Source of the DNA: Azonexus sp.
GTDB taxonomy: Bacteria > Pseudomonadota > Gammaproteobacteria > Burkholderiales > Rhodocyclaceae
Length of the DNA: 64,000 bases
NCBI GenBank assembly: GCA_031260295.1
Contig: JAIRKE010000035.1
Location: 45,166 to 109,165 of the forward strand
Reading direction: 5' to 3'
The position numbers were made by a program, and so were the translations under genes. Numbering within the stretch: position 1 is the stretch's first letter; each line of letters begins with the position of its first letter. Shown piece after piece: positions 1-64,000 of this stretch. The notes under the pieces are model-generated. The model saw only the letters and a program-made list of their open reading frames with translations, was not told where the DNA came from and searched no databases.

Positions 1-1
1 T

Positions 2-262
2 TCGCGCAAAAAACTGGCCGACGCCGAGGTGTACCGGCTCGATCAGGTCGGCAAGGTCAACAGCGAACAACTGGCCCGCGAAGGCGCGATCATCACCAAG
101 AACCCGCTGCTCATCCAGAAAACCCTGGCCGAAAAACTCTCCGACAAAGTGCAGGTCATCATCGCGCCGCCGGGGACGAATGGGCGGTTTATCGGGGAGA
201 ATTTGATCGGGCGGATTTCTGGCGATCAAGCGGGGAACAACGCCGCCGAGGAGGACAACTGA
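2..262 (+). CDS. SPFH/band 7-type membrane protein, C-terminal fragment
   Basis: The reading frame is already open at the left edge, so only the last 86 codons are present. The tail contains LIQKTLAEKLSDKVQVIIAP followed by a glycine-containing segment and an acidic end. This resembles the end of prohibitin/stomatin (SPFH) proteins, where a coiled-coil arm precedes a short helix. Such proteins scaffold membrane microdomains or proteases. The family call rests on this short C-terminus only, so it is tentative. The next gene is separated by about 130 bp and appears to be independently transcribed. Confidence 0.5.
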   Translation, partial: SRKKLADAEVYRLDQVGKVNSEQLAREGAIITKNPLLIQKTLAEKLSDKVQVIIAPPGTNGRFIGENLIGRISGDQAGNNAAEEDN

Positions 263-396
263 TTGCCAAGGCGGCTCACGCGAAGTCGTGAAGCCGCGAA
301 GGTAAGGCTGTTCTTCGTGGCTTCGCGTGAATCATGTATTCGTGACCCCATCCCTCTACGTCGAAGAATGTGTTTCAACTTCAAGGAATTGTCATC

Positions 397-1887
397 ATGA
401 ACACTATCGCTAACGCCCGATTTTTACGGCTTACGCTGTTGACGGGTCTGCTGGCTGGCTGCGCCTTGCCCGCGCTGGCGCAGACGGCGTATGTGAATGC
501 CAAGGGTGAGCAACATGCATCGCCCGTGACAGCCACCGCGCTGATCGGCGGCGAAGTGACCACGCTGGAAACCGGCTGGTATTTGTGTAATGGGTCAATC
601 AACTACACCGGCACTATCACCATCAGCGGTGACGTGAACCTGATCCTTGGCGACGGCTGCGATATGCGCGTAACCGGCAGCAAAGACAACGCTGGCATCA
701 ACGTCACCGGCTCGAACAGTCTGACGATCACGGCATCAGCCAACAGCAGCGGAAAGCGCTTGCTGATAGCCCATGCTGGCGTCGAGAGCAATGGCGCGGG
801 CATCGGCGGTGGTCGCGAACGCGAAAACGGTGGCGTCATCACCATCAACGGCGGCACGATTATTGCCACCGGCGGCTACGGTGTCGGCGCTCTCGGTCCG
901 GGCATTGGTGGCGGCCCCCGCAGCAATGGCGGCGCGATCACCATCAATAACGGCATGGTCATTGCCACCAGCGGCGATGGCTACGGCGCTAAAGGTACAG
1001 GTATTGGTTGTGGCTATGAAGGCAGCGACGGCACGATCACCATCAACGGCGGCACAGTCCACGCCATCAGCGGCATCAACTCCCCCCGTTTTGGTGGCGG
1101 AGCAGGCATCGGTGGCTGCTACGGTAATGGCAGCACGATCACCATTCACGGCGGTACGGTTGATGCCCGCGGTGGCTCCAGCAGGGGGCCGGGTATCGGC
1201 GGCGGCGGTACGGTCACTGTTCGTGGCGGCACGGTCAATGCTGCTGGCGGAATTGGTGGCGAAGCAGGCATCGTTGCCAGCGTGGTCAACATCTATGGCG
1301 GTACGGTTAATGCCAACGGTGGCTCCAGTGAGGCAGGTATCAGCGGTGGCACGATCACTATCCATGGCGGCACGATCAATGCTGCCGGCGGAAACGGGGG
1401 CGCGGGTATCGGTGGCAGCGGCGCTGTTTTTGGCAACACGGGCAGCAACGCGGGCACGATCATCATCGCCACTTCCAGTAAGGTGCTGGCCAAGGGCGGT
1501 GAGGCAAACTCCTGGAACGGACTCGGTGCAGGCGCGGCCATCGGCCAAGGCGGTTACCGCAACGGCGAATCGGGCGCAGGTATCCGCCCCATCCCAAAGC
1601 TTGCAGATACGGCAGTGGTTGCAGGCGGCAATGCCGCGTTTCGAGTGAACGTGAAGACCACCGGAAAACCCGCACCCAAGCTCGCCTACCAATGGCAACA
1701 GTCCACCGACGGCGGCGAAAACTGGTCATCCTTGACAGGCGCAACACGCGCCATCCTGAAGATGTCCGGCGTCACCGCCCGCATGAACGGCTATCTGTAT
1801 CGCTGTGTGGTGACAGTTACAGGCATCGGCGAAAAATCCTCCATCACCTACACCACCGACTCCGCCCGCCTGACCGTGCGCCAGTAA
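397..1887 (+). CDS. Secreted glycine-rich tandem-repeat protein with Ig-like C-terminal domain
   Basis: Predicted extracytoplasmic protein of 496 residues. The start at 397 (MNTIANARF) has an AGGA box about 10 bases upstream; an in-frame ATG at 370 lacks one. A signal peptide ends at either LLAGC (lipobox-like) or ALA-Q, so lipoprotein versus soluble export is unresolved. From about residue 135 to 390 it contains roughly eight imperfect units built on T(I/V)TI-x-GGT(I/V)-x-A-x-GG followed by GIGGG, a pattern expected to form a beta-helix-like stack. The last ~95 residues contain YQWQQSTDGGENW and YLYRCVVT, typical of an immunoglobulin-like fold in surface proteins. Ligand and role are unknown; adhesion or matrix binding is only a guess. 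It stands alone between unrelated genes. Confidence 0.7.
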   Translation: MNTIANARFLRLTLLTGLLAGCALPALAQTAYVNAKGEQHASPVTATALIGGEVTTLETGWYLCNGSINYTGTITISGDVNLILGDGCDMRVTGSKDNAGINVTGSNSLTITASANSSGKRLLIAHAGVESNGAGIGGGRERENGGVITINGGTIIATGGYGVGALGPGIGGGPRSNGGAITINNGMVIATSGDGYGAKGTGIGCGYEGSDGTITINGGTVHAISGINSPRFGGGAGIGGCYGNGSTITIHGGTVDARGGSSRGPGIGGGGTVTVRGGTVNAAGGIGGEAGIVASVVNIYGGTVNANGGSSEAGISGGTITIHGGTINAAGGNGGAGIGGSGAVFGNTGSNAGTIIIATSSKVLAKGGEANSWNGLGAGAAIGQGGYRNGESGAGIRPIPKLADTAVVAGGNAAFRVNVKTTGKPAPKLAYQWQQSTDGGENWSSLTGATRAILKMSGVTARMNGYLYRCVVTVTGIGEKSSITYTTDSARLTVRQ

Positions 1888-1927
1888 TCGCATCCACGGC
1901 CTCCATTCATTTTCAAGAGGTTCCCCC

Positions 1928-3379
1928 ATGCTCGAACTCCTCCTCACCCTCGCCATCGTCACCCAAGACCAAATCCCCCTGCGCGGCGCACCGGAAGAAA
2001 ACGCGCCTCGCCATGCCGTGCTGACGCAGGGCGACACGCTGGAAGTGCGCGGTGTCAAGGGCGATTATCTTCAGGTTTACGACCATCGGCGCGAGCGCGC
2101 CGGTTACATCCTGGCGACGCAAGCCGCCGAGTACCAACTCGATGCCAAGACCGCGCCCAAGTTGCTGGCGGTGGCGGAATTTCTCGCCGACCAGCCCGGC
2201 AGCGAAGCTCTGGGTATCGCCTACAGCGCCGCCTTTCTCAAGGCCACGCCGGCCGAGATGATCGACGCCAATGCCTTCGCGGCGCTGGGGCGTATGGCCG
2301 ACCGGCTGGCCTGGCGCGCTTCCCGCGTCACGCCAGGCAACGAAAAAGCGGCGCAACTCGTTTCCGCCCATATGGAAACCGCCGCCAACACCGGCGTCGC
2401 ATTTTACAGCGTCGAGCGCAACGACAAGATGACGCTTTGCTACGACGGCGATGCCTGGCGGCATGTCATGGCCTTGCCCGCCAGTCCCGAACAGAAGGTC
2501 GAAGCGGCGCTGTCGCTGACCCGGCACGAATGCGTCAAAGCCGACCTGCTGCCTTCCCAGCGGCTGGAAGCCGACCTTCAGCGCGCCGCCACGCTGGGCC
2601 GCGTGCTGGACGATGGGGCCAAGGGCGGTGATTTGCCCGAGCACCTGAAGAATCGCCTGAAAATCCGTGCCGCCGGCGTCTGGGCCGGCATCGCTCACGA
2701 ACAAAGCATGAAGGACGGCAGCGATGCCGCCGCCGTGATCAAAGCCGGGCAGACGGCGCAAACTCTGCTCGCCGGCATCGACAAAAACGCGCTGACCGCC
2801 AGCGACCGCGCCGCCTGGAACGTCGCCGCCATCCGCGTCGGCGCATCGCGCTGGGCGGCGCAGCCGCAAACATTGGCCCAGCCCGGCAAAGGACGGCCCG
2901 GCATTGCGCTCGCTGCGGGCGACAAGCCGGGGCAGACCTGCGTCAAAGTGATCGCGGCGGAAGGTGGCAAAACCGCGCCGGACGCCGCCGCGCACTGCAC
3001 CTTCGGCCACATCTGGACGGCCTCTCTCGCCGTCAGCCCGGATGGCAAGTTCATGACCCTGGCCGTGCAGCCGCTGAATACCTGGCGCGAGCTATGGGTC
3101 TTCCGCCAGGAGCCGGATGGCTGGCAACTCGACATCGTGCCCCCCGCCACCGACAACCCCGAACTCGGCTACATCGAATTCGCCGGCTGGGTTCCCGGCA
3201 ACAAACAGATGCTCGTCGCCCGCGAAACCGTGGCGGGCTGCCAAGCCAAAACCAGCTTTGAACTCTGGAACCGCAGCACCCTGAGCATCGAGCGCCGAGC
3301 CGACAAACCCGGCAACCTGAGTACGTTCTACCGCTGGCAAGACCCGGCGTGGAAGGGCGGGACGGTGGCGGTACGGTGA
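1928..3379 (+). CDS. Hypothetical protein with N-terminal SH3-like segment
   Basis: A 483-residue protein that I do not recognise as a named family. The start has an AAGAGG ribosome-binding site eight bases upstream. After a short hydrophobic N-terminus (MLELLLTLAIVTQ), residues about 15-65 read like a bacterial SH3 domain: initial IPLR, a turn, then GDTLEVRGVKGDYLQVYDH. The middle is helical and alanine-rich with scattered cysteines, and the C-terminal ~140 residues (ISPDGKF-like: VSPDGKFMTLAVQPL) resemble a beta-propeller blade or a beta-rich lobe. The short hydrophobic start suggests export but is weak as a signal peptide. It lies 40 bp downstream of the repeat protein, so the two may be co-transcribed. 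Confidence 0.6.
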   Translation: MLELLLTLAIVTQDQIPLRGAPEENAPRHAVLTQGDTLEVRGVKGDYLQVYDHRRERAGYILATQAAEYQLDAKTAPKLLAVAEFLADQPGSEALGIAYSAAFLKATPAEMIDANAFAALGRMADRLAWRASRVTPGNEKAAQLVSAHMETAANTGVAFYSVERNDKMTLCYDGDAWRHVMALPASPEQKVEAALSLTRHECVKADLLPSQRLEADLQRAATLGRVLDDGAKGGDLPEHLKNRLKIRAAGVWAGIAHEQSMKDGSDAAAVIKAGQTAQTLLAGIDKNALTASDRAAWNVAAIRVGASRWAAQPQTLAQPGKGRPGIALAAGDKPGQTCVKVIAAEGGKTAPDAAAHCTFGHIWTASLAVSPDGKFMTLAVQPLNTWRELWVFRQEPDGWQLDIVPPATDNPELGYIEFAGWVPGNKQMLVARETVAGCQAKTSFELWNRSTLSIERRADKPGNLSTFYRWQDPAWKGGTVAVR

Positions 3380-3465
3380 TGCGCCATGACAGGTTGTTCA
3401 AAAACACGGAACGCGATAATCATGGGTTCCTCGCCCTGTCCCACCCTTTTTAGAAAGCGCCGGAA

Positions 3466-3969
3466 ATGAAATCACTTCTTCTACTGCTGGCCGCGGCTCT
3501 CTTTTCTTTGCCGGCGTCGGCAGAATGTACCGTCGTAACCATCTCGCACTCCTCGGCCAATCTATATCTTGGTATAGATACGCATTGCGTTGATCGGGAA
3601 ACAATTTCCTTCACCAAAAAACCTGTTTATGAAAAAGGCAAAGATGGCGGAAAATATTTAACAAATGCAGACAACCTGATTGAATACCAGCTCAGGGAGG
3701 AATGTACGTGGAAAGGCCAGCCAGGAGACGATGCAATGCGGTCACTGCTGGATTGGAAAATCCTTTCTTGCCACCCAAAAGGCCGCACGCCACTGGCCGG
3801 TGCAACCTATAAGCTGAAAGCTGGCACGAAGTATGTGAAGTACGATGAGTGCGGAGAAAAACTGAAAAAACCTGAAAAGGTGAAATTCTGGCAATACGTT
3901 TGCGTATCCGGGTGCAAGAAAAAAGGCGTACCCGCCAGATTGGACGTGCCGTGGGGCTACTGTGATTAG
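3466..3969 (+). CDS. Hypothetical secreted cysteine-rich protein
   Basis: A 167-residue protein of unknown function. The first 20 residues (MKSLLLLLAAALFSLPASAE) form a clear signal peptide with signal peptidase I cleavage after ASA. The mature part is lysine-rich and has about ten cysteines, several spaced as likely disulfide pairs (CTVV, CVDR, CTWK, CHPK, CGEK, CVSGCKKK). A GGAA box precedes the start. The base composition is visibly more AT-rich than its neighbours, which together with its position beside a toxin-antitoxin pair suggests acquisition by transfer. No domain is recognised. Confidence 0.6.
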   Translation: MKSLLLLLAAALFSLPASAECTVVTISHSSANLYLGIDTHCVDRETISFTKKPVYEKGKDGGKYLTNADNLIEYQLREECTWKGQPGDDAMRSLLDWKILSCHPKGRTPLAGATYKLKAGTKYVKYDECGEKLKKPEKVKFWQYVCVSGCKKKGVPARLDVPWGYCD

Positions 3970-3996
3970 CAATCACGCTCGACAGAGTGGGATGTC

Positions 3997-4024
3997 TTGA
4001 CATTGTCCGACGCTTCGTTACGAT
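3997..4024 (+). promoter_or_regulatory. Sigma70-type promoter of the TA operon, possibly leaderless
   Basis: A perfect -35 TTGACA (3997-4002) and a -10 TACGAT (4019-4024) are separated by 16 bp. Transcription would start about 6-7 bases after the -10, at or next to the antitoxin ATG (4031), and no Shine-Dalgarno sequence precedes that ATG. This predicts a leaderless mRNA. The antitoxin probably binds here for autoregulation, which is usual for this TA class but not shown by the sequence. Confidence 0.6.
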
Positions 4025-4030
4025 GAAACT

Positions 4031-4321
4031 ATGACCACGCACGCCAACCGTACCGAAAAACTCGACCTTCGCCTGACGGCGCAGGCCAAGCACACCTTGG
4101 TCGCCGCCGCTCGGGCGCAGCGCCGCTCGTTGAGCGAGTTCGTGCTGGAAAGCGCCCTTGTCCGGGCGGAGGAAGCCCTTGCCGACCGTCGCGTGTTCCA
4201 ACTTCCTCCCGAAAAGTGGGAAGCCTTTGTTGCCGCCCTGGATGCTCCGCCGCGCGACTTGCCCCGCCTGCGCGAGCTTCTGCGGAAGCCGGGCGTCTTT
4301 TCGGGCGACGGGCGGGCGTGA
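4031..4321 (+). CDS. DUF1778/TacA-type antitoxin (ribbon-helix-helix)
   Basis: A 96-residue protein with the layout of DUF1778 antitoxins. An N-terminal ribbon-helix-helix DNA-binding segment (KLDLRLTAQAKHTLVAAARA) is followed by the characteristic SLSEFVLESAL, and the C-terminal tail (FQLPPEKWEAFVAALDAPP) is the part that wraps the partner acetyltransferase toxin. By family knowledge it neutralises the toxin and represses its own promoter. Its TGA overlaps the GTG of the toxin (GTGA), giving translational coupling. No Shine-Dalgarno is visible before the ATG, in line with the close promoter. Confidence 0.85.
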   Translation: MTTHANRTEKLDLRLTAQAKHTLVAAARAQRRSLSEFVLESALVRAEEALADRRVFQLPPEKWEAFVAALDAPPRDLPRLRELLRKPGVFSGDGRA

Positions 4322-4812
4322 GCGGTTTTCGGATCGAAAAACTCCATCGCCGCCATGCGGTAGAAACGTTCGATTGCGGCGAGGAGGCGCTGAACCGCTT
4401 TCTGGTTCGCTTTGCCCTCGCCAACCAGATGGCGAACGCCTCGCAAACCTATGTCGGCCTGGCCGATGACGATGCCATCGTGGGCTTTTACACGCTCGCC
4501 GTCGGCGAGGTGCGCCATGAGGAAGCGCCGGGGCGCTTGACCAAAGGTCTTGCCCGGCATGCCGTGCCGATCATGTTGCTGGCCCGGCTTGGCGTCAGCG
4601 TGCGGCGGCAAGGCGGTGGAATCGGCGCGGGACTGTTGCGGGACGCTATTCTGCGCACCTTGCAGGTAGCCGACATTGCCGGCGTTCGCGCGCTCGCGGT
4701 GCATGCCAAGAACGAAGCGGCGCGCTCGTTCTACGAGCGTTTCGATTTTCTCCCCTCGCCCACCGATCCGCTGCACCTGTTCGCGCTCATCAAGGATTTG
4801 CGCAGCCTCTAG
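4318..4812 (+). CDS. GNAT acetyltransferase toxin (TacT-like)
   Basis: A 164-residue GNAT-family N-acetyltransferase. In known TacAT pairs this class acetylates the amino group of aminoacyl-tRNAs and blocks translation. The GTG at 4318 was chosen because it overlaps the antitoxin stop and yields the normal family start SGFRIEKLHRRH; longer upstream frames run inside the antitoxin gene. Visible motifs are FDCGEEALNRFL (N-terminal helix), the acetyl-CoA pyrophosphate loop RRQGGGIGAGLL, and a C-terminal SFYERFDF with the conserved tyrosine. Partner and order (antitoxin first) match the family. Confidence 0.87.
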   Translation: MSGFRIEKLHRRHAVETFDCGEEALNRFLVRFALANQMANASQTYVGLADDDAIVGFYTLAVGEVRHEEAPGRLTKGLARHAVPIMLLARLGVSVRRQGGGIGAGLLRDAILRTLQVADIAGVRALAVHAKNEAARSFYERFDFLPSPTDPLHLFALIKDLRSL

Positions 4813-4864
4813 GCTGGCGGCGGCACTATCGGGCGCTTCCGGGGAGCACGAGGCCGAGCAATGT

Positions 4865-5010
4865 CTACTAATTTGACTAAAGATTAGTAGGCATTGCCAA
4901 GCTGCATTCGCTGATCGAGGAATCGATCACCTCCAGCCAACTCGGATGCCTTCGTATTACACGCCGCCGAAAATCTGGCCGAACGTTTTCAAAGCCTGAA
5001 TCGGGCCTGA
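4865..5010 (+). pseudogene. Inverted repeat and decayed coding remnant between the TA pair and pepN
   Basis: The 260-bp gap after the toxin holds no intact gene. An 8-bp perfect inverted repeat, CTACTAAT / ATTAGTAG (4865-4872 and 4883-4890), could be an operator or a weak hairpin. Immediately after, two short stretches in different frames look coding: 4902-4943 (LHSLIEESITSSQL) and 4942-5007 (SDAFVLHAAENLAERFQSLNRA, stop at 5008-5010). Joined by a single indel they would give the tail of one protein, so this may be a truncated, frameshifted gene. The family is not recognised, and the case is weak. Confidence 0.3.
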
Positions 5011-5075
5011 GCATTCCGCGCCGCTCGCGCTGGCGACGGGTATCATCGGGCGCTTTTGCAATCCTTGCCTGAACC

Positions 5076-7685
5076 ATGAAAACCGATACCCCGCCGACCA
5101 TTTACCTGAAGGACTACACCCCGCCCGCCTGGCTGATCGACACGGTCGATCTCGACTTCGCCATTGGCGACGAGGCCACGGTCGTGACCGCCACGCTGGC
5201 GGTGCGGCGTAATTTGGCGGTAGCGATCCAGCCGTTGGCGCTCGATGGCGAGGAACTGGAAACGCTGGCGGTGCGGGTCGACGGCCAGCCGGCGGCCTAT
5301 GAATTGACGCCCACCACGCTGACCCTCGCCGATCTGCCGGAACGCTTCACGCTGCAAACCGTGGTGCGCATCCATCCCGACCGGAATACCCGGCTGTCCG
5401 GCCTTTATCGTTCGCGCGACGGCTATTTCACGCAATGCGAGGCGCAGGGGTTTCGCCGCATCGCCTGGTTTCTCGACCGGCCGGACGTGATGTCCGCCTA
5501 TACGGTAACGCTGCATGCCGAGCGGGCGCGCTTTCCGGTGCTGCTGGCCAATGGCAATCCGGTCGCCAGCGGCGAGGCGGCGGATGGCCGGCATTGGGCG
5601 AAATGGGCCGATCCGTTCCGCAAGCCGGCCTATCTGTTCGCCGTCGTCGCCGGCCGGCTCGACGTGCTGCGCGACAGCTTCCGCACCGCTTCCGGCCGCG
5701 AGGTGCAGCTGGCCATTTACGTCGAGCCGGGCAAGCTCGACCAATGCCCGCATGCGATGGCCGCCCTGAAGAAGTCGATGCGCTGGGACGAAGAGCGTTT
5801 CGGCCTGGAATGCGATCTCGACCATTACATGATCGTCGCCGTCGGCGATTTCAACATGGGGGCGATGGAGAACAAGGGGCTCAACATCTTCAACACCAAG
5901 TACGTGCTGGCCCGGCCCGACGTGGCGACCGACAGCGATTTCGAGAATATCGACCGTGTCGTCGCCCACGAGTATTTCCACAACTGGACGGGCAATCGCG
6001 TCACTTGCCGCGACTGGTTCCAGTTGTCGCTGAAGGAAGGGCTGACCGTGTTCCGCGATCAGGAATTCGGCGCCGATTTGCATAACCGCCAAACCGCCCG
6101 CATCCGCGAGGTGCGCGGCCTGCGCGCCGCGCAATTCCCCGAGGACGCCGGGCCGATGGCGCATCCGGTGCGTCCGGCTTCCTACATCGAGATCAACAAC
6201 TTCTATACCGCCACGGTTTATGAGAAGGGCGCGGAAGTCATCCGCATGATGCAGACCTTGATCGGCCGCGACGCCTTCCGTGCCGGCATGGATGAATATT
6301 TCCGCCGTCACGACGGGCAGGCGGTAACGTGCGAGCATTTTGTCGCCGCGATGGCGGCAGCCTCGGGCTTCGACTTCACGCAATTCATGCGCTGGTACCA
6401 GCAGCCGGGGACGCCGCAGGTTGCCGTCACCGGCCATTGGGATGCTGAGCGGCGCAGTTACACGCTGACCTGCACGCAGTCCAACCCGCGCGCCCGCGAC
6501 GACGCGCCCTACTTAATCCCCCTGCGCGTCGCGCTGCTTGCCGGCGATGGCAGCCTGCTGCCGGGGAGCGAGCGCTTGCTGCAATTGAGCGCCACGACGC
6601 AATCCTTCGTTTTCGAGGACATCGCCGCCCAGCTAACGCCATCCTTGATGCGCGATTTCTCGGCCCCGGTGACGCTCGATTTCGCCTACACGGCCGAGGA
6701 ATTAACCCTGCTGCTGGCCCATGAACCCGATCCGTTCAACGCTTGGGAAGCCGGCCAACGGCTGGCGACGCGGCTAATTCTCGATGCTGCCGCAGCCATC
6801 GCCGCCGGCCGCTCGCCGGTCTGGCCGGACAGCTTCGCTGCTGCCGCCCGCCGCCTGCTGCAAACCCAGCAGCAGCGCGGCGCGGCCTTCGTCGCCGAGG
6901 CGCTGACCTTGCCCGGCGAAACGACGCTGGCCGAGATGCTCGACCCGGTCGATCCCGACGCCCTGCATGCTGCCCGCGATGGCTTGCGCCGGCATCTGGC
7001 CGAGCGGCTCGAAGGCGAGTTTTCCAGCCTTTATGCCGACCTGGCGATCACCGAAGCCTACGCCCCGAGCAGCGAACAGGCTGGCCGGCGGGCGCTGCGC
7101 AACCTGTGCCTCTCCTACCTGCTCGAACTCGACACGCCGGCCATACGGCAACTAGCGCTGCGGCAATTGCGCAACGCCGACAACATGACCGACCAGTTCG
7201 CCGCGCTGGCCGGGCTGGCTAACATCCAGGCCGCCGATTGCGCCGAGCGCGACGCGGCACTGGCCGATTTCTACGCCCAATGGCGGAACGAGGCGCTGGT
7301 CGTCGACAAGTGGCTGACCGCGCAATCGACCAGCCGGCGGTCGGATACCCTGGCCACGGTCAAGGCGCTGAGCGCCCACCCGGCCTTCGATCCCGGCAAC
7401 CCGAACAAGATTTATGCGCTGATTCGCGCTTTCGGCGCCAATCTGGCATGCTTCAACGCCGCCGACGGCAGCGGTTACGCCTTCATGGCCGAGCAGATTC
7501 TGGCGCTGCACGAGCGCAACCCGCAGGTTGCTTCCCGCCTCGCCCGCTGCTTCGACCGCTGGCAAAAGTTCGACGCTGGCCGCCAGACGCATGCCCGCGC
7601 CGCGCTGGAACGCATCCGCGACCACGCCGGCCTGTCGCGCGACGTTCTGGAGGTGGTCGGCCGCGCCCTGAGCAATGCCGCCTGA
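5076..7685 (+). CDS. pepN: Aminopeptidase N (M1 family zinc metallopeptidase)
   Basis: An 869-residue cytoplasmic aminopeptidase that removes N-terminal residues from peptides during intracellular protein turnover. The length matches bacterial PepN. Landmarks are the substrate-anchoring GAMEN at residues 262-266, the zinc motif HEYFH at 298-302 with the third zinc ligand in the downstream LKEGLTVFRDQEF, and the family start YLKDYTPPAW. The C-terminal half is the helical PepN-type domain. No good Shine-Dalgarno is seen before the ATG, but the start agrees with homologues. It is separated from the TA pair by a degenerate region and seems monocistronic. Confidence 0.96.
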   Translation: MKTDTPPTIYLKDYTPPAWLIDTVDLDFAIGDEATVVTATLAVRRNLAVAIQPLALDGEELETLAVRVDGQPAAYELTPTTLTLADLPERFTLQTVVRIHPDRNTRLSGLYRSRDGYFTQCEAQGFRRIAWFLDRPDVMSAYTVTLHAERARFPVLLANGNPVASGEAADGRHWAKWADPFRKPAYLFAVVAGRLDVLRDSFRTASGREVQLAIYVEPGKLDQCPHAMAALKKSMRWDEERFGLECDLDHYMIVAVGDFNMGAMENKGLNIFNTKYVLARPDVATDSDFENIDRVVAHEYFHNWTGNRVTCRDWFQLSLKEGLTVFRDQEFGADLHNRQTARIREVRGLRAAQFPEDAGPMAHPVRPASYIEINNFYTATVYEKGAEVIRMMQTLIGRDAFRAGMDEYFRRHDGQAVTCEHFVAAMAAASGFDFTQFMRWYQQPGTPQVAVTGHWDAERRSYTLTCTQSNPRARDDAPYLIPLRVALLAGDGSLLPGSERLLQLSATTQSFVFEDIAAQLTPSLMRDFSAPVTLDFAYTAEELTLLLAHEPDPFNAWEAGQRLATRLILDAAAAIAAGRSPVWPDSFAAAARRLLQTQQQRGAAFVAEALTLPGETTLAEMLDPVDPDALHAARDGLRRHLAERLEGEFSSLYADLAITEAYAPSSEQAGRRALRNLCLSYLLELDTPAIRQLALRQLRNADNMTDQFAALAGLANIQAADCAERDAALADFYAQWRNEALVVDKWLTAQSTSRRSDTLATVKALSAHPAFDPGNPNKIYALIRAFGANLACFNAADGSGYAFMAEQILALHERNPQVASRLARCFDRWQKFDAGRQTHARAALERIRDHAGLSRDVLEVVGRALSNAA

Positions 7686-7823
7686 AACCGATATCCTGAC
7701 AAAAACATCGCCCGTCCCCGACAAAGAACGAGACAAATGTCTCTGGCATTTTCACGATAGCTGCCAGATTCCGCGCCGGCGGTTATACTTGCCGGCGGCA
7801 TTGCCAACGCCGAAGGAAGAATC

Positions 7824-8366
7824 ATGGGAATATTCGCTCAGTTACAAGCCCTGTTCCGTACCCCGCCGCCCGCTCCAACCGCGCCGCCGAAGATCGCGAC
7901 AAGCCTGGCCCCGCTTGGCGAGGAGCGTCGCCAACGGCCCCGCCTCAATGCCCGCGAAGGCACGCGGGTGCTGATTATCGACGACTCCAAGACCATCCTC
8001 ACGGTGCTGCGGAAATTCCTGCGCTCGGCCGGCTATGAAACCGCCGAGGCGCTGGACGCCGAATCGGGTCTGGCCAGCCTGCCCAGCCAGCGCCCGGAAT
8101 TGATCTTCCTCGACATCGTGCTGCCCGGCATGAACGGCTTCGCCGCCTTGCGCGCCATCCGCCGCGATCCGACAACGCGCGACATCCCGGTCATCATGAT
8201 GAGCGGCAACGAGCAAGCCATGGAACAGTTCTTCGGCAGCCGCATCGGCGCCGACGATTTCATGAAGAAGCCTTTTTCACGCCAGGAAATGTTTTTCCAC
8301 ATCGAGCGCCTGCTCGACGACCAGCAGATTCCGCGCCGCGCCGCCACGCGCCACGCCGAGACATAG
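7824..8366 (+). CDS. CheY-like response regulator (PilG/PilH type)
   Basis: A 180-residue single-domain response regulator with an extra N-terminal ~50 residues rich in proline and alanine. The receiver domain begins at VLIIDDSKTILTVLRKFL (acidic pair DD), has the phospho-acceptor aspartate in LIFLDIVLPGMNGF, the switch threonine position replaced by serine in VIMMSGNE, and the conserved lysine in DDFMKKPFS. No output domain is present. The sequence style is like twitching-motility regulators PilG/PilH, but no pil genes are nearby, so the pathway is unknown. A GGAAG box precedes the ATG. Confidence 0.8.
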   Translation: MGIFAQLQALFRTPPPAPTAPPKIATSLAPLGEERRQRPRLNAREGTRVLIIDDSKTILTVLRKFLRSAGYETAEALDAESGLASLPSQRPELIFLDIVLPGMNGFAALRAIRRDPTTRDIPVIMMSGNEQAMEQFFGSRIGADDFMKKPFSRQEMFFHIERLLDDQQIPRRAATRHAET

Positions 8367-8424
8367 CCGGAACCCGCCGCCAGGCGGCCGCTACCGCTGC
8401 GACGGCGAACACCCCGGAGAAGTC

Positions 8425-9279
8425 ATGGAAAACAATTACCAGTCCCTGCAAATCCTGATCAACTCCTTCGCAACGCCATTTCGGATCGGCGTTATCGTGT
8501 TGCTGGCGGTCGCCACCCACGCGGCGATCCGCCGCCTGTTGCCGCGTTTGCGCGAAACGGTCGTCAGCCGACAGGAATCGCCCGATGCGGTACAACGCGT
8601 GCATACGCTGACCCGTGTCCTCCGCTACACGCTGACCGTCGCCATCGGCGTCATTGCCGTATTGTCGATCCTGAGCGAACTCGGCATCTCGGTCGCTCCG
8701 CTGCTCGGCGCCGCCGGCGTTGCCGGCATCGCGATCGGCTTCGGCGCGCAAAGCCTGGTCAAGGACTATTTTTCCGGTTTCTTCCTGCTGCTCGAAAACC
8801 AGATCCGCATCGGCGACATCATCGAGGCCGGCGGCAAAATGGGCACCGTCGAGGAATTGACGCTGCGCTACCTGCGCCTGCGCGACTACAGCGGCAACGT
8901 GCACTACGTGCCGAACGGCCAGATCACCGTCGTCACCAATATGAGCCGGGGTTTCGCCTATGCCGTGATCGATCTCGGCATCAAGCACGACGAGGACGTC
9001 GACCGCGTGATCGGCGCGATGCGCGAGGTCGGCGCCGAATTGCGCCAGGACCCGGCATTCGCGCCGAAAATCCTGGCCGATCTGGAAATCGCCGGCGTCA
9101 ATCAGTGGGCCGATTCGGCCGTCGTTATCCGCTGCCGCTTCCAGGTCGCGCCCCGCGAGCAGTGGTCGGTACGCCGCGAATACCTGCGCCGTGCCAAGGC
9201 GGCCTTCGACCGGCAAGGCATTGAGATGCCGCTGCCGCGCCTCAAGCTGGTTCGCCCGGAAATCCTCGCCGGCGCCTGA
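8425..9279 (+). CDS. Small-conductance mechanosensitive channel (MscS family)
   Basis: A 284-residue inner-membrane channel that releases solutes on hypo-osmotic shock. Two N-terminal hydrophobic segments (around residues 20-37 and 72-95) are followed by the pore-lining TM3 with the glycine/alanine pattern GAAGVAGIAIGFGAQSLVKD, the hallmark of MscS. The beta domain follows with FLLLENQIRIGDII and VPNGQI. Length matches minimal MscS proteins. The ATG is preceded by GGAG. Its TGA abuts the convergent stop codon of the AlgR-type regulator, leaving no spacer. Confidence 0.92.
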   Translation: MENNYQSLQILINSFATPFRIGVIVLLAVATHAAIRRLLPRLRETVVSRQESPDAVQRVHTLTRVLRYTLTVAIGVIAVLSILSELGISVAPLLGAAGVAGIAIGFGAQSLVKDYFSGFFLLLENQIRIGDIIEAGGKMGTVEELTLRYLRLRDYSGNVHYVPNGQITVVTNMSRGFAYAVIDLGIKHDEDVDRVIGAMREVGAELRQDPAFAPKILADLEIAGVNQWADSAVVIRCRFQVAPREQWSVRREYLRRAKAAFDRQGIEMPLPRLKLVRPEILAGA

Positions 9280-10056
9280 TCAGCCGCCGGCCACCTGCCT
9301 GGCCGCCGCCCACTGGCGGCGGCTGACCGGCAGCCGCTCCGGCACGCCGCGCAGCAGCGCCCAGCCGTAAGCCTCGGCATCGTCGTCGGCAGCTTTCTCG
9401 AAGCCGGCCAGCGCCGTCTTGGCCACCAGGACCGCCCGGTGCAGGCGGATAAAACGTTCGGCGAATTCCGTTTCGAGATGGGTCAGCGTCTCGTCGAGCA
9501 GGAATTCGCGCTCCTGGGTACGCGCCGTCACGTATTTGAGATCGGCCTTGAAATACAGCACTTCACCGACCGGCACCAGCAGCAGCCGTCCGCGCTCATG
9601 GCAGGACAGGTGCGAGCGCCCGCCGCCGCGCAGTTCGCGCCCCAGCCCGGCGAGCAGCGCCGGATCGACCGGCGGCTGGCCGCGCACTTTTTGCAGCGCG
9701 GTCAGGAGGCGCTGGGTGCGCACCGGCTTCAACAGGTAATCGACGGCATTGAGGTCGAAGGCCTGCACCGCGTAATTGTCGTAGGCGGTGACGAATATCA
9801 CCGCCGGCGGCGATTCGAGGGCGCCAAGATGGCCGGCCAGCTCGATGCCGTCCATGGCCGGCATGCGGATGTCGGCCAGCACCACGTCGACCGGTTGGCG
9901 GCGCAGCAGTTCGAGGGCGGCGAGGCCATTGTCGGCCTCGCCGACAACTTCGCTCGGCAATTGCAGGGCAATGTCGGCGAGCAGCGTGCGCAGGCGCTCG
10001 CGGGCCAGCGGTTCGTCATCGACGAGGAGGATTTTCAGCGCTTCTTCTTGGGCCAT
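9280..10056 (-). CDS. LytTR-family response regulator (AlgR-like)
   Basis: A 258-residue transcriptional regulator. The N-terminal receiver domain shows ILLVDDEPLARERLR, the phospho-aspartate in VVLADIRMPAMDGIEL, and VTAYDNYAVQAF ... YLLKPV. The C-terminal ~100 residues are a LytTR DNA-binding domain (VLYFKADLKYVTART, RFIRLHRAVLVAKTAL). The ATG at 10056 lies inside the end of the upstream sensor kinase gene (22-bp overlap), so translation is coupled. Targets are not evident from the window. AlgR homologues control twitching or polysaccharide genes, which is only suggestive here. Confidence 0.88.
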   Translation of the reverse strand: MAQEEALKILLVDDEPLARERLRTLLADIALQLPSEVVGEADNGLAALELLRRQPVDVVLADIRMPAMDGIELAGHLGALESPPAVIFVTAYDNYAVQAFDLNAVDYLLKPVRTQRLLTALQKVRGQPPVDPALLAGLGRELRGGGRSHLSCHERGRLLLVPVGEVLYFKADLKYVTARTQEREFLLDETLTHLETEFAERFIRLHRAVLVAKTALAGFEKAADDDAEAYGWALLRGVPERLPVSRRQWAAARQVAGG

Positions 10057-11045
10057 GGCAGGATGATCCGAACTTCGTAGGCAGTGGCGCCATGCTCGAT
10101 TTCGAGCCGGGCTTCGAGATCGTAATACAAGGCCAGGCGCTCGCGGATGTTGATCAGCGCCATGCGATTGCCGTTGGCGCGCGTGCTCGGGCCGCTGACC
10201 GGATTGCTGATGGCAATACACAGAGCGTCGTCGCGGCGGGTCATGGCGATGCGCACGGTACCGCCCGCCGGCGCCGGCTCGATGCCGTGGTAAACGGCGT
10301 TCTCCAGCAGCGGCTGCAGCATCAGCGGGGGAATGGGCAGGTCGAGATTCAGGCCGGCGATCTGCCAGTCCACGCGCAAGCGCTCGCCGAGGCGCAGATG
10401 TTCCAGTTCGAGATACTGCTTGGCCAGCTCGATCTCCTCGCCCAGGCTGACCAGTTCCTTCGGATCGCGCATGGCAGCGCGGAACAGATCGGACAGCGAT
10501 TCCAGCGCCGCCTCGGCCTCCTGCGGCCGGGCGCGAATCAAGGACAGCACGGCGTTCAGGGAATTGAACAGGAAATGCGGTCGGATCCGGGCATTGAGCG
10601 CCGCCAGCCGCGCCTCGGTCTGGGCCGGATCGAAGGCGCCCGAACGCAAGTCGAAATAGAGCAGCAGCAATGCTGCCGCCATCATCGCCAGCAACGCGGC
10701 CCGCCACGGACTGCCGGCATCGTCCGGCAGCAGCCAGCCCCAGTAGGCGTGCAGCGCAAAAGCCAAGCCACCGGCCAGGGCCAGCACGGCTGCCTGGCCG
10801 GCGCGCAGCGGCAGGCGCCACAGCAGGTCGCGGCCCAGCGACAACAGGCCGAGACTGATCAGCAGCAGCGGTTCGACAACGGCCGCCAGGTCGACGAAGC
10901 GACTCGGCCACAGCGCCAGCTCCGGCACTTGCAGCAAAGCCGCGGCCAGGGCCAGGGCATTGACGCCGAGCAGAACGCGCAACATAACGCCGAAATTGCG
11001 CCAGTCGGGCAAGGGATGCGTGGCGGGAAACTGCCGTATACTCAT
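10035..11045 (-). CDS. LytS/AlgZ-type sensor histidine kinase
   Basis: A 336-residue membrane kinase of the His_kinase/LytS class, partner of the downstream LytTR regulator. Four to five hydrophobic segments occupy about residues 20-135. The kinase core starts at RIRPHFLFNSLNAVLSLI, with the phospho-accepting histidine in RPHFLFN. The ATP-binding region shows PPLMLQPLLENAVYHG and a final ALINIRERLALYY. The start at 11045 (MSIRQFP) is preferred; an in-frame ATG at 11090 has no ribosome-binding site and would come within 14 bp of the divergent argH start. Confidence 0.88.
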   Translation of the reverse strand: MSIRQFPATHPLPDWRNFGVMLRVLLGVNALALAAALLQVPELALWPSRFVDLAAVVEPLLLISLGLLSLGRDLLWRLPLRAGQAAVLALAGGLAFALHAYWGWLLPDDAGSPWRAALLAMMAAALLLLYFDLRSGAFDPAQTEARLAALNARIRPHFLFNSLNAVLSLIRARPQEAEAALESLSDLFRAAMRDPKELVSLGEEIELAKQYLELEHLRLGERLRVDWQIAGLNLDLPIPPLMLQPLLENAVYHGIEPAPAGGTVRIAMTRRDDALCIAISNPVSGPSTRANGNRMALINIRERLALYYDLEARLEIEHGATAYEVRIILPWPKKKR

Positions 11046-11104
11046 TGTTTTCGTGCGGACTTTCCGAAATTCGTCACCGATCCGCTTCATTCTAGACCAG
11101 AGTC

Positions 11105-12490
11105 ATGACTTTCAACGCCAATCAATACACTTGGGCCGGCCGCTTCTCCGAACCGGTTTCTGATCTCGTCAAACGCTACACCGCCTCCGTCGACTTCGAC
11201 CAGCGCATGTGGCGCCAGGATATCCGCGGCTCGCTGGCGCACGCGAAAATGCTGGCCAAGCAGGGCATCATCGCTGCCCAGGATCTGGCCGATATCGAGC
11301 GCGGCATGGCCATCGTCGCCGAGGAGATCGAGTCGGACCGTTTCGAGTGGTCGCTCGATCTGGAAGACGTGCACCTGAACATCGAAAAGCGCCTGACCGC
11401 GCTCGTTGGCGACGCCGGCAAACGGCTGCATACCGGCCGTTCGCGCAACGATCAGGTAGCTACCGACATCCGCCTCTACCTGCGCGATGCCATCGACGAC
11501 ATCCAGGTGCTGCTCAAGGCTTTTCGCGGCGCCCTGGTCGACCTCGCCGAAAAGGAGGCCGCGACGCCGATGCCCGGCTTCACCCACTTGCAAGTGGCGC
11601 AGCCGGTGACTTTCGGCCACCACATGCTGGCTTATTTCGAGATGTTCGGCCGCGATGCCGAGCGCTTCGCCGACTGCAAGAAGCGCGTTGCTCGCCTGCC
11701 GCTTGGCGCTGCCGCACTGGCCGGCACCACTTACCCGATCGACCGTGAATTTGTCGCCCGCGAACTGGGCTTCGAGGGGGTTTGCGAGAACTCGTTGGAT
11801 GCCGTCTCCGACCGCGACTTCGCCATCGAATTCTGCGCCGCCTGCGCGCTGCTGATGATGCACATCAGCCGCCTCTCCGAGGAACTGGTGATGTGGATGA
11901 GCCCACGTGTCGGCTTCATCCAGATCGCCGACCGCTTCTGTACCGGTTCCTCGATCATGCCGCAGAAAAAGAACCCGGACGTGCCGGAACTGGCGCGCGG
12001 CAAGACTGGCCGCGTCTACGGCCAGTTGATGAGCCTGCTGACCCTGATGAAGTCGCAGCCGCTGGCCTACAACAAGGACAACCAGGAAGACAAGGAACCG
12101 CTGTTCGACGCCGTCGACACTGTCACCGACACGTTGCGCATCTTCGCCGACCTGGCCGGTGGCATCACCGTCCGCGCCGACAACATGCAGGCCGCGCTGA
12201 CCCAGGGCTTTGCCACCGCCACCGACCTCGCCGACTACTTGGTCAAGAAGGGCCTGCCTTTCCGCGATGCACACGAGGCCGTCGGCCACGCAGTCAAGGC
12301 CGCCGAGTTGAAGGGCGTCGACCTGCCCGGTTTGCCGCTGGCAGAACTCCAGCAGTTCTCGCCGCTGATCGGCGACGACGTGTACGCCGTGCTGACCGTC
12401 GCCGGCTCGCTGGCCTCACGCAACCACATCGGTGGCACCGCGCCAGAGCAAGTACGCGCCGCCGTCGCCCGCGCCCGCAGCCGGCTGTGA
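11105..12490 (+). CDS. argH: Argininosuccinate lyase
   Basis: A 461-residue enzyme for the last step of arginine biosynthesis, cleaving argininosuccinate to arginine and fumarate. The sequence carries the fumarase/aspartase-superfamily signature [16 protein letters not shown], the start [19 protein letters not shown], and [17 protein letters not shown], all diagnostic of ArgH. Length is standard. The gene is divergent from the sensor kinase with a very short intergenic region, and its stop overlaps a possible GTG of the following kinase frame, so the two may be co-transcribed. Confidence 0.97.
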
Positions 12491-12576
12491 GTCACCGCAA
12501 GCCGAAACAACCCGATGCGCCGGCCGACCCGGCCGTTCCGCCATTGTCCGGCAGCCCTCCCGCCCGGAGCCAGCCG

Positions 12577-13854
12577 ATGAGCCGCAAGCTCGGCAAGTAC
12601 GAATTGATCAAGAAGCTCGGCGCTGGCGCCAGCAGCAGTGTCTATCTGGCCCGCGACCCGTTCGCCCGGCGTGACGTGGCGATCAAGGTCGCCTCGCCGG
12701 AGGCGCTCAGCGACCCGGACAAGGGCAGCATCTACAGCCGCCTGTTTCTCAACGAGGCATCGCTGGTCGGCAAGCTCAATCACCCGCACATCGTCCAGAT
12801 CTACGACGCGGTGGTGGCCGAGACGATCTGCTACATCGTCATGGAATACGTTGCCGGCGGCACCCTCGAACAGTACACCAGCCCCGGCCGGCTGCTACCG
12901 CTCAACCGGATCGTCGAGCTGATTTTCAAATGCACGCGGGCACTCGATTTCGCCCACCGCCTCGGCATCACCCACCGCGATATCAAGCCGGCCAACATCC
13001 TGCTCGCCGGCGACAACGACATCAAGATCGGTGACTTCGGCGCCGCCATTACCGGCCAGAACCAGCTCAGCCAGGTCGGCGCCATCGGCTCGCCGGCCTA
13101 CATGTCGCCGGAACAAGTGCTCGAGCGCCCGCTCGATCACCGTACCGACATCTATTCCCTGGGCGTCGTGCTGTTTCAGTTGTTGACCGGTCACCTGCCG
13201 TTCGAGGCCGAAAATCAGGCCAACCTAGTCTATCGCATCGTCCATGACGAGGCGCCGTTACCGTCCAGCCTGCGCCCCGACCTGCCGCCGGCCTTCGACC
13301 GCATCGTCGCCCGAGCCATGGCCAAGGAACGCGAACAGCGCTATCAAAGCTGGCAAGAACTGGCCCAGGAACTGACCGACACGGTCCGCCGGGGCCGGCT
13401 GCCGAGCGCCGGCAGCGACTTTCCGGAAAGCGAGCGCTTCGACACCCTGCGTGCCCTGCCCTTCTTTACCGATTTCAGCGATGCCGAACTGTGGGAAGTC
13501 CTGCGTTTCTCGCAATGGCGACGCATCCCCCCCGGCACCCTGATGCTGCACGACGGCGACTCGGGCGACGCCTTCGCCTTCGTCGCCGCCGGCCAATTCA
13601 CCGTCAGCAAGGGCGGCATGCCGCTCGATGTGTTGTGCCGTGGCGATTGCTTCGGCGAAATGGCGGTGCTCAACCGCCACGCATCGACACGCGGCGCCGA
13701 CGTCGTCGCGCTGACCGAGGCCGATATCGTCGTCATCCGTGGCGAAGCCCTGGAGAAAGCCTCCGACGCCTGCCGCCTGCACTTCTATCAGGGCTTCGTC
13801 GACGTCCTGGTCAGTCGTCTCAACATCGCCAACCAACGCCTAGCCGGCACTTGA
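12577..13854 (+). CDS. Ser/Thr protein kinase with C-terminal cyclic nucleotide-binding domain
   Basis: A 425-residue cytoplasmic protein. Residues 1-265 are a Hanks-type kinase: glycine loop KKLGAGASSSVYLARD, catalytic lysine VAIKVAS, HRDIKPANIL, DFG in KIGDFGAA, and SPAYMSPEQ. Residues ~290-410 form a cNMP-binding domain, starting ALPFFTDFSDAELWEVL and containing the phosphate-binding cassette GDCFGEMAVLNRHASTR. There is no transmembrane segment. The ATG at 12577 follows GGAG by eight bases; the frame stays open upstream to a GTG overlapping the argH stop, which would add a proline-rich 30 residues. Regulation of the kinase by cAMP or c-di-GMP is an inference from the fusion. Confidence 0.88.
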   Translation: MSRKLGKYELIKKLGAGASSSVYLARDPFARRDVAIKVASPEALSDPDKGSIYSRLFLNEASLVGKLNHPHIVQIYDAVVAETICYIVMEYVAGGTLEQYTSPGRLLPLNRIVELIFKCTRALDFAHRLGITHRDIKPANILLAGDNDIKIGDFGAAITGQNQLSQVGAIGSPAYMSPEQVLERPLDHRTDIYSLGVVLFQLLTGHLPFEAENQANLVYRIVHDEAPLPSSLRPDLPPAFDRIVARAMAKEREQRYQSWQELAQELTDTVRRGRLPSAGSDFPESERFDTLRALPFFTDFSDAELWEVLRFSQWRRIPPGTLMLHDGDSGDAFAFVAAGQFTVSKGGMPLDVLCRGDCFGEMAVLNRHASTRGADVVALTEADIVVIRGEALEKASDACRLHFYQGFVDVLVSRLNIANQRLAGT

Positions 13855-13954
13855 TTCCCTTTCCAAATCAACCGGTTACTTTGTCGGCTTCGCTTGCCGT
13901 GCAAGCGCACTGTCTGCGCTTTGCCTTCGCGTACTCTGCTGATTTTAAGGGGTG

Positions 13955-13984
13955 TTGCTAACCAATATATTAGTGTTTTATAAT
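13955..13984 (+). promoter_or_regulatory. Putative promoter of the OsmC-like gene
   Basis: TTGCTA (13955-13960) and a consensus TATAAT (13979-13984) are separated by 18 bp in an AT-rich stretch that stands out from its GC-rich surroundings. Transcription would begin near 13991, about 50 bases before the osmC-like ATG. Confidence 0.55.
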
Positions 13985-14040
13985 ATTCTGACGAACCTGC
14001 CGCCCGGCAGGACGCCATATCATTTCCGAAAGACGCCACC

Positions 14041-14418
14041 ATGTACCGCACGCTCATCGACCAGACACCGCTGATCCAGGTCAGCACCGGCAAACATCAG
14101 ACCACCTACGCCCTCGACGGCTCGCTGATGAATCCGCTCGAAGCCTTCTACGCCACCTTGGCCGGCTGCGCCGCCGTGTTCGCCAAAAAGGCCTGCCAGA
14201 CGCTCGGCATCCCGGCCGCCGGCATCGAGATTTCCTGCAAGCCATTCGCCGGGCCGGGCGGTCCGCTGACCCTGGGCCGCTTCCGTACCGAAGTTCGTTT
14301 TCCCGAAGGCTTCAGCGCCGAGGCCAAAGCCGCTGTGTTGCAGGGCATCGCCCACTGCGCGGTCAAGGAAGTGGTCAAGGACGGCGCCGCCATCGATTTC
14401 CAAGTCGTCGAGGCCTGA
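14041..14418 (+). CDS. OsmC-family protein
   Basis: A 125-residue OsmC/Ohr-fold protein, a family of cysteine-based peroxidases or related stress proteins. Two conserved cysteines are visible in NPLEAFYATLAGCAAVFAKK and QGIAHCAVKEV, the positions expected for the catalytic pair. The substrate cannot be told from sequence alone. The gene has its own promoter and is closed by a strong hairpin shared with the convergent grxD gene, so it is monocistronic. Confidence 0.8.
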   Translation: MYRTLIDQTPLIQVSTGKHQTTYALDGSLMNPLEAFYATLAGCAAVFAKKACQTLGIPAAGIEISCKPFAGPGGPLTLGRFRTEVRFPEGFSAEAKAAVLQGIAHCAVKEVVKDGAAIDFQVVEA

Positions 14419-14432
14419 ACCCGTAAAAGCGA

Positions 14433-14455
14433 AGGCCCGGCACAAGGCCGGGCCT
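14433..14455. terminator. Bidirectional hairpin between osmC-like gene and grxD
   Basis: A perfect 9-bp stem, AGGCCCGGC pairing with GCCGGGCCT around a 5-base loop, lies between two convergent genes. T-runs on either side are poor, but placement and stem strength fit a shared terminator. Confidence 0.6.
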
Positions 14456-14487
14456 CTGGAATGGCGAGGCTTACACTCGACCTGTGG

Positions 14488-14811
14488 TCAAGCCTGGGCA
14501 ACACCGGCGAGCAGCTTCTGCAACTCGCCTGCCTGGTACATCTCCTTCATGATGTCGCAGCCACCAACGAATTCACCCTTGACGTAGAGCTGCGGAATGG
14601 TCGGCCAGTTGGCGTATTCCTTGACGCCCTGGCGGATTTCCTCGTCGGCCAGCACATTGACGGTGACGAAGTCGCTGACACCGCAGGCCTTCAGAATCTG
14701 CACCGCCGTTGCCGAAAAACCGCATTGCGGGAAACGGGCATCGCCCTTCATATAGAGGACGACCGGATTGCCGGTGACGGTTTGGTGAATGCGTTGCTGC
14801 ACGTCGGACAT
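14488..14811 (-). CDS. grxD: Monothiol glutaredoxin, Grx4/GrxD family
   Basis: A 107-residue CGFS-type glutaredoxin that binds and transfers [2Fe-2S] clusters with glutathione. Visible elements are [17 protein letters not shown] with the active-site [24 protein letters not shown] (glutathione-binding TIPQ-V and the GGCD motif). The ATG at 14811 is preceded by GGAG. It ends the hemA-side cluster prfA-prmC-grxD, a common betaproteobacterial arrangement, 19 bp after prmC. Confidence 0.93.
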
Positions 14812-14830
14812 GATTTCTCCAGATTCCAGA

Positions 14831-15643
14831 TCAAAGATGGGCGCCTGAAACGCGGTCGCTGCCGGCCAGGTCGGGATGGGTGAATGCGGCTTGGAACCCG
14901 GCGGTGGATAATAAGTTCCGGCAAGCCGCCCCCTGCTCGTGCCCGTGTTCGAGCAGCAGCCAGCCACCCGGCCGCAGATGGGCGGCGGCGCCGGCGGCGA
15001 TGCTACGCAGGCAATCGAGGCCGTCGCCGCCATCGGTCAATGCCCCTTGCGGTTCGAAAGGCAAGCCATCGCCGGCCAGGTGCGGGTCGCTGGCAGCGAT
15101 ATAGGGCGGATTAGCAACAATGAGATCAAAGCGTCGACCAGCCAGCGGCGCATACCAGTCGCCTTCGAGGTATTCGACGTCGGCACCAAGACGGCCGGCA
15201 TTGCTGGCGGCGACAGTCAGCGCTGCCGCCGAGATGTCGACGGCAACGACACGGGCGGTTGAACATTCCAGCGCCAGCGACACGGCGACGATACCGGAGC
15301 CGGTGCCGAGGTCGAGCACGGCTGGACTTTCCTTGCCGTGCAGCCGGAGCAGCGCCTGCTCGACCAGTACCTCGGTATCCGGGCGGGGAATCAGCACCGC
15401 CGGCGAGACCTGGAACACACGGCCGCGGAACTCGGCCTCGCCAACCAGGTAGGCCAGCGGCTCGCCACCGGCGCGGCGCTCGACCCAGTTCTCGAATTGC
15501 ACCCGCGCCGACGCACCAAGCAGCGTCTCGGGCCGGGCCAGCAGTTCGGCATGCGTGCAGCCGGTTGCGTATTGCAACAGCAGACGGGCGTCGAGCCGGT
15601 CGATACGCTGCCGCGCTGCCGCGAGGGCCTCGCCTAGCGTCAT
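14831..15643 (-). CDS. prmC: Peptide chain release factor N5-glutamine methyltransferase
   Basis: A 270-residue SAM-dependent methyltransferase that methylates the glutamine of the GGQ motif in release factors. SAM-binding motif I is [17 protein letters not shown] and the catalytic motif is NPPYIA. An N-terminal helical domain with [12 protein letters not shown] precedes them. The ATG at 15643 lies just after the prfA stop codon (one base between them), so it is co-translated with its own substrate gene. Longer upstream starts would overlap prfA and were rejected. Confidence 0.95.
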
Positions 15644-15644
15644 G

Positions 15645-16739
15645 TCATTGCTGCTCGGCCAGTTCCGCCAGTTGCTCGGCCTGATGCTCATGGGCCAGGG
15701 CGACCAGCACCTCGCCGAGGTCGCCGTCCATGATGGTGGCGATTTTGTACAGCGTCAGGTTGATGCGGTGGTCGGTGACGCGCCCTTGCGGGAAATTGTA
15801 GGTGCGGATGCGCTCGGAGCGGTCGCCGGAACCGATCAGGCTCTTGCGCGTACTGGCGATGGCGCTCTGCTGGGCGCGCACCTGCACGTCCTTAATGCGC
15901 GCTGCCAGCACGCGCAGGGCCGAGGCCTTGTTGGCGTGCTGCGAGCGACCATCCTGGCATTCGGCGACGATGCCGGTCGGCAGATGGGTGATGCGCACTG
16001 CCGAGTCGGTCTTGTTGATGTGCTGGCCGCCGGCGCCGGAAGCGCGGAAGGTGTCGATCCTGAGGTCGGCCGGGTTGAGGTCGACGTCGCCGACTTCGTC
16101 GGCTTCCGGCATCACCGCGACGGTGCAGGCCGAGGTATGGATGCGGCCCTGGGTCTCGGTTTCCGGCACGCGCTGCACACGGTGGCCGCCAGACTCGAAT
16201 TTCAGTTGCGAATACACGCCACTGCTGGCGCCATTGCCGACGATGCGGCAGATGATCTCGCGGTAGCCGCCGAGTTCCGACTCGCTGGCCGATAGCACCT
16301 CGACCTGCCAGCGCTGGCCCTCGGCAAAGCGCGAGTACATGCGGAACAGATCGCCGGCGAACAGGGCCGACTCGTCGCCGCCGGTGCCGGCGCGGATTTC
16401 CAGCAGCACGCTACGCTCGTCGTTGGGGTCCTTCGGCAGCAGCAGTTTCTGCAACTCGATTTCCAGTTCCGGCAGCCTTTCCTTGGCGGCGGCGATTTCC
16501 TCGGCGGCGAATTCCTTCATCTCCGGGTCGGCCAGCATCGCCTCGGCCTCGGCCAGATCGTTCTCGGCCTGGCGGAAAGCGCCGTAGCGGACGACCACCG
16601 GCTCGATTTCGGCCCGTTCGCGCGACAGCTTGCGGAACTGCCCCATGTCACTAGCGGCATCGGGCGCCGCCAGCAGGCGGTCGATGCCTTCGAGGCGATC
16701 GACCAAGAGATCGAGTTTCTGGCGGATGCTGTCCTTCAT
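15645..16739 (-). CDS. prfA: Peptide chain release factor 1
   Basis: A 364-residue class I release factor that reads UAA and UAG. It contains the GGQ tripeptide in [18 protein letters not shown] that triggers peptidyl-tRNA hydrolysis, and the codon-recognition PxT in [16 protein letters not shown]. The start at 16739 ([10 protein letters not shown]) gives the standard length; the open frame extends 33 codons further upstream without homology. Normally this gene follows hemA directly, but here a GGDEF gene on the opposite strand separates them. Confidence 0.97.
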
Positions 16740-16904
16740 GGGGCCGAAGAAGCGATGGGGAACGGGGGGCATAATGCTACACGAGAACAGCGCCCGCCGG
16801 CGACCGGCCGGCTTGTCACGAACCGGGAACGGTCCCATAATCCTCTGTTAGCGCGCATCATCGACAGCGGTTCGGATCATGCGCAGATTCGTTCGGACCT
16901 GCCG

Positions 16905-18551
16905 ATGCCCCCGCCCTTCCTCTCCGTAACCGCCCTCGCAGAAGCACTCGAAAGCCACTGGCAGCAGTACCGCGCCACCGGCGATTTCACGCTGTTCGTC
17001 GAATTCACCGTTTCCCTCAACGGTCTGATCGAGCATCTGACGCGCCGCCACATGGCAGGTCTGGCGCGTATTGCCCGGGAATTGGAAAACACGGCCCTGA
17101 CCCTGTTCGGCGACGCAGCCCAGCAGCCACTGCTGCCCGATCTGGCCAACGCCATCGAGAGCAAGCTCCTCCGTCTGCTCGACGAACTGCTCCGCCACGA
17201 AGAACCGCCGCCACCCAACCGCCGCTATTCCGATTCCCCCGGCGACGAAGCCGCCGATCCCTGGACGCATGGCCGCAACGTACTGATCGTCGCCGCCGCC
17301 GAGCATCCCTGGCTCGAATCGCTGTCCGACCAACTCGCTTCCTTCGGCTTCCTGCCCAGCGTCACCTCGTGGTCCGGGTTGGTCACCGACGAGCCGGCGC
17401 CGCTGGCCATCCTCTGCCTGCCGGAGCTGCCCGGCGCCTACCCGGCCGAAGCGGTAACCGTCATCAGCGAACTGCGCAAGCACTTTCCGAGCAGCCACAT
17501 CTATTGCCTGGCGGTCCCCGCCGAACTGGAAAGCATCGTTCGCCTCCAGCGCGCCGGCGCCGACACTTGCATCCCGGCCGCCAGCGGCCGCGCCGATATT
17601 CTGGCCCGGCTGCTCGACTTAGCCCGCGAGGACGAACCGGAGGCCGACCGGGTGCTGGTGGTCGAAGATTCGCAAACCGCCACGGTCCTCGTCCGCCGTG
17701 CCCTGACTCAGCACGGCATCGACAGTCTGGCCGTGGCCGACCCGCGCCGCCTGCTCGAGGTGGCCGCCGGCTACCACCCGGACGCCATCCTGATGGACAT
17801 GTACATGCCCTTCTGCAGCGGCGTCGAAGCCACGGCGGCGCTGCGCCAGTTCACCGAATATCAAGCCCTGCCGGTCATTTACCTGTCGAGCGAGACCGAC
17901 ATCGCGCAGCAGATCGAGGCCCTGCGCCTGGGCGGCGACCAGTTTCTGACCAAGCCGGTCAACCCGGTAGTGCTGGCGGCGGTGGTCAAGACCAAGATCG
18001 CCCGCTACCGCGAAATGCGCCATTCCGGCCAGCACGACGGCCTGACCCGGCTGCTCAACCACACGACGGCCAAGACGCGCATCGGCCAGCGCGTCGCCGA
18101 GGCCCTGCCGGACGGCCGTCTGGTCGTCGCCATGCTCGACATCGACCGGTTCAAGAGCATCAACGACACCTGGGGCCACCCCGTCGGCGACCAGGTGATC
18201 CGCAACCTGGCCTGGTTGCTGCGCGGCCGCCTGCGCAGCAGCGACCTGATCGGCCGCTACGGCGGCGAGGAATTCATCGTCGCCTTGCCCGATACCGATC
18301 TGGCCGATGCCGTCGCCCAATTCGACCGCATCCGCGAAGGTTTCGCCGTACTACCGCACGCCCACGGCACAGGGACGATCCATGCCACCTTCAGTTGCGG
18401 CGTCGCCGCCCTCGCCGATCACCAATCGGCAGCGGAATTGATCGGCGCGGCCGATGCCGCACTGCTGCAAGCCAAGCGTAGCGGCCGCAACCGCGTGGTG
18501 GCTTCAGTCGCCGGGATGCAGATGGAAGAGGCGGCTGGCGGCGAGCTGTAG
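16905..18551 (+). CDS. Response regulator with GGDEF domain (diguanylate cyclase)
   Basis: A 548-residue protein predicted to make cyclic di-GMP. A helical N-terminus (~110 residues) is followed by a degenerate receiver-like domain (about 125-245, [15 protein letters not shown]), a canonical receiver domain ([18 protein letters not shown], phospho-aspartate in [13 protein letters not shown], lysine in FLTKPVNP), and a GGDEF domain with [23 protein letters not shown] and active site [12 protein letters not shown]. The GGEEF signature supports activity. The start at 16905 is the first ATG before the conserved region and has only a weak ribosome-binding site. The gene lies opposite to hemA and prfA, and its 3' end overlaps the hemA 3' end by 48 bp. 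Confidence 0.9.
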
Positions 18552-19754
18552 CGCGCTGCGGTCACCGCCCTCGGCCAGATTCAACGTCTGGGTCGGGGCA
18601 TGCAAAAACTTGTTGGTCAGCCGCTGCGATAGTTGCTCGACCACTTTTTCTGGCGCCTCGCCGCGGGCCAGCAACTTCATCGCATGTTCCAACTCGTGGC
18701 GCCGCATGCGCTCGGCAGAATCGCGCAGCGAGCGGATCACTGGCACCGTGTCGCGCGCCGACAGCCAGCCGAGGAAGTCTTCGACCCGGTGATTGATGAT
18801 GGCCTCGGCCTCAATCACCGCCGCCTGCCGCGATTCGAGGCCGCTTTCGACCACCTGGGCAAGATCGTCGACGGTGTACAAAAAAACATCGTCGAGATCG
18901 CCAACCTCCTGCTCGATATCGCGCGGCACCGCTAGGTCGACCATGAACATCGGCCGGTGGCGGCGCGCCTTGACCGCTCGCTCGACCATGCCTAGGCCGA
19001 TGATCGGCAGCGGCGCGGCGGTGCAGGAGACAACGATGTCGTGGCGGGCCAAGTGCTCGGCCAGGTCGTCGAGGCGGATAGCGGTGCCCTGGTAGCGCTC
19101 GGCTAGGCCGCGGCCACGCTCCAGGGTACGGTTGGCAATGGTCACGCCTTTCGGCTGGCGGGCGCAGAAATGGGCGGCACACAATTCGATCATCTCGCCG
19201 GCACCGATGAAAATGATGTGCTGCTCCTCGATCGATTCGAAGATGCGCTCGGCCAGATGCACAGCGGCAGCGGCCATGGAAACGATGTTGGCGCCGATGG
19301 CGGTGGTGCTGCGCACTTCCTTGGCCACCGAGAAGGAACGCTGGAACAGCTTGTGCAACTGCGCGCCGAGCGTGCCGCTCTGCTCGGCAGCGCGCACCGC
19401 GTCTTTCATCTGGCCGAGAATCTGCGGCTCGCCGATGACCATCGAATCGAGACCGCTGGCAACGCGGAAGGCATGGCGGATCGCCGCCGGCTGATCGTGG
19501 GTATATAGGTAGGGCGCCAACTCACCGTGCGCGACCTGGTGGTAGCGGCTGAGCCAGTCGACGACCGCCTCCGGCGTCTCGGCAGCGCAGTAAATTTCGG
19601 TCCGGTTGCAGGTCGACAGAATCGCCACTTCCTTAACCGGCTGGCTGCGCATCAGATCGGCCAGCGCATGCGGCAGTTTCTCGCCGCCAAACGCCACGCG
19701 TTCACGAATAGCAAGCGGGGCGGAATGATGGTTGATGCCGAGGGTAAAAATCAC
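18504..19754 (-). CDS. hemA: Glutamyl-tRNA reductase
   Basis: A 416-residue NADPH-dependent enzyme that reduces glutamyl-tRNA(Glu) to glutamate-1-semialdehyde, the first step of tetrapyrrole synthesis. The catalytic cysteine is in [24 protein letters not shown] and the Rossmann segment [13 protein letters not shown] are conserved. The C-terminal dimerisation helix is present. Its last 48 bp are antisense to the end of the convergent GGDEF gene. Probable promoter is the extended -10 just upstream. Confidence 0.97.
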
Positions 19755-19782
19755 CGGGTTAGGCTGGAAGACGCGGAACGGG

Positions 19783-19806
19783 GGCCGATTATAGCATCGG
19801 CCTTTT
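19783..19806 (-). promoter_or_regulatory. Extended -10 promoter of hemA embedded in a hairpin
   Basis: On the minus strand TGC-TATAAT (-10 hexamer at 19793-19788) forms an extended -10 about 33 bases from the hemA ATG; no good -35 is seen. The same bases form a perfect 7-bp stem, GGCCGAT/ATCGGCC (19783-19802), followed on the plus strand by TTTT. The hairpin could end antisense transcripts; the promoter reading is favoured for hemA. Confidence 0.45.
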
Positions 19807-19826
19807 ACCCCCTTCCTTGCCCTGGA

Positions 19827-20902
<1,076 letters not shown>

Positions 20903-20906
<4 letters not shown>

Positions 20907-21766
20907 GTTTTCTCCGGGGCAAGCACGGCGTTCAGCATGTCCGTCTCCTTCTTCATGCGCCACTCGACGATGGTCTTGGCGACCAGCGTGACCAACGCCA
21001 GCAGAGCCAGCACGGATGCCGCGGCGAAGGCGCCGACGGCGTTGTATTCGTTGTAGAGAATCTCGACATGCAGCGGCAGCGTGTTGGTCTCGCCGCGGAT
21101 GTGGCCGGAAACCACCGACACCGCGCCGAACTCACCCATCGCCCGGGCATTGGCCAAGATTACGCCGTACAGCAGGCCCCACTTGATATTGGGCAGCGTC
21201 ACTCGCCAGAACATCTGCCAGCCGGAAGCACCGAGCGACACCGCGGCCTCCTCCTCATCCTTGCCCTGCGCCTGCATCAGCGGAATCAGTTCGCGGGCGA
21301 TGAACGGGAAGGTGATGAACAGTGTCGCCAGGATCATGCCTGGCACAGCGAAGATGATTTTGATCTCGTGCGCCGACAACCACGGGCCGAATGCGCCCTG
21401 GGCACCAAAAAGCAGGATGAAAACCAAGCCGGCAACCACCGGCGAGACGGCGAACGGCAGGTCGATCAGGGTAATCAGCAGGCTCTTGCCGCGGAACTCG
21501 AACTTGGCGATGGCCCAAGCGGCGGCGACGCCAAAAGCAACGTTGAAGGGCAGTACGATCAGCGCGATCAGCACCGTCAGCCAGATCGCCGACAGAGTTT
21601 CCGGCTCGCGCAGCGCCGCCGCGTAGAGACCCCAACCCTGGGCCAGCGCCTCGACGAAGACAGCGACCAGCGGCAGACCGAGGAAGAAGAACAGGAAGCC
21701 GAGGCCAACCGTCAGCAGGACGATCCGAACCCACGCCGGTTCCTGGGTAGCGCGCGTCGATTTCAT
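20903..21766 (-). CDS. cysW: Sulfate ABC transporter permease CysW
   Basis: A 287-residue inner-membrane permease, one of two subunits forming the sulfate channel. Six hydrophobic segments are visible, and the cytoplasmic EAA loop that contacts CysA reads [45 protein letters not shown] is characteristic of CysW. The start overlaps the end of cysT by four bases, so the three transporter genes are translationally coupled. Confidence 0.96.
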
Positions 21767-22638
21767 CGTTCGTTTCCGCTGACGCGGCCGGCCGCCGCTT
21801 CGAGCGGCTCGGCGTTATGGTGACGGTTGGCGGTCCACCATTGCAGCAGGTTGATGGCCAGCAGCAGCAGGAAGGAAATGGCCAGCATGACCACGGCCAG
21901 CGCCGTCGCGCCGAGCACGTCATACTGTTCGAGCTTGGAGATGATCAAGAGCGGCACGATCTCGGAAACCAGCGGCAGGTTGCCGGCGATGAAAATAACC
22001 GAGCCGAACTCGCCGAGCGCCCGGGCAAAGGCCAGCGCAAAACCGGTCAACAAGGCCGGGAAGAGGGCTGGAAAAATGATCCGGACAAAGGTCTGGCCGC
22101 GCGAGGCGCCGAGCGAGGCGGCAGCCTCCTCGACCTCGGTCTCGATATCCTCGATTACCGGTTGCAGGGTGCGCACGACGAAGGGCAAGGTGATGAAGGT
22201 CAAGGCCACGACGATGCCGGCCGGCGTGTAGGCTATCTTGAAACCAAGCGGTTCAAGATAGCGGCCGAGCCAGCCGTTGCCGGCGTATAGCGTCGCCAAC
22301 GTGATGCCGGCAACGGCGGTAGGCAGGGCGAAAGGCAGATCGACCAGGGCATCGACCAGACGCTTGCCGGGAAAGGTGTAGCGCACCAGGATCCAGGCCA
22401 CGACCAACCCGAACACGGCATTGATACCGGCCGCCAGCAGCGAGGAGACGAAGGTCACGCGAAAAGCGGCCAGCGCGCGCTCGCCCAGCGCGATGTCGAG
22501 AATCTGGGCGAAGCTCAACTCGGCAGCCTTGAGGATCAGGCCGCCAAGCGGCAACAGGATCAGCAGCGATAGGTAGACCAACGTGTAGCCCAGCGCCAAG
22601 CCGAAACCGGGCAACACGCGGCGGGATTTGATGGACAT
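21763..22638 (-). CDS. cysT: Sulfate ABC transporter permease CysT (CysU)
   Basis: A 291-residue inner-membrane permease, partner of CysW. About six transmembrane segments, the EAA loop [20 protein letters not shown] and the family motif [16 protein letters not shown] are present. The ATG at 22638 gives the family-typical start ([19 protein letters not shown]); further upstream the frame overlaps the binding-protein gene. It lies about 40 bp after the binding-protein gene. Confidence 0.96.
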
Positions 22639-22675
22639 GCGGTTCTTTTCCGTGATGCGGCGGGCCGGCCGCGCC

Positions 22676-23674
22676 TTATTTGGCGACGTAAACCCGGTCG
22701 AAGGTACCACCGTCCTTGAAATGCGTGGCGAAAGCCTGTTTGGCGCTGCCGAATACTTCGTCGACAGTGAAGGTCTTGACCGCTGGGAAGGAAACCGCGT
22801 ACTTCTTCAGCAACTCCGGATCGCGCGGCCGCAGGTAGTTGCGCGCGGCATTCTCCTGGCCGTCCTTGGACCATAGATATTCCAGATAGGCGGTCGCCTG
22901 CTGGCGCGTGCCCTTCTTGTCTACCACCTTGTCGACGATGGCCACCGGGAACTCGGTCTGCATGGTCAGGCTGGGATAGACGACGGTGAACTCGCCCTTG
23001 CCAAACTCCTTGGCAATCATCTCGGCCTCGGATTCGAAGGTGATCAGTACGTCGCCGATGCGTCGCTGCATGAAGGTAGTGGTCGCGTCGCGGCCGCCGG
23101 CGGCAAGCAGCGGCGCGTTCTTCAACAGCTTGCCGAGGAATTCCTGCGCCGTCTTGTCGTCCCCGCCCGGCTGCCTGAGCGCCCACGCCCAGGCCGACAA
23201 GTAAGCATTGCGACCATTACCGGAGCTCTTCGGGTTCGGCATGATGATCTGTACGCCCGGCCCAGCCAGATCGGCCCAATCCTTCAGGTTTTTAGGATTG
23301 CCCTTGCGGACGACGAAAACCATCGCCGACGTGTAAGGCGAAGCATTGTTGGGGAATTTCCTGGCCCAATCCTTGGCCACCAGTCCCTTGTCGGCCAGAA
23401 ATTCGATGTCGTTGCCCTGGTTCATCGTCACCACGTCGGCCTCCAGGCCATCGGCGACGGCGCGCGCCTGCTTGCTCGAACCGGCATGCGACTGCCTCAG
23501 CTCCAGCGTTTCGCCGGTCTTGGCCTGCCAGTGTTTCTGGAACAGCGGATTGAAATCCCTGTACACGTCGCGGGCAACGTCGTAGGACACGTTGAGCAGC
23601 GTGGCGTCGGCCAGCGCGGCACTGGCCACCAAGCCAAACAGCAGGGTAGACAGGGTTTTGCGGACGGCATTCAT
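22676..23674 (-). CDS. sbp: Periplasmic sulfate-binding protein
   Basis: A 332-residue solute-binding protein delivering sulfate to CysTWA. A signal peptide ends at SAALADA, and the mature start LLNVSYDVARDVYRDFNPLF is typical of sulfate-binding proteins, with the ligand loop SHAGSSKQARAVADGLEADV. It is the first gene of the sbp-cysT-cysW-cysA operon and has a GGAG ribosome-binding site. Whether it prefers sulfate or thiosulfate (Sbp versus CysP) cannot be decided from sequence by eye. Confidence 0.93.
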   Translation of the reverse strand: MNAVRKTLSTLLFGLVASAALADATLLNVSYDVARDVYRDFNPLFQKHWQAKTGETLELRQSHAGSSKQARAVADGLEADVVTMNQGNDIEFLADKGLVAKDWARKFPNNASPYTSAMVFVVRKGNPKNLKDWADLAGPGVQIIMPNPKSSGNGRNAYLSAWAWALRQPGGDDKTAQEFLGKLLKNAPLLAAGGRDATTTFMQRRIGDVLITFESEAEMIAKEFGKGEFTVVYPSLTMQTEFPVAIVDKVVDKKGTRQQATAYLEYLWSKDGQENAARNYLRPRDPELLKKYAVSFPAVKTFTVDEVFGSAKQAFATHFKDGGTFDRVYVAK

Positions 23675-23710
23675 GCGGGAATTCTCCAGATCAGCGGCGG
23701 AACGTGAATG

Positions 23711-23760
23711 TAATGGAGAGATTTATAACCCCAAAGACAATAATTTAATTTAATTATTCC
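23711..23760 (-). promoter_or_regulatory. AT-rich near-palindrome upstream of the sulfate operon (possible CysB-type site)
   Basis: A 20-bp AT-only near-palindrome (23739-23758; 18 of 20 positions symmetric) lies about 65 bp before the sbp start, inside a short AT-rich block. Sulfate uptake operons are usually activated by CysB-family LysR regulators at AT-rich upstream sites, so this is a plausible binding site or UP element. TTATAAA (minus strand, near 23726-23720) could serve as part of a -10. Confidence 0.4.
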
Positions 23761-23856
23761 GTTTCGACCTAATCGAGCCGCCAGCCAGCCACCGCCGCTC
23801 TGTTCCCCGGGCCGGCGAGCGGCTATCATTCGCCATTCTCCCTGCTGCCGCCGACC

Positions 23857-24447
23857 ATGATGCGCCTATCCCTGCCCGCCACGCTCCTGCTCTCCGTCCT
23901 GCTCGCCGCCTGCGCCGGCAACCGCGAAGCTTCGCCGATCAAGCGACTGGAACAGAGCGGACCGCTCAAGGTCAATCCCGGCCTGCTCGGCCAGCCGGTG
24001 CCGGCCCAGGCGACTCCGGTCGCTGCTCCGGCCCAGCCGGTAGCCAGCGTTACCGAACCGGCGGCACCCACCGAGAAGATGCCGGCCCCGCCCGTGGCAA
24101 GCGTCCCGCAAAATCCGCGCAGCCTCTACTTCGATTACAAGAGCGCCGAACTCAAGGACGCGGACCGCCAAGCCCTGCGCGCCCATGCCCGCTACCTGGC
24201 AGCCAACCCGCAGGCACGCCTGCGCATCGAGGGCAATGCCGACGAGCGCGGCGGCGACCGCTACAACCTGCAACTCGGCGAACAGCGTGCCGCCGCCGTG
24301 CGCGCCGCCCTGCTCGCCGAGGGCGCAGCGGAGCGGCAGATCACCATCAAGTCGCTGGGCAGGTCGCAGCCCAAGCGCCAGGAAAGCGACGAGGCGTCGT
24401 GGGCCGAGAACCGCCGCGCCGACCTGATCTACGAGAACGAAAAGTAG
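23857..24447 (+). CDS. OmpA-family (Pal-like) outer-membrane lipoprotein
   Basis: A 196-residue lipoprotein. The signal peptide ends in a lipobox LLAAC, giving a lipid-anchored cysteine near residue 19. A proline/alanine-rich linker (about 45-85) leads to an OmpA C-terminal domain with LYFDYKSAELKD and IEGNADERGGDRYNLQLGEQ, the peptidoglycan (diaminopimelate)-binding motif. Unlike the classical pal, it is not next to tolB, so it is probably a paralogue. It faces ftsX convergently; a small hairpin around 24449-24474 separates them. Confidence 0.85.
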   Translation: MMRLSLPATLLLSVLLAACAGNREASPIKRLEQSGPLKVNPGLLGQPVPAQATPVAAPAQPVASVTEPAAPTEKMPAPPVASVPQNPRSLYFDYKSAELKDADRQALRAHARYLAANPQARLRIEGNADERGGDRYNLQLGEQRAAAVRAALLAEGAAERQITIKSLGRSQPKRQESDEASWAENRRADLIYENEK

Positions 24448-24498
24448 TAACCGTCTGTCGCCACGGCGACGGTATGGAGAAAGTCGCGCCGGCCGCGA

Positions 24499-25398
24499 CT
24501 AGTCGAACCGGCGCAGCGACAGGCTGACTGACAACTGGGCGCCGAGCCAGCCGAGCAGCGCCCCGCCGGCACCGAGCACGGCAGCGCCGCTGGCAGCCGG
24601 CGCCTGCAGGGCGAAAGCGGTGCCGTAGAGTGTCGCCAGTTCGCCTACCGGCCCGGCCAGCAGACGCAGCCCGGCCAATACCAGGGCGGCAGCGAGCAGG
24701 CCGCCGAGGGCGCCTTGCAGCGCGCCGTAGTAGTAGAACGGCCGGCGGATGAACGCATCGGTAGCGCCAATCATCCGCGCCACCTCGATTTCGGCGGCCT
24801 GGGCCATGACCTGCAGGCGGATGGTGTTGAAAGTTACCGCCACCAGACCGGCGGCGAACAGCCCCGCGAGCAACGCCAGCGCCAACCGGCCAAGACGCAG
24901 AAAAGCGTCGAAGCGCTTGACCCAGGCCGAGTCGAGCTGCACGTGGGCGACCTTGGGCCAGCCGGCAAGTTCCTGGCTGAGGGCTTCGAGCGCCGCCGGC
25001 CCGGTGTCCTGCGGCTCGACGATGAAGGCGTCGGGCAAGGGGTTGCGCGGCAGGCTGGCGACGATTTCGGCCATGCCCTCGGTCTGCTGCAAGCGTTGTA
25101 GAGCTTCCTCGCGCGGCACGAAGCGCCAGTTGAGGCCGCCGGCCTGACGCAGCCGGCTGGCGATTTCGTCGGCTTCCTGGCGGCTGGCGCCGGGTTCCAT
25201 GAACACGCTGATCTGCTTGACGCCGGCGGCGCGGCTGCCGAGTTCGCGCAGGTTGTCGAGTAGCACATAGCCGAGGGCCGGCAGGGTCAACGCGATGCCA
25301 ATCACCAACAGCGATAGCACGGTGCTCATCGGCGCCACGAACAGCCGGCGGAAGGCTCCAGCCAGGGCGGCGCGGTGCTGGGTCAGCCAGGCGCTCAC
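24499..25398 (-). CDS. ftsX: Cell division protein FtsX
   Basis: A 299-residue inner-membrane subunit of the FtsEX complex, which activates peptidoglycan hydrolases at the division septum. It has an N-terminal cytoplasmic stretch, a first transmembrane segment (VLSLLVIGIALTLPALGYVL), a periplasmic loop of ~100 residues, and three C-terminal transmembrane segments. The start overlaps the ftsE stop by four bases, so the pair is translationally coupled. Confidence 0.94.
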   Translation of the reverse strand: MSAWLTQHRAALAGAFRRLFVAPMSTVLSLLVIGIALTLPALGYVLLDNLRELGSRAAGVKQISVFMEPGASRQEADEIASRLRQAGGLNWRFVPREEALQRLQQTEGMAEIVASLPRNPLPDAFIVEPQDTGPAALEALSQELAGWPKVAHVQLDSAWVKRFDAFLRLGRLALALLAGLFAAGLVAVTFNTIRLQVMAQAAEIEVARMIGATDAFIRRPFYYYGALQGALGGLLAAALVLAGLRLLAGPVGELATLYGTAFALQAPAASGAAVLGAGGALLGWLGAQLSVSLSLRRFD

Positions 25399-26045
25399 AG
25401 CAGCCTCCCGTGGTCGAGGCGCAAGACATTGGGATGGCAGTAGTCGATCCAGCTTTCATCGTGGGTGGCGACGACGACGGTAACGCCGACGCGATGAAAA
25501 TCGGCGAACAGGTCGAGGATAGCGCGCGCCGATTCAACATCGAGATTGGCTGTCGGCTCGTCAGCCAGCAGCACGGTGGGCCGGTTGACCACGGCACGGG
25601 CGATGGCCAGGCGCTGCTGCTCGCCGCCGGAGAGGGCGATCGGATTAGCCTTCTCGCGTGCCAGCAGACCAACCTTGTCGAGCGCCGCCTGGGCACGGCG
25701 GATGGCGTCGCGACGCGGCAGGCCGGCGATCAGCAGCGGCAACAACACGTTGTCCAGCGCGCTGCGATCGAACAACAGTTTCTGGTCCTGAAAGACCAGG
25801 CCGAAATGCCGGCGCACATAGGGAATGGCGCTGCGCCGCAGGGCCGACAGGTTCTGCCCATTGACCACCAGACTGCCGGCAGTCGGCCGCTCGATCGAAG
25901 CAATCAGCTTGACCAGCGTCGTTTTGCCGGCGCCGGAATGGCCGCCGATCAGCACCATCTGCCCGGCGCTGATCTCGAAGCTGATATCGCGCACGGCCTC
26001 ATAACCGCCGGGATAGCGTTTGGTCAGGTTACTGGCGACGATCAT
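25395..26045 (-). CDS. ftsE: Cell division ATP-binding protein FtsE
   Basis: A 216-residue ABC ATPase partner of FtsX. Walker A is GGHSGAGKTTLVKLIA, signature LSGGEQQRLAIARAV and Walker B VLLADEPTANLD. Full length and intact. Its ATG at 26045 is only two bases from the last base of an attC-like site, and the sequence just upstream (GGGCGTTAACCC) contains no evident Shine-Dalgarno. In related bacteria ftsE follows ftsY directly; here two cassettes intervene, so translation initiation and transcription of ftsEX may have been altered. Confidence 0.95.
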   Translation of the reverse strand: MIVASNLTKRYPGGYEAVRDISFEISAGQMVLIGGHSGAGKTTLVKLIASIERPTAGSLVVNGQNLSALRRSAIPYVRRHFGLVFQDQKLLFDRSALDNVLLPLLIAGLPRRDAIRRAQAALDKVGLLAREKANPIALSGGEQQRLAIARAVVNRPTVLLADEPTANLDVESARAILDLFADFHRVGVTVVVATHDESWIDYCHPNVLRLDHGRLL

Positions 26046-26046
26046 G

Positions 26047-26103
26047 GGTTAACGCCCAGATTAAGCGGAGGCGAAACCGTTCGGGTTGAGCACGATGCTA
26101 GGC
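26047..26103 (-). repeat. attC-like site of cassette B
   Basis: A 57-bp imperfect palindrome with the same length and layout as the site at 26665-26721; they agree at roughly 40 of 57 positions, including TAACGCCCA near one end and CGGGTTGAGC near the other. Outer boxes are GCTAGGC (26097-26103) and GGTTAAC (26047-26053), more degenerate than in the other site. It ends two bases before the ftsE start codon. Confidence 0.7.
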
Positions 26104-26137
26104 ACCGACGCTGATTTAGCGTGTAGTCTAGTTGTTC

Positions 26138-26647
26138 TCATTGCATGGAACCCTCTGCTGGGCCTGACAGCTTATCGAATGCCTCGATGTACTCATTTAA
26201 ATACCCCCAAAGGCTGAAGGCGGTGTACTCGTGCATGTATATTTCCGCGGATTGCGTATCCGCATACACAGGGCGTATCACAAACGTTGGGCCTTTATCA
26301 GCGAATGAACAGGACTCAACTCTCGTTTTTTTTGTTGAGTTACCAGCTTCAACGGATGAAATATCTGGTTTTTCATCAATCAACGTGTGATACGGGTGAC
26401 GAGCAGGCAATGCCTGAACAAGAGCCGGATCGGCTTTTGCTTTGAGCATGAATTGACCATGCCGACCTGTCTCAATGTATTCCAACAATGCCTGTATGAG
26501 ACGAGCGAGTTGCGGGGCCGGCCAGTGTGATAAATTTTCTGTGCCATCAAAGTATCGAAACTTGATGCACATACCAACTGGCAAACCAGACACGCCGATC
26601 ATTCCTGCCTCAAAGCTCGATACTGGATTTTCGATGGGAGATTTCAT
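26138..26647 (-). CDS. Cassette-borne hypothetical protein B
   Basis: A 169-residue protein with no recognised domain, not membrane-spanning and without signal peptide. The start at 26647 has a TAGGAAA box about ten bases upstream, and that box begins just after the preceding attC-like site, the tight spacing typical of gene cassettes. Aromatic and polar residues are mixed through the C-terminal half (IYMHEYTAFSLWGYLNEYIE). Its composition is far more AT-rich than ftsE and ftsY. Function unknown; cassettes frequently encode uncharacterised or defence-related proteins. Confidence 0.7.
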   Translation of the reverse strand: MKSPIENPVSSFEAGMIGVSGLPVGMCIKFRYFDGTENLSHWPAPQLARLIQALLEYIETGRHGQFMLKAKADPALVQALPARHPYHTLIDEKPDISSVEAGNSTKKTRVESCSFADKGPTFVIRPVYADTQSAEIYMHEYTAFSLWGYLNEYIEAFDKLSGPAEGSMQ

Positions 26648-26664
26648 TGTGATGGTTTCCTAAT

Positions 26665-26721
26665 GCCTAACGCCCAAGCCAACCGGCGCCGAAGGCGTCC
26701 GGGTTGAGCGCAATGTTAGGC
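26665..26721 (-). repeat. attC-like site of cassette A
   Basis: A 57-bp imperfect palindrome bounded by perfect inverse cores GCCTAAC (26665-26671) and GTTAGGC (26715-26721). The inner arms (AAGCCAACC and GGGTTGAGC) pair with mismatches around a loop containing GGCGCCGAAGGCG. Length, R-boxes and arm order match short integron attC sites. The C-terminus of cassette A's protein is encoded within it. Confidence 0.8.
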
Positions 26722-27263
26722 GCCAAGTTTATGCTTTTCAGCATAGATGCAACAACCGGTCTTTCTGTGGCGACTCGTTTGAGCAGAAACTCTGGCTTAG
26801 AGCCAATGAACAAAAATGAGCCAATTTGCAGTGCATAGGGCCACTTTTTTACTCCCAATTCTGGCTGAGTTTGCATCCAAGAAAAGGCTTTTGATATAAG
26901 TTTAAGTGGCATATAAGGTTGCCGATAGCCAAGGTATCTGTAAAACTGAAACTGCGGTCTTATAAAAACATTTGAATTTGCCCAAATATAGAGTGATGGC
27001 TGATCTTCTAATATGAAACCCTCACGACTATTGCTTATGTCATTCGGACCTGTTTTTACTGTTTCGAGAATGCAAAAATAGAAAGGAGGTTTTTTTCGGA
27101 TGGATAAGTTTTCTTGAAAAGCTTGCTCTATGCGTTGAAAAATATCTGCATCAAAATCCCAGCGGACCCAAAATTTTGGATTGGGAAAAATATTTCTTGT
27201 GCGCCCTTTCAGTCTTACGGGAAAGTACACATGCAGCAATGGCTTGTTCTCATGTAATTGCAT
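26667..27263 (-). CDS. Cassette-borne hypothetical protein A
   Basis: A 198-residue protein with no recognised family. It is rich in aromatic residues (FYRYLGYRQPYMPLKL, WPYALQIGSFLFIG) and lysine, and has no signal peptide. The stop codon lies inside the attC-like site, so the last ~16 residues (NPDAFGAGWLGR end) are attC-encoded, a common feature of cassette genes. The base composition is strongly AT-rich relative to the flanking division genes. The start at 27263 lies about 36 bases after the GTTAGGC boundary. Confidence 0.7.
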   Translation of the reverse strand: MQLHENKPLLHVYFPVRLKGRTRNIFPNPKFWVRWDFDADIFQRIEQAFQENLSIRKKPPFYFCILETVKTGPNDISNSREGFILEDQPSLYIWANSNVFIRPQFQFYRYLGYRQPYMPLKLISKAFSWMQTQPELGVKKWPYALQIGSFLFIGSKPEFLLKRVATERPVVASMLKSINLAPNIALNPDAFGAGWLGR

Positions 27264-27299
27264 ATGACTTTTGAGTTGATGCGAGATTTGAAAATGATA

Positions 27300-27306
27300 G
27301 CCTAAC
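27300..27306 (-). repeat. GTTAGGC core at the upstream cassette boundary
   Basis: On the minus strand a GTTAGGC core stands between the ftsY stop (27337) and cassette A. A second GTTAAGC lies 20 bases closer to ftsY (27326-27320), and CGTTA/TAACG form a short inverted repeat between them. This may be the remnant of an older attC or a secondary integration site. Confidence 0.5.
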
Positions 27307-27336
27307 TACGTTATGGACAGTCCCGCTTAACGACGT

Positions 27337-28323
27337 TCACTCAAACAACGCCTCAACAAAATCCCTAGCCGAGAAAGGCCGCAAATCATCAATCTGCTCA
27401 CCAATTCCGATGAAGCGGATCGGTTTCGGGCACTGGCGGGCGATGGCGGCGACGACGCCGCCCTTGGCGGTACCGTCGAGCTTGGTGACGATCAGGCCGG
27501 TCACCTGGACCGCCTTGTCGAAAGCCTTGACCTGCTGCAGGGCGTTCTGGCCGATATTGGCGTCGAGCACCAGCAGCGTCTCGTGCGGACCGTCCGGCTC
27601 GACTTTCTGGATCACCCGGCGGACCTTGGCGATTTCCTCCATCAGATGTAATTGGGTCGGCAGGCGACCGGCGGTATCGGCTAGCACGATGTCGATGCCA
27701 CGCGCCTTGGCCGCCGAGATGGCGTCGAAGATCACCGCCGCCGGATCGCCCGACTCCTGGGCGACGACTGTCACGTTGTTGCGCTCGCCCCAGGTCTGCA
27801 ACTGCTCGCGGGCAGCGGCGCGGAAGGTATCGCCGGCAGCCAGCAGCACGCTCTTGCCCTGGTTCTGAAAATACTTGGCCAGCTTGCCGATGGAGGTCGT
27901 CTTGCCGGCGCCGTTGACGCCGGCGATCATGATCACGTAAGGCTTGTGGCCGACGATTTCGAGCGGCTGCTCCAGGGGTTGCAGGATGTCGAGCAGCGCC
28001 TCGGCCAGCGCCTGTTGGATGGCCTGCGGTGTTTCCAACTTGTCGCGCTTGGCGGCCTTTTTCAATTCGTCGAGTAAGTGAGTGGTCGCTTCGATGCCGA
28101 CGTCCGAGGTCAGCAGCAGGCTTTCCAACTCTTCGAGCAGTTCGTCGTCGACCTTGCCGCGGGCAAAAATCGACTTGAGCTTGCCGCCCCACTGGGCACG
28201 GGTGCGGGCCAGCCCCTGGAACAGGCGCTCGCGCCATGACGGCGCAGTAGCGGGGGTGACAACGGGAACGGCGGCAGATTCGCCCTGGGCGTCCGGCGCG
28301 GATTTTTTCAGGAAACTAAACAT
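27337..28323 (-). CDS. ftsY: Signal recognition particle receptor FtsY
   Basis: A 328-residue SRP GTPase docking ribosome-nascent chain complexes to the inner membrane. The NG domain shows G1 [34 protein letters not shown], and [10 protein letters not shown]. The N-terminal acidic region is short. It is divergent from the M16 peptidase genes. The ftsE-ftsX pair that would normally follow directly is displaced by the cassette array. Confidence 0.96.
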
Positions 28324-28429
28324 GGGAGCAGAGGTCTCAGGGCAAGCTGACAGGCAGGCGACAAGCCGTTAAGATGCCGTGCGAGTCGAAAAATCAGCCC
28401 TGAATTCTAGCAGAAAGCCCCTACCCCCC

Positions 28430-29791
28430 ATGCCCATGCGACTTCAACTTCTCATCGTCCTGCTCTGCCCCTGGCTCATCGGCACAGCACTGGCCAACCC
28501 CTACGAAACCACGCTGGCCAACGGCCTGCGCATCATCGTCAAGGAAGACCACCGGGCACCAACTGCCGTGCACATGGTCTGGTACCGGATCGGCAGCATG
28601 GACGAGACCGACGGTACCTCGGGCGTCGCCCATGTGTTTGAGCACATGATGTTCAAGGGCACGCCGAGCGTCGGGCCGGGTGAATTCAGCCAGCGCGTGG
28701 CGGCTGCCGGCGGCCGCGACAACGCCTTCACCAGCCGCGACTACACGGCCTATTTCCAGCAGATTCCGAAGGAAAAGCTCGAAGAGATGATGCAGCTCGA
28801 AGCTGACCGCATGCACCACCTGAACCTCGACCCCAAGGAATTCGAGCAGGAAATCAAGGTGGTCATGGAAGAGCGCCGCATGCGTACCGACGACAACCCG
28901 CAGGCCAAGCTGTTCGAGCAGATGAACGCCGTCGGCTTCCTGGCCCATCCCTATCGGCGGCCGATCATCGGCTGGATGAGCGATCTTGAGAACATGACCG
29001 CCGCCGACACCAGGGCCTGGTACGACGCCTGGTACGTACCGAACAACGCCTACCTGGTGATCTCCGGCGACGTCGACCACAAGGAAGTCTTCGCGCTGGC
29101 GCAGAAGCACTACGGCCCGCTCGCCGAGCGCCCGCTGCCGCCGCGCCGGGCAACGGCGGAGCCGCTCCAGGAGGGGCCGCGCCATATCACGGTCAAGGCG
29201 CCGGCCGAACTGCCGGTGCTGATCATGGGCTACAAGGTGCCGGTGCTGCGTGACATCGACAAGGACAGCGACCCTTACGCACTGCAAATGCTGGCCGCCA
29301 TTCTCGACGGGCACGACGCCGCTCGCTTCAACAAGAAGCTGGTGCGCGAGGACAAGGTCGCATTGTCGGCCGGCATCGATTACGACGCCATCGCCCGCGG
29401 CCCGGGCATGCTCTACCTGCACGGCACGCCGTCCGCCGGCAAGACGGTGGCCGATCTCGAAGCGGCTTTGCGCGCCGAAATCGAGCGCGTGCGCCGGGAC
29501 GGCGTCAGCGCCGCCGAACTCAAACGGGCCAAGGCGCAACTGGTGGCGAGCGAGGTGTACAAGCTCGATTCGCTGTTCGGCCAGGCCATGGAAATCGGCC
29601 AGATCGAATCCGCCGGCCTGTCGCATCGCCAGATCGACCGCATGCTGGAGAAGCTCCAGGCGGTCAGCGCCGCCGACGTGCAGGCGGTGGCCGGCAAGTA
29701 TTTCACCGACGATGCGCTGACCGTCGGCGTGCTCGACCCGCAACCCCTGGACGGCAAGCCGCGCCGCCCGGCCTTCCCGACCCGCCACTGA
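28430..29791 (+). CDS. M16 family zinc peptidase (catalytic subunit)
   Basis: A 453-residue periplasmic or membrane-associated metallopeptidase of the pitrilysin/processing-peptidase family. A signal peptide (LQLLIVLLCPWLIGTALA) precedes NPYETTLANGLRIIVKED. The inverted zinc motif HVFEH (HxxEH) followed by MMFKGT and the downstream EEMMQLEADRM supplies the third ligand, so this partner is predicted active. Two adjacent ATGs (28430, 28436) are possible starts; neither has a strong ribosome-binding site. The stop overlaps the ATG of the next M16 gene (TGATG). Confidence 0.93.
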   Translation: MPMRLQLLIVLLCPWLIGTALANPYETTLANGLRIIVKEDHRAPTAVHMVWYRIGSMDETDGTSGVAHVFEHMMFKGTPSVGPGEFSQRVAAAGGRDNAFTSRDYTAYFQQIPKEKLEEMMQLEADRMHHLNLDPKEFEQEIKVVMEERRMRTDDNPQAKLFEQMNAVGFLAHPYRRPIIGWMSDLENMTAADTRAWYDAWYVPNNAYLVISGDVDHKEVFALAQKHYGPLAERPLPPRRATAEPLQEGPRHITVKAPAELPVLIMGYKVPVLRDIDKDSDPYALQMLAAILDGHDAARFNKKLVREDKVALSAGIDYDAIARGPGMLYLHGTPSAGKTVADLEAALRAEIERVRRDGVSAAELKRAKAQLVASEVYKLDSLFGQAMEIGQIESAGLSHRQIDRMLEKLQAVSAADVQAVAGKYFTDDALTVGVLDPQPLDGKPRRPAFPTRH

Positions 29792-31116
29792 TGAGCCGCG
29801 CCATGATCCGTTCGTTTTTTCGCCCGCTTTTTCGTCTATTGACGGCCTTCCTCATCCTGCTCGCCGCCCTGCCGGCCGCCGCCGGCGTCGCCATCGAGCA
29901 CTGGACCACCGCCGCCGGGGCCAAGGTTCAATTCGTCGAAAGCCGTGGCCTGCCGATGCTCGATATTCAGGTCGATTTCGCCGCCGGCTCGATGTTCGAC
30001 CCGGCCAATAAATCCGGCCTCGCCGCCCGGACCCGCGCCCTGCTCGATCTCGGCGCCGGCGCCCGCGACGAGACGGCGATCGCCGAGGAACTGGCCGACA
30101 TCGGCGCCCAGTTGGGCGGCGGCGCCGATACCGACCGCGCCAGCGTCTCCCTGCGCACCCTGTCGGCCCCGGACAAGCAGGCGGTCGGCATCGACATCCT
30201 GCGCTCGGTGCTGGCCCAGCCGCGCTTCGACGCCCTCATCCTCGAACGCGAGAAGGAGCGCACCATCGCCGGCCTCAAGGAAGCCATGACCCGGCCCGGC
30301 AGCATCGCCGGCAAAGCCTTTTGGGCCGCTCTCTACCCGGACCACCCCTACGGCCGCCAGGCCACGCCGGAATCGGTCGCTGCCCTGAGCCGCGCCGATC
30401 TGGTCGCTTTCCACGCCCGCCACTACACCGCCGCCAATGCCAGCATCACGCTGGTCGGCGACCTGTCGCGCGCGCAGGCGGAACAAATCGCCGAGCAGAT
30501 TTCCGCCAGCCTGCCGCCCGGCGCAGCGGTGCCGCTGCCGGCAGCCCCGGCGGTCGGCGCCGGTAGTTCCACGGCCATCGCCCATCCGGCAACGCAGGCG
30601 CACATCTACCTCGGCCTGCCAGCGATCGAACGCGGCAACCCGGATTTCTTCCCGCTGCTGGTCGGCAATTACACGCTCGGCGGCGGCGGCTTTGTATCGC
30701 GCCTGATGAAGGAAGTACGCGACAAGCGCGGCTACGCCTACAGCGTATACAGCTACTTCGCGCCGCTGAAGCAGGCCGGCCCCTTCCAGATCGGCCTGCA
30801 AACCAAGCGCAGCCAGGCCAGCGAAGCCATCAAGCTGAGCCGCCAAGTGCTCGAACGCTTCCTCGTCGAAGGCCCGAGCGAGGAGGAACTGGCTGCCGCC
30901 AAGGCCAACCTGACCGGCAGCTTCCCGCTGCGTCTGGACAGCAACCGCAAGATTCTCGATAACGTGGCGGTCATCGGTTTCTATGGCTTGCCATTCGATT
31001 ACCTCGACCGCTACCAGGAACGGGTCAATGCCGTCACCGCCGCCGAGGTCAAGGCCGCCTTCGCCCGCCATATCCAGCCTAAAGCGCTGCGCATCGTTAC
31101 CGTCGCCGCCGACTGA
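29791..31116 (+). CDS. M16 family peptidase-like protein (non-catalytic subunit)
   Basis: A 441-residue M16 paralogue with a signal peptide ending near LPAAAG. It lacks the HxxEH zinc motif (the equivalent region reads VDFAAGSMFDPANKSGLA) but keeps the substrate-binding R/Y signature RLMKEVRDKRGYAYSVYSYF. This matches heterodimeric M16 systems in which one subunit is catalytic and the other binds substrate. It is translationally coupled to the catalytic gene by a one-base overlap. Confidence 0.92.
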   Translation: MSRAMIRSFFRPLFRLLTAFLILLAALPAAAGVAIEHWTTAAGAKVQFVESRGLPMLDIQVDFAAGSMFDPANKSGLAARTRALLDLGAGARDETAIAEELADIGAQLGGGADTDRASVSLRTLSAPDKQAVGIDILRSVLAQPRFDALILEREKERTIAGLKEAMTRPGSIAGKAFWAALYPDHPYGRQATPESVAALSRADLVAFHARHYTAANASITLVGDLSRAQAEQIAEQISASLPPGAAVPLPAAPAVGAGSSTAIAHPATQAHIYLGLPAIERGNPDFFPLLVGNYTLGGGGFVSRLMKEVRDKRGYAYSVYSYFAPLKQAGPFQIGLQTKRSQASEAIKLSRQVLERFLVEGPSEEELAAAKANLTGSFPLRLDSNRKILDNVAVIGFYGLPFDYLDRYQERVNAVTAAEVKAAFARHIQPKALRIVTVAAD

Positions 31117-31128
31117 GCACTGCCGGCA

Positions 31129-31664
31129 ATGAACACGGTGCGCATCATCGGCGGTAGTTTTCGCCGCCGCCTGCTGAAGTTTCCCGACAGCGAAGGCCTG
31201 CGCCCGACGCCGGACCGCGTCCGCGAGACGCTATTCAATTGGCTCGGCCAGGAACTGGACGGCCAGCACTGCCTCGACCTGTTCGCCGGCAGCGGCGTGC
31301 TCGGTTTCGAAGCCGCTTCGCGCGGCGCGGCGCGGGTGGTAATGGTGGAAAAAATGCCGCGCGTGCTGGCGGCGTTGCAGGAAAACCACGCCCTGCTGCA
31401 AAAACCGCCGGCGGTGGAGATCGTTCGCGGGGATGCGCTACAATATTTGGTTTCGACCAAAGCGAAATTCGACCTGATCTTTCTCGATCCGCCCTATCAA
31501 TCCGGCTGGATCGGCCGCCTGGAGGGCTTCTTGCCGGCGGTGCTGAACGAGGATGCAGCGATTTACGTCGAGGCCGAACATGAAATCACAGCGCTCGGCG
31601 ACTGGCGAACCATACGCCAGGGCAAGGCGGGGGAAGTCCATTTTCACTTGTTGCGGCGGCCTGC

Positions 31665-31668
<4 letters not shown>
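31129..31668 (+). CDS. rsmD: 16S rRNA (guanine(966)-N2)-methyltransferase
   Basis: A 179-residue SAM-dependent methyltransferase modifying G966 of 16S rRNA in the 30S subunit. It has the family start [12 protein letters not shown] with [18 protein letters not shown] motif [19 protein letters not shown], and the catalytic LDPPYQ. It sits 12 bp after the M16 genes and overlaps the TTG start of coaD, a gene order common in proteobacteria. Confidence 0.95.
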
Positions 31669-32434
<766 letters not shown>

Positions 32435-32450
32435 GCGGGCGCCGTCGTGG

Positions 32451-32485
32451 CAACAAAAACCCGCGCCCGGCGCGGGTTTTTGTTG
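32451..32485. terminator. Strong hairpin terminator after ferredoxin gene
   Basis: A perfect 16-bp stem with a 3-base loop: CAACAAAAACCCGCGC pairs with GCGCGGGTTTTTGTTG. Symmetry gives A/T-runs on both sides, so it can stop both the coaD-ferredoxin operon and the convergent dynamin-like gene. Confidence 0.9.
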
Positions 32486-32499
32486 TTGGCCGGGGCCGT

Positions 32500-34449
32500 T
32501 CAGGCGGCTTCGCGCTCCGCTGCCTCGGCCGGCCGCAACAGTTTGCCGATGCGAGCGACGAGTACATTGAGTTCCTCGATCTGTTGCAACAGCCCCTGCT
32601 CGACGCCGTCCAGCTCGCCGATGCGGTCTTCCAGCGTGTCGGTCGCCTGGTGAATGCGCTTGATGCTTTCCAGACGCCGTTTCAACTGGATCTGGTGCTC
32701 GCGAACCTGTGTTTCCATCGGCGCCATGATCGCCCGCAGCCAGGTTTCGGCATCGCGGTTGGCGTGCTCGAAGGCGCGGCGGACTTGCAACGCCACCTCC
32801 TCGAAGAACTTCTGGGTGATGTTCTTCTTGTCGGTCGTCATCAGGCTGACCATGGTGTTCAGGTGGCCGTCGCACCACGTCTTCAGGCGATCGAGTTCCT
32901 TCTCGTAGCGCAGCAGCGAAAAGGCCGTCGGCGCCCCGAGCTTGAGTCCGTGCTCAACGGCGAATTTCTTGTAGACCGCCTCCATCATCGCCCGGATTTC
33001 GCCGATCTCATGGCTTGAGCGGGTCAGCGCCTCACGCGCCTGACCGAAGAAACGATCCATGGCGGCCGCCAGCGACTTGGAGAAGGTGGCGTCGATCATC
33101 ACGCTACGGGTTTCGTGCGTCAGTTGGCGCAGGGTGTCAATGCCCAGGTGAGCGAACAGCTTGTTGGTCAGCGTCGAGAAGACGCTGCGTACGGCGTAAT
33201 AGCGTTGCAGGCCGGCTTCGAACTCGTCCTTCTCGGCGCGCACCTTGCCCATCATGTATTCGACGACGCCCTTGTTCTTGCCGCGCAACTCGGTCAGTTC
33301 GTTCAGTTGCTCGCGCAGGCCGGTCAGGCGCGCTTCGAGCAGGCTGCGGACGCGCAGGCTGACGTCGCCGAACTCGCTTTCGGTGTTGTCGCAGACGATA
33401 TCGCGCTTGGCCGGAATCAGCTCATCGGACAATGCCGTCTCCAGCCGTGCCAGCCGGCTGCGCTCGAGCAGCGCGGCGTCGCCGGTGATCTTGGCGACCA
33501 GCCCCTTCTGCGCCGACACCGGGAAGACCTGGCTCGGCGGCAAATTGAGCAGACTGGCGCTGGTATCGACCTGACGCTGGATCTCGGCGTCGATCTCCTC
33601 GAGCGTTTTCAGTTCGTCCCACTGCCCGTCGATCTTGTTGAGCACGACCAGGCGGCCGCGTCGGGCGGTGCCGCCAGCGCAAATGTGATCGCGCCAGATG
33701 GTCATGTCCGACTGCGTGACGCCGGTATCAGCGCCGAGGATGAACAGCACCGCATGGGCGTTCGGCAGCAGCGACAGGGTCAGTTCCGGCTCGGCGCCGA
33801 TGGCATTGAGGCCGGGCGTGTCGAGAATGATCAGGCCCTGCTTGAGCAAGGGATGCGGGAAATTGATGATGGCATGACGCCAGCGCGGTATCTCGACCCG
33901 GCCATCGTCGCCGACCCGGTAAAAATCAAGGTCGTCGTCGCCGACCGCGAAACCAAGGCGAGTCGCTTCCTCGGGCATGACCCTGAGCGTCTCGCTGACC
34001 TGGCGCAGCGCATTCTGCATCGCGTCCGGCGCCTCGATGTCGAGATCGATAATCTTCCACTCATCGGGGAAGCGCTTGTATTCGGCGATGCCGGAACTGG
34101 ACGCGCGCGTCTCGATCGGCAGCAGTTCGATGCAGGGCGGCTTGCTGGCGTCGTACAGCAACTCGGTCGGACACATCGTGGTCCGGCCGGCCGACGAGGG
34201 CAGCATCCGGGTGCCGTATTCAGCGAAGAAAACGGCGTTGATCAGCTCCGACTTGCCGCGCGAGAACTCGGCGACGAAGGCGACGTTGAGGCGGTCCTCG
34301 CGCAAGCGCTCGAGCAATTGGGTCAGGCGCAGGTCGGCCTGGGCGTCGGATAGCTCATTCTCGGCAAGCCACTGCCGAAACTCGCCGATATGGGACGACA
34401 GACCGGCGCGCCAAGCGGTATAGGCGGCGAATTGGTTAACTAACGACAT
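32500..34449 (-). CDS. Dynamin-like GTPase
   Basis: A 649-residue large GTPase. G1 is AEFSRGKSELINAVF, G3 ILDTPGLNAIG and G4 VLNKIDGQWDEL, followed by long helical segments (about residues 330-640) with coiled-coil character near the C-terminus. Bacterial dynamins remodel or protect membranes; the specific role here is unknown. The ATG at 34449 follows a GGGCAGGG box; the frame remains open 20 codons upstream without support. It is convergent to the ferredoxin gene. Confidence 0.85.
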   Translation of the reverse strand: MSLVNQFAAYTAWRAGLSSHIGEFRQWLAENELSDAQADLRLTQLLERLREDRLNVAFVAEFSRGKSELINAVFFAEYGTRMLPSSAGRTTMCPTELLYDASKPPCIELLPIETRASSSGIAEYKRFPDEWKIIDLDIEAPDAMQNALRQVSETLRVMPEEATRLGFAVGDDDLDFYRVGDDGRVEIPRWRHAIINFPHPLLKQGLIILDTPGLNAIGAEPELTLSLLPNAHAVLFILGADTGVTQSDMTIWRDHICAGGTARRGRLVVLNKIDGQWDELKTLEEIDAEIQRQVDTSASLLNLPPSQVFPVSAQKGLVAKITGDAALLERSRLARLETALSDELIPAKRDIVCDNTESEFGDVSLRVRSLLEARLTGLREQLNELTELRGKNKGVVEYMMGKVRAEKDEFEAGLQRYYAVRSVFSTLTNKLFAHLGIDTLRQLTHETRSVMIDATFSKSLAAAMDRFFGQAREALTRSSHEIGEIRAMMEAVYKKFAVEHGLKLGAPTAFSLLRYEKELDRLKTWCDGHLNTMVSLMTTDKKNITQKFFEEVALQVRRAFEHANRDAETWLRAIMAPMETQVREHQIQLKRRLESIKRIHQATDTLEDRIGELDGVEQGLLQQIEELNVLVARIGKLLRPAEAAEREAA

Positions 34450-34509
34450 ACCCTGCCCCACGGAAACGGATCGGTTATTCAATCTAGCATAGCGGCCTGC
34501 CGCGAACAA

Positions 34510-35343
34510 TTAATGCTGGCAGCGCGGGCAGTAGTAAGTGCTCCGTCCGGCCTGGCGAAGTTGCCGGATGAAACCAGCGCAGCGTCGGCAAGGCGCCCCG
34601 GCACGCTCATACACGGCGGCCTGAATCTGGAACCAGCCGGCGCTCCCGTCGCTGTGTACGTAATCGCGAATACTGCTGCCGCCGGCGGCGATAGCGTCGG
34701 ATAAAGTGGCCCGGATGGCGCCGGCCAGCAATTCACAGCGCGCCCTGCTGATCCGGTTGGCCGCCCGCAAGGGCGAGATGCCGGCCTGGAACAGACTTTC
34801 CGAGGCATAGATGTTGCCGACGCCGACCAGCAGATGGCTGTCCATCAACACCGGCTTGATCGGACTGGCGCGCCGGGCCAGGGCGGCATGCAGCCAGTCG
34901 CCATCGAACGCCGCATCCAGCGGCTCGATGCCCAGCACGGCGAGCAACGGATGGGCGGCGCTCGCCGCCGACGGCCCCGGCTGCCACAGCACCAGACCGA
35001 AACGGCGCGGATCGTTGAGGCGCAGCAACTGCGTCGCCAGCGCCAGTTCAAAATGATCGTGCTTCTCCGGCGCTTGACCAAGCGGAACCAAACGCAGATG
35101 GCCGGACATCCCGAGATGGACGATCAGGCTGCCCTCGACGCCGGGCCGGGCGCAGTCGAACAACAGGTACTTGCCGCGCCGGCGGATGGCGTGCACGACG
35201 CAGCCGGACAGCCATTCGGCCAGCTCCGGCGGAATCGGATAACGCAGCCTCGGCGCGCGGATACGCACCGCCTCGATACGCCGTCCCGCCAGCTCCGGCA
35301 GCAGCCCCTGCCGGCAAACCTCGACCTCCGGCAATTCCGGCAT
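34510..35343 (-). CDS. mutM: Formamidopyrimidine-DNA glycosylase
   Basis: A 277-residue base-excision repair enzyme removing 8-oxoguanine and other oxidised purines. The catalytic N-terminus PELPEVEVCRQGL begins right after the initiator methionine, which fixes the start at 35343. LLVGVGNIYASESLF is the conserved H2TH region, and the C-terminal zinc finger CRRCAGFIRQLRQAGRSTYY ... CPRC is complete. Confidence 0.97.
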   Translation of the reverse strand: MPELPEVEVCRQGLLPELAGRRIEAVRIRAPRLRYPIPPELAEWLSGCVVHAIRRRGKYLLFDCARPGVEGSLIVHLGMSGHLRLVPLGQAPEKHDHFELALATQLLRLNDPRRFGLVLWQPGPSAASAAHPLLAVLGIEPLDAAFDGDWLHAALARRASPIKPVLMDSHLLVGVGNIYASESLFQAGISPLRAANRISRARCELLAGAIRATLSDAIAAGGSSIRDYVHSDGSAGWFQIQAAVYERAGAPCRRCAGFIRQLRQAGRSTYYCPRCQH

Positions 35344-35432
35344 TGCTTGTTCCTCCCGACAATCCCAAATAACATCGCGAAACTTAAGCAATTTTATGCG
35401 CTCCAACGCGCCTCACCAACCGAAAGCCGACC

Positions 35433-37151
35433 ATGCATGCCAAACTCCCCGTCACCGCCCTTGCCCTTACCTTGGGTCTGAGCCTGGCCTTGCCCGGCTA
35501 CGGTGCGCCGCCGACAGCCGGCAAGAAGCCACGGTCGGCAGCAGTCGAGGCGCAGCAGCAAGAAGAATATTTATTGCCGCGCGTCATCTTCCAGTCCCTG
35601 CTCGGCGAATTCGCCTTGCAACGCGGCGAGACTCGCATCGGCGTCGAGGCTTGGGCCGACCTCGCCCAGCGCACCCGCGATCCGCAGGTGGTGGCGCGTG
35701 CCGTCGAGGTGGCCACCCTGGCCCGCCAGTTCGACTTGGCCATGCAATTGTCGCGTCTGTGGCTGGAAATCGAACCGGAATCGACGCGCGCCCGTCAGGC
35801 CCAGTCGTCGCTGCTGGTAGTGACCGGCCGCCTCGACGAACTGGCGCCGCAAGTGGCCGTCCTGCTCGAACGCGACCCCGACAACATCGCCAACAACCTG
35901 CTGCACCTGAACCGGATGCTGGCCCGCCACAGCGACAAGAAGGCCGTGCAGCGCCTGGTCGACCAGTTGGCGGCGCCCTATGCCAGCCTGCCCGAAGCCC
36001 ATTTCGCGATGGCCCAGGCCGCCGCCAACGCCGGCGACGAATTGCGTGCCAGCACCGAGATGGAAAAGGCCCTGCTGCTGCGCCCGGATTGGGAAGCAGC
36101 GGCGCTGGCCCGGGCTCAGTTGCAGGCCCGCCATTCCACCGCCAGCGCCATCTCCGGTCTGGAAGATTTCGTCACGCGCCATCCCGGCGCCGGCGAGGCC
36201 CGCTTGGCGCTGGCCCGGCTGCTGATCGGCGAAAAGCGCTACGACGACGCCCGCCAGCATTTCGACCGCCTGCTCAAGGACAATCCGGACAACCCGGCGG
36301 TCATCTACCCGATCGCCATGCTCGCCCTGCAACAGGGCGACGCCCAGACCGGCCGACAGCAACTGGAAAAACTGCTGGGCACCAATTTCCCCGACCAGAG
36401 CATGCTGCATTTCTTCCTCGGCCAGCTCGACCAGGAACAGAAAAAGCCGGATGCCGCCCTCGCCCATTTCATGCAGGTGACGACCGGCAACCAGGTCGTC
36501 GCCGCCCGCGCCCGCGCCGCGCAGATCCTGCTACAGCAAGGCAAGCCGGAGGAAGCGCGGGAACTGCTGCACAACACGCGCGGTGGCAGCGCCGAGGAAC
36601 GCACCCAACTGACCCTGGCCGAAGCCCAGTTGCTGCGCGACGCCGGCCGCCTCGGCGAAGCCTACGAGGTACTGGCGCAAGCCCTCGTCGCCCAACCGGA
36701 CAATCCCGATCTCCTCTACGACGCGGCCCTGACCGCCGAGCGGGCCGGCAAGCCCGAGTTGCTCGAAAGCCACCTGCAACACCTGCTCCGTCTGCAGCCG
36801 GACCACGCCCATGCCCTGAACGCCCTCGGCTACTCCTGGGCCGACCGCAACCAGCGGCTGCCCGAAGCCTACGAGCTGATCGCACGCGCCGTGGCCTTGC
36901 AGCCGGACGACCCCTTCATCGCCGACAGCCTGGGCTGGGTCCAGTACCGCCTCGGCCGCCTTGAAGAAGCACTGGCAACGCTGGAACGCGCCTACGGCAT
37001 CAAGGCCGATCCGGAAATCGCTGCCCACCTCGGCGAAGTGCTGTGGCAACTCGACCGCAAGGATGAGGCGAAGAAGCTGCTGGCCGATGCCATCCGCCAG
37101 CATCCAGACAGCGAAGTCCTGGCTGCCGCCATCAAGAAATTGCAGCCTTGA
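35433..37151 (+). CDS. Tetratricopeptide-repeat protein upstream of lolB
   Basis: A 572-residue exported TPR protein. The signal peptide (MHAKLPVTALALTLGLSLAL...GYG) is followed by about ten or more 34-residue helical repeats; clear examples are RYDDARQHFDRLLKDNPDNP and RLEEALATLERAYGIKADPE. The location before lolB-ispE is conserved in betaproteobacteria, but its role is not established; an envelope-related scaffold function is an inference. The stop overlaps the TTG of lolB. Confidence 0.85.
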   Translation: MHAKLPVTALALTLGLSLALPGYGAPPTAGKKPRSAAVEAQQQEEYLLPRVIFQSLLGEFALQRGETRIGVEAWADLAQRTRDPQVVARAVEVATLARQFDLAMQLSRLWLEIEPESTRARQAQSSLLVVTGRLDELAPQVAVLLERDPDNIANNLLHLNRMLARHSDKKAVQRLVDQLAAPYASLPEAHFAMAQAAANAGDELRASTEMEKALLLRPDWEAAALARAQLQARHSTASAISGLEDFVTRHPGAGEARLALARLLIGEKRYDDARQHFDRLLKDNPDNPAVIYPIAMLALQQGDAQTGRQQLEKLLGTNFPDQSMLHFFLGQLDQEQKKPDAALAHFMQVTTGNQVVAARARAAQILLQQGKPEEARELLHNTRGGSAEERTQLTLAEAQLLRDAGRLGEAYEVLAQALVAQPDNPDLLYDAALTAERAGKPELLESHLQHLLRLQPDHAHALNALGYSWADRNQRLPEAYELIARAVALQPDDPFIADSLGWVQYRLGRLEEALATLERAYGIKADPEIAAHLGEVLWQLDRKDEAKKLLADAIRQHPDSEVLAAAIKKLQP

Positions 37152-37732
37152 GTCCATCCGTCGCGCGCTTGGCCGGCGCCCTGCTCGCCGGCCTGCTACT
37201 CGCCGCTTGCTCCTCCCTGCCGCCGGCGCCACCGCCGGCCCGCGATAGCCTGTACGACTTCGCCCTCGAAGCCCGTTTCGCGCTGCGCGTCAACCAACCC
37301 GACGCTGCGCCGCAGACCGCCGGCGGCCGCCTGTCCTGGGAACACCGCGCCGGCAACAACCGCATCCTGATCGCCAATCCGATTGGCGTCGGCGTCGCCG
37401 AGATCGACACGACGCCGACGCTGTCCCGCCTGCGCACTGCGGACGGCACGGTACGCGAGTCGGTCGACGCCGACGAGCTGATGGAAGCCGCCACCGGCGA
37501 ACGCCTGCCGGTCTTGCGCCTGCCCGCCTGGCTGCTCGGACGCGGTGATGCGACCAGCCTAATCGAACGCGACGACTGGCAGCGCCCGACCCGCTTGGCC
37601 GAAGCCGGCTGGCAGGTCGACTACGCTTACGACGACACCGCCGCCGATGCCCTGCCGGCCCGCGTCACGCTGCGCCGCGCCGACGCCATCGAACTACGCC
37701 TGCGCATCGAAGAATGGCGGGAAGCGCCATGA
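37148..37732 (+). CDS. lolB: Outer-membrane lipoprotein LolB
   Basis: A 194-residue lipoprotein that receives lipoproteins from LolA and inserts them into the outer membrane. A lipobox LLAACS follows a hydrophobic signal, and FALEARFALRVNQPD with RLSWEHRAGNNRILI is typical of LolB. No ATG is near; the TTG at 37148 overlaps the TPR gene stop (TTGA). The next gene ispE overlaps its end (ATGA). This order lolB-ispE is characteristic. Confidence 0.92.
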   Translation: MSPSVARLAGALLAGLLLAACSSLPPAPPPARDSLYDFALEARFALRVNQPDAAPQTAGGRLSWEHRAGNNRILIANPIGVGVAEIDTTPTLSRLRTADGTVRESVDADELMEAATGERLPVLRLPAWLLGRGDATSLIERDDWQRPTRLAEAGWQVDYAYDDTAADALPARVTLRRADAIELRLRIEEWREAP

Positions 37733-38574
37733 GTGACTGGACTTATGCCAGCCGCTGGCCGGCCCCGGCCAAGCTCAACCTGTTCCTGCACGTGGTCGGC
37801 CGGCGAGACGACGGCTATCACCTGCTGCAAACCGTCTTTCGTTTCATCGACCGCGCCGACAGACTCTCCTTCGCGCCGCGCACCGACGGCCGTATCGTGC
37901 TCGCCACACCGCTGCCCGGCGTCGCCCCCGAGACCAACCTGACCGTCCGCGCCGCCCGTCTGCTGCAACAGGCCAGCGGCTGCGACCACGGCGTCACCAT
38001 CCACCTCGACAAACTGTTGCCGATGGGCGGCGGCCTCGGCGGTGGCAGTTCCGACGCCGCCACGGTGCTGCTCGCCCTCAACCATTTGTGGCAAACCGGC
38101 CTGTCGCGCGGCGAACTGGAACGGCTCGGCCTGGCGCTGGGCGCCGACGTGCCGGTCTTCATCCACGGCCGCAACAGCTTTGCCGAGGGCGTCGGCGAAA
38201 GCTTCACCGACCTCGACCTGCCGCCGGCCAGTTATCTGGTGCTGCAACCACCGGTCCACGTGCCGACCGCCGCCATCTTCAGTGCGCAGGAATTGCGCCG
38301 CGACACGCCGCCGCTGCGCCCGGCCGATTGGCGTCCCGGCCTCGGCGGCAACGATCTGCAAGCGGTGGCCTGCGCCCGCTTTCCGGCCGTCGCCGAGCAT
38401 CTCGCCTGGCTGCGGCAGTTCGCCCCGCAGGCCATGATGACCGGCTCCGGCGCCTGCCTCTTCGCCGCCTTCGCCAATCGAGCCGAGGCCGAAGCAGTGC
38501 AGCCAGCCTTACCGGCCGGCTGGATCGGCTGGGTCGCCGACGGCCTGGCGACGCATCCCTTGGCCGAAATTTGA
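37729..38574 (+). CDS. ispE: 4-diphosphocytidyl-2-C-methyl-D-erythritol kinase
   Basis: A 281-residue GHMP kinase of the MEP isoprenoid pathway. The substrate motif is PAPAKLNLFLHVVGRRDDGY and the ATP-binding loop PMGGGLGGGSSDAATVL. The ATG at 37729 overlaps the lolB stop. In most relatives tRNA-Gln and prs follow immediately; here a reverse transcriptase locus is inserted between. Confidence 0.96.
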   Translation: MSDWTYASRWPAPAKLNLFLHVVGRRDDGYHLLQTVFRFIDRADRLSFAPRTDGRIVLATPLPGVAPETNLTVRAARLLQQASGCDHGVTIHLDKLLPMGGGLGGGSSDAATVLLALNHLWQTGLSRGELERLGLALGADVPVFIHGRNSFAEGVGESFTDLDLPPASYLVLQPPVHVPTAAIFSAQELRRDTPPLRPADWRPGLGGNDLQAVACARFPAVAEHLAWLRQFAPQAMMTGSGACLFAAFANRAEAEAVQPALPAGWIGWVADGLATHPLAEI

Positions 38575-38637
38575 ACAAGGATCGAGCAGAAGCCCGGCCC
38601 TTCCCGGCCCCGACCTCGTTGGCACTATAATTCGGAC

Positions 38638-38805
38638 GGCCCCGGCGCATTCCAAGCACTTCCGCATGACGGTTCGTCGTCTGTGGGCCGTGGGGCATCC
38701 CCACGGCGATTGTTTTTGGCGTTACCGATGCAGCGCGCGATCCGCACTGCGCGTCTGCGCAGGACTGATCGCGCTCGACCAGCAGGTTGGCGTGCGTCGC
38801 GGGCC
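38638..38805 (+). ncRNA. Candidate retron msr-msd RNA
   Basis: The 250-bp gap between ispE and the reverse transcriptase is full of structure. The flanks pair as a1/a2: 38638-38655 (GGCCCCGGCGCATTCCAA) with 38787-38805 (TTGGCGTGCGTCGCGGGCC), with a few bulges and one internal loop. Directly after a1 comes AGC (38655-38657), the usual context of the branching guanosine. Inside are GACG-GTT-CGTC (38668-38678), a perfect 9-bp hairpin GCCGTGGGG-CAT-CCCCACGGC (38687-38707), and an msd-like arm with an 8-bp stem GCGCGATC/GATCGCGC (38735-38742, 38767-38774) enclosing CTGCGC-GTCT-GCGCAG. A TATAAT lies just upstream at 38624-38633. a2 ends 21 bases before the RT start, as in known retrons. This structure is hand-folded. 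Confidence 0.6.
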
Positions 38806-38826
38806 ACTTTCTATTTTGGCTTGCCC

Positions 38827-40203
38827 ATGTCCCGTCGCTTTTCACACGCCCGATCAATTGCCACCGCGCTGGCCCATGCTCTGCTGGCCGCCGACGTCGA
38901 CCAAGCCCGCGCCCGCTCGCAGGCGGCGCTGACGGAACGCATGAGCGTCTGCCTTGGTATTCCCGCACCAGCGCAGTTGCGCACGTTGGCAATTGCGCTG
39001 GCGCGGCGGTCACTGCCGTTCTGGCGGCGGCACACGGTGCCAACGCTGGCTCGCCATTTGCAAGACATGGCGTCATTTCAAAAACTGCTCGCTGGCGCGC
39101 CGCTGCGCGTCCGGCGCTGGCTGTTGCGTCCGACGGAAATGCGCGACCAGACGTCCGGTTTCATCGTTCCGCTGCCCTTGCCGCAGTGGCCGACACCGGT
39201 CAATCTGGCACGGGGGCTGGGCATTTCGCCGGATGAACTTGACTGGCTCTGCCATCCCGCCCTGGGCTGGCGCGACGACTCGTCCACGCTTGGCGCGCGC
39301 CGCGTCGCGCCGCACTACCGCTGCATCCTCCGGCCCAAGGCAAGCGGCGGCTTGCGCCTGATCGAAGCGCCGCTGCCGTTGCTCAAGCGCGTTCAACGCC
39401 GCTTAGTGGCCGAACTGCTCCAGCATGTGCCCGTCCACGAATGCGTACACGGTTTCGTGCACGGGCGCGATGTCGCCAGCCATGCGCAAACGCACGCCGG
39501 CCAGCCTTTCGTCATGATTTTCGATTTGCGCGACTTTTTCAACAGCATCGGCGCTGGCCGCATTAACGCGCTATGGCGCAGCCTGGGCTACCCGGAAGGC
39601 GTGGCGCGCTGCCTGAGCGCCCTGACCACCACGCGCACGCCAACGTCGGTACTGATGCGGCTGCATGAAGCGGGCGAGACGGATTCCCTGCGTCAGCGCC
39701 GCCTGAGCAGCGCCCACCTGCCGCAAGGCGCGCCGACCTCGCCGGCATTGGCGAATCTCTGCACCTTCGGGCTGGACTTGCGCCTGGCGGGGCTGGCCGA
39801 ACGTTTCGGCGCGCGCTATTCGCGCTATGCGGACGATCTAGTGTTCTCCGGCCCGGCGGCACTGAACCGCCAGTCCCGCGCCCTGCATGCCTGGGTCAGC
39901 GCCATTGCCGCCAGCGAAGGCTTTGCCCTGCATCCAACCAAGACACGCCGTTTGCCGGCGCACCGCCAGCAGTGCATCACCGGGCTAGTCATCAACCAGC
40001 GCCCGAATCTGGCGCGCGACGATTACGACCGCCTGCGCGCCGAACTGCATCAACTCTCGCTCCAAACCGCCGTCGATCCCGCGCTGCGGGCGCATCTGCA
40101 AGGGCGACTAGCCTGGGCTGCCCGCTTCGTATGCGACAGCCGCGCGCGCAAGCTGGCGGGCCTGCTGGGGCGGATCAACTTTGTGCCAGCGCTTTCCGTA
40201 TAG
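38827..40203 (+). CDS. Retron-type reverse transcriptase
   Basis: A 458-residue RNA-directed DNA polymerase. The retron-like region VHGFVHGRD with HAQTH at 219-223 corresponds to the NAxxH motif. Catalytic motif A is FDLRDFF (about 232-238), LPQGAPTSPALANL is at ~298-311, and YADD at 334-337 supplies the catalytic aspartates. ITGLVINQ at 384-391 matches the VTG motif of retron RTs. Unlike compact retron RTs, it has an N-terminal extension of ~150 residues before the RT fold, of unknown function. The ATG at 38827 was chosen because upstream in-frame codons fall within the candidate msr-msd RNA. No effector gene adjoins it. A GC stem without T-run follows the stop (40212-40231). Confidence 0.9.
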   Translation: MSRRFSHARSIATALAHALLAADVDQARARSQAALTERMSVCLGIPAPAQLRTLAIALARRSLPFWRRHTVPTLARHLQDMASFQKLLAGAPLRVRRWLLRPTEMRDQTSGFIVPLPLPQWPTPVNLARGLGISPDELDWLCHPALGWRDDSSTLGARRVAPHYRCILRPKASGGLRLIEAPLPLLKRVQRRLVAELLQHVPVHECVHGFVHGRDVASHAQTHAGQPFVMIFDLRDFFNSIGAGRINALWRSLGYPEGVARCLSALTTTRTPTSVLMRLHEAGETDSLRQRRLSSAHLPQGAPTSPALANLCTFGLDLRLAGLAERFGARYSRYADDLVFSGPAALNRQSRALHAWVSAIAASEGFALHPTKTRRLPAHRQQCITGLVINQRPNLARDDYDRLRAELHQLSLQTAVDPALRAHLQGRLAWAARFVCDSRARKLAGLLGRINFVPALSV

Positions 40204-40270
40204 CGCCACCGCAGGCGCCCCAACGGGTGCCGAGGAAGCTCGCCCCTAACTTGGGACAACTCAGAAAACA

Positions 40271-40300
40271 GTGGACGCCGGCCGACTCCTTGTGTAACAT
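40271..40300 (+). promoter_or_regulatory. Possible promoter of tRNA-Gln/prs
   Basis: TAACAT (40295-40300) preceded by TG as an extended -10, with a weak GTGGAC 18 bp upstream, stands about 43 bases before the tRNA. It would restore transcription of the tRNA-Gln-prs unit downstream of the inserted retron. Confidence 0.35.
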
Positions 40301-40343
40301 GCGCGCCTCGTTCCGCACGCCAATCCGTGCAGACGAAACCCGC

Positions 40344-40420
40344 TGGGGAGTCGCCAAGTTGGTCAAGGCACCGGATTTTGATTCCGGCATTCGAAGGTTC
40401 GAATCCTTCTTCCCCAGCCA
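40344..40420 (+). tRNA. tRNA-Gln (UUG anticodon)
   Basis: A 77-base cloverleaf including encoded CCA. The acceptor TGGGGAG pairs with TTCCCCA, the anticodon stem CCGGA/TCCGG encloses the loop TTTTGAT with anticodon TTG, and the T arm contains GGTTCGAATCC. It reads CAA (and CAG by wobble). The location between ispE and prs is conserved in betaproteobacteria. Confidence 0.97.
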
Positions 40421-40510
40421 AGTTTCCTTCGGGCAGGTCGCAAGCCTGCCCGATTTTCATGGTAGCGGGCGATGACGTATTCGGCATGGAGCGCCCGGAA
40501 GGATGTGGAA

Positions 40511-41461
40511 ATGGCCTACAACAGCCTGATGGTGTTTACCGGCAACGCCAACGCGAAGCTGGCCGCCGATGTTGCCAAGCAATTGAACATCGATATCGGC
40601 CGCGCCAATGTCGGCCGCTTCTCGGACGGTGAGGTCAGCGTCGAATTGCAGGAACATGTGCGCGGCCGCGACATTTTCGTCCTGCAATCCACCTGCGCGC
40701 CGTGCAACGACAACCTGATGGAATTGCTGGTCATCGTCGATTCGCTCAAGCGCGCCTCGGCCGGCCGCATCACCGCCGCCATCCCCTATTTCGGTTACGC
40801 CCGCCAGGACCGCCGTTCGCGTTCTTCGCGCGTGCCTATCGCCGCCAAGCTGGTCGCCAACATGCTGGTCGCCTCCGGCGTCGACCGCGTCCTGACCATG
40901 GACCTGCACGCCGAGCAGATTCAGGGCTTCTTCGACATTCCGGTCGATAACATCTACGCCCTGCCGATCCTGCTCGACGACATCAAGAAGCAGAATTACG
41001 AGAACCCGATGGTCGTCTCGCCCGACCACGGCGGCGTTGTCCGCGCCCGCTCGCTGGCCAAGCGCCTCGAATGCGATCTGGCAATCATCGACAAGCGCCG
41101 GCCGAAGGCCAACGTCACGGAAGTAATGAACATTATCGGCGAAGTCGACGGCCGTACCTGCATCATCATGGACGACATGGTCGACACCGCCGGCACCCTG
41201 GGCAAGGCTGCCACCGCGCTCAAGGAGCACGGCGCCAAGCAGGTCGTCGCCTACTGCACCCACCCGGTGCTCTCCGGTCCGGCTGTCGAGCGCGTCAATT
41301 CCTCGGACCTCGACGCCTTGGTCGTCACCGACACCATCCCGTTGCGCGACGATGCTGCTGCCTCGCCGCGCATCCGCCAACTGTCGGTCGCCGAGATCAT
41401 GGCCGAAACCATTCGCCGCATCAGCAACGACGACTCGGTGTCGTCGCTGTTCATCGATTAA
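40511..41461 (+). CDS. prs: Ribose-phosphate pyrophosphokinase
   Basis: A 316-residue enzyme making PRPP from ribose-5-phosphate and ATP for nucleotide, histidine and tryptophan synthesis. The PRPP-binding loop is [14 protein letters not shown], the divalent-metal site is in [17 protein letters not shown], and the flexible loop [12 protein letters not shown] is present. The ATG at 40511 has GGAAGGATGTGGAA before it; a start at 40472 would add a tail not found in the family. Confidence 0.97.
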
Positions 41462-41515
41462 GTTTTATCAACCTTCCCGATCTGGTCGCGGAGCGGGAAT
41501 AACTGGAGCATCACC

Positions 41516-42127
41516 ATGAACTTTGAAGTCATCGCCAACGCGCGGTCGGTGCAGGGAACGGGTGCGAGCCGCCGCCTGCGTCGTGCCGGCACGGTCCCGG
41601 GCATCGTCTACGGCGGCAAGTCCGCCCCGGTCGCCATCGAAACCAACCACAACGACCTGCTGCTGAAGCTGAAGAAGGAAGCCTTCCATTCTTCGATCAT
41701 CAGCCTGGTTGTCGACGGTAAGAAGGAACAGGTTCTGCTGCGCGACTACCAGACGCACGCCTACAAGCCGCTGGTCCTGCACATCGATTTCCAGCGCGTC
41801 GACGCCACCCACGAGCTGCACGTCAAAGTGCCGCTGCACTTCATCAACGAAGATGTCGCTCCGGGCGTCAAGCTGGGCGGCGGCCTGGTCAACCACGTCA
41901 TGACCGAAGTCGACGTGCAGTGCCTAGCCAAGAACCTGCCGGAGTTCATTGAGGTCGACCTGAGCCACATGAACGCCGGTGAAACCCTGCACCTGAACCA
42001 GTTGAAGCTGCCGAAGGGCGTCAAGCTCGGCCACCACGCTGCCGCTGACGCGGTGGTCGTCGGTATCGTCGGCAAGAGCGGCGGTGCCGAAGCCAGCGAA
42101 AGCGAAGGCGAAGCGGCCGCCGAGTAA
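41516..42127 (+). CDS. rplY: 50S ribosomal protein L25 (CTC form)
   Basis: A 203-residue 5S rRNA-binding ribosomal protein of the long general-stress (CTC) type. The L25 domain (residues 1-95, [18 protein letters not shown]) is followed by the beta-rich TL5 extension and an alanine/glutamate-rich tail. It lies 54 bp after prs, with a good ribosome-binding site (CTGGAG), and is followed by a strong terminator. Confidence 0.96.
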
Positions 42128-42148
42128 GCCGGCAGCCCACGCCATACT

Positions 42149-42183
42149 GGCCGCCGCCGGCACGTTGCCGCCGGCGGCCTTTT
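42149..42183 (+). terminator. Rho-independent terminator after rplY
   Basis: The stem GGCCGCCG pairs with CGGCGGCC, with an inner CGGCA/TGCCG stem, followed directly by TTTT. It would end the prs-rplY unit, possibly incompletely since pth begins 15 bases later. Confidence 0.8.
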
Positions 42184-42197
42184 CGCACTGAAAGGTC

Positions 42198-42776
42198 ATG
42201 CCCGCTCCCCGCCTCGTCGTCGGTCTCGGCAATCCCGGCGCCGAGTATGAAAACACCCGGCACAACGTCGGTTTCTGGTTCGTCGACCGTCTGGCGGCGC
42301 AACTGAAGACGCCGCTCGCCCCGCAGGCCAAGTTCTTCGGCCGGGCGGCGCGGGCTGGCGAACTATGGCTGCTACAGCCGACCACCTTCATGAACCGTTC
42401 CGGTCAGGCGGTCGCCGCGCTGGCCAATTTCTACAAGATTCCTGCCGACGAAATCCTCGTCGTGCACGACGAACTCGATCTGGTGCCCGGCGCCATCCGC
42501 CTCAAGCAAGGCGGCGGCAACGGCGGCCACAACGGCCTGAAGGACCTCCAAGCTCGGCTCGGCACAGCGGATTTTTGGCGCTTGCGCCTCGGCATCGGCC
42601 ATCCGCGCACGCTGAACCTCGCCCAGCAGGTAGTCGATTTCGTCCTACATCCGCCGCGCAAAGAAGAACTGCCGGCCATTGAACAAGCCCTGGAGCGCAG
42701 CCTGCTGGCCTGGCCCAGACTCGCCGCCGGTGATTTCGCCGGCGCCCAACAACAGTTGCACGGTAAAGCGGCTTAA
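42198..42776 (+). CDS. pth: Peptidyl-tRNA hydrolase
   Basis: A 192-residue esterase recycling tRNA from prematurely released peptidyl-tRNA. The start [20 protein letters not shown] contains the catalytic histidine, and [32 protein letters not shown] (catalytic aspartate) and [11 protein letters not shown] are conserved. It is 15 bp upstream of ychF, the standard order. Confidence 0.97.
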
Positions 42777-42791
42777 ATTCAAGGAACAAGC

Positions 42792-43883
42792 ATGTCTCTC
42801 AAATGCGGCATCGTCGGCCTGCCCAACGTCGGCAAATCCACTCTCTTCAACGCCCTGACCAAAGCTGGCATCGAAGCGGCCAACTATCCCTTCTGCACCA
42901 TCGAGCCAAACGTCGGCATCGTCGAGGTGCCGGACTCGCGCCTCAAGGCGCTGTCCGAGATCGTCAAGCCGCAGAAAGTGCAACCGGCCATCGTCGAGTT
43001 TGTCGACATCGCCGGCCTGGTCGCCGGTGCCTCCAAGGGCGAAGGTCTGGGCAACCAATTCCTGGCCAACATCCGCGAAACCGACGCCATCGTCCACGTC
43101 GTGCGCTGCTTCGCCGACGACAACGTAGTGCACGTCTCGGGCAGCGTCGATCCGCTGCGCGACATCGAAGTCATCGACACCGAACTGGCGCTGGCCGATA
43201 TGGCCACCGTCGAAAAAGCGCTCAACCGTTACCGCCGCCCGGCCAACTCGGGCGACAAGGAAGCCAAGATCCTGGTCGCCGTGCTCGACAAGTGCTTCGC
43301 CCAACTCGACCAAGGCAAGCCGGTGCGTGCTCTCGACCTGGCCAAGGAGGAATGGGCCAGCCTCAAGCCCTTCTGCCTGATCACCGCCAAGCCGGTGCTC
43401 TATGCCGCCAACGTCGCCGAGGACGGCTTCGAGAACAATCCTCACCTCGATGCGGTGCGCACCCACGCCGCCGCCGAGGGTGCCGAGGTGGTGGCCCTGT
43501 GCGCCGCCATCGAGGCCGAGATCGCCGACCTCGACGATGCCGACAAGATCGACTTCCTCGAATCCATGGGCCTGCACGAACCCGGCCTCGACCGCCTGAT
43601 CCGCGCCGGCTACAAGCTGCTCGGCCTGCAGACCTATTTCACCGCCGGGGTCAAGGAAGTGCGAGCCTGGACCATCCACGTCGGCGATACCGCGCCGCAG
43701 GCGGCTGGCGTCATCCACACCGATTTCGAACGCGGCTTCATCCGCGCCCAGACCATCGCCTACGACGACTTCATCGCCTGCAAGGGCGAGCACGGCGCCA
43801 AGGAGGCCGGCAAGATGCGCGCCGAAGGCAAGGAATATGTGGTGAAGGATGGGGATGTGATGAATTTCTTGTTCAATGTCTGA
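42792..43883 (+). CDS. ychF: Redox-regulated ATPase YchF (OBG-like)
   Basis: A 363-residue Obg-family P-loop protein that hydrolyses ATP and binds ribosomes. G1 is [16 protein letters not shown]3 DIAGLV, followed by a coiled coil and a C-terminal TGS domain ([20 protein letters not shown] ... [17 protein letters not shown]). Full length with AAGGAA ribosome-binding site. It is the last housekeeping gene before the defence island. Confidence 0.97.
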
Positions 43884-44174
43884 ATAGCGTCGTTTTGACC
43901 ACGGCACAATCGCAAGCTCCGGTCTTCAGGCCGCGCTCAAGCGAGCCAAGCGTGACCTTGGCGCCGAAGGCGCCCCAAACTCGCGGCGAGGACTTTCCCA
44001 CCGCACCGCCTGCCTACGGTCTGAACGGACCTTCAGCAGCCGCCACTGTGGAAAAGTCTATTCTCACCTCACGCACAGAAATCCTGACACACCCGCACTA
44101 TCCGGTCGTGCGAACAAGCGGTATCCTGCGCCCACTCTTGCCCGCGCACCCTCAAATAAGATCAGGCACAACCA
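43884..44174. other. Intergenic boundary of the defence island
   Basis: No gene is seen in these 290 bases. A small hairpin GGCGCC-GAA-GGCGCC (about 43960-43974) could terminate ychF transcription, though no T-run follows. The base composition drops towards AT just before the sspE-like start, marking the island edge. No direct repeat or tRNA end was found here. Confidence 0.4.
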
Positions 44175-46475
44175 ATGATTGATATCTCGAAAGCATTTTC
44201 GCCAACTAGCGAACCGATCTCTGGTTTTTTTCAACAGCCTGGTGCCGCTTACTACATTCCCCTATATCAACGTGAATACAGCTGGGAAGCGGAAAACGTG
44301 GAGCAACTCATGGAGGATGTTTTCAATGGGGTGAAATCACTCATTGAAGACTCTCCAGAAATTCGAGAACGGGCAATTCATTTCATGGGAACAGTTATTC
44401 TTTTTCAGGAATCAAGCCCTAAACAAAATATTCAGCCACGAGACGATCGGGCTTTACCTACCAGGATAGATAACGTAATTGATGGGCAGCAACGTATTTC
44501 CACCATTGCACTGCTGGCCTGCGTGCTATTGCAGCGGCTCCTAAATCTCAGAAGTGGATTACCTGGAGATGCAAAATTCGACTCCCTGCGGACAGAAATT
44601 GATTCCAAACGCGATCTTTTATTAGAGCTATTTTCTGTTGATATCAAGCGAGGGAGCCCGAGCCGAAAACCCATCATCGTTCGTGGCTCAGTTGATGGAT
44701 GGACGTTTGACGGAACAGACGAGGACAACTACAAGTCTGGCGTCGCAAGCTATATTGCCTCAACAATTCGTGCATACACGAACAATTCTCTCGGAAAACT
44801 AGCAAAACCAAATGACAAAAGGGTTGCGAGAAATGTTCGTGAAATAGAGAAGTGGCTAAAAAAAATTGAAGAAACGGGCCCTAGTGACGACAACGACTAC
44901 CCACGAGCAAAACAAATACTAGAAACAATTCCTGAAGAATCTCTTTGGACGTATCCAAGACCAGAGCTACGAGATCATGTGCCGGAACCAACCGGAGAAT
45001 TTGACAAGGTAGCCAAAGTAGTATCTAGCCTAGTGCAACTATTCGCATTCATTCACTATTTTGCCGAGCGGTGTTGCTTTACAGTAATTAAGCCCGTATC
45101 TGAAGAATGGGCATTTGATATGTTTCAGTCGCTTAACGCCTCAGGAACCCCACTTACTGCAATTGAGACGTTTAAGCCACTAGTGGTTAATTACTTAGCG
45201 CAAGAAGGAAAAATATTCAAAGATACAAAATCAAATGAATATTTCAGCAAGGTAGACCAGTTAATCGGGGATACCGGGCCAGCTGCAAAAAAGAACAAAC
45301 TTACGGACGAATTTTTGACAATTTTTGCTCTCACCCATGACGGACATACTCTGTCGACGCAATTCAGTCTTCAAAGGCGTTATCTCAATGATCGGCTTCG
45401 AGCAGCCGATACCCCAGCAGCACGGGAAGACTTCGTTCGGCAAATGGGGGAGCTGGCAACTTACTGGGATTCCGTTATCGGGTTTGAACCAAATAATTTG
45501 CTGGCAATCGCCGGATTGGAGGACTTAACACAAGAGTCCAAGTCGGCCTCAGGCTTTTGCGTCCTCTTCCTTCGTGACTCAGGCCACAAGATGGCCAACT
45601 CGGTTTTGAGTCGATTTTATGGGAGGCTGCTTAGGGAAAAAAGCCAACAGGCTGCTATAGACTTCGTGGAAGCATGCAAGGCTGTCACGGCATTTTATTT
45701 TCTGTGGCGAGCTGCGAAAACTAATTCTGGCCTGGATGACGTATATCGAAAATTACTCCGCGCAGGAGATGAAGATAACGGAATCCCTCCGTTATGTGCG
45801 CTCAAGGGGCAGGACTCTATTAACATAGAAAATCTTCAGAAATATTTCCGCTTGGCACTAGACGATCTCGCTGACCGCACCCAATGGCTAACTAGGGCCA
45901 CTCAGAATCTTCGTTACGATTTTGCCAAGCCGATGTGTAAATGCGCACTGTTTCTGAGCGCACACGACACTATTCCTGATAGCGACTCTCCTGGATTAAT
46001 GAAACTAGGAACACCAGGCACTCACCCGATGATAGACCCTCGCATGTGGAACTCCCCGGACTTTAAGTCTATCGAGCACATCGCACCGGGAAAGGGGCAG
46101 GGTAACTGGGATGATTCGTTATATGAGAGTGAACGTTTTCAAGCGATAGGAAATTTGACGCTGCTACCTGGAGAGGTGAACAGTTCCGCAGGGAATAGCC
46201 CTTGGGTTGTAAAGTCTATTTATTATCGCCACCTAGCAGAGAAGGATCCAGAAAAGCTTGTCGGGCTCGCACAAGAGGCAGAGAAAATTGGGGTGGTATT
46301 ACAAGCACACACTTTGGATCTGCTCAAAAATTCATCCTATTCCCACCATATGGAGTCAATCGTCAGAGTACCAACAGACGGCAAATGGGACAAAGACTTA
46401 GTTGAGCTCCGCAGCAGAAGAATATGTGAGCTCTCTTGGTCTCGAGTAGCCTCTTGGCTAGGGCTGCCAGCATAG
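44175..46475 (+). CDS. sspE: DUF262/DUF1524 nuclease, SspE-like effector
   Basis: A 766-residue restriction protein. The N-terminal DUF262 domain has IPLYQREYSW (28-37) and the nucleotide-binding VIDGQQRIST (101-110), both typical of SspE/GmrSD-type proteins. The C-terminal DUF1524 carries an HNH-like SIEHIAPGKG with histidine 635, followed by IGNLTLLPGEVNSSAGN. In the Ssp system this protein senses phosphorothioate in host DNA, hydrolyses nucleotides and nicks unmodified phage DNA. The assignment to Ssp relies on the facing DUF4007/ATPase/PAPS-reductase operon. The gene is markedly AT-rich compared with that operon and the core genome. Alternative: a stand-alone GmrSD-type enzyme. Confidence 0.82.
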   Translation: MIDISKAFSPTSEPISGFFQQPGAAYYIPLYQREYSWEAENVEQLMEDVFNGVKSLIEDSPEIRERAIHFMGTVILFQESSPKQNIQPRDDRALPTRIDNVIDGQQRISTIALLACVLLQRLLNLRSGLPGDAKFDSLRTEIDSKRDLLLELFSVDIKRGSPSRKPIIVRGSVDGWTFDGTDEDNYKSGVASYIASTIRAYTNNSLGKLAKPNDKRVARNVREIEKWLKKIEETGPSDDNDYPRAKQILETIPEESLWTYPRPELRDHVPEPTGEFDKVAKVVSSLVQLFAFIHYFAERCCFTVIKPVSEEWAFDMFQSLNASGTPLTAIETFKPLVVNYLAQEGKIFKDTKSNEYFSKVDQLIGDTGPAAKKNKLTDEFLTIFALTHDGHTLSTQFSLQRRYLNDRLRAADTPAAREDFVRQMGELATYWDSVIGFEPNNLLAIAGLEDLTQESKSASGFCVLFLRDSGHKMANSVLSRFYGRLLREKSQQAAIDFVEACKAVTAFYFLWRAAKTNSGLDDVYRKLLRAGDEDNGIPPLCALKGQDSINIENLQKYFRLALDDLADRTQWLTRATQNLRYDFAKPMCKCALFLSAHDTIPDSDSPGLMKLGTPGTHPMIDPRMWNSPDFKSIEHIAPGKGQGNWDDSLYESERFQAIGNLTLLPGEVNSSAGNSPWVVKSIYYRHLAEKDPEKLVGLAQEAEKIGVVLQAHTLDLLKNSSYSHHMESIVRVPTDGKWDKDLVELRSRRICELSWSRVASWLGLPA

Positions 46476-46498
46476 ATAGTGCGATGGAGGAACTACGC

Positions 46499-47335
46499 TT
46501 ATTTGTGGCAGACCACGCATGCTCCATTGCCTTCTTCACATCCATAAAGGTCGTCTAGATCAGGTGGCAGCTCGGGTCTAAGCGGATTCACCGGGCGACG
46601 ACGCTCTTCCCGAGCTTTTCGCTCCTCATAGTCGCGGACGATCTGCCCGATCCGTTCAGGGTTTTCCAACGACGCCAAAGGCTCCCCCTTTGTCCAAGTG
46701 AACGGGGAACCATGCTCCAAGGCATCTTTCTCATAGGTCTTCGCCGCCTCAAACTCCTCGGGGTGTCGCTCACGCAACCTGACCCATTCGATCTTCTGTT
46801 GGAAGAAGCAGAACGTGCAGCCGCTCCTGCTTCTCCACTCATAGTATTCGGGCCAGCCCACACCTGAGGCCATAAGTATTTCCGAGACGCCCGGTTTGTC
46901 CACTCCGTTCTCGCGAAACGGGAGCCTAACCTTCAAATTAGGATGCTTCGACGTATATCCCTCTCGATAGTCCTCGTCCGCCCTAATGGCCACATAGGAC
47001 GTCACAAGGTCACCAGCCACAAGCATCGGCTTAACCCAACGCTCGAACGGCAAAAGTTTCAACTGCCGCGTACACCAGCGCGTTTGGGGGGACGGAAGAA
47101 AATGGTTGTATTCGCGGAGCCAAAAATCGAAGTCTCTGTCGGGGTTAAGCCTTGCGATGGGCTTCCCAAGGAAGCCCTCAAGCCTTCCCAGGAAATCGTA
47201 GACCTCGGGAAGTTCCTTGCCCGTGTCGGTGAAGTAATACTCGATGTCCAGATCGGCGCGCGTCTGTCGCATATACACGGCGAGGGCCGCACTGTCTTTG
47301 CCACCGGAGATTCCGAGAACGTGTCGTTCCGCCAC
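46499..47335 (-). CDS. sspD: PAPS reductase-family protein, SspD-like (ATP pyrophosphatase)
   Basis: A 278-residue protein of the PAPS reductase/DndC superfamily. The PP-loop is ISGGKDSAAL (residues 9-18), which activates substrate with ATP. Cysteines in TRWCTRQLK, SGCTFCFFQQ and the C-terminal GCEEGNGACVVCHK could hold an iron-sulfur cluster or carry sulfur. In phosphorothioation systems this component adenylates the DNA backbone for sulfur insertion. It starts at GTG four bases after the SspC-like stop, so translation is coupled. A CysD/CysH role in sulfate assimilation is unlikely because of the neighbours. Confidence 0.85.
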   Translation of the reverse strand: MAERHVLGISGGKDSAALAVYMRQTRADLDIEYYFTDTGKELPEVYDFLGRLEGFLGKPIARLNPDRDFDFWLREYNHFLPSPQTRWCTRQLKLLPFERWVKPMLVAGDLVTSYVAIRADEDYREGYTSKHPNLKVRLPFRENGVDKPGVSEILMASGVGWPEYYEWRSRSGCTFCFFQQKIEWVRLRERHPEEFEAAKTYEKDALEHGSPFTWTKGEPLASLENPERIGQIVRDYEERKAREERRRPVNPLRPELPPDLDDLYGCEEGNGACVVCHK

Positions 47336-47339
47336 GGTC

Positions 47340-50300
47340 TTAATCTTCCTCTTCGGCCAGGGCCAGTCCCGCCTTGGCTAAGGCCGCAAGCAGGAGTTCC
47401 TGCCTCAATCCCTTTGATGACAAGCCATCCAGAATCGAAGCCGCCAGTTCATCCACAGTAATCTTGTCACGCTCCGGAACATCGAACGAGCGCATTACCG
47501 CCTTCGCTGCCCCTCCCGACCCAACGACAACAGCGAATGCCTCACGGGTCGGCTCGCGTCCCTTCACGGCCGCCAAAGCCTCGACCTGTCTAAATTTGGT
47601 GGCCCACGAGGCAACCTCGATCAAAGCCGCGTCGATGTCGCTGTCTGACCACATCCTCGGCGGCTTGTTCGCCGCAAGGCTGAGAATCCCCTCCATGCTG
47701 GCCAGCGAGCCGTCATATCCAACGAGCCGCGCCGCAAAGGCATTGAGCCTGAAATCCCCGGAAATACCCTCGACGATCCCTGCCCTATGGCGCAGCCCCT
47801 CGAAATCCCCAGGGGTCGCGTCGAGTTCGGAGAGCATGCGGGACTCCATGGATTCAATCAATCCATGGTAGGCCCCCGCAAGTTCCAGCAACGGCGGTTC
47901 GAGCGCGGATAAATACGCCACAACCGAGGAAGCCCCCAGCGTCGCAGGAAGATCGACGAACAGAACACGGTGTGGGTCGTTGGCCCTGAGCAAGATATCC
48001 CTGACCGAAACTGCCTCGCCTGAAAGAGTCCTAGTGCGTCGTACCCACTCGGGAAGACCGAAGACCAACCCCACCAGCCCACGAGCCGCATCAAGCGGAT
48101 CGGACGAAGACCTGTCGCGCCCCGCCCTTTGCAAGATATCCGCTATCCCGGCCAAGACCCCCGTTTTTTCGTCATCCACGGAGACCCGTCGCAGGGAGAA
48201 TCTGGTTTCGTCCTGCAAACACTCGTCCATATTGGCATCCGTCATCTTCGGTAGGAACATGCCATCCTTGTAGACTGCGACGGTTTCCTTTCTCGACAGG
48301 GCATAGGCTGCGAGCAGTACCGGGAAGCAACCTTTCCGAACCCCAAATGGCTCGGAACGCCAGAGGGCATAGATATCCTCGACCTCGACCCTCTCCTCAC
48401 CATCACCGAACAGGCCGTCGGCAGCCTTCCATAACGGAAAGAAGTTCTCGGGATCGGATCCCTCGGGGGCGACAAAACGCCAGTTGCCTTGCTCATCCTT
48501 CCCGTGCAACCCCGTCATGCGCAGCATAGTCTCGTGTAGGCCGCGCTCCGCAGGCCAACCTTCGAGTCCAAGGTTCTCCTCTCCCTCGGCATCCAGCATT
48601 CTGTGCAGCAGATCCTTCCGAGCCTTCACCGCATTTGGCGAAAGGGCATCACGGTTCACCAGTTCGCTGAATATTCGAGGCGCGGAATAGAACACGGCAT
48701 CCGCGCGGTCCGAGGCTAGTGGAGAAAGTCTCGTCCCCTTCACCCATTCCCCCTCGACCAACCACGATGCGCCATCCATGGCCTCCCGCATCTCGTCCTC
48801 AAGGGCCGAGCGGACCGATACCACACGCGCTGCAATCTCGCGCCGCGCCACCGAATCCCCGACAAGCTGGTGGTCTCCTTCGGATACGTGACGCAGGGCG
48901 GCGAGTTCCGCCCCAAGCTCGACGATTCTGCCGTGGTTGGAGGCGACGCCTAAAATAGTCGTGGCCCTGCAATCCTCTGAAAGCCTTCTGATCCGCCGTT
49001 TCGCCTTTTCCGGTGTCTCATTCCTTCCCGGCAGATACAGCAGGAATTTGCCGAACCCACCTGATGGGGAATCCTCGCCGACCTCGGCTTCTAGGGATTC
49101 CGAATCGGCGATGGCCACGTCCATCCACCGTAGCGTTCCCGTGTCGTGGTAGTGCCGTTTCGCCACAACGGGGTGAAGCCCTGCCATTTCCGTGAGTTCC
49201 CCGAGTCCGATGCCCACGCCTTCCGAACGCGCCTTGGACACGGCCGCATCGATGTCGAAGTCGCTGCCTTCGAACACTCCCCACGATCCCGTGTGTTTCC
49301 TGAAAATGGCGGTTCGCCAAGAGGAAAGGTCGGACAGCGCCCGCTCTATCTCGGCTGTCTCAACGTCGGGGTACAGTGCTCCGATGACCTCAGGATCGGC
49401 AGCGAGCCCAGAGCCATTCCTGAAAAGGTCGATGATTGCTATGTTCTTGATCAGGGCGCTCCGTAGCGCGTCGCCCCGTGCCTCGACACGCTCCACCGCA
49501 TCAACCGCCTGTGCCCAGCGGTGGCCGTCCGGTGAGGCGAGGATGGCGGGCTCAAGGTTCGACCTCAGGAAATCCCAGTAATCACCGGGGCGATACCAAG
49601 CCCGCCCCGTCGAATCGGCAGTCTCAAGAAACGTGGTGAATCCATAGGGCTCCAAGGATGAAAGGAATCCGAAGGTACTGCGCTCGTTCTGTCCGAACTG
49701 ACGCTTTGAGATGGGTCCGAGAAGCGCCGCCATCGCAGGGTGAAGGGGCCAACATGAATCCAAACTCGCCCCGAAAGACTTACCCGCACCGGGCCTCCGC
49801 CCCCTGATTGATTCCGCAACCGTCTCCGATGCTTTCCCGGTCCATTTGTGGGGAAGCTTGGTCTCAACCGCCTTCGCCACGAGTTCGACGACCTCGTCGC
49901 TCGACGCAACCAACGGGATATCCACGAACCTTCCCTGCACCTTCGCCCAATCGTCCTTAGCCTCGGAGCCCAGGCGCGACGCATACTGCCTGAACGCCTG
50001 ATGGAGGATGCCCACCACGACGAACGGTGCCTCGCAACGCGCCGCCCTCTCAGCAAGATCCTGGAAGAAATGGACGTCGTCACCGCCTAAAGCGGATGCC
50101 TCAAGGAACTTGCCCATTTCGTCGATTATCAGAAGCAAGCCATCGGCAAGACCGGATTCCGCGAACCTCGAAAGCGCGGAGATCAAACCCCGTCCATCCA
50201 CCTTCCTCGAATCAACGACCTCCAACCCGACTGCTTCGTTCAAGGCCCTGGCAATCTCAGCAACCACACCGGAACGCCGCCCCGACACCGCCACGACCCT

Positions 50301-50642
50301 CCACCCCTTTGCAACGGGGAAAGCCTTGTCAAATGCGGGCAACACAGATGGGGCCAGACGACTTCTGGCCTTGGACCTCAGAGTGGCATCCTCCTGCAGA
50401 GCCGACGCAAAGGCGACCGCAAGCGACGACTTCCCACCGCCGAATGGGCCTGTCCAAGTGAAAGCCCTTTGAGAGCTTCCCGACACTTGGCGGGCCATGT
50501 TCTCGATGACTGATTTCGCGGTGCCGTGGCAGACGTAACCATCTAAGGCGTCTTGGCGCCCGAAATCCGTGTCCAGACGGATCGACCGCCGATAATGTTG
50601 GGCGATACTGATATGCTGAAGAAGTTTTTCTCGCCCGCTCAT
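47340..50642 (-). CDS. sspC: Large P-loop ATPase, SspC-like
   Basis: A 1100-residue ATPase. Walker A is GPFGGGKSS (residues 65-73) and Walker B is LLLIIDEMGKFL (169-180), near the N-terminus; the remaining ~850 residues are mostly helical without domains I can name. The ATG overlaps the SspB-like stop by four bases. In Ssp loci the ATPase is the third modification protein, thought to power DNA handling during single-strand phosphorothioation. Its size and N-terminal ATPase also recall BREX/DISARM-type helper ATPases, but the DUF4007 and PAPS-reductase partners favour Ssp. Confidence 0.8.
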   Translation of the reverse strand: MSGREKLLQHISIAQHYRRSIRLDTDFGRQDALDGYVCHGTAKSVIENMARQVSGSSQRAFTWTGPFGGGKSSLAVAFASALQEDATLRSKARSRLAPSVLPAFDKAFPVAKGWRVVAVSGRRSGVVAEIARALNEAVGLEVVDSRKVDGRGLISALSRFAESGLADGLLLIIDEMGKFLEASALGGDDVHFFQDLAERAARCEAPFVVVGILHQAFRQYASRLGSEAKDDWAKVQGRFVDIPLVASSDEVVELVAKAVETKLPHKWTGKASETVAESIRGRRPGAGKSFGASLDSCWPLHPAMAALLGPISKRQFGQNERSTFGFLSSLEPYGFTTFLETADSTGRAWYRPGDYWDFLRSNLEPAILASPDGHRWAQAVDAVERVEARGDALRSALIKNIAIIDLFRNGSGLAADPEVIGALYPDVETAEIERALSDLSSWRTAIFRKHTGSWGVFEGSDFDIDAAVSKARSEGVGIGLGELTEMAGLHPVVAKRHYHDTGTLRWMDVAIADSESLEAEVGEDSPSGGFGKFLLYLPGRNETPEKAKRRIRRLSEDCRATTILGVASNHGRIVELGAELAALRHVSEGDHQLVGDSVARREIAARVVSVRSALEDEMREAMDGASWLVEGEWVKGTRLSPLASDRADAVFYSAPRIFSELVNRDALSPNAVKARKDLLHRMLDAEGEENLGLEGWPAERGLHETMLRMTGLHGKDEQGNWRFVAPEGSDPENFFPLWKAADGLFGDGEERVEVEDIYALWRSEPFGVRKGCFPVLLAAYALSRKETVAVYKDGMFLPKMTDANMDECLQDETRFSLRRVSVDDEKTGVLAGIADILQRAGRDRSSSDPLDAARGLVGLVFGLPEWVRRTRTLSGEAVSVRDILLRANDPHRVLFVDLPATLGASSVVAYLSALEPPLLELAGAYHGLIESMESRMLSELDATPGDFEGLRHRAGIVEGISGDFRLNAFAARLVGYDGSLASMEGILSLAANKPPRMWSDSDIDAALIEVASWATKFRQVEALAAVKGREPTREAFAVVVGSGGAAKAVMRSFDVPERDKITVDELAASILDGLSSKGLRQELLLAALAKAGLALAEEED

Positions 50643-51589
50643 TTATAGGCCTCCTTCAACAGCCGCTCGACAAGGTACTTTCCCGCTTTGGCATCCACTT
50701 CGCGCCGCATTACCTGCCTGATACCCGAGGAGTCCATCCAAAAGAGAACACCTCCAGTTCTGGCCTCAAGGCCCATGAGCCGTTCCGCCAAAGAGTTCTC
50801 GTCCATCTTGAACACTCTCCCCGGTGAACCGGGGCCGTGGGCGAGCGTCTCGAAGGCCAAAGAGCTCTCTCCTGTCAAACCTGCTCTCCAATAGTCCAGG
50901 ACGGCCAAGTCGAAAATCCCGTCGGGCAGCGACGCCTTCGGCCCGCGCCTGAACGAAAAAACACCCCGCCCCTCGTCTAGGATCAATCCGAGTTCTGCAA
51001 GCATCGGCTCTGCCATGTCCTCCACACATGCATCAGGTTTGGGGCAATATCCCCGCAGACACGTCTCGATATCCCTACGCAGCGTTGCCTCGGATACCTT
51101 GAGGCTCTTGCGGACGGTGTATGCCAAAAGCTGCTGTTGAACCTCTTCCCTAGTGAAGGTCGGGGAGAGCACATTGTTGAAAATCCACCACCATGTTGTG
51201 GAACGGTGTTTACCTACGGGAACCCCCGCCAAGCGCCAATGGGCAAACCAAGGCGTTGCAGGGTGCTCGCAGAACGAATCCAAGGCCTCTTCGCGGTCGG
51301 AGAGTATCTGCGTCCAGAGGTCGTTGATGCGGAACGAGGACCTATCGTCGCCATCCTCCTCGAAAACCCCGCAGGCTAACGCCCAATGCTTGATCGAGGC
51401 CACCATGTTCTTTCCCACACCGAAGAACGCTATGGCGCTCTCATCTGTGAAGGTGGACTTGGGCACACCCGTACCGCCCCTCGCTTCGAAGGCCTTTTTG
51501 AGCCACATCTGCCGAAGGGGGAACGTCTCGTGTCCCGAGAAGTGTGGCGTGTAGTCTTGTCCTTCTAACATGTTTTGCATGACCGGCAT
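50639..51589 (-). CDS. sspB: DUF4007 protein, SspB-like
   Basis: A 316-residue protein with the DUF4007 signature: PHFSGHETFPLRQMWLKKAF near the start and AFFGVGKNMVASIKHWALAC after it. In the characterised Ssp system the DUF4007 protein SspB has DNA-nicking activity required for single-strand phosphorothioation. The start at 51589 (MPVMQNML) is chosen because GGGGAGGAG lies about 10 bases before it; a TTG at 51616 and later ATGs at 51580 and 51571 are alternatives. It is the first gene of sspB-sspC-sspD. No cysteine desulfurase (SspA) gene precedes it. Confidence 0.85.
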   Translation of the reverse strand: MPVMQNMLEGQDYTPHFSGHETFPLRQMWLKKAFEARGGTGVPKSTFTDESAIAFFGVGKNMVASIKHWALACGVFEEDGDDRSSFRINDLWTQILSDREEALDSFCEHPATPWFAHWRLAGVPVGKHRSTTWWWIFNNVLSPTFTREEVQQQLLAYTVRKSLKVSEATLRRDIETCLRGYCPKPDACVEDMAEPMLAELGLILDEGRGVFSFRRGPKASLPDGIFDLAVLDYWRAGLTGESSLAFETLAHGPGSPGRVFKMDENSLAERLMGLEARTGGVLFWMDSSGIRQVMRREVDAKAGKYLVERLLKEAYK

Positions 51590-51908
51590 CTTACTGGAGC
51601 TCCTCCCCAGGAGCAATGAAATCGCGACTGGAGGACATTGCCAGCAAGAGTCAGATATTTCTACTCCCGACAGCAGATGGGCAAAAAATACTGAATTTAT
51701 ACACAGTATGGATTTTTCATTTCGTCTGATCTTTCAATTTCTGACTAACTTTGACCTGGCGGCGGCTGCCGTTCATTTCCATTCACTCGCCCTGAAGGAA
51801 GGAGTTGGAAACAAAGTAATCACGCGAACTTAATGGGGTATTCATTGAAGAAATACCCCGTTTTAAGGCTATGATTACCCCATTTAGGCAGCCTGAACCG
51901 ACATTCCC
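51590..51908 (+). promoter_or_regulatory. Intergenic region with fic promoter and GGGGTA repeats
   Basis: No convincing gene lies in these 320 bases. Three related half-sites cluster before the fic gene: AATGGGGTA (51833/51834-51841), AATACCCC (51853-51860) and TTACCCCATT (51876-51885). The first two form an 8-bp hairpin followed by GTTTT, and the last overlaps a TATGAT -10-like hexamer (51871-51876), with TTGAAG at 51846-51851 as possible -35 at a 19-bp spacing. This looks like an autoregulatory operator. The sspB-like promoter must lie in the left part of the region but was not pinpointed. Confidence 0.5.
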
Positions 51909-52955
51909 ATGCACTCGCTTACCCCAGAGTACCTCGCTGCGCTGCGCTTCGACGGCACCCAGGCGGCCACGCTGCGCTCACTGGGTGAGTATCAGGGCAG
52001 GCAACAGCTATACGCCGCGCAGTCTCCCGAAGCCCTCAAGGGTCTGCGCCAGATCGCGGTAGTCGAATCCACCGAGTCCTCCAATCGCTTGGAGGGTGTC
52101 GTCGTCGCACCCTCGCGGCTGAAGTCCCTGGTCATCCGCAATGCCGCGCCAAAGAGCCGTTCCGAACAGGAGATTGCCGGCTACCGCGATGCCTTGGCCT
52201 TGATCCACGAGTCCGCCACGCATATGCCCTTCAACGAAGGCGTGGTGCTGCAATTGCACACTATGCTGTATCGCTACATGCCGCAGACGGGTGGGCGTTG
52301 GAAAGCCACCAACAACGACATCATCGAGCGCCATCCGGACGGCACATCGCGGCTGCGCTTCCAGCCGGTCGCTGCGCATCTGATGCCGGTGGCCATGGCC
52401 GATCTGACCCAGCATTACGCTACCGCGCTGGACCGGCACTTGGCCGACCCACTGGTGCTGCTACCCCTGGCGATGCTCGACTTCCTGTGCATCCACCCCT
52501 TCCCGGACGGCAACGGCCGCATGTCCCGCTTGCTGACCCTGTTGCTGCTCTACCACTTCGACTATGCCGTGGGCCGCTACATCAGCCTGGAACGCATTTT
52601 CGAGGACACCAAGGAAGGCTATTACGAGACGCTGGAAGCCAGTTCGCAAGGCTGGCATCAAGGGCAGCACGACGTCAAACCTTGGCTCGACTACTTCTGG
52701 GGTGCCTTGCTGCGAGCCTACCGCGAATTCGGAGAGCGCGTCGGCACCATCGAGCGCGGCCGCGGCAGCAAAGGTGACCGGGTGCGCACGGAAGTCCTGG
52801 CACGCAGCCTGCCGTTTTCGATTTCGGAGATCGAAGAAGCCTGTCCAGGCGTGAGTCGGGACATGGTGCGGCTGGTGTTGCGGGCGATGAAATCCGAGGG
52901 ATTGATCGAATCAACGGGCAAAGGGCGCGGTGCAAAATGGGTCAAACAAGCGTAA
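51909..52955 (+). CDS. Fic-family protein (AMP transferase) with C-terminal winged helix
   Basis: A 348-residue Fic enzyme, typically AMPylating target proteins. The active site HPFPDGNGRMSR spans 196-207 with catalytic histidine 196. The N-terminal segment ESTESSNRLEG contains the inhibitory SxxxEG motif (S58, E62, G63), so it is of the self-inhibited class with its own antitoxin-like helix. The last ~75 residues (ISEIEEACPGVSRDMVRLVLR ... LIESTGKGRGAKWVKQ) form a winged helix-turn-helix probably binding DNA for autoregulation. It travels with the defence genes and may act as a phage-responsive or stress protein, which is inferred from location only. Confidence 0.9.
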   Translation: MHSLTPEYLAALRFDGTQAATLRSLGEYQGRQQLYAAQSPEALKGLRQIAVVESTESSNRLEGVVVAPSRLKSLVIRNAAPKSRSEQEIAGYRDALALIHESATHMPFNEGVVLQLHTMLYRYMPQTGGRWKATNNDIIERHPDGTSRLRFQPVAAHLMPVAMADLTQHYATALDRHLADPLVLLPLAMLDFLCIHPFPDGNGRMSRLLTLLLLYHFDYAVGRYISLERIFEDTKEGYYETLEASSQGWHQGQHDVKPWLDYFWGALLRAYREFGERVGTIERGRGSKGDRVRTEVLARSLPFSISEIEEACPGVSRDMVRLVLRAMKSEGLIESTGKGRGAKWVKQA

Positions 52956-53118
52956 GAGGAGAGTTTCCTCCGAAATTTCGTTTGCCGAGGGCGTGACCAA
53001 AATTGAGTCGTTATTGGAAGGCAACAGATGGAGATATACCTAGTGCTGTACGCAAAAGCGGGCGTCGAGGGCCGCTTTCTGCGAAAATAGTCCCCCTTTT
53101 GCCGTTCTCGGAAGCCCC

Positions 53119-53808
53119 ATGCCCCCGCATCCCGCCATCGCCCCCACCGCCGACATTGTCGCCGAGCTGAAAGCCGGCCGCATGGTCATTCTGGTTGATG
53201 AGGAAGACCGCGAGAATGAGGGCGATGTCGTCATCGCCGCCGAATTCGTGACGCCGGAAGCGATCAATTTCATGGTCACCCATTGCCGCGGCCTGGTCTG
53301 CCTGACGCTGACCGAGGAGCGCTGCCGCAAGCTCGGCCTGACGCAGATGGCGCGCGACAACAAGACGCCCTACGGCACCGCCTTCACCGTTTCGATCGAG
53401 GCCGCCGAAGGTGTCACCACCGGCATTTCGGCCGCCGACCGGGCACGTACTGTGCAGGCCGCCGTGGCCCGCCACGCAACGCCGGACGACATCGTCCAGC
53501 CCGGCCACATCTTTCCGATCACCGCCCGCCCTGGCGGCGTGCTGGTCCGTGCCGGCCATACCGAGGCCGGTTGCGACCTGGCCGAGATGGCCGGCCTCGA
53601 ACCGGCGGCGGTGATCTGCGAAATCCTCAACGAGGACGGCACCATGGCCCGGCTGCCGCAGCTGATCGAATTCGCCCAGGAGCACGGGCTGAAGATCGGC
53701 ACCATCGCCGACCTGATCCACTACCGGGCCGCCTCGGAGACTCTGGTCGAGCGCGTCGCCAGCAAGCCGATCACCACTGTCCACGGCGAATTCACGCTGC
53801 ACGCCTAG
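53119..53808 (+). CDS. ribB: 3,4-dihydroxy-2-butanone-4-phosphate synthase (RibB part of split ribBA)
   Basis: A 229-residue enzyme producing the four-carbon precursor of riboflavin from ribulose-5-phosphate. It contains [20 protein letters not shown] (catalytic acidic cluster), [20 protein letters not shown] and the C-terminal [13 protein letters not shown]. The domain is complete. The frame ends at an in-frame TAG (53806-53808), after which the same frame continues as a GTP cyclohydrolase II-like domain, so the ancestor was a fused ribBA. GGAAG precedes the start. No FMN riboswitch was recognised upstream. Confidence 0.93.
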
Positions 53809-54240
53809 GTCGACCGCGCCAGCGGCGCCACCCACTTGGCGCTGGTCAAGGGCGAGATCCCAGCCGGTGGCGAAACGCTGGTGCGCGTCCATGAACCGCT
53901 GTCGGTACTCGATTTCCTCGATCCGGGCAGCACGGCGCAATCCTTCTCGATCGACGAGGCACAGGCAGCGCTGACCAAGAACGGCCACGGCGTGATCGTG
54001 CTGATGCACTGCCCGGAAGACGGCGAAGCATTGCTGACCCGCCTAACCGGCCGCGATCAGGCCGATACGGCGCGCCGCCAGCAAAAATGGGATCCGCGCA
54101 CCTATGGTATCGGCGCCCAGATCCTGCGTGATCTCGGCGTGACCAAGATGCGCCTGCTGACCAGCCCGCGCAAGATGCCTTCCATGACCGGCTTCGATCT
54201 CGAAGTCACCGGTTTCGTCACTTCTCCCGCGGAGCGCTGA
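53809..54240 (+). pseudogene. Degenerate GTP cyclohydrolase II-like domain cut off by an amber codon
   Basis: In the same frame as ribB, codons after the TAG read VDRASGATHLALVKGEI ... RVHEPLSVLDFLDPGS, then a RibA-like domain to 54240 with KWDPRTYGIGAQILRDLGV. The zinc-binding cysteines and the HSEC region of true GTP cyclohydrolase II are absent, as in the non-catalytic RibA-like domains of many betaproteobacterial RibBA proteins. A TTG at 53836 could restart translation, but no ribosome-binding site is clear. Either this is a nonsense mutation, an amber readthrough, or a sequencing error. Confidence 0.75.
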
Positions 54241-54243
54241 GCC

Positions 54244-54717
54244 ATGTCCCGCTTTGACCAAGTATTTGAGTACGACAGCAATCTCGACGGCACCAGCCTG
54301 CGCGTCGGCGTCGTCATGAGCCGCTTTAACCTGCCACTGTGCGAGGGCCTGCTCTCGGCCTGCATCGCCGAACTCAAGCGCCTTGGCGTAGCCGACGGCA
54401 ACATGAGCATCGCCACGGTTCCCGGCGCCCTGGAAATTCCGCTGGCCCTGCAAAGCATGGCGCAGAGTGGCGGCTTCGATGCGTTAGTCGCCCTCGGCGC
54501 GGTGATCCGCGGCGAGACCTATCATTTCGAAGTGGTGTCCAACGACGCCTGCCGCGCCATCATGGAAGTCCAGCTCGACACCGGCGTACCCATCGCCAAC
54601 GGCATCCTCACCTGCGACACCGACGAACAGGCGGAAGTCCGCATGCAGCCCAAGGGCGCCGACTGCGCGCAGGCCGCCGTGGAAATGGCCAATCTCCAGA
54701 AAGCGCTCTGCCAATGA
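54244..54717 (+). CDS. ribH: 6,7-dimethyl-8-ribityllumazine synthase
   Basis: A 157-residue enzyme condensing the RibB product with the pyrimidine intermediate to lumazine, the direct precursor of riboflavin. [35 protein letters not shown] and [19 protein letters not shown] (catalytic histidine) are the expected motifs. It starts three bases after the ribBA-frame stop and overlaps the nusB start by four bases. Confidence 0.96.
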
Positions 54718-55199
54718 CCGACGACTTCGCTAACGACCCCCAACTCGAAACGCCGCCGCCGGCGCCGCGCTCGGCCCGACGCCGGGCCCGCGAATTCGTG
54801 CTGCAAGGCCTCTACCAGTGGCGCGTCGGCGGCTCCGACGAGGCCGCCATCGAAGCCTATGCGCCGGAAATGGAGGATTTCGCCAAGGCCGACCGCGAGT
54901 TCTTCGTCGGCACCTTGCGCGGCGTGATCGGCCAGCAGGAAGCCCTGACCGCCCGTATCGCCGCCCATATCGACCGCCCGTTCGGCGAGCTGTCGCCGGT
55001 CGAAGCCTGCGTGCTGATGCTCGGCTGCTTCGAGATGCTCAATCACCCGGAAACGCCCTACCGCGTCGTCATCAACGAGGCTATCGAGCTGACCAAGGCC
55101 TTCGGCGGCACCGATGGCCACAAGTACGTCAACGGCGTACTCGACAAGGTAGCCGCCGTAGTCCGCCCGGACGAAGTGGCGGCGCGCAAGAAAAAATAG
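54714..55199 (+). CDS. nusB: Transcription antitermination protein NusB
   Basis: A 161-residue RNA-binding protein forming the boxA complex with NusE in rRNA antitermination. The arginine-rich [17 protein letters not shown] starts the all-helical fold, and [17 protein letters not shown] plus [29 protein letters not shown] are conserved. The ATG at 54714 overlaps the ribH stop. The gene after it in relatives is thiL; here a small foreign gene intervenes. Confidence 0.95.
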
Positions 55200-55215
55200 A
55201 CCGTTAGGGGTCGCC

Positions 55216-55662
55216 GTGCGTAACCGCCTCGGGCTTGCTCTTGTCCTTACCTACTACGGTCACTGCATCGCTGCGGTCGCCTATGCGGCCACGATAAGCG
55301 ATCTCAAAGGGCAAGCTGTTTGGCTCTCCGCTCCTCTCTGGCTTACGCCCTCTTGGTTGCTGAATCTGATGCCCACTGTGTCCGGCCCCAAATCCTACGC
55401 AACATGGCATCTGCAAACACTCGTGCGGCTCCCACTGGCCTTCACGTTTACCTCTGTCATGTTTTACGCCAGTGGCGCATTACTCCAACGCATTTGGGTG
55501 GTGGGTTTACGTTCCGCCACCGCGGTCGGTTTGTTTCTTGGCCTTCTTCTTGGCGGGCTATGGTTTTTAGTCACACACGGCAACAGTCCATTGTGGTTTT
55601 TCCTTACTCTCTTGGGCGGCCTTGTAAGCGCTGCTCTCTATGTAAAGCGCTTCAACCACTAA
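55216..55662 (+). CDS. Hypothetical small membrane protein (possible captured cassette)
   Basis: A 148-residue protein with about four hydrophobic segments (residues ~5-25, ~68-88, ~98-118, ~124-142) and no recognised family. The start is GTG, with AGGGG five bases upstream. It is clearly less GC-rich than nusB and thiL. A GTTAGGG sequence (55203-55209) stands between the nusB stop and this gene, and its own stop codon lies inside CACTAAC, so it looks like an integron cassette whose attC has lost its second half. Function unknown. Confidence 0.55.
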   Translation: MRNRLGLALVLTYYGHCIAAVAYAATISDLKGQAVWLSAPLWLTPSWLLNLMPTVSGPKSYATWHLQTLVRLPLAFTFTSVMFYASGALLQRIWVVGLRSATAVGLFLGLLLGGLWFLVTHGNSPLWFFLTLLGGLVSAALYVKRFNH

Positions 55663-55690
55663 CAATGCAGACAAGCGCTTACCTTCAACG
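55657..55690 (+). repeat. Possible truncated attC half-site before thiL
   Basis: CACTAACAATGCAGACAAGCG resembles the R''/L'' half of an attC site, with the upstream gene's stop codon inside it. The matching second half is missing: thiL begins at 55691, and no Shine-Dalgarno lies before its ATG. Seen only by eye; low confidence. Confidence 0.3.
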
Positions 55691-56659
55691 ATGGCCGGCG
55701 AGTTCGCGCTGATCGACCGCTACTTCGCCCGGCCGACGCCCTCAGCGGTGCTCGGTCCTGGCGACGATTGCGCTCTGCTCCAGCCGACACCCGGCAAGGA
55801 ACTGGCGGTAACCACCGACATGTTGGTCGCCGGCACTCACTTCCTACCCAACACCGATCCGAAAAATCTTGGCTGGAAGACGCTCGCCGTCAATCTCTCT
55901 GACCTCGCCGCGATGGGCGCCCGGCCGCGCTGGGTCACGCTCGCCGGTGCCCTACCGGCGGCCGACGATACCTGGATCGCCGCTTTCGCCGACGGTTTCT
56001 TCGCCTGCGCCGACGAATATGGTGTCGAGGTGGTCGGCGGCGATACCACACGCGGGCCGCTCAACCTATGCGTCACCGCCCTCGGTGAAATCGAACCGGG
56101 CCGCGCCTTGCGCCGCGATGGCGCCAGCGTCGGCGACCAAATCTGGGCCTCCGGCCGTCCCGGACTCGCCGCCCTAGGCTTGGCCCAGTTGCAGGGGCGC
56201 ATCGCCCTGCCCGAACCGTGGCCGCGCCTGTGCATCGCCGCCCTGGAAAAACCGCGCCCGCGCATCGCCCTCGGCCAGGCCCTGGTCGGCGTGGCCAGCG
56301 CCGCCATCGACATTTCCGATGGCCTGCTCGCCGACCTCGGCCATATCGCCGAGCGCTCGGGCACTGCCGCGGCCGTTCGCCTCTGCCAGTTGCCGCATCT
56401 GCCCAAGGGCAAAAGCTATGACGCCGCACTGCGCAAGCTGGCGCTCGAATGCCAGATGGCTGGCGGCGACGACTATGAACTGTGCTTCACCGCGCCGTTC
56501 GCGCAGCACCCTGCCATCGTCGAAATCGCCGCCCGCCTCGAACTGCCGCTGTGGTGCATCGGCGAAATGGTCGCCGGACCGCCCGGCGCGGTCACGGTGT
56601 TCGACCCGGACGAGCAACCGATCGAATTCCAACACAAGGGTTTCGAACATTTTGGCTAA
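55691..56659 (+). CDS. thiL: Thiamine-monophosphate kinase
   Basis: A 322-residue enzyme phosphorylating thiamine monophosphate to the active diphosphate. The ATP-binding N-terminus is EFALIDRYFARPT followed by VLGPGDDCALLQP, with VTTDMLVAGTHF, NLSDLAAMGARPRWVTL and VVGGDTTRGPL. C-terminal AGGDDYELCFT is diagnostic. The start is fixed by homology but lacks a ribosome-binding site, perhaps because the preceding insertion abuts it. Confidence 0.95.
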   Translation: MAGEFALIDRYFARPTPSAVLGPGDDCALLQPTPGKELAVTTDMLVAGTHFLPNTDPKNLGWKTLAVNLSDLAAMGARPRWVTLAGALPAADDTWIAAFADGFFACADEYGVEVVGGDTTRGPLNLCVTALGEIEPGRALRRDGASVGDQIWASGRPGLAALGLAQLQGRIALPEPWPRLCIAALEKPRPRIALGQALVGVASAAIDISDGLLADLGHIAERSGTAAAVRLCQLPHLPKGKSYDAALRKLALECQMAGGDDYELCFTAPFAQHPAIVEIAARLELPLWCIGEMVAGPPGAVTVFDPDEQPIEFQHKGFEHFG

Positions 56660-57149
56660 GACTACCCGACGTCGTCCCAACCTACGCTTCCTGTTCGCCC
56701 ATCCGGCGCACTTCCTGGCGCTCGGCTGCGGCAGCGGCCTCGCCCCGAAAGCGCCTGGCACCTTCGGCACCCTGTTCGCCTGGGGCAGCTTCCTGCTCTT
56801 TCGCCCGTACTTCGACGACTTCCAGTTGCTCATCCTGTTCGCCGCCGCCTACCTCGGCGGCATCTGGCTGATCAACGTGACCGGCCGAGCGCTCGGCGAC
56901 CCAGACCACGGCAGCATCGTCTGGGACGAGATCGTGCCTTTCTGGCTGGTGCTGCTGCTGACACCCGCCAGCCTCACCTGGCAACTGGCCGCCTTCCTAC
57001 TGTTCCGCTTGTTCGACATCACCAAGCCGCAGCCGGCGCGCTATTTCGACGAACACGTCAAAAACGGCTTCGGCGTCATGGCCGACGATCTGATCGCCGC
57101 CGGCTACACCCTGCTCGTCCTGGCGCTGCTGAAGCTCGCGCTGGCCTAA
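56652..57149 (+). CDS. pgpA: Phosphatidylglycerophosphatase A
   Basis: A 165-residue inner-membrane phosphatase in phosphatidylglycerol synthesis. Family motifs GCGSGLAPKAPGTFGTL, IVWDEIVPFWLVL, FRLFDITKPQPARYFDE and KNGFGVMADDLIAAGY are present, with three to four hydrophobic segments. No ATG is near; the TTG at 56652 overlaps the thiL stop by eight bases, implying coupled translation. thiL-pgpA is the usual order. Confidence 0.92.
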   Translation: MAKTTRRRPNLRFLFAHPAHFLALGCGSGLAPKAPGTFGTLFAWGSFLLFRPYFDDFQLLILFAAAYLGGIWLINVTGRALGDPDHGSIVWDEIVPFWLVLLLTPASLTWQLAAFLLFRLFDITKPQPARYFDEHVKNGFGVMADDLIAAGYTLLVLALLKLALA

Positions 57150-57206
57150 CACAATCGGCCCGCGCCGACTTAAAATGTTCGGATCATCTCCATGCGGAGC
57201 GTCATC

Positions 57207-57482
57207 ATGAGTCACAAGCACGCCCACCTGATGCGCAGCATCTTCCAGGATCCGCCGCCAGCCAACGTCCACTGGCGCGAAGTCGAATCGCTGCTGCACC
57301 ACCTCGGGGCCGAAATCGAACCATCCCACGGCGCCCGCTTCAAGATCACGCTGAACCGTCACGAAGGCTTCCTGCACCACCCTCACAACAGCAGCACCTG
57401 CTCGCGCACTGACATCAAGGCGCTGCGCGAGGTGCTGACCCATGCCGGCGTCACGCTGGCCCGCTACGAAGCAGGCGAGTAA
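57207..57482 (+). CDS. HicA-like small protein (orphan toxin-type)
   Basis: A 91-residue protein resembling HicA-family mRNA interferase toxins: VHWREVESLLHHLGAEIEPS, then SHGARFKITLN and a C-terminal helix DIKALREVLTHAGV. The dsRBD-like fold of HicA carries a histidine after a glycine (G..H/SHG region), which is recognisable here. No HicB antitoxin gene is adjacent on either side, so it may be an orphan or have another role. GGAG seven bases before the ATG at 57207 favours this start over 57192. Confidence 0.65.
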   Translation: MSHKHAHLMRSIFQDPPPANVHWREVESLLHHLGAEIEPSHGARFKITLNRHEGFLHHPHNSSTCSRTDIKALREVLTHAGVTLARYEAGE

Positions 57483-57531
57483 CGGAGAAAATCCGGCAGC
57501 AGTGCTCGGCTGTCAGATCAAGTCGGAATTT

Positions 57532-59379
57532 CTACAGGCTATCCGTCTGGACGGTAAAGATCGGGATGACGGTGGAAGTTCCCCGTAGTTGGATTTCTCC
57601 CGCGGGGCGTGTGGCGTGGCGTTGTAGCCAGGTATTGGCGGTGGCGCCGATGACCAGGGAAAATGGCAGATCGCGGGCGGCGGATTCCAGGCGGGAAGCG
57701 AAGTTGATGCAGTCTCCGACGGCGGTGTAGGTGCTGCGAAACGGCGTGCCCAAGTCGCCGACCAGCGCCATCCCGCTTTCGATGCCGATGCGCACGCGCA
57801 CGGCGGGCAGGCCCTGGCGGATCTGCGAGTCGCTGAGTTGTTGAACTTCTTGCAGTATCTCAAGGGCGGCATCGACCGCCCGATCGGCTTGATCCGGGCA
57901 ATCCAGAGGCGCCCCCCAGAAAACCACCATGCCATCGCCGCTGTATCGGTCGAGCGTGCCGCCGTTGTCCAGCGCCGGCCGGGTCAGACAATCGAGAAAA
58001 TCCTTGGTCAAGCGAGCCGCATCTTCCAGAGGAAGCGAGGAAGTCAAGCGGGTATAGCCCTCCATGTCGGCGATCATCACGGTGACCGCTTTCAGGGCGG
58101 GGGTCAGGCTGTAGATTTTTTGCTGTCGTTGCAGCTCATCCAATACCGGTCTGGCGACATAGTGGGAAAGTGCTTCCAGCGTTTGCCGGTTGCGCCGCTG
58201 GGCGCTTTGCCATTCATAGGGAATGGCGGTGACCAGCAACAGAAAATATCCTGTCATGGGCGCGAGAATGGACCATTGGGCCTGTTGTAGGAATCCCCAG
58301 CTCGCCAGAGCGAGCCAGGCAACAGAGAGGAGCAACAAAAGCAACAGGCCCTGCCAGGCCTGGAGACGGGCAATCCAGAAAATACTGAAGGCCAGGGTGA
58401 CCAGCGTCCACAAAATGAGCAGCCATCGCCCATCCCAGGGGGCGCGCGTTTTACCTTCAGCGAGATCGAGAAGCGCGGAAAGACTTTGGGCGTGTACCGT
58501 CACTCCGGAAACCAGGGGTGCCAGGGGAATACCAACCCGGTCTCCCTGTCCGATGGAAGAGGAACCGACCACGATGAAGCGGCCGCGCGTCAGTTCCAGG
58601 GGGACTTCATGCCGCAAAACGTCCGCTGCCGACAGCACGGTATAGGCTTCCAGAGCATGCCTGAAGGGAATGCGCCACGGGCGGGCGGAGTCTTTGCCAT
58701 TCCCGATCGGCAAGGCTAGGCGGACCGGCGGCGTTGCAGCGCATTCCAGCAAGGCGGCGGCGAATTGGGGGTAAGTCTGTCGCTCATAGGAAACCAGCAG
58801 AGGGATGTGCCGCAACACGCCATCCGCATCGGGCTGGTAGCCGATATTGCCGACACAGCGCGCCTTTTCGCTCAAGGCCGCGTAATTGCCCACATAGCCG
58901 AAAGCCGACACGCCATCGGGCATGTTTTGCGCAAGCGGGAAGGACAAGGCGCCCAACCCGAGGTTGGGGTAGCGGGGCGTGAAATCGAACACCTGCGCCA
59001 GCGCCAGAGGCGCGTGTTCAGCCAGGGCGATGAGCCGAAGGTCGCCCTCCGGGTCGCGCGCTTCGGGAAAAATGATGTCCAGCCCCACCGCGCGCGCCTG
59101 ATAATCGGTCAACAATACTTCCGCCAAATCGGCAATCCGTTGCCGGGGCCAGGGCCAGGGGCCAAGCTGCTCGATGGAGTCGTCGTCGATATCCACCACC
59201 GTTACCCGAGTTTCCGGTGTCGGATCGGCCATGATTTGCGCGAGCAAATCCTTCAGGCTATCGTCGAAACGGGTGAGCAGGGCGGGACGCCCGTATTCCG
59301 CGGCCAAGACACAGACGAAGGCGAGGGATGCCAACAGGAATCGAAACAGAAACGAACCCTGTGGAAAAGAGCGGGTCAT
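57532..59379 (-). CDS. CHASE2-domain adenylate/guanylate cyclase
   Basis: A 615-residue membrane cyclase. An N-terminal transmembrane segment leads to an extracytoplasmic CHASE2 domain (about 45-300, with VTVVDIDDDSIEQLGPWPWPR and FIVVGSSSIGQGD), then three transmembrane helices (about 320-395). A class III cyclase catalytic domain follows: VMIADMEGYTRLTSSL (metal-binding aspartate), GGTLDRYSGDGMVVFWGAP (second aspartate), and a late CINFASRLESAARDLP. It should sense an external signal and make cAMP or cGMP. It starts three bases after the glycosyltransferase stop, so both are co-transcribed. Confidence 0.93.
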   Translation of the reverse strand: MTRSFPQGSFLFRFLLASLAFVCVLAAEYGRPALLTRFDDSLKDLLAQIMADPTPETRVTVVDIDDDSIEQLGPWPWPRQRIADLAEVLLTDYQARAVGLDIIFPEARDPEGDLRLIALAEHAPLALAQVFDFTPRYPNLGLGALSFPLAQNMPDGVSAFGYVGNYAALSEKARCVGNIGYQPDADGVLRHIPLLVSYERQTYPQFAAALLECAATPPVRLALPIGNGKDSARPWRIPFRHALEAYTVLSAADVLRHEVPLELTRGRFIVVGSSSIGQGDRVGIPLAPLVSGVTVHAQSLSALLDLAEGKTRAPWDGRWLLILWTLVTLAFSIFWIARLQAWQGLLLLLLLSVAWLALASWGFLQQAQWSILAPMTGYFLLLVTAIPYEWQSAQRRNRQTLEALSHYVARPVLDELQRQQKIYSLTPALKAVTVMIADMEGYTRLTSSLPLEDAARLTKDFLDCLTRPALDNGGTLDRYSGDGMVVFWGAPLDCPDQADRAVDAALEILQEVQQLSDSQIRQGLPAVRVRIGIESGMALVGDLGTPFRSTYTAVGDCINFASRLESAARDLPFSLVIGATANTWLQRHATRPAGEIQLRGTSTVIPIFTVQTDSL

Positions 59380-59382
59380 GGC

Positions 59383-60552
59383 TCAATTCTCAATCGAAAG
59401 GCCACGCCCTTCAAGAATCTGCCGGTAGATTTCCCGGGTTTCCTCCGCGCAGCGCCGCCAACTGAAGAGGGCCGCCCGCTCAAGCCCCAGGTGACTGAGA
59501 CGCAGCGCTTCATCGGTGTTTTCCAGAAGCTGTCTGAGTCCTTGGCGCAGGCCGTCCACATCGTCCGGGTCTACCATCAAGCCCGCGTCGCCGACCACTT
59601 CCGGCAATGATGTCCGGTTCGAGACAATGACCGGCACACCGGAAGCCATCGCTTCCAGAGGCGGCAAGCCAAAGCCTTCGTAGCGAGAAGGGTAGGCAAA
59701 GGCAGTCGCTCCGGCATAAAGAAAAGGCAGCAATGCGTCCTCGACATATCCCAAAAGCCGGATTTCACCGCTTCGCACCAGAGGCGCCGCAATTTTCAAC
59801 GGGCCGTCCTGATGCCAGCCGGACAAACCCGCCACGACCAGAGGATAGCGTTGGCGCAGGGCGGCGGGCAGCCCGCTATAAGCGGCGAACAGGATGGCAA
59901 GATTTTTCCTCGGTTCCAGCGTGCCGACCGACAGCAGATAGCCGCCGGGGGAGAGGCCCAGCCGGCCAAGCGGCGCTGCCAGTTCCGCTGGCGACCTGGG
60001 GTGAAAACTGGCGTCGGCGGCCAGTTGGGTCAGGCCAATTTTTTCCTTCGGCACGTCAAACCAGCGGCAGAGCGCCTGACGGGTGGCTTCCGAGATCACG
60101 ATGATCCGGTCGGCGCGGGCGATGGAAGCCGGCATTTCCCGCTGCATCCACTTGACCCGTTCCTTGGGGTGCATTTCCGGGAGGTCGAAACAGGAGAGGT
60201 CATGGATGGTCAGCACCAGGGGGCCATCGTAAGGCAGCGCGACGAAATTGGGTTCGTGGTACAGATGATCCTTGGCGAACTTTCGGGCCTGTCGGGAAAA
60301 AAGGCGGCGCTGGATCAACTGGCGCAGGGTGCGAGGCTTGGGGATGATCTTGCGCGCCAGCCGGTAGGCACCGTGTAGGGCGCGGCTTGCGCCCGGCGAG
60401 GGGGAATGGAAGCCTTCGCTGAAACGGGCACCGTAAAAAAGCTGTAGCCGGGTATCCGGCAGTTGCGACATCGCGGAAAACAGACGGTAAACATACTGGC
60501 CGATGCCGGTGAGCGGAGTGAGCAAGGATGTGCCGTTGACGAGGATATTCAT
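59383..60552 (-). CDS. Glycosyltransferase family 4 protein
   Basis: A 389-residue GT-B glycosyltransferase. The N-terminal domain begins [20 protein letters not shown], and the nucleotide-sugar domain contains [39 protein letters not shown] (EX7E-type acidic pair) and [16 protein letters not shown]. It transfers a sugar onto a polysaccharide, probably for the surface glycan exported by the adjacent ABC system. The ATG at 60552 gives a normal start; a TTG at 60561 is possible. It is divergent from the exporter genes. Confidence 0.92.
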
Positions 60553-60576
60553 GCGGGGCAAATGGGGGGCGCCGGT

Positions 60577-60605
60577 TTGATCGGGTTGCGGATACGGTAT
60601 AGACT
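60577..60605 (+). promoter_or_regulatory. Putative promoter of the polysaccharide exporter operon
   Basis: TTGATC (60577-60582) and TAGACT (60600-60605) are 17 bp apart in the short gap between the divergent glycosyltransferase and the exporter permease. Transcription would start about 25 bases before the permease ATG. Confidence 0.4.
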
Positions 60606-60637
60606 AGCGAGTTTCATCAAATCAGGCAAAAGGCGTT

Positions 60638-61426
60638 ATGGCAGCCCTCCGCGCACTCTGGGTTTTCCGTGGCTTTATTCTGGGGAGCGTGCAACGCGAA
60701 TTTCAATCCAGGTACCGCAACTCTCTGTTGGGCGGCGCCTGGCTGGTGCTGAGTCCCCTGGCGATGATTGTCGTCTATACGGTAATTTTTTCCCAGGTCA
60801 TGCAAGCCCGCCTGCCGATGGCGGAAGGAAAATTTGCCTACAGCATCTATTTGTGCGCGGGGATTTTGACCTGGGGTTTATTTACCGAGATTGTCACCCG
60901 TTGCCAGAATGTTTTTCTGGATAACGCCAACCTGATCAAGAAGCTGAAATTTCCCCGCCTTTGTCTGCCGGTGATTGTGGTTTTGAGCGCCCTGCTCAAT
61001 TTTGGCATCATCTTTGCGATTTTCCTTGTTTTTCTTGGCTTGTTAGGTCAGTTTCCCGGCTGGAATATCTGGCTTATCCTGCCGGCCCTGGCAGTTCAAC
61101 TGCTTCTGGCCGTTGGCCTGGGTATCGTGCTGGGGGTGTTTAACGTATTTTTTCGCGATGTCGGCCATCTCTTTGGCATCGTGCTGAATTTCTGGTTCTG
61201 GTGCACCCCTATCGTCTATCCGGCAAGCATTCTGCCGGAACCCGTTGCGCGCCTGATGGCCTGGAACCCCATGGCGACTCTCGTGGGCATCTATCAAAAG
61301 CTTTTCCTGACCGGAACGGCGGATTTATCCCGCCTCATGCCGGTGTTGGCCTTGGCGCTCTTCCTGTGTGGCATGGGAGCTTACCTGTATCGCCGACATG
61401 CCAACGAGATTGTGGACGAACTCTGA
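60638..61426 (+). CDS. Polysaccharide ABC exporter permease (Wzm-like)
   Basis: A 262-residue ABC-2 type inner-membrane permease. Six hydrophobic segments are visible, and the N-terminal LRALWVFRGFILGSVQREFQSRYRNSLLGG plus GGAWLVLSPLAMIVVYTVIF are typical of Wzm/KpsM/TagG exporters. With the downstream ATPase it exports an undecaprenol-linked polysaccharide such as O-antigen. An AAAGG box precedes the ATG. The stop overlaps the ATPase start by one base (TGATG). Confidence 0.92.
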   Translation: MAALRALWVFRGFILGSVQREFQSRYRNSLLGGAWLVLSPLAMIVVYTVIFSQVMQARLPMAEGKFAYSIYLCAGILTWGLFTEIVTRCQNVFLDNANLIKKLKFPRLCLPVIVVLSALLNFGIIFAIFLVFLGLLGQFPGWNIWLILPALAVQLLLAVGLGIVLGVFNVFFRDVGHLFGIVLNFWFWCTPIVYPASILPEPVARLMAWNPMATLVGIYQKLFLTGTADLSRLMPVLALALFLCGMGAYLYRRHANEIVDEL

Positions 61427-62643
61427 TGGCCATTACCGTTTCCGGCCTGGGCAAGGCATATCGCCAATATCGCTCGCGTTGGGGGCAACTGGCCGAATGG
61501 CTGCCCTTTGCCGCGCCCCGGCATACCTTGAAATGGGTCTTGCGGGAAATCAATTTTCACGTCGAGCCGGGGGAAGCCGTCGGCATTATCGGCATCAACG
61601 GCGCCGGCAAGAGCACCCTGCTCAAGATGATTACCGGCACGGTCGCCGCGACGGAAGGGACGATTGCGCTACAGGGGCGGGTGGCGGCCATGCTGGAACT
61701 GGGCATGGGCTTTCATCCGGATTTCACCGGACGCCAGAATGTCTATATGGCGGGGCAGTTGATCGGCCTGGAGCGGTCGGAAATTACCCGCTTGCTGCCG
61801 GAAATCGAGGCGTTCGCCGAAATTGGCGAATATATCGACCAGCCGGTGCGCGTCTATTCCAGCGGGATGCAGGTGCGTCTGGCCTTTTCCCTGGCGACGG
61901 CGGTACGGCCCGATGTGCTGATTGTTGATGAGGCCCTTTCGGTGGGCGATGCTTATTTTCAGCACAAGAGTTTTGATCGCATCCGTTCTTTCCGCCAGGC
62001 GGGCACGACGCTATTGCTCGTCTCGCACGACAAGCAGGCCATCCAGTCCCTTTGCGACCGCGCCCTGTTGCTGAACGAAGGCAAGCTGGCGCTGGAAGGA
62101 AAACCCGAAGCGGTCATGGACTACTACAATGCGCTGCTGGCGGATTGGCAAAACCAGAGCATTTCCCAGGAGCAGCTGGATGATGGCCGGACACGAACCG
62201 TGTCCGGCACCAAGGAGGCAGAGGTAACTGACGTCGCCCTGCTCGATGAGGCGGGGCTGCGCATCGAGGTGGCGCGGGTCGGCCAGCGGGTTACCTTGCG
62301 CGTCGAGGTGCGTACGCATGCCGCCATCGAGGAACTGGTGCTCGGCTACGGCATCAAGGATCGCTTGGGGCAGGTGGTGTACGGCACCAACACCTACCAT
62401 ACCCGGCAGATTCTCCGCGAGGTTCCCGCCGGCAGCAGCTTGCGTTTCGACATCCGTTTCCCCGCGCGTCTCGGGCCGGGCAGCTATGCCGTACAGACGG
62501 CTCTGGTCAGTTCGGACACCCATCTCGACAACAATTATGAATGGCACGATCTGGCGATGACTTTCAATGTCGTCAATATTGATCGTCCCTATTTCACAGG
62601 CACGGCCTGGATCGAACCGGAAATTTTCATCGAACGACTATGA
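61426..62643 (+). CDS. Polysaccharide ABC exporter ATPase with carbohydrate-binding tail (Wzt-like)
   Basis: A 405-residue ATPase. Residues 1-245 form the ABC domain: Walker A GINGAGKSTLLKMITG, signature YSSGMQVRLAFSLA, Walker B VLIVDEALSVGDAYF. Residues ~270-400 form a beta-sandwich like the Wzt C-terminal domain, which recognises the capped non-reducing end of the O-chain (LVLGYGIKDRLGQVVYGTN ... SYAVQTALVSSDTH). The presence of this domain implies a terminally modified polysaccharide. The adjacent FkbM methyltransferase could supply the cap. ATG and permease stop overlap by one base. Confidence 0.92.
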   Translation: MAITVSGLGKAYRQYRSRWGQLAEWLPFAAPRHTLKWVLREINFHVEPGEAVGIIGINGAGKSTLLKMITGTVAATEGTIALQGRVAAMLELGMGFHPDFTGRQNVYMAGQLIGLERSEITRLLPEIEAFAEIGEYIDQPVRVYSSGMQVRLAFSLATAVRPDVLIVDEALSVGDAYFQHKSFDRIRSFRQAGTTLLLVSHDKQAIQSLCDRALLLNEGKLALEGKPEAVMDYYNALLADWQNQSISQEQLDDGRTRTVSGTKEAEVTDVALLDEAGLRIEVARVGQRVTLRVEVRTHAAIEELVLGYGIKDRLGQVVYGTNTYHTRQILREVPAGSSLRFDIRFPARLGPGSYAVQTALVSSDTHLDNNYEWHDLAMTFNVVNIDRPYFTGTAWIEPEIFIERL

Positions 62644-64000
62644 GCTTTGTTTCCTACGCGCAGAATTTTGAGGATGTCATGCTATGGCGCGCCCTCAAGG
62701 GAATCGAACAAGGCTTTTATATCGACGTGGGAGCCAATGAACCCACGGCTAATTCGGTCAGCAAGATGTTTTATGACCGGGGTTGGCATGGCATCAATAT
62801 TGAGCCTTTGCCTCAGTTGTGGGCCGATCTGGAGCGCGAACGGCCAAACGACATCAACCTTCAGTGCGCCGCCGGCGAATTTTGTGGCGAAACGGACTTG
62901 TGGGAATCCGCGATTCATGGGTGGTCGACGGCTGACCCGGCGGTCGCTGCCATGCACCAACAAGAAGGCGTGGAAGGCGTCTGGCGCAAGGCACCCCTGT
63001 TGACGCTGGCAGAAATTTGCCGCGCGCATGTCAAGGGCGAGGTGCATTTCCTGAAAATTGACGTGGAAGGGCATGAGCGTTCGGTACTTGCGGGCATGGA
63101 TTTTTCTCTCGTCCGCCCCTGGATTGTGGTCGTTGAAGCGACCTTGCCCAATTCGACGGTCGAGAACCATCAGGATTGGGAGCCGTTGCTCTTGTCGAAG
63201 GGTTATTTTCCGGCCTATGCCGATGGTCTGAACCGTTTTTATCTGGCTCGGGAAAAAGAAGATTTGCAGGGGTATTTTCGCTATCCACCCAATGTGCTCG
63301 ATGACTTCACTTTGTATCGTCAGGTCTTGGCAGAAGGACATCAGCGTGATTTGGGAACACGACTGTGTCAGGCGGAGGTCCGGGCGCAGCAAGCCGAGGC
63401 GGCAGTACAAGAACTGAGCCGGGCACTGGAGACGGCACAGGCGCGAATCGGGCAGAGCGAGCAAGCAGCGCACGAGGCGCAGGCGCAAACCAGGGCGATT
63501 CATGCCAGCACGTCCTGGCGCATCACCCGGCCACTGCGCGGGGTCATGCGGGTGCTGCGCGGCGATTTCTCCCCGATTTACATCATCAGCCGCGCGCTTC
63601 GCCGGCGCTTATCCTCCCCCCCGATCGTGCCGGGGGCGGGCGATGCCGGCCCCGATTTATCGCCCAAGACCGGGCGAATGTACCGGATGCTGGAACGGGC
63701 TGCCAAGCAAGATAAAGAAAGTGATCTGACCGGCATTGAGCCACGCGCCATTCTCGATTTGTCCGATTTATTCATTGGCCTGTCCGGCAATGAATCCAGC
63801 GGCGCGGAATCATTTTCAGAAGCGCAATTCAATCGGGCTGCAGAGCGCATTCTGATGACCCTATCGCCTCCTGCCGGCGAACAGCCGTTCCCGACGCTCA
63901 TTCGTCAGCGGCTGGCCTATATTTCGCCGCTGCCGCCGGGGCGTAGCGGCATCAGCGACTACAGCGCCGAACTCCTGCCCTTCCTCAGTCAGTGGTACGC
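62640..64000 (+). CDS. FkbM methyltransferase - glycosyltransferase fusion (partial, runs off window)
   Basis: An open frame of at least 453 codons continuing past the right edge. Residues 1-~230 are an FkbM-family methyltransferase (QGFYIDVGANEPTANSVSKM, FLKIDVEGHERSVLAGM, LNRFYLA). Then comes a coiled-coil stretch rich in Q, A and E (about 245-290), the linker motif ASTSWRITRPLRGVMR, and a fresh glycosyltransferase start, LAYISPLPPGRSGISDYSAE, at the end. The ATG overlaps the ATPase stop by four bases. It probably methylates a terminal sugar and elongates the glycan; both activities in one chain would be consistent with end-capping. The fusion cannot be confirmed without downstream sequence. 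Confidence 0.85.
   Translation, partial: MSFVSYAQNFEDVMLWRALKGIEQGFYIDVGANEPTANSVSKMFYDRGWHGINIEPLPQLWADLERERPNDINLQCAAGEFCGETDLWESAIHGWSTADPAVAAMHQQEGVEGVWRKAPLLTLAEICRAHVKGEVHFLKIDVEGHERSVLAGMDFSLVRPWIVVVEATLPNSTVENHQDWEPLLLSKGYFPAYADGLNRFYLAREKEDLQGYFRYPPNVLDDFTLYRQVLAEGHQRDLGTRLCQAEVRAQQAEAAVQELSRALETAQARIGQSEQAAHEAQAQTRAIHASTSWRITRPLRGVMRVLRGDFSPIYIISRALRRRLSSPPIVPGAGDAGPDLSPKTGRMYRMLERAAKQDKESDLTGIEPRAILDLSDLFIGLSGNESSGAESFSEAQFNRAAERILMTLSPPAGEQPFPTLIRQRLAYISPLPPGRSGISDYSAELLPFLSQWY

Follow-up and report, generated by a model that had tools for sequence, protein, structure and literature searches.

The current view of retrons is that of three-part defence systems in which a toxin is held in check, and each of the typed retrons (I–XIII) consists of a reverse transcriptase (RT) with a given effector. 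In the part of Nakamura et al. (2025; PMC12548924) on which we draw, retrons are said typically to include a toxic effector, and retrons other than those considered here to act in defence; the same part mentions Bth1, which has no obvious effector, and Sda1, which is without the one usual for its type, so an effector-less retron is not unheard of. Mobility genes, too, appear to be absent from retrons (Simon et al., 2019; PMC6868368, as excerpted). Four retrons treated in the excerpted text of the latter paper, Mx162, Sa163, Mx65 and Ne144, share with our locus an N-terminal extension of the RT, paired a1 and a2 arms and a G next to a1, and Mx65 is also like it in lacking the N of the NAxxH motif.

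Among solved structures, the RT of Ec86 (Eco1) is the best match to ours by sequence and by fold (25% identity). The Ec86 chain, of about 320 aa, has no N-terminal domain and comes with an effector (according to the title of 7v9x), whereas the retron described here has such a domain and no effector that we could find. Its nearest relatives by sequence model are those of the PADLOC profiles RT_other and RT_outgroup. In the literature that we examined, neither an effector nor an msDNA is reported for this clade; we found no study of any of its members among open-licence papers, and the open-licence papers on Mxa1, type XIII and Mx65 added nothing about it. We consider it highly probable that the Azonexus locus is a genuine retron of this N-terminally extended clade, complete and solitary, working by the mechanism proposed below.

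Layout of the unit and its RNA

In the window (the whole stretch of 64,000 nucleotides that was analysed), ispE ends at 38574 and is followed by the inserted retron unit, a tRNA-Gln gene (40344–40420) and prs. The unit is made up of a putative promoter, an msr-msd RNA and an RT gene within a 1689-bp insert after ispE (Table 1). A first-pass annotation had proposed that a retron splits the order ispE–tRNA-Gln–prs at this point, and comparison with congeners bears this out: their empty sites leave a gap of only 80–101 bp between ispE and the tRNA gene. The open frame of the RT runs from 38683 to 40203, and the start that agrees with relatives is an internal ATG; the RNA ends within 21 bases of it, just as that annotation had it. 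An AAT six bases ahead of a1, part of the putative promoter in the window, was also seen by eye in most aligned relatives.

Table 1. Features of the Azonexus retron unit and of the Ssp genes downstream (positions in the window)
Feature	Position	Strand	Evidence
Inserted segment (about 1689 bp), from ispE stop to conserved GAAAAC...tRNA-Gln leader	38575..40263	+	Comparison with empty sites of congeners; junctions by eye
TATAAT, −10-like box (putative promoter)	38626..38631	+	Sequence, by eye; six bases 5' of first a1 base
msr-msd ncRNA, 168 bases	38638..38805	+	Fold, covariation, covariance model R1 (146.1 bits; window among the model's rows)
a1 arm, CCAA at its end	38638..38655	+	Pairing with a2; helices 1 and 2 of covariation count
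Predicted priming guanosine, AAGC context	38656..38656	+	Position by analogy with validated retrons (PMC6868368, as excerpted)
msr stem-loop SL1, variable among relatives	38662..38686	+	Fold
msr stem-loop SL2, GGGG-NNN-CCCC core	38687..38707	+	Helix 3: 100% of cells paired, 3/9 pairs changed on both sides
msd-like stem-loop SL3, G+C-rich tip	38735..38774	+	Helices 4 and 5: 9/11 pairs changed on both sides
a2 arm, TTGG at its start	38787..38805	+	Fold, pairing with a1, covariation
Retron-type RT, 458 aa	38827..40203	+	Pfam RVT_1, PADLOC RT_other, predicted model, dN/dS
N-terminal all-helical domain, aa 1–108	38827..39150	+	Predicted model; no match found among solved structures
Region X motif HAQTH, aa 219–223	39481..39495	+	Family alignment
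Catalytic motif YADD, aa 334–337	39826..39837	+	Family alignment
ITG (VTG-type) motif, aa 384–386	39976..39984	+	Family alignment
SspE	44175..46475	+	PADLOC 5.3e-288
SspD, SspC, SspB	46499..51616	-	Best PADLOC 7.7e-136, 0 and 1.4e-100, respectively

The region 38630–38830, which holds the RNA, has a folding energy of −97.9 kcal/mol, against a mean of −81.7 kcal/mol for shuffled sequences (z −3.65; 0 of 200 shuffles as low), and the ends of the 168-base RNA pair as a1 and a2, in agreement with the earlier claim. The msd-like stem was likewise recovered, but what had been described as one two-part hairpin is better read as SL1, SL2, a linker and SL3, all enclosed by a1/a2. A core like that of SL2 is present in most folds of the relatives' RNAs. 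The G next to a1 lies in an AAGC context (38654–38657), and 17 of 19 RNAs, as aligned, have CAAG where a1 meets this G, the others being CAAA (L111) and CATG (L106).

These 19 RNAs (that of the window, two from congeners and 16 from named loci, aligned from sequence alone) gave an RNAalifold structure of 32 pairs, 19 of them changed on both sides. Changes on both sides affect 5 of 5 outer and 2 of 3 inner a1/a2 pairs; in the two helices of SL3 they affect 9 of the 11 pairs. Overall, 94.0% of cells were paired and the covariation score was 0.362, and none of 500 shuffles attained any of five measures (column make-up, though not kinship, is kept in this control, and the structure derives from the same 19 rows); structures slid by 1–3 columns scored 0.049–0.111. 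A lack of covariation in the a1/a2 and msd stems had been named beforehand as a result that would speak against a retron, and these stems do covary.

A covariance model built from the RNAs (R1) matched 70 of 76 loci of named relatives at E 1e-3 or better, including 54 of the 60 outside its building set (four further named loci, copies of genomes already included, had been excluded beforehand). At 58 of the 70, the match lay within −60 to 200 nt of the chosen RT start. The other 12 comprised five at 209–441 nt, four that overlap the RT start by 77–123 nt, L124 (where no RT was called), L155 at 463 nt and L163 at 1256 nt. Weaker matches below threshold were found at L127, L135, L140 and L156 (E 0.0034–0.053), and at L139 and L157 there was no match up to E 1; Rfam yielded no retron match. 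When arms were swapped between loci, own a1/a2 pairs averaged −21.0 and swapped pairs −10.3 kcal/mol (0 of 20000 permutations; 32 loci kept of 75 having arms, out of 82), a contrast inflated by the choice of arms for strong own pairing. The own a2 ranked first for 18 of the 32 loci, and 8th for the window with its arms trimmed. Under stricter filters, five of 76 genomes of the genus matched R1, each next to an RT, so that no orphan RNA copies were seen; these filters omitted G014 and G047, which have weak R1 matches. In Singulisphaera (L163, 4300–5740) the RNA (47.5 bits) lies 1.26 kb upstream of the RT, and the stretch between them ends in a sequence resembling, by eye, the C-terminus of a TnpB-type protein; RNA and RT may there have been split by a mobile element.

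The reverse transcriptase and its N-terminal domain

The RT matches Pfam RVT_1 (E 1.6e-18) and, in PADLOC, RT_other (9.7e-114), RT_outgroup (1.2e-108) and RT_XIII (2.9e-82). The first two of these matches extend over nearly the whole RT, the N-terminal domain included, and the two groups share a clade with it in the tree. Four relatives from Myxococcota, Planctomycetota and Actinomycetota score 516–562 bits against RT_other, compared with 379 bits for the window RT, which on these scores is a divergent betaproteobacterial member of the group. Among NCBIfam models the retron St85 family comes first (1.7e-50), under its own cut-off (172 against 235 bits), and among solved structures searched by sequence the Ec86 RT leads (2.1e-24). 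The predicted model (pLDDT 92.4, pTM 0.85, from a 61-row alignment) retrieved retron RTs at ranks 1–18 of a fold search, group II RTs from rank 19 and a DGR RT at rank 38. In a tree of 61 RTs (from a short search, with long branches among other retrons), 29 family rows grouped together as a clade (SH-aLRT 99), and the 10 group II rows were all split from the retron RTs (SH-aLRT 100).

It is scarcely credible, given this and the RNA, that the locus instead encodes a non-retron RT accompanied by a structured RNA, be it a DRT-type defence RT, a group II intron remnant or a DGR. Its region X is divergent, and there are weak matches to the NCBIfam models of group II RTs (1.3e-9) and Drt2 (2.9e-9), as such a reading would have it. 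Against it stand the best retron model of the same library, better than that for group II by about 40 orders of magnitude, the PADLOC match to RT_other, the tree, and the a1/a2 helix with its covariation and adjacent G. A group II intron RT is rejected by HMM scores, fold rank and tree, and a DGR RT only indirectly, through its fold rank. Clustering with group II intron or DGR RTs was the other outcome that the first-pass annotation had held to be damaging; the RT groups with those of retrons and apart from those of group II introns, and the retron reading is supported by RT models, tree and covarying RNA alike.

Type XIII membership was also rejected, RT_XIII scoring 275 bits against 379 for RT_other. 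An RT assigned by PADLOC to type XIII (509.7 bits), L180, falls outside the window's clade; it occurs in the Corallococcus genome that also holds a family member, L153. L180 has a long msd-like hairpin and looks like Mx162 in length, RNA shape and host, the three traits on which the likeness is based. Some match to the L153 RT, whatever the kind of retron, is present in 33 of 59 genomes of the family of its host.

The motifs YADD, HAQTH and ITG are all present, as the annotation had it. It had pointed to the departure of the last two from the classical forms; the departures are real, but they are usual in the clade and not peculiar to Azonexus. Among 61 family rows (window included), region X reads NAxxH in only four, the first letter being otherwise H, F, A, G or Y; the catalytic motif is YADD in 58 and YVDD in three; and at the VTG place there are 30 VTG, six ITG (one of them in the window), four LTG and 21 others (seven LAG, five VAG, three VCN and six single forms, alignment errors being possible). 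HAQTH keeps the xAxxH form of retrons, with H in place of N. In the excerpted text of PMC6868368, the N is found in 14 of 16 validated retrons and substituted in Ec48 and Mx65; it is usual, not universal, and we have therefore not taken it as defining. Judged by the alignment, HAQTH and ITG are ordinary for their clade. The dN/dS of the whole RT was 0.21–0.24 in three pairwise comparisons among congeners, which indicates purifying selection along the whole protein. RT frames seem broken in L115 (Paraburkholderia), with a stop within the matched stretch, and in L148 (a Variovorax MAG), where the frame is open only from the middle.

Residues 1–108 form a helical bundle in the predicted model (pLDDT 88.8), and a fold search with this domain against solved structures gave two matches, both above E 6. 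An N-terminal extension, which like the lack of an effector had gone unmentioned in the first-pass annotation, is present in all 61 family rows, with 93–155 aa up to the same column. In 51 aligned rows no column is invariant, and only M1 and P92 are nearly so; the dN/dS of the domain between congeners was 0.23–0.29 (three pairwise comparisons). L016 and L017, two 371-aa proteins that by eye resemble helix-turn-helix proteins, show weak similarity to the RT, confined to its N-terminal part (E 2.4e-4 and 4.5e-4) and possibly due to composition.

Sites, age and movement

Family members (at least 44% identity over 340 aa or more) occur in seven of 76 genomes of the genus, the close copies being those of the window, G032 (86%) and G067 (80%). 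Each of the three sits at a different site. Thirty loci were read for the spacing of ispE and the tRNA gene: 12 on the plus strand have gaps of 80–101 bp, 10 on the minus strand have gaps of that size given as negative values (−82 to −93), three have another insert of about 760 bp, and five, the window's own included, show no ispE in the stretch. One of the 12, L064, belongs to a genome with this retron at another site; in G032, whose retron is not between these genes, the gap is 85 bp. At L068, L071 and L089, from three other genomes of the genus, we noticed by eye a rhodanese-like gene between ispE and tRNA-Gln, an interval that has therefore accepted another insert. The G067 retron lies between metG and mrp, the start codons of which are there 1832 bp apart; metG and mrp are 140 bp apart in the window's genome, 141 bp in L215 and 162 bp in L220, and of 27 distinct readable loci (30 fetched) 10 have 115–227 bp and 17 have 920–960 bp. 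For the G032 retron, only the left flank found a match in the window's genome. Read by eye, the junctions showed neither a target duplication nor a terminal repeat.

Synonymous divergence from G032 is 0.342 for the RT, 0.36 for prs and 0.347 for ispE, and from G067 it is 0.62 for the RT and 0.635 for prs. The RT having diverged to the same extent as these host genes, the age of the three copies is about that of the host split. This suggests that the unit is a long-standing resident that has relocated; alternatively, it may have been exchanged repeatedly within the group. On a wider scale, the window RT and its two congeners lie in the tree among rows from Comamonadaceae and Burkholderiaceae (SH-aLRT 97 for the seven-row set), and four other RTs of the host's family, one of them of its genus, branch elsewhere, suggesting transfer into this part of the genus. 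Carriage by phages or plasmids was not supported by our searches. Viral contigs gave six loci at 26–36% identity, of which PADLOC types L175 as XI and L176 as I-C and leaves the other four untyped; 16 phage records were found, none covering 80% of the query; and there were 137 plasmid records, all below 60% identity and three covering 80%; the best three listed are Burkholderia replicons of 0.9–1.3 Mb.

Partner genes and possible function

Homology of the window to G032 extends over 38618–40210, and to G067 over 38614–40183, in both cases from the putative promoter to about the RT stop. No effector was found in the unit, and in two neighbour searches (86 and 81 loci) no neighbour family kept a fixed place in unrelated loci. 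In the first, where longer shadow frames displaced the RT at 17 of the 86 loci, a family of ABC-type appearance (judged by eye) occurred in 11 loci, from −5.4 to +2.3 kb and on either strand. The second ran without the filter responsible, and most of the 14 clusters listed from it were collinear Burkholderia neighbourhoods. The largest of the 14, with 11 loci, includes L110 and L116 as well, where it lies on the opposite side of the RT; another, of 10 loci, keeps neither place nor strand, and one of eight, from Acidovorax, Rhodobacteraceae and one Burkholderia, is found on both sides of the RT. Neither an effector gene nor a fused domain specific to any of types I–XIII was found in the unit, and none recurs in relatives; we therefore assign the locus to none of these types.

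A retron that once had an effector and lost it, with RT and RNA now decaying, would account for such a bare unit, as retrons typically have a toxic effector (PMC12548924, as excerpted) and broken or shortened frames occur among relatives (L115, L148 and L111). We think this very improbable, however: the whole RT is under purifying selection, the RNA is intact, and no recurring partner was seen throughout the clade, the Azonexus locus being no exception.

For a complete, solitary retron we propose the following. Transcription would start at a1, the TATAAT box lying six bases before it, and continue through msr-msd into the RT gene. The RNA would then fold, its a1/a2 helix presenting G38656; the RT would bind its own RNA, prime on the 2'-OH of that G and, with the SL3 side as template, make a short, branched, single-stranded DNA of probably 60–80 nt, and host RNase H would trim the template. 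As no partner gene was found, the output would have to come from the RT–RNA–DNA complex itself, from the N-terminal helical domain or from a host factor acting in trans.

About 4 kb downstream of the retron, at 44175–51616, are phosphorothioation-type defence genes (Table 1), separated from it by genes that we take to be prs, a ribosomal protein L25-like gene, pth and ychF. On the other side, 32500–34509 encodes a protein of the dynamin family (Dynamin_N of Pfam at 2.8e-14; in PADLOC, weak matches to LeoBC at 9.6e-12). Anti-phage defence in a one-protein format is our likeliest guess at the role of the retron, one made tentatively, because other retrons defend (PMC12548924, as excerpted) and SspB–SspE are so near; the Ssp neighbourhood, at one locus, is a weak sign.

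The N-terminal helical domain might itself serve as the effector, fused to the RT in the manner of the one-gene types I-C, XI and XII ('single gene' in PADLOC), which would make this a single-protein toxin or defence retron. Its presence in all 61 rows, its confidently predicted fold and the purifying selection on it would fit, as would the lack of a partner gene and the Ssp genes nearby. With no invariant column in 51 rows, however, no catalytic residue is visible, the domain has no fold match in solved structures, and it may merely bind RNA or the RT; we judge this reading somewhat unlikely. Bolder, and unlikelier still, is the thought that the clade may be an ancient, cross-phylum, minimal class of retron with no effector gene, in which the N-terminal bundle or the msDNA complex is the output, and of which the 1.6-kb unit relocates within genomes without a mobility gene, possibly by means of its own RT, while being inherited with its host.

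The Azonexus locus adds a member to a known but little-studied group of retrons. A clade with a conserved RNA and an extra domain, spread across several phyla and with no toxin gene found, allows a test of whether a retron can act without one, and the three congeneric copies, as old as their hosts, at different sites and with the empty site known for two, offer a clean setting for the study of how retrons move without mobility genes.
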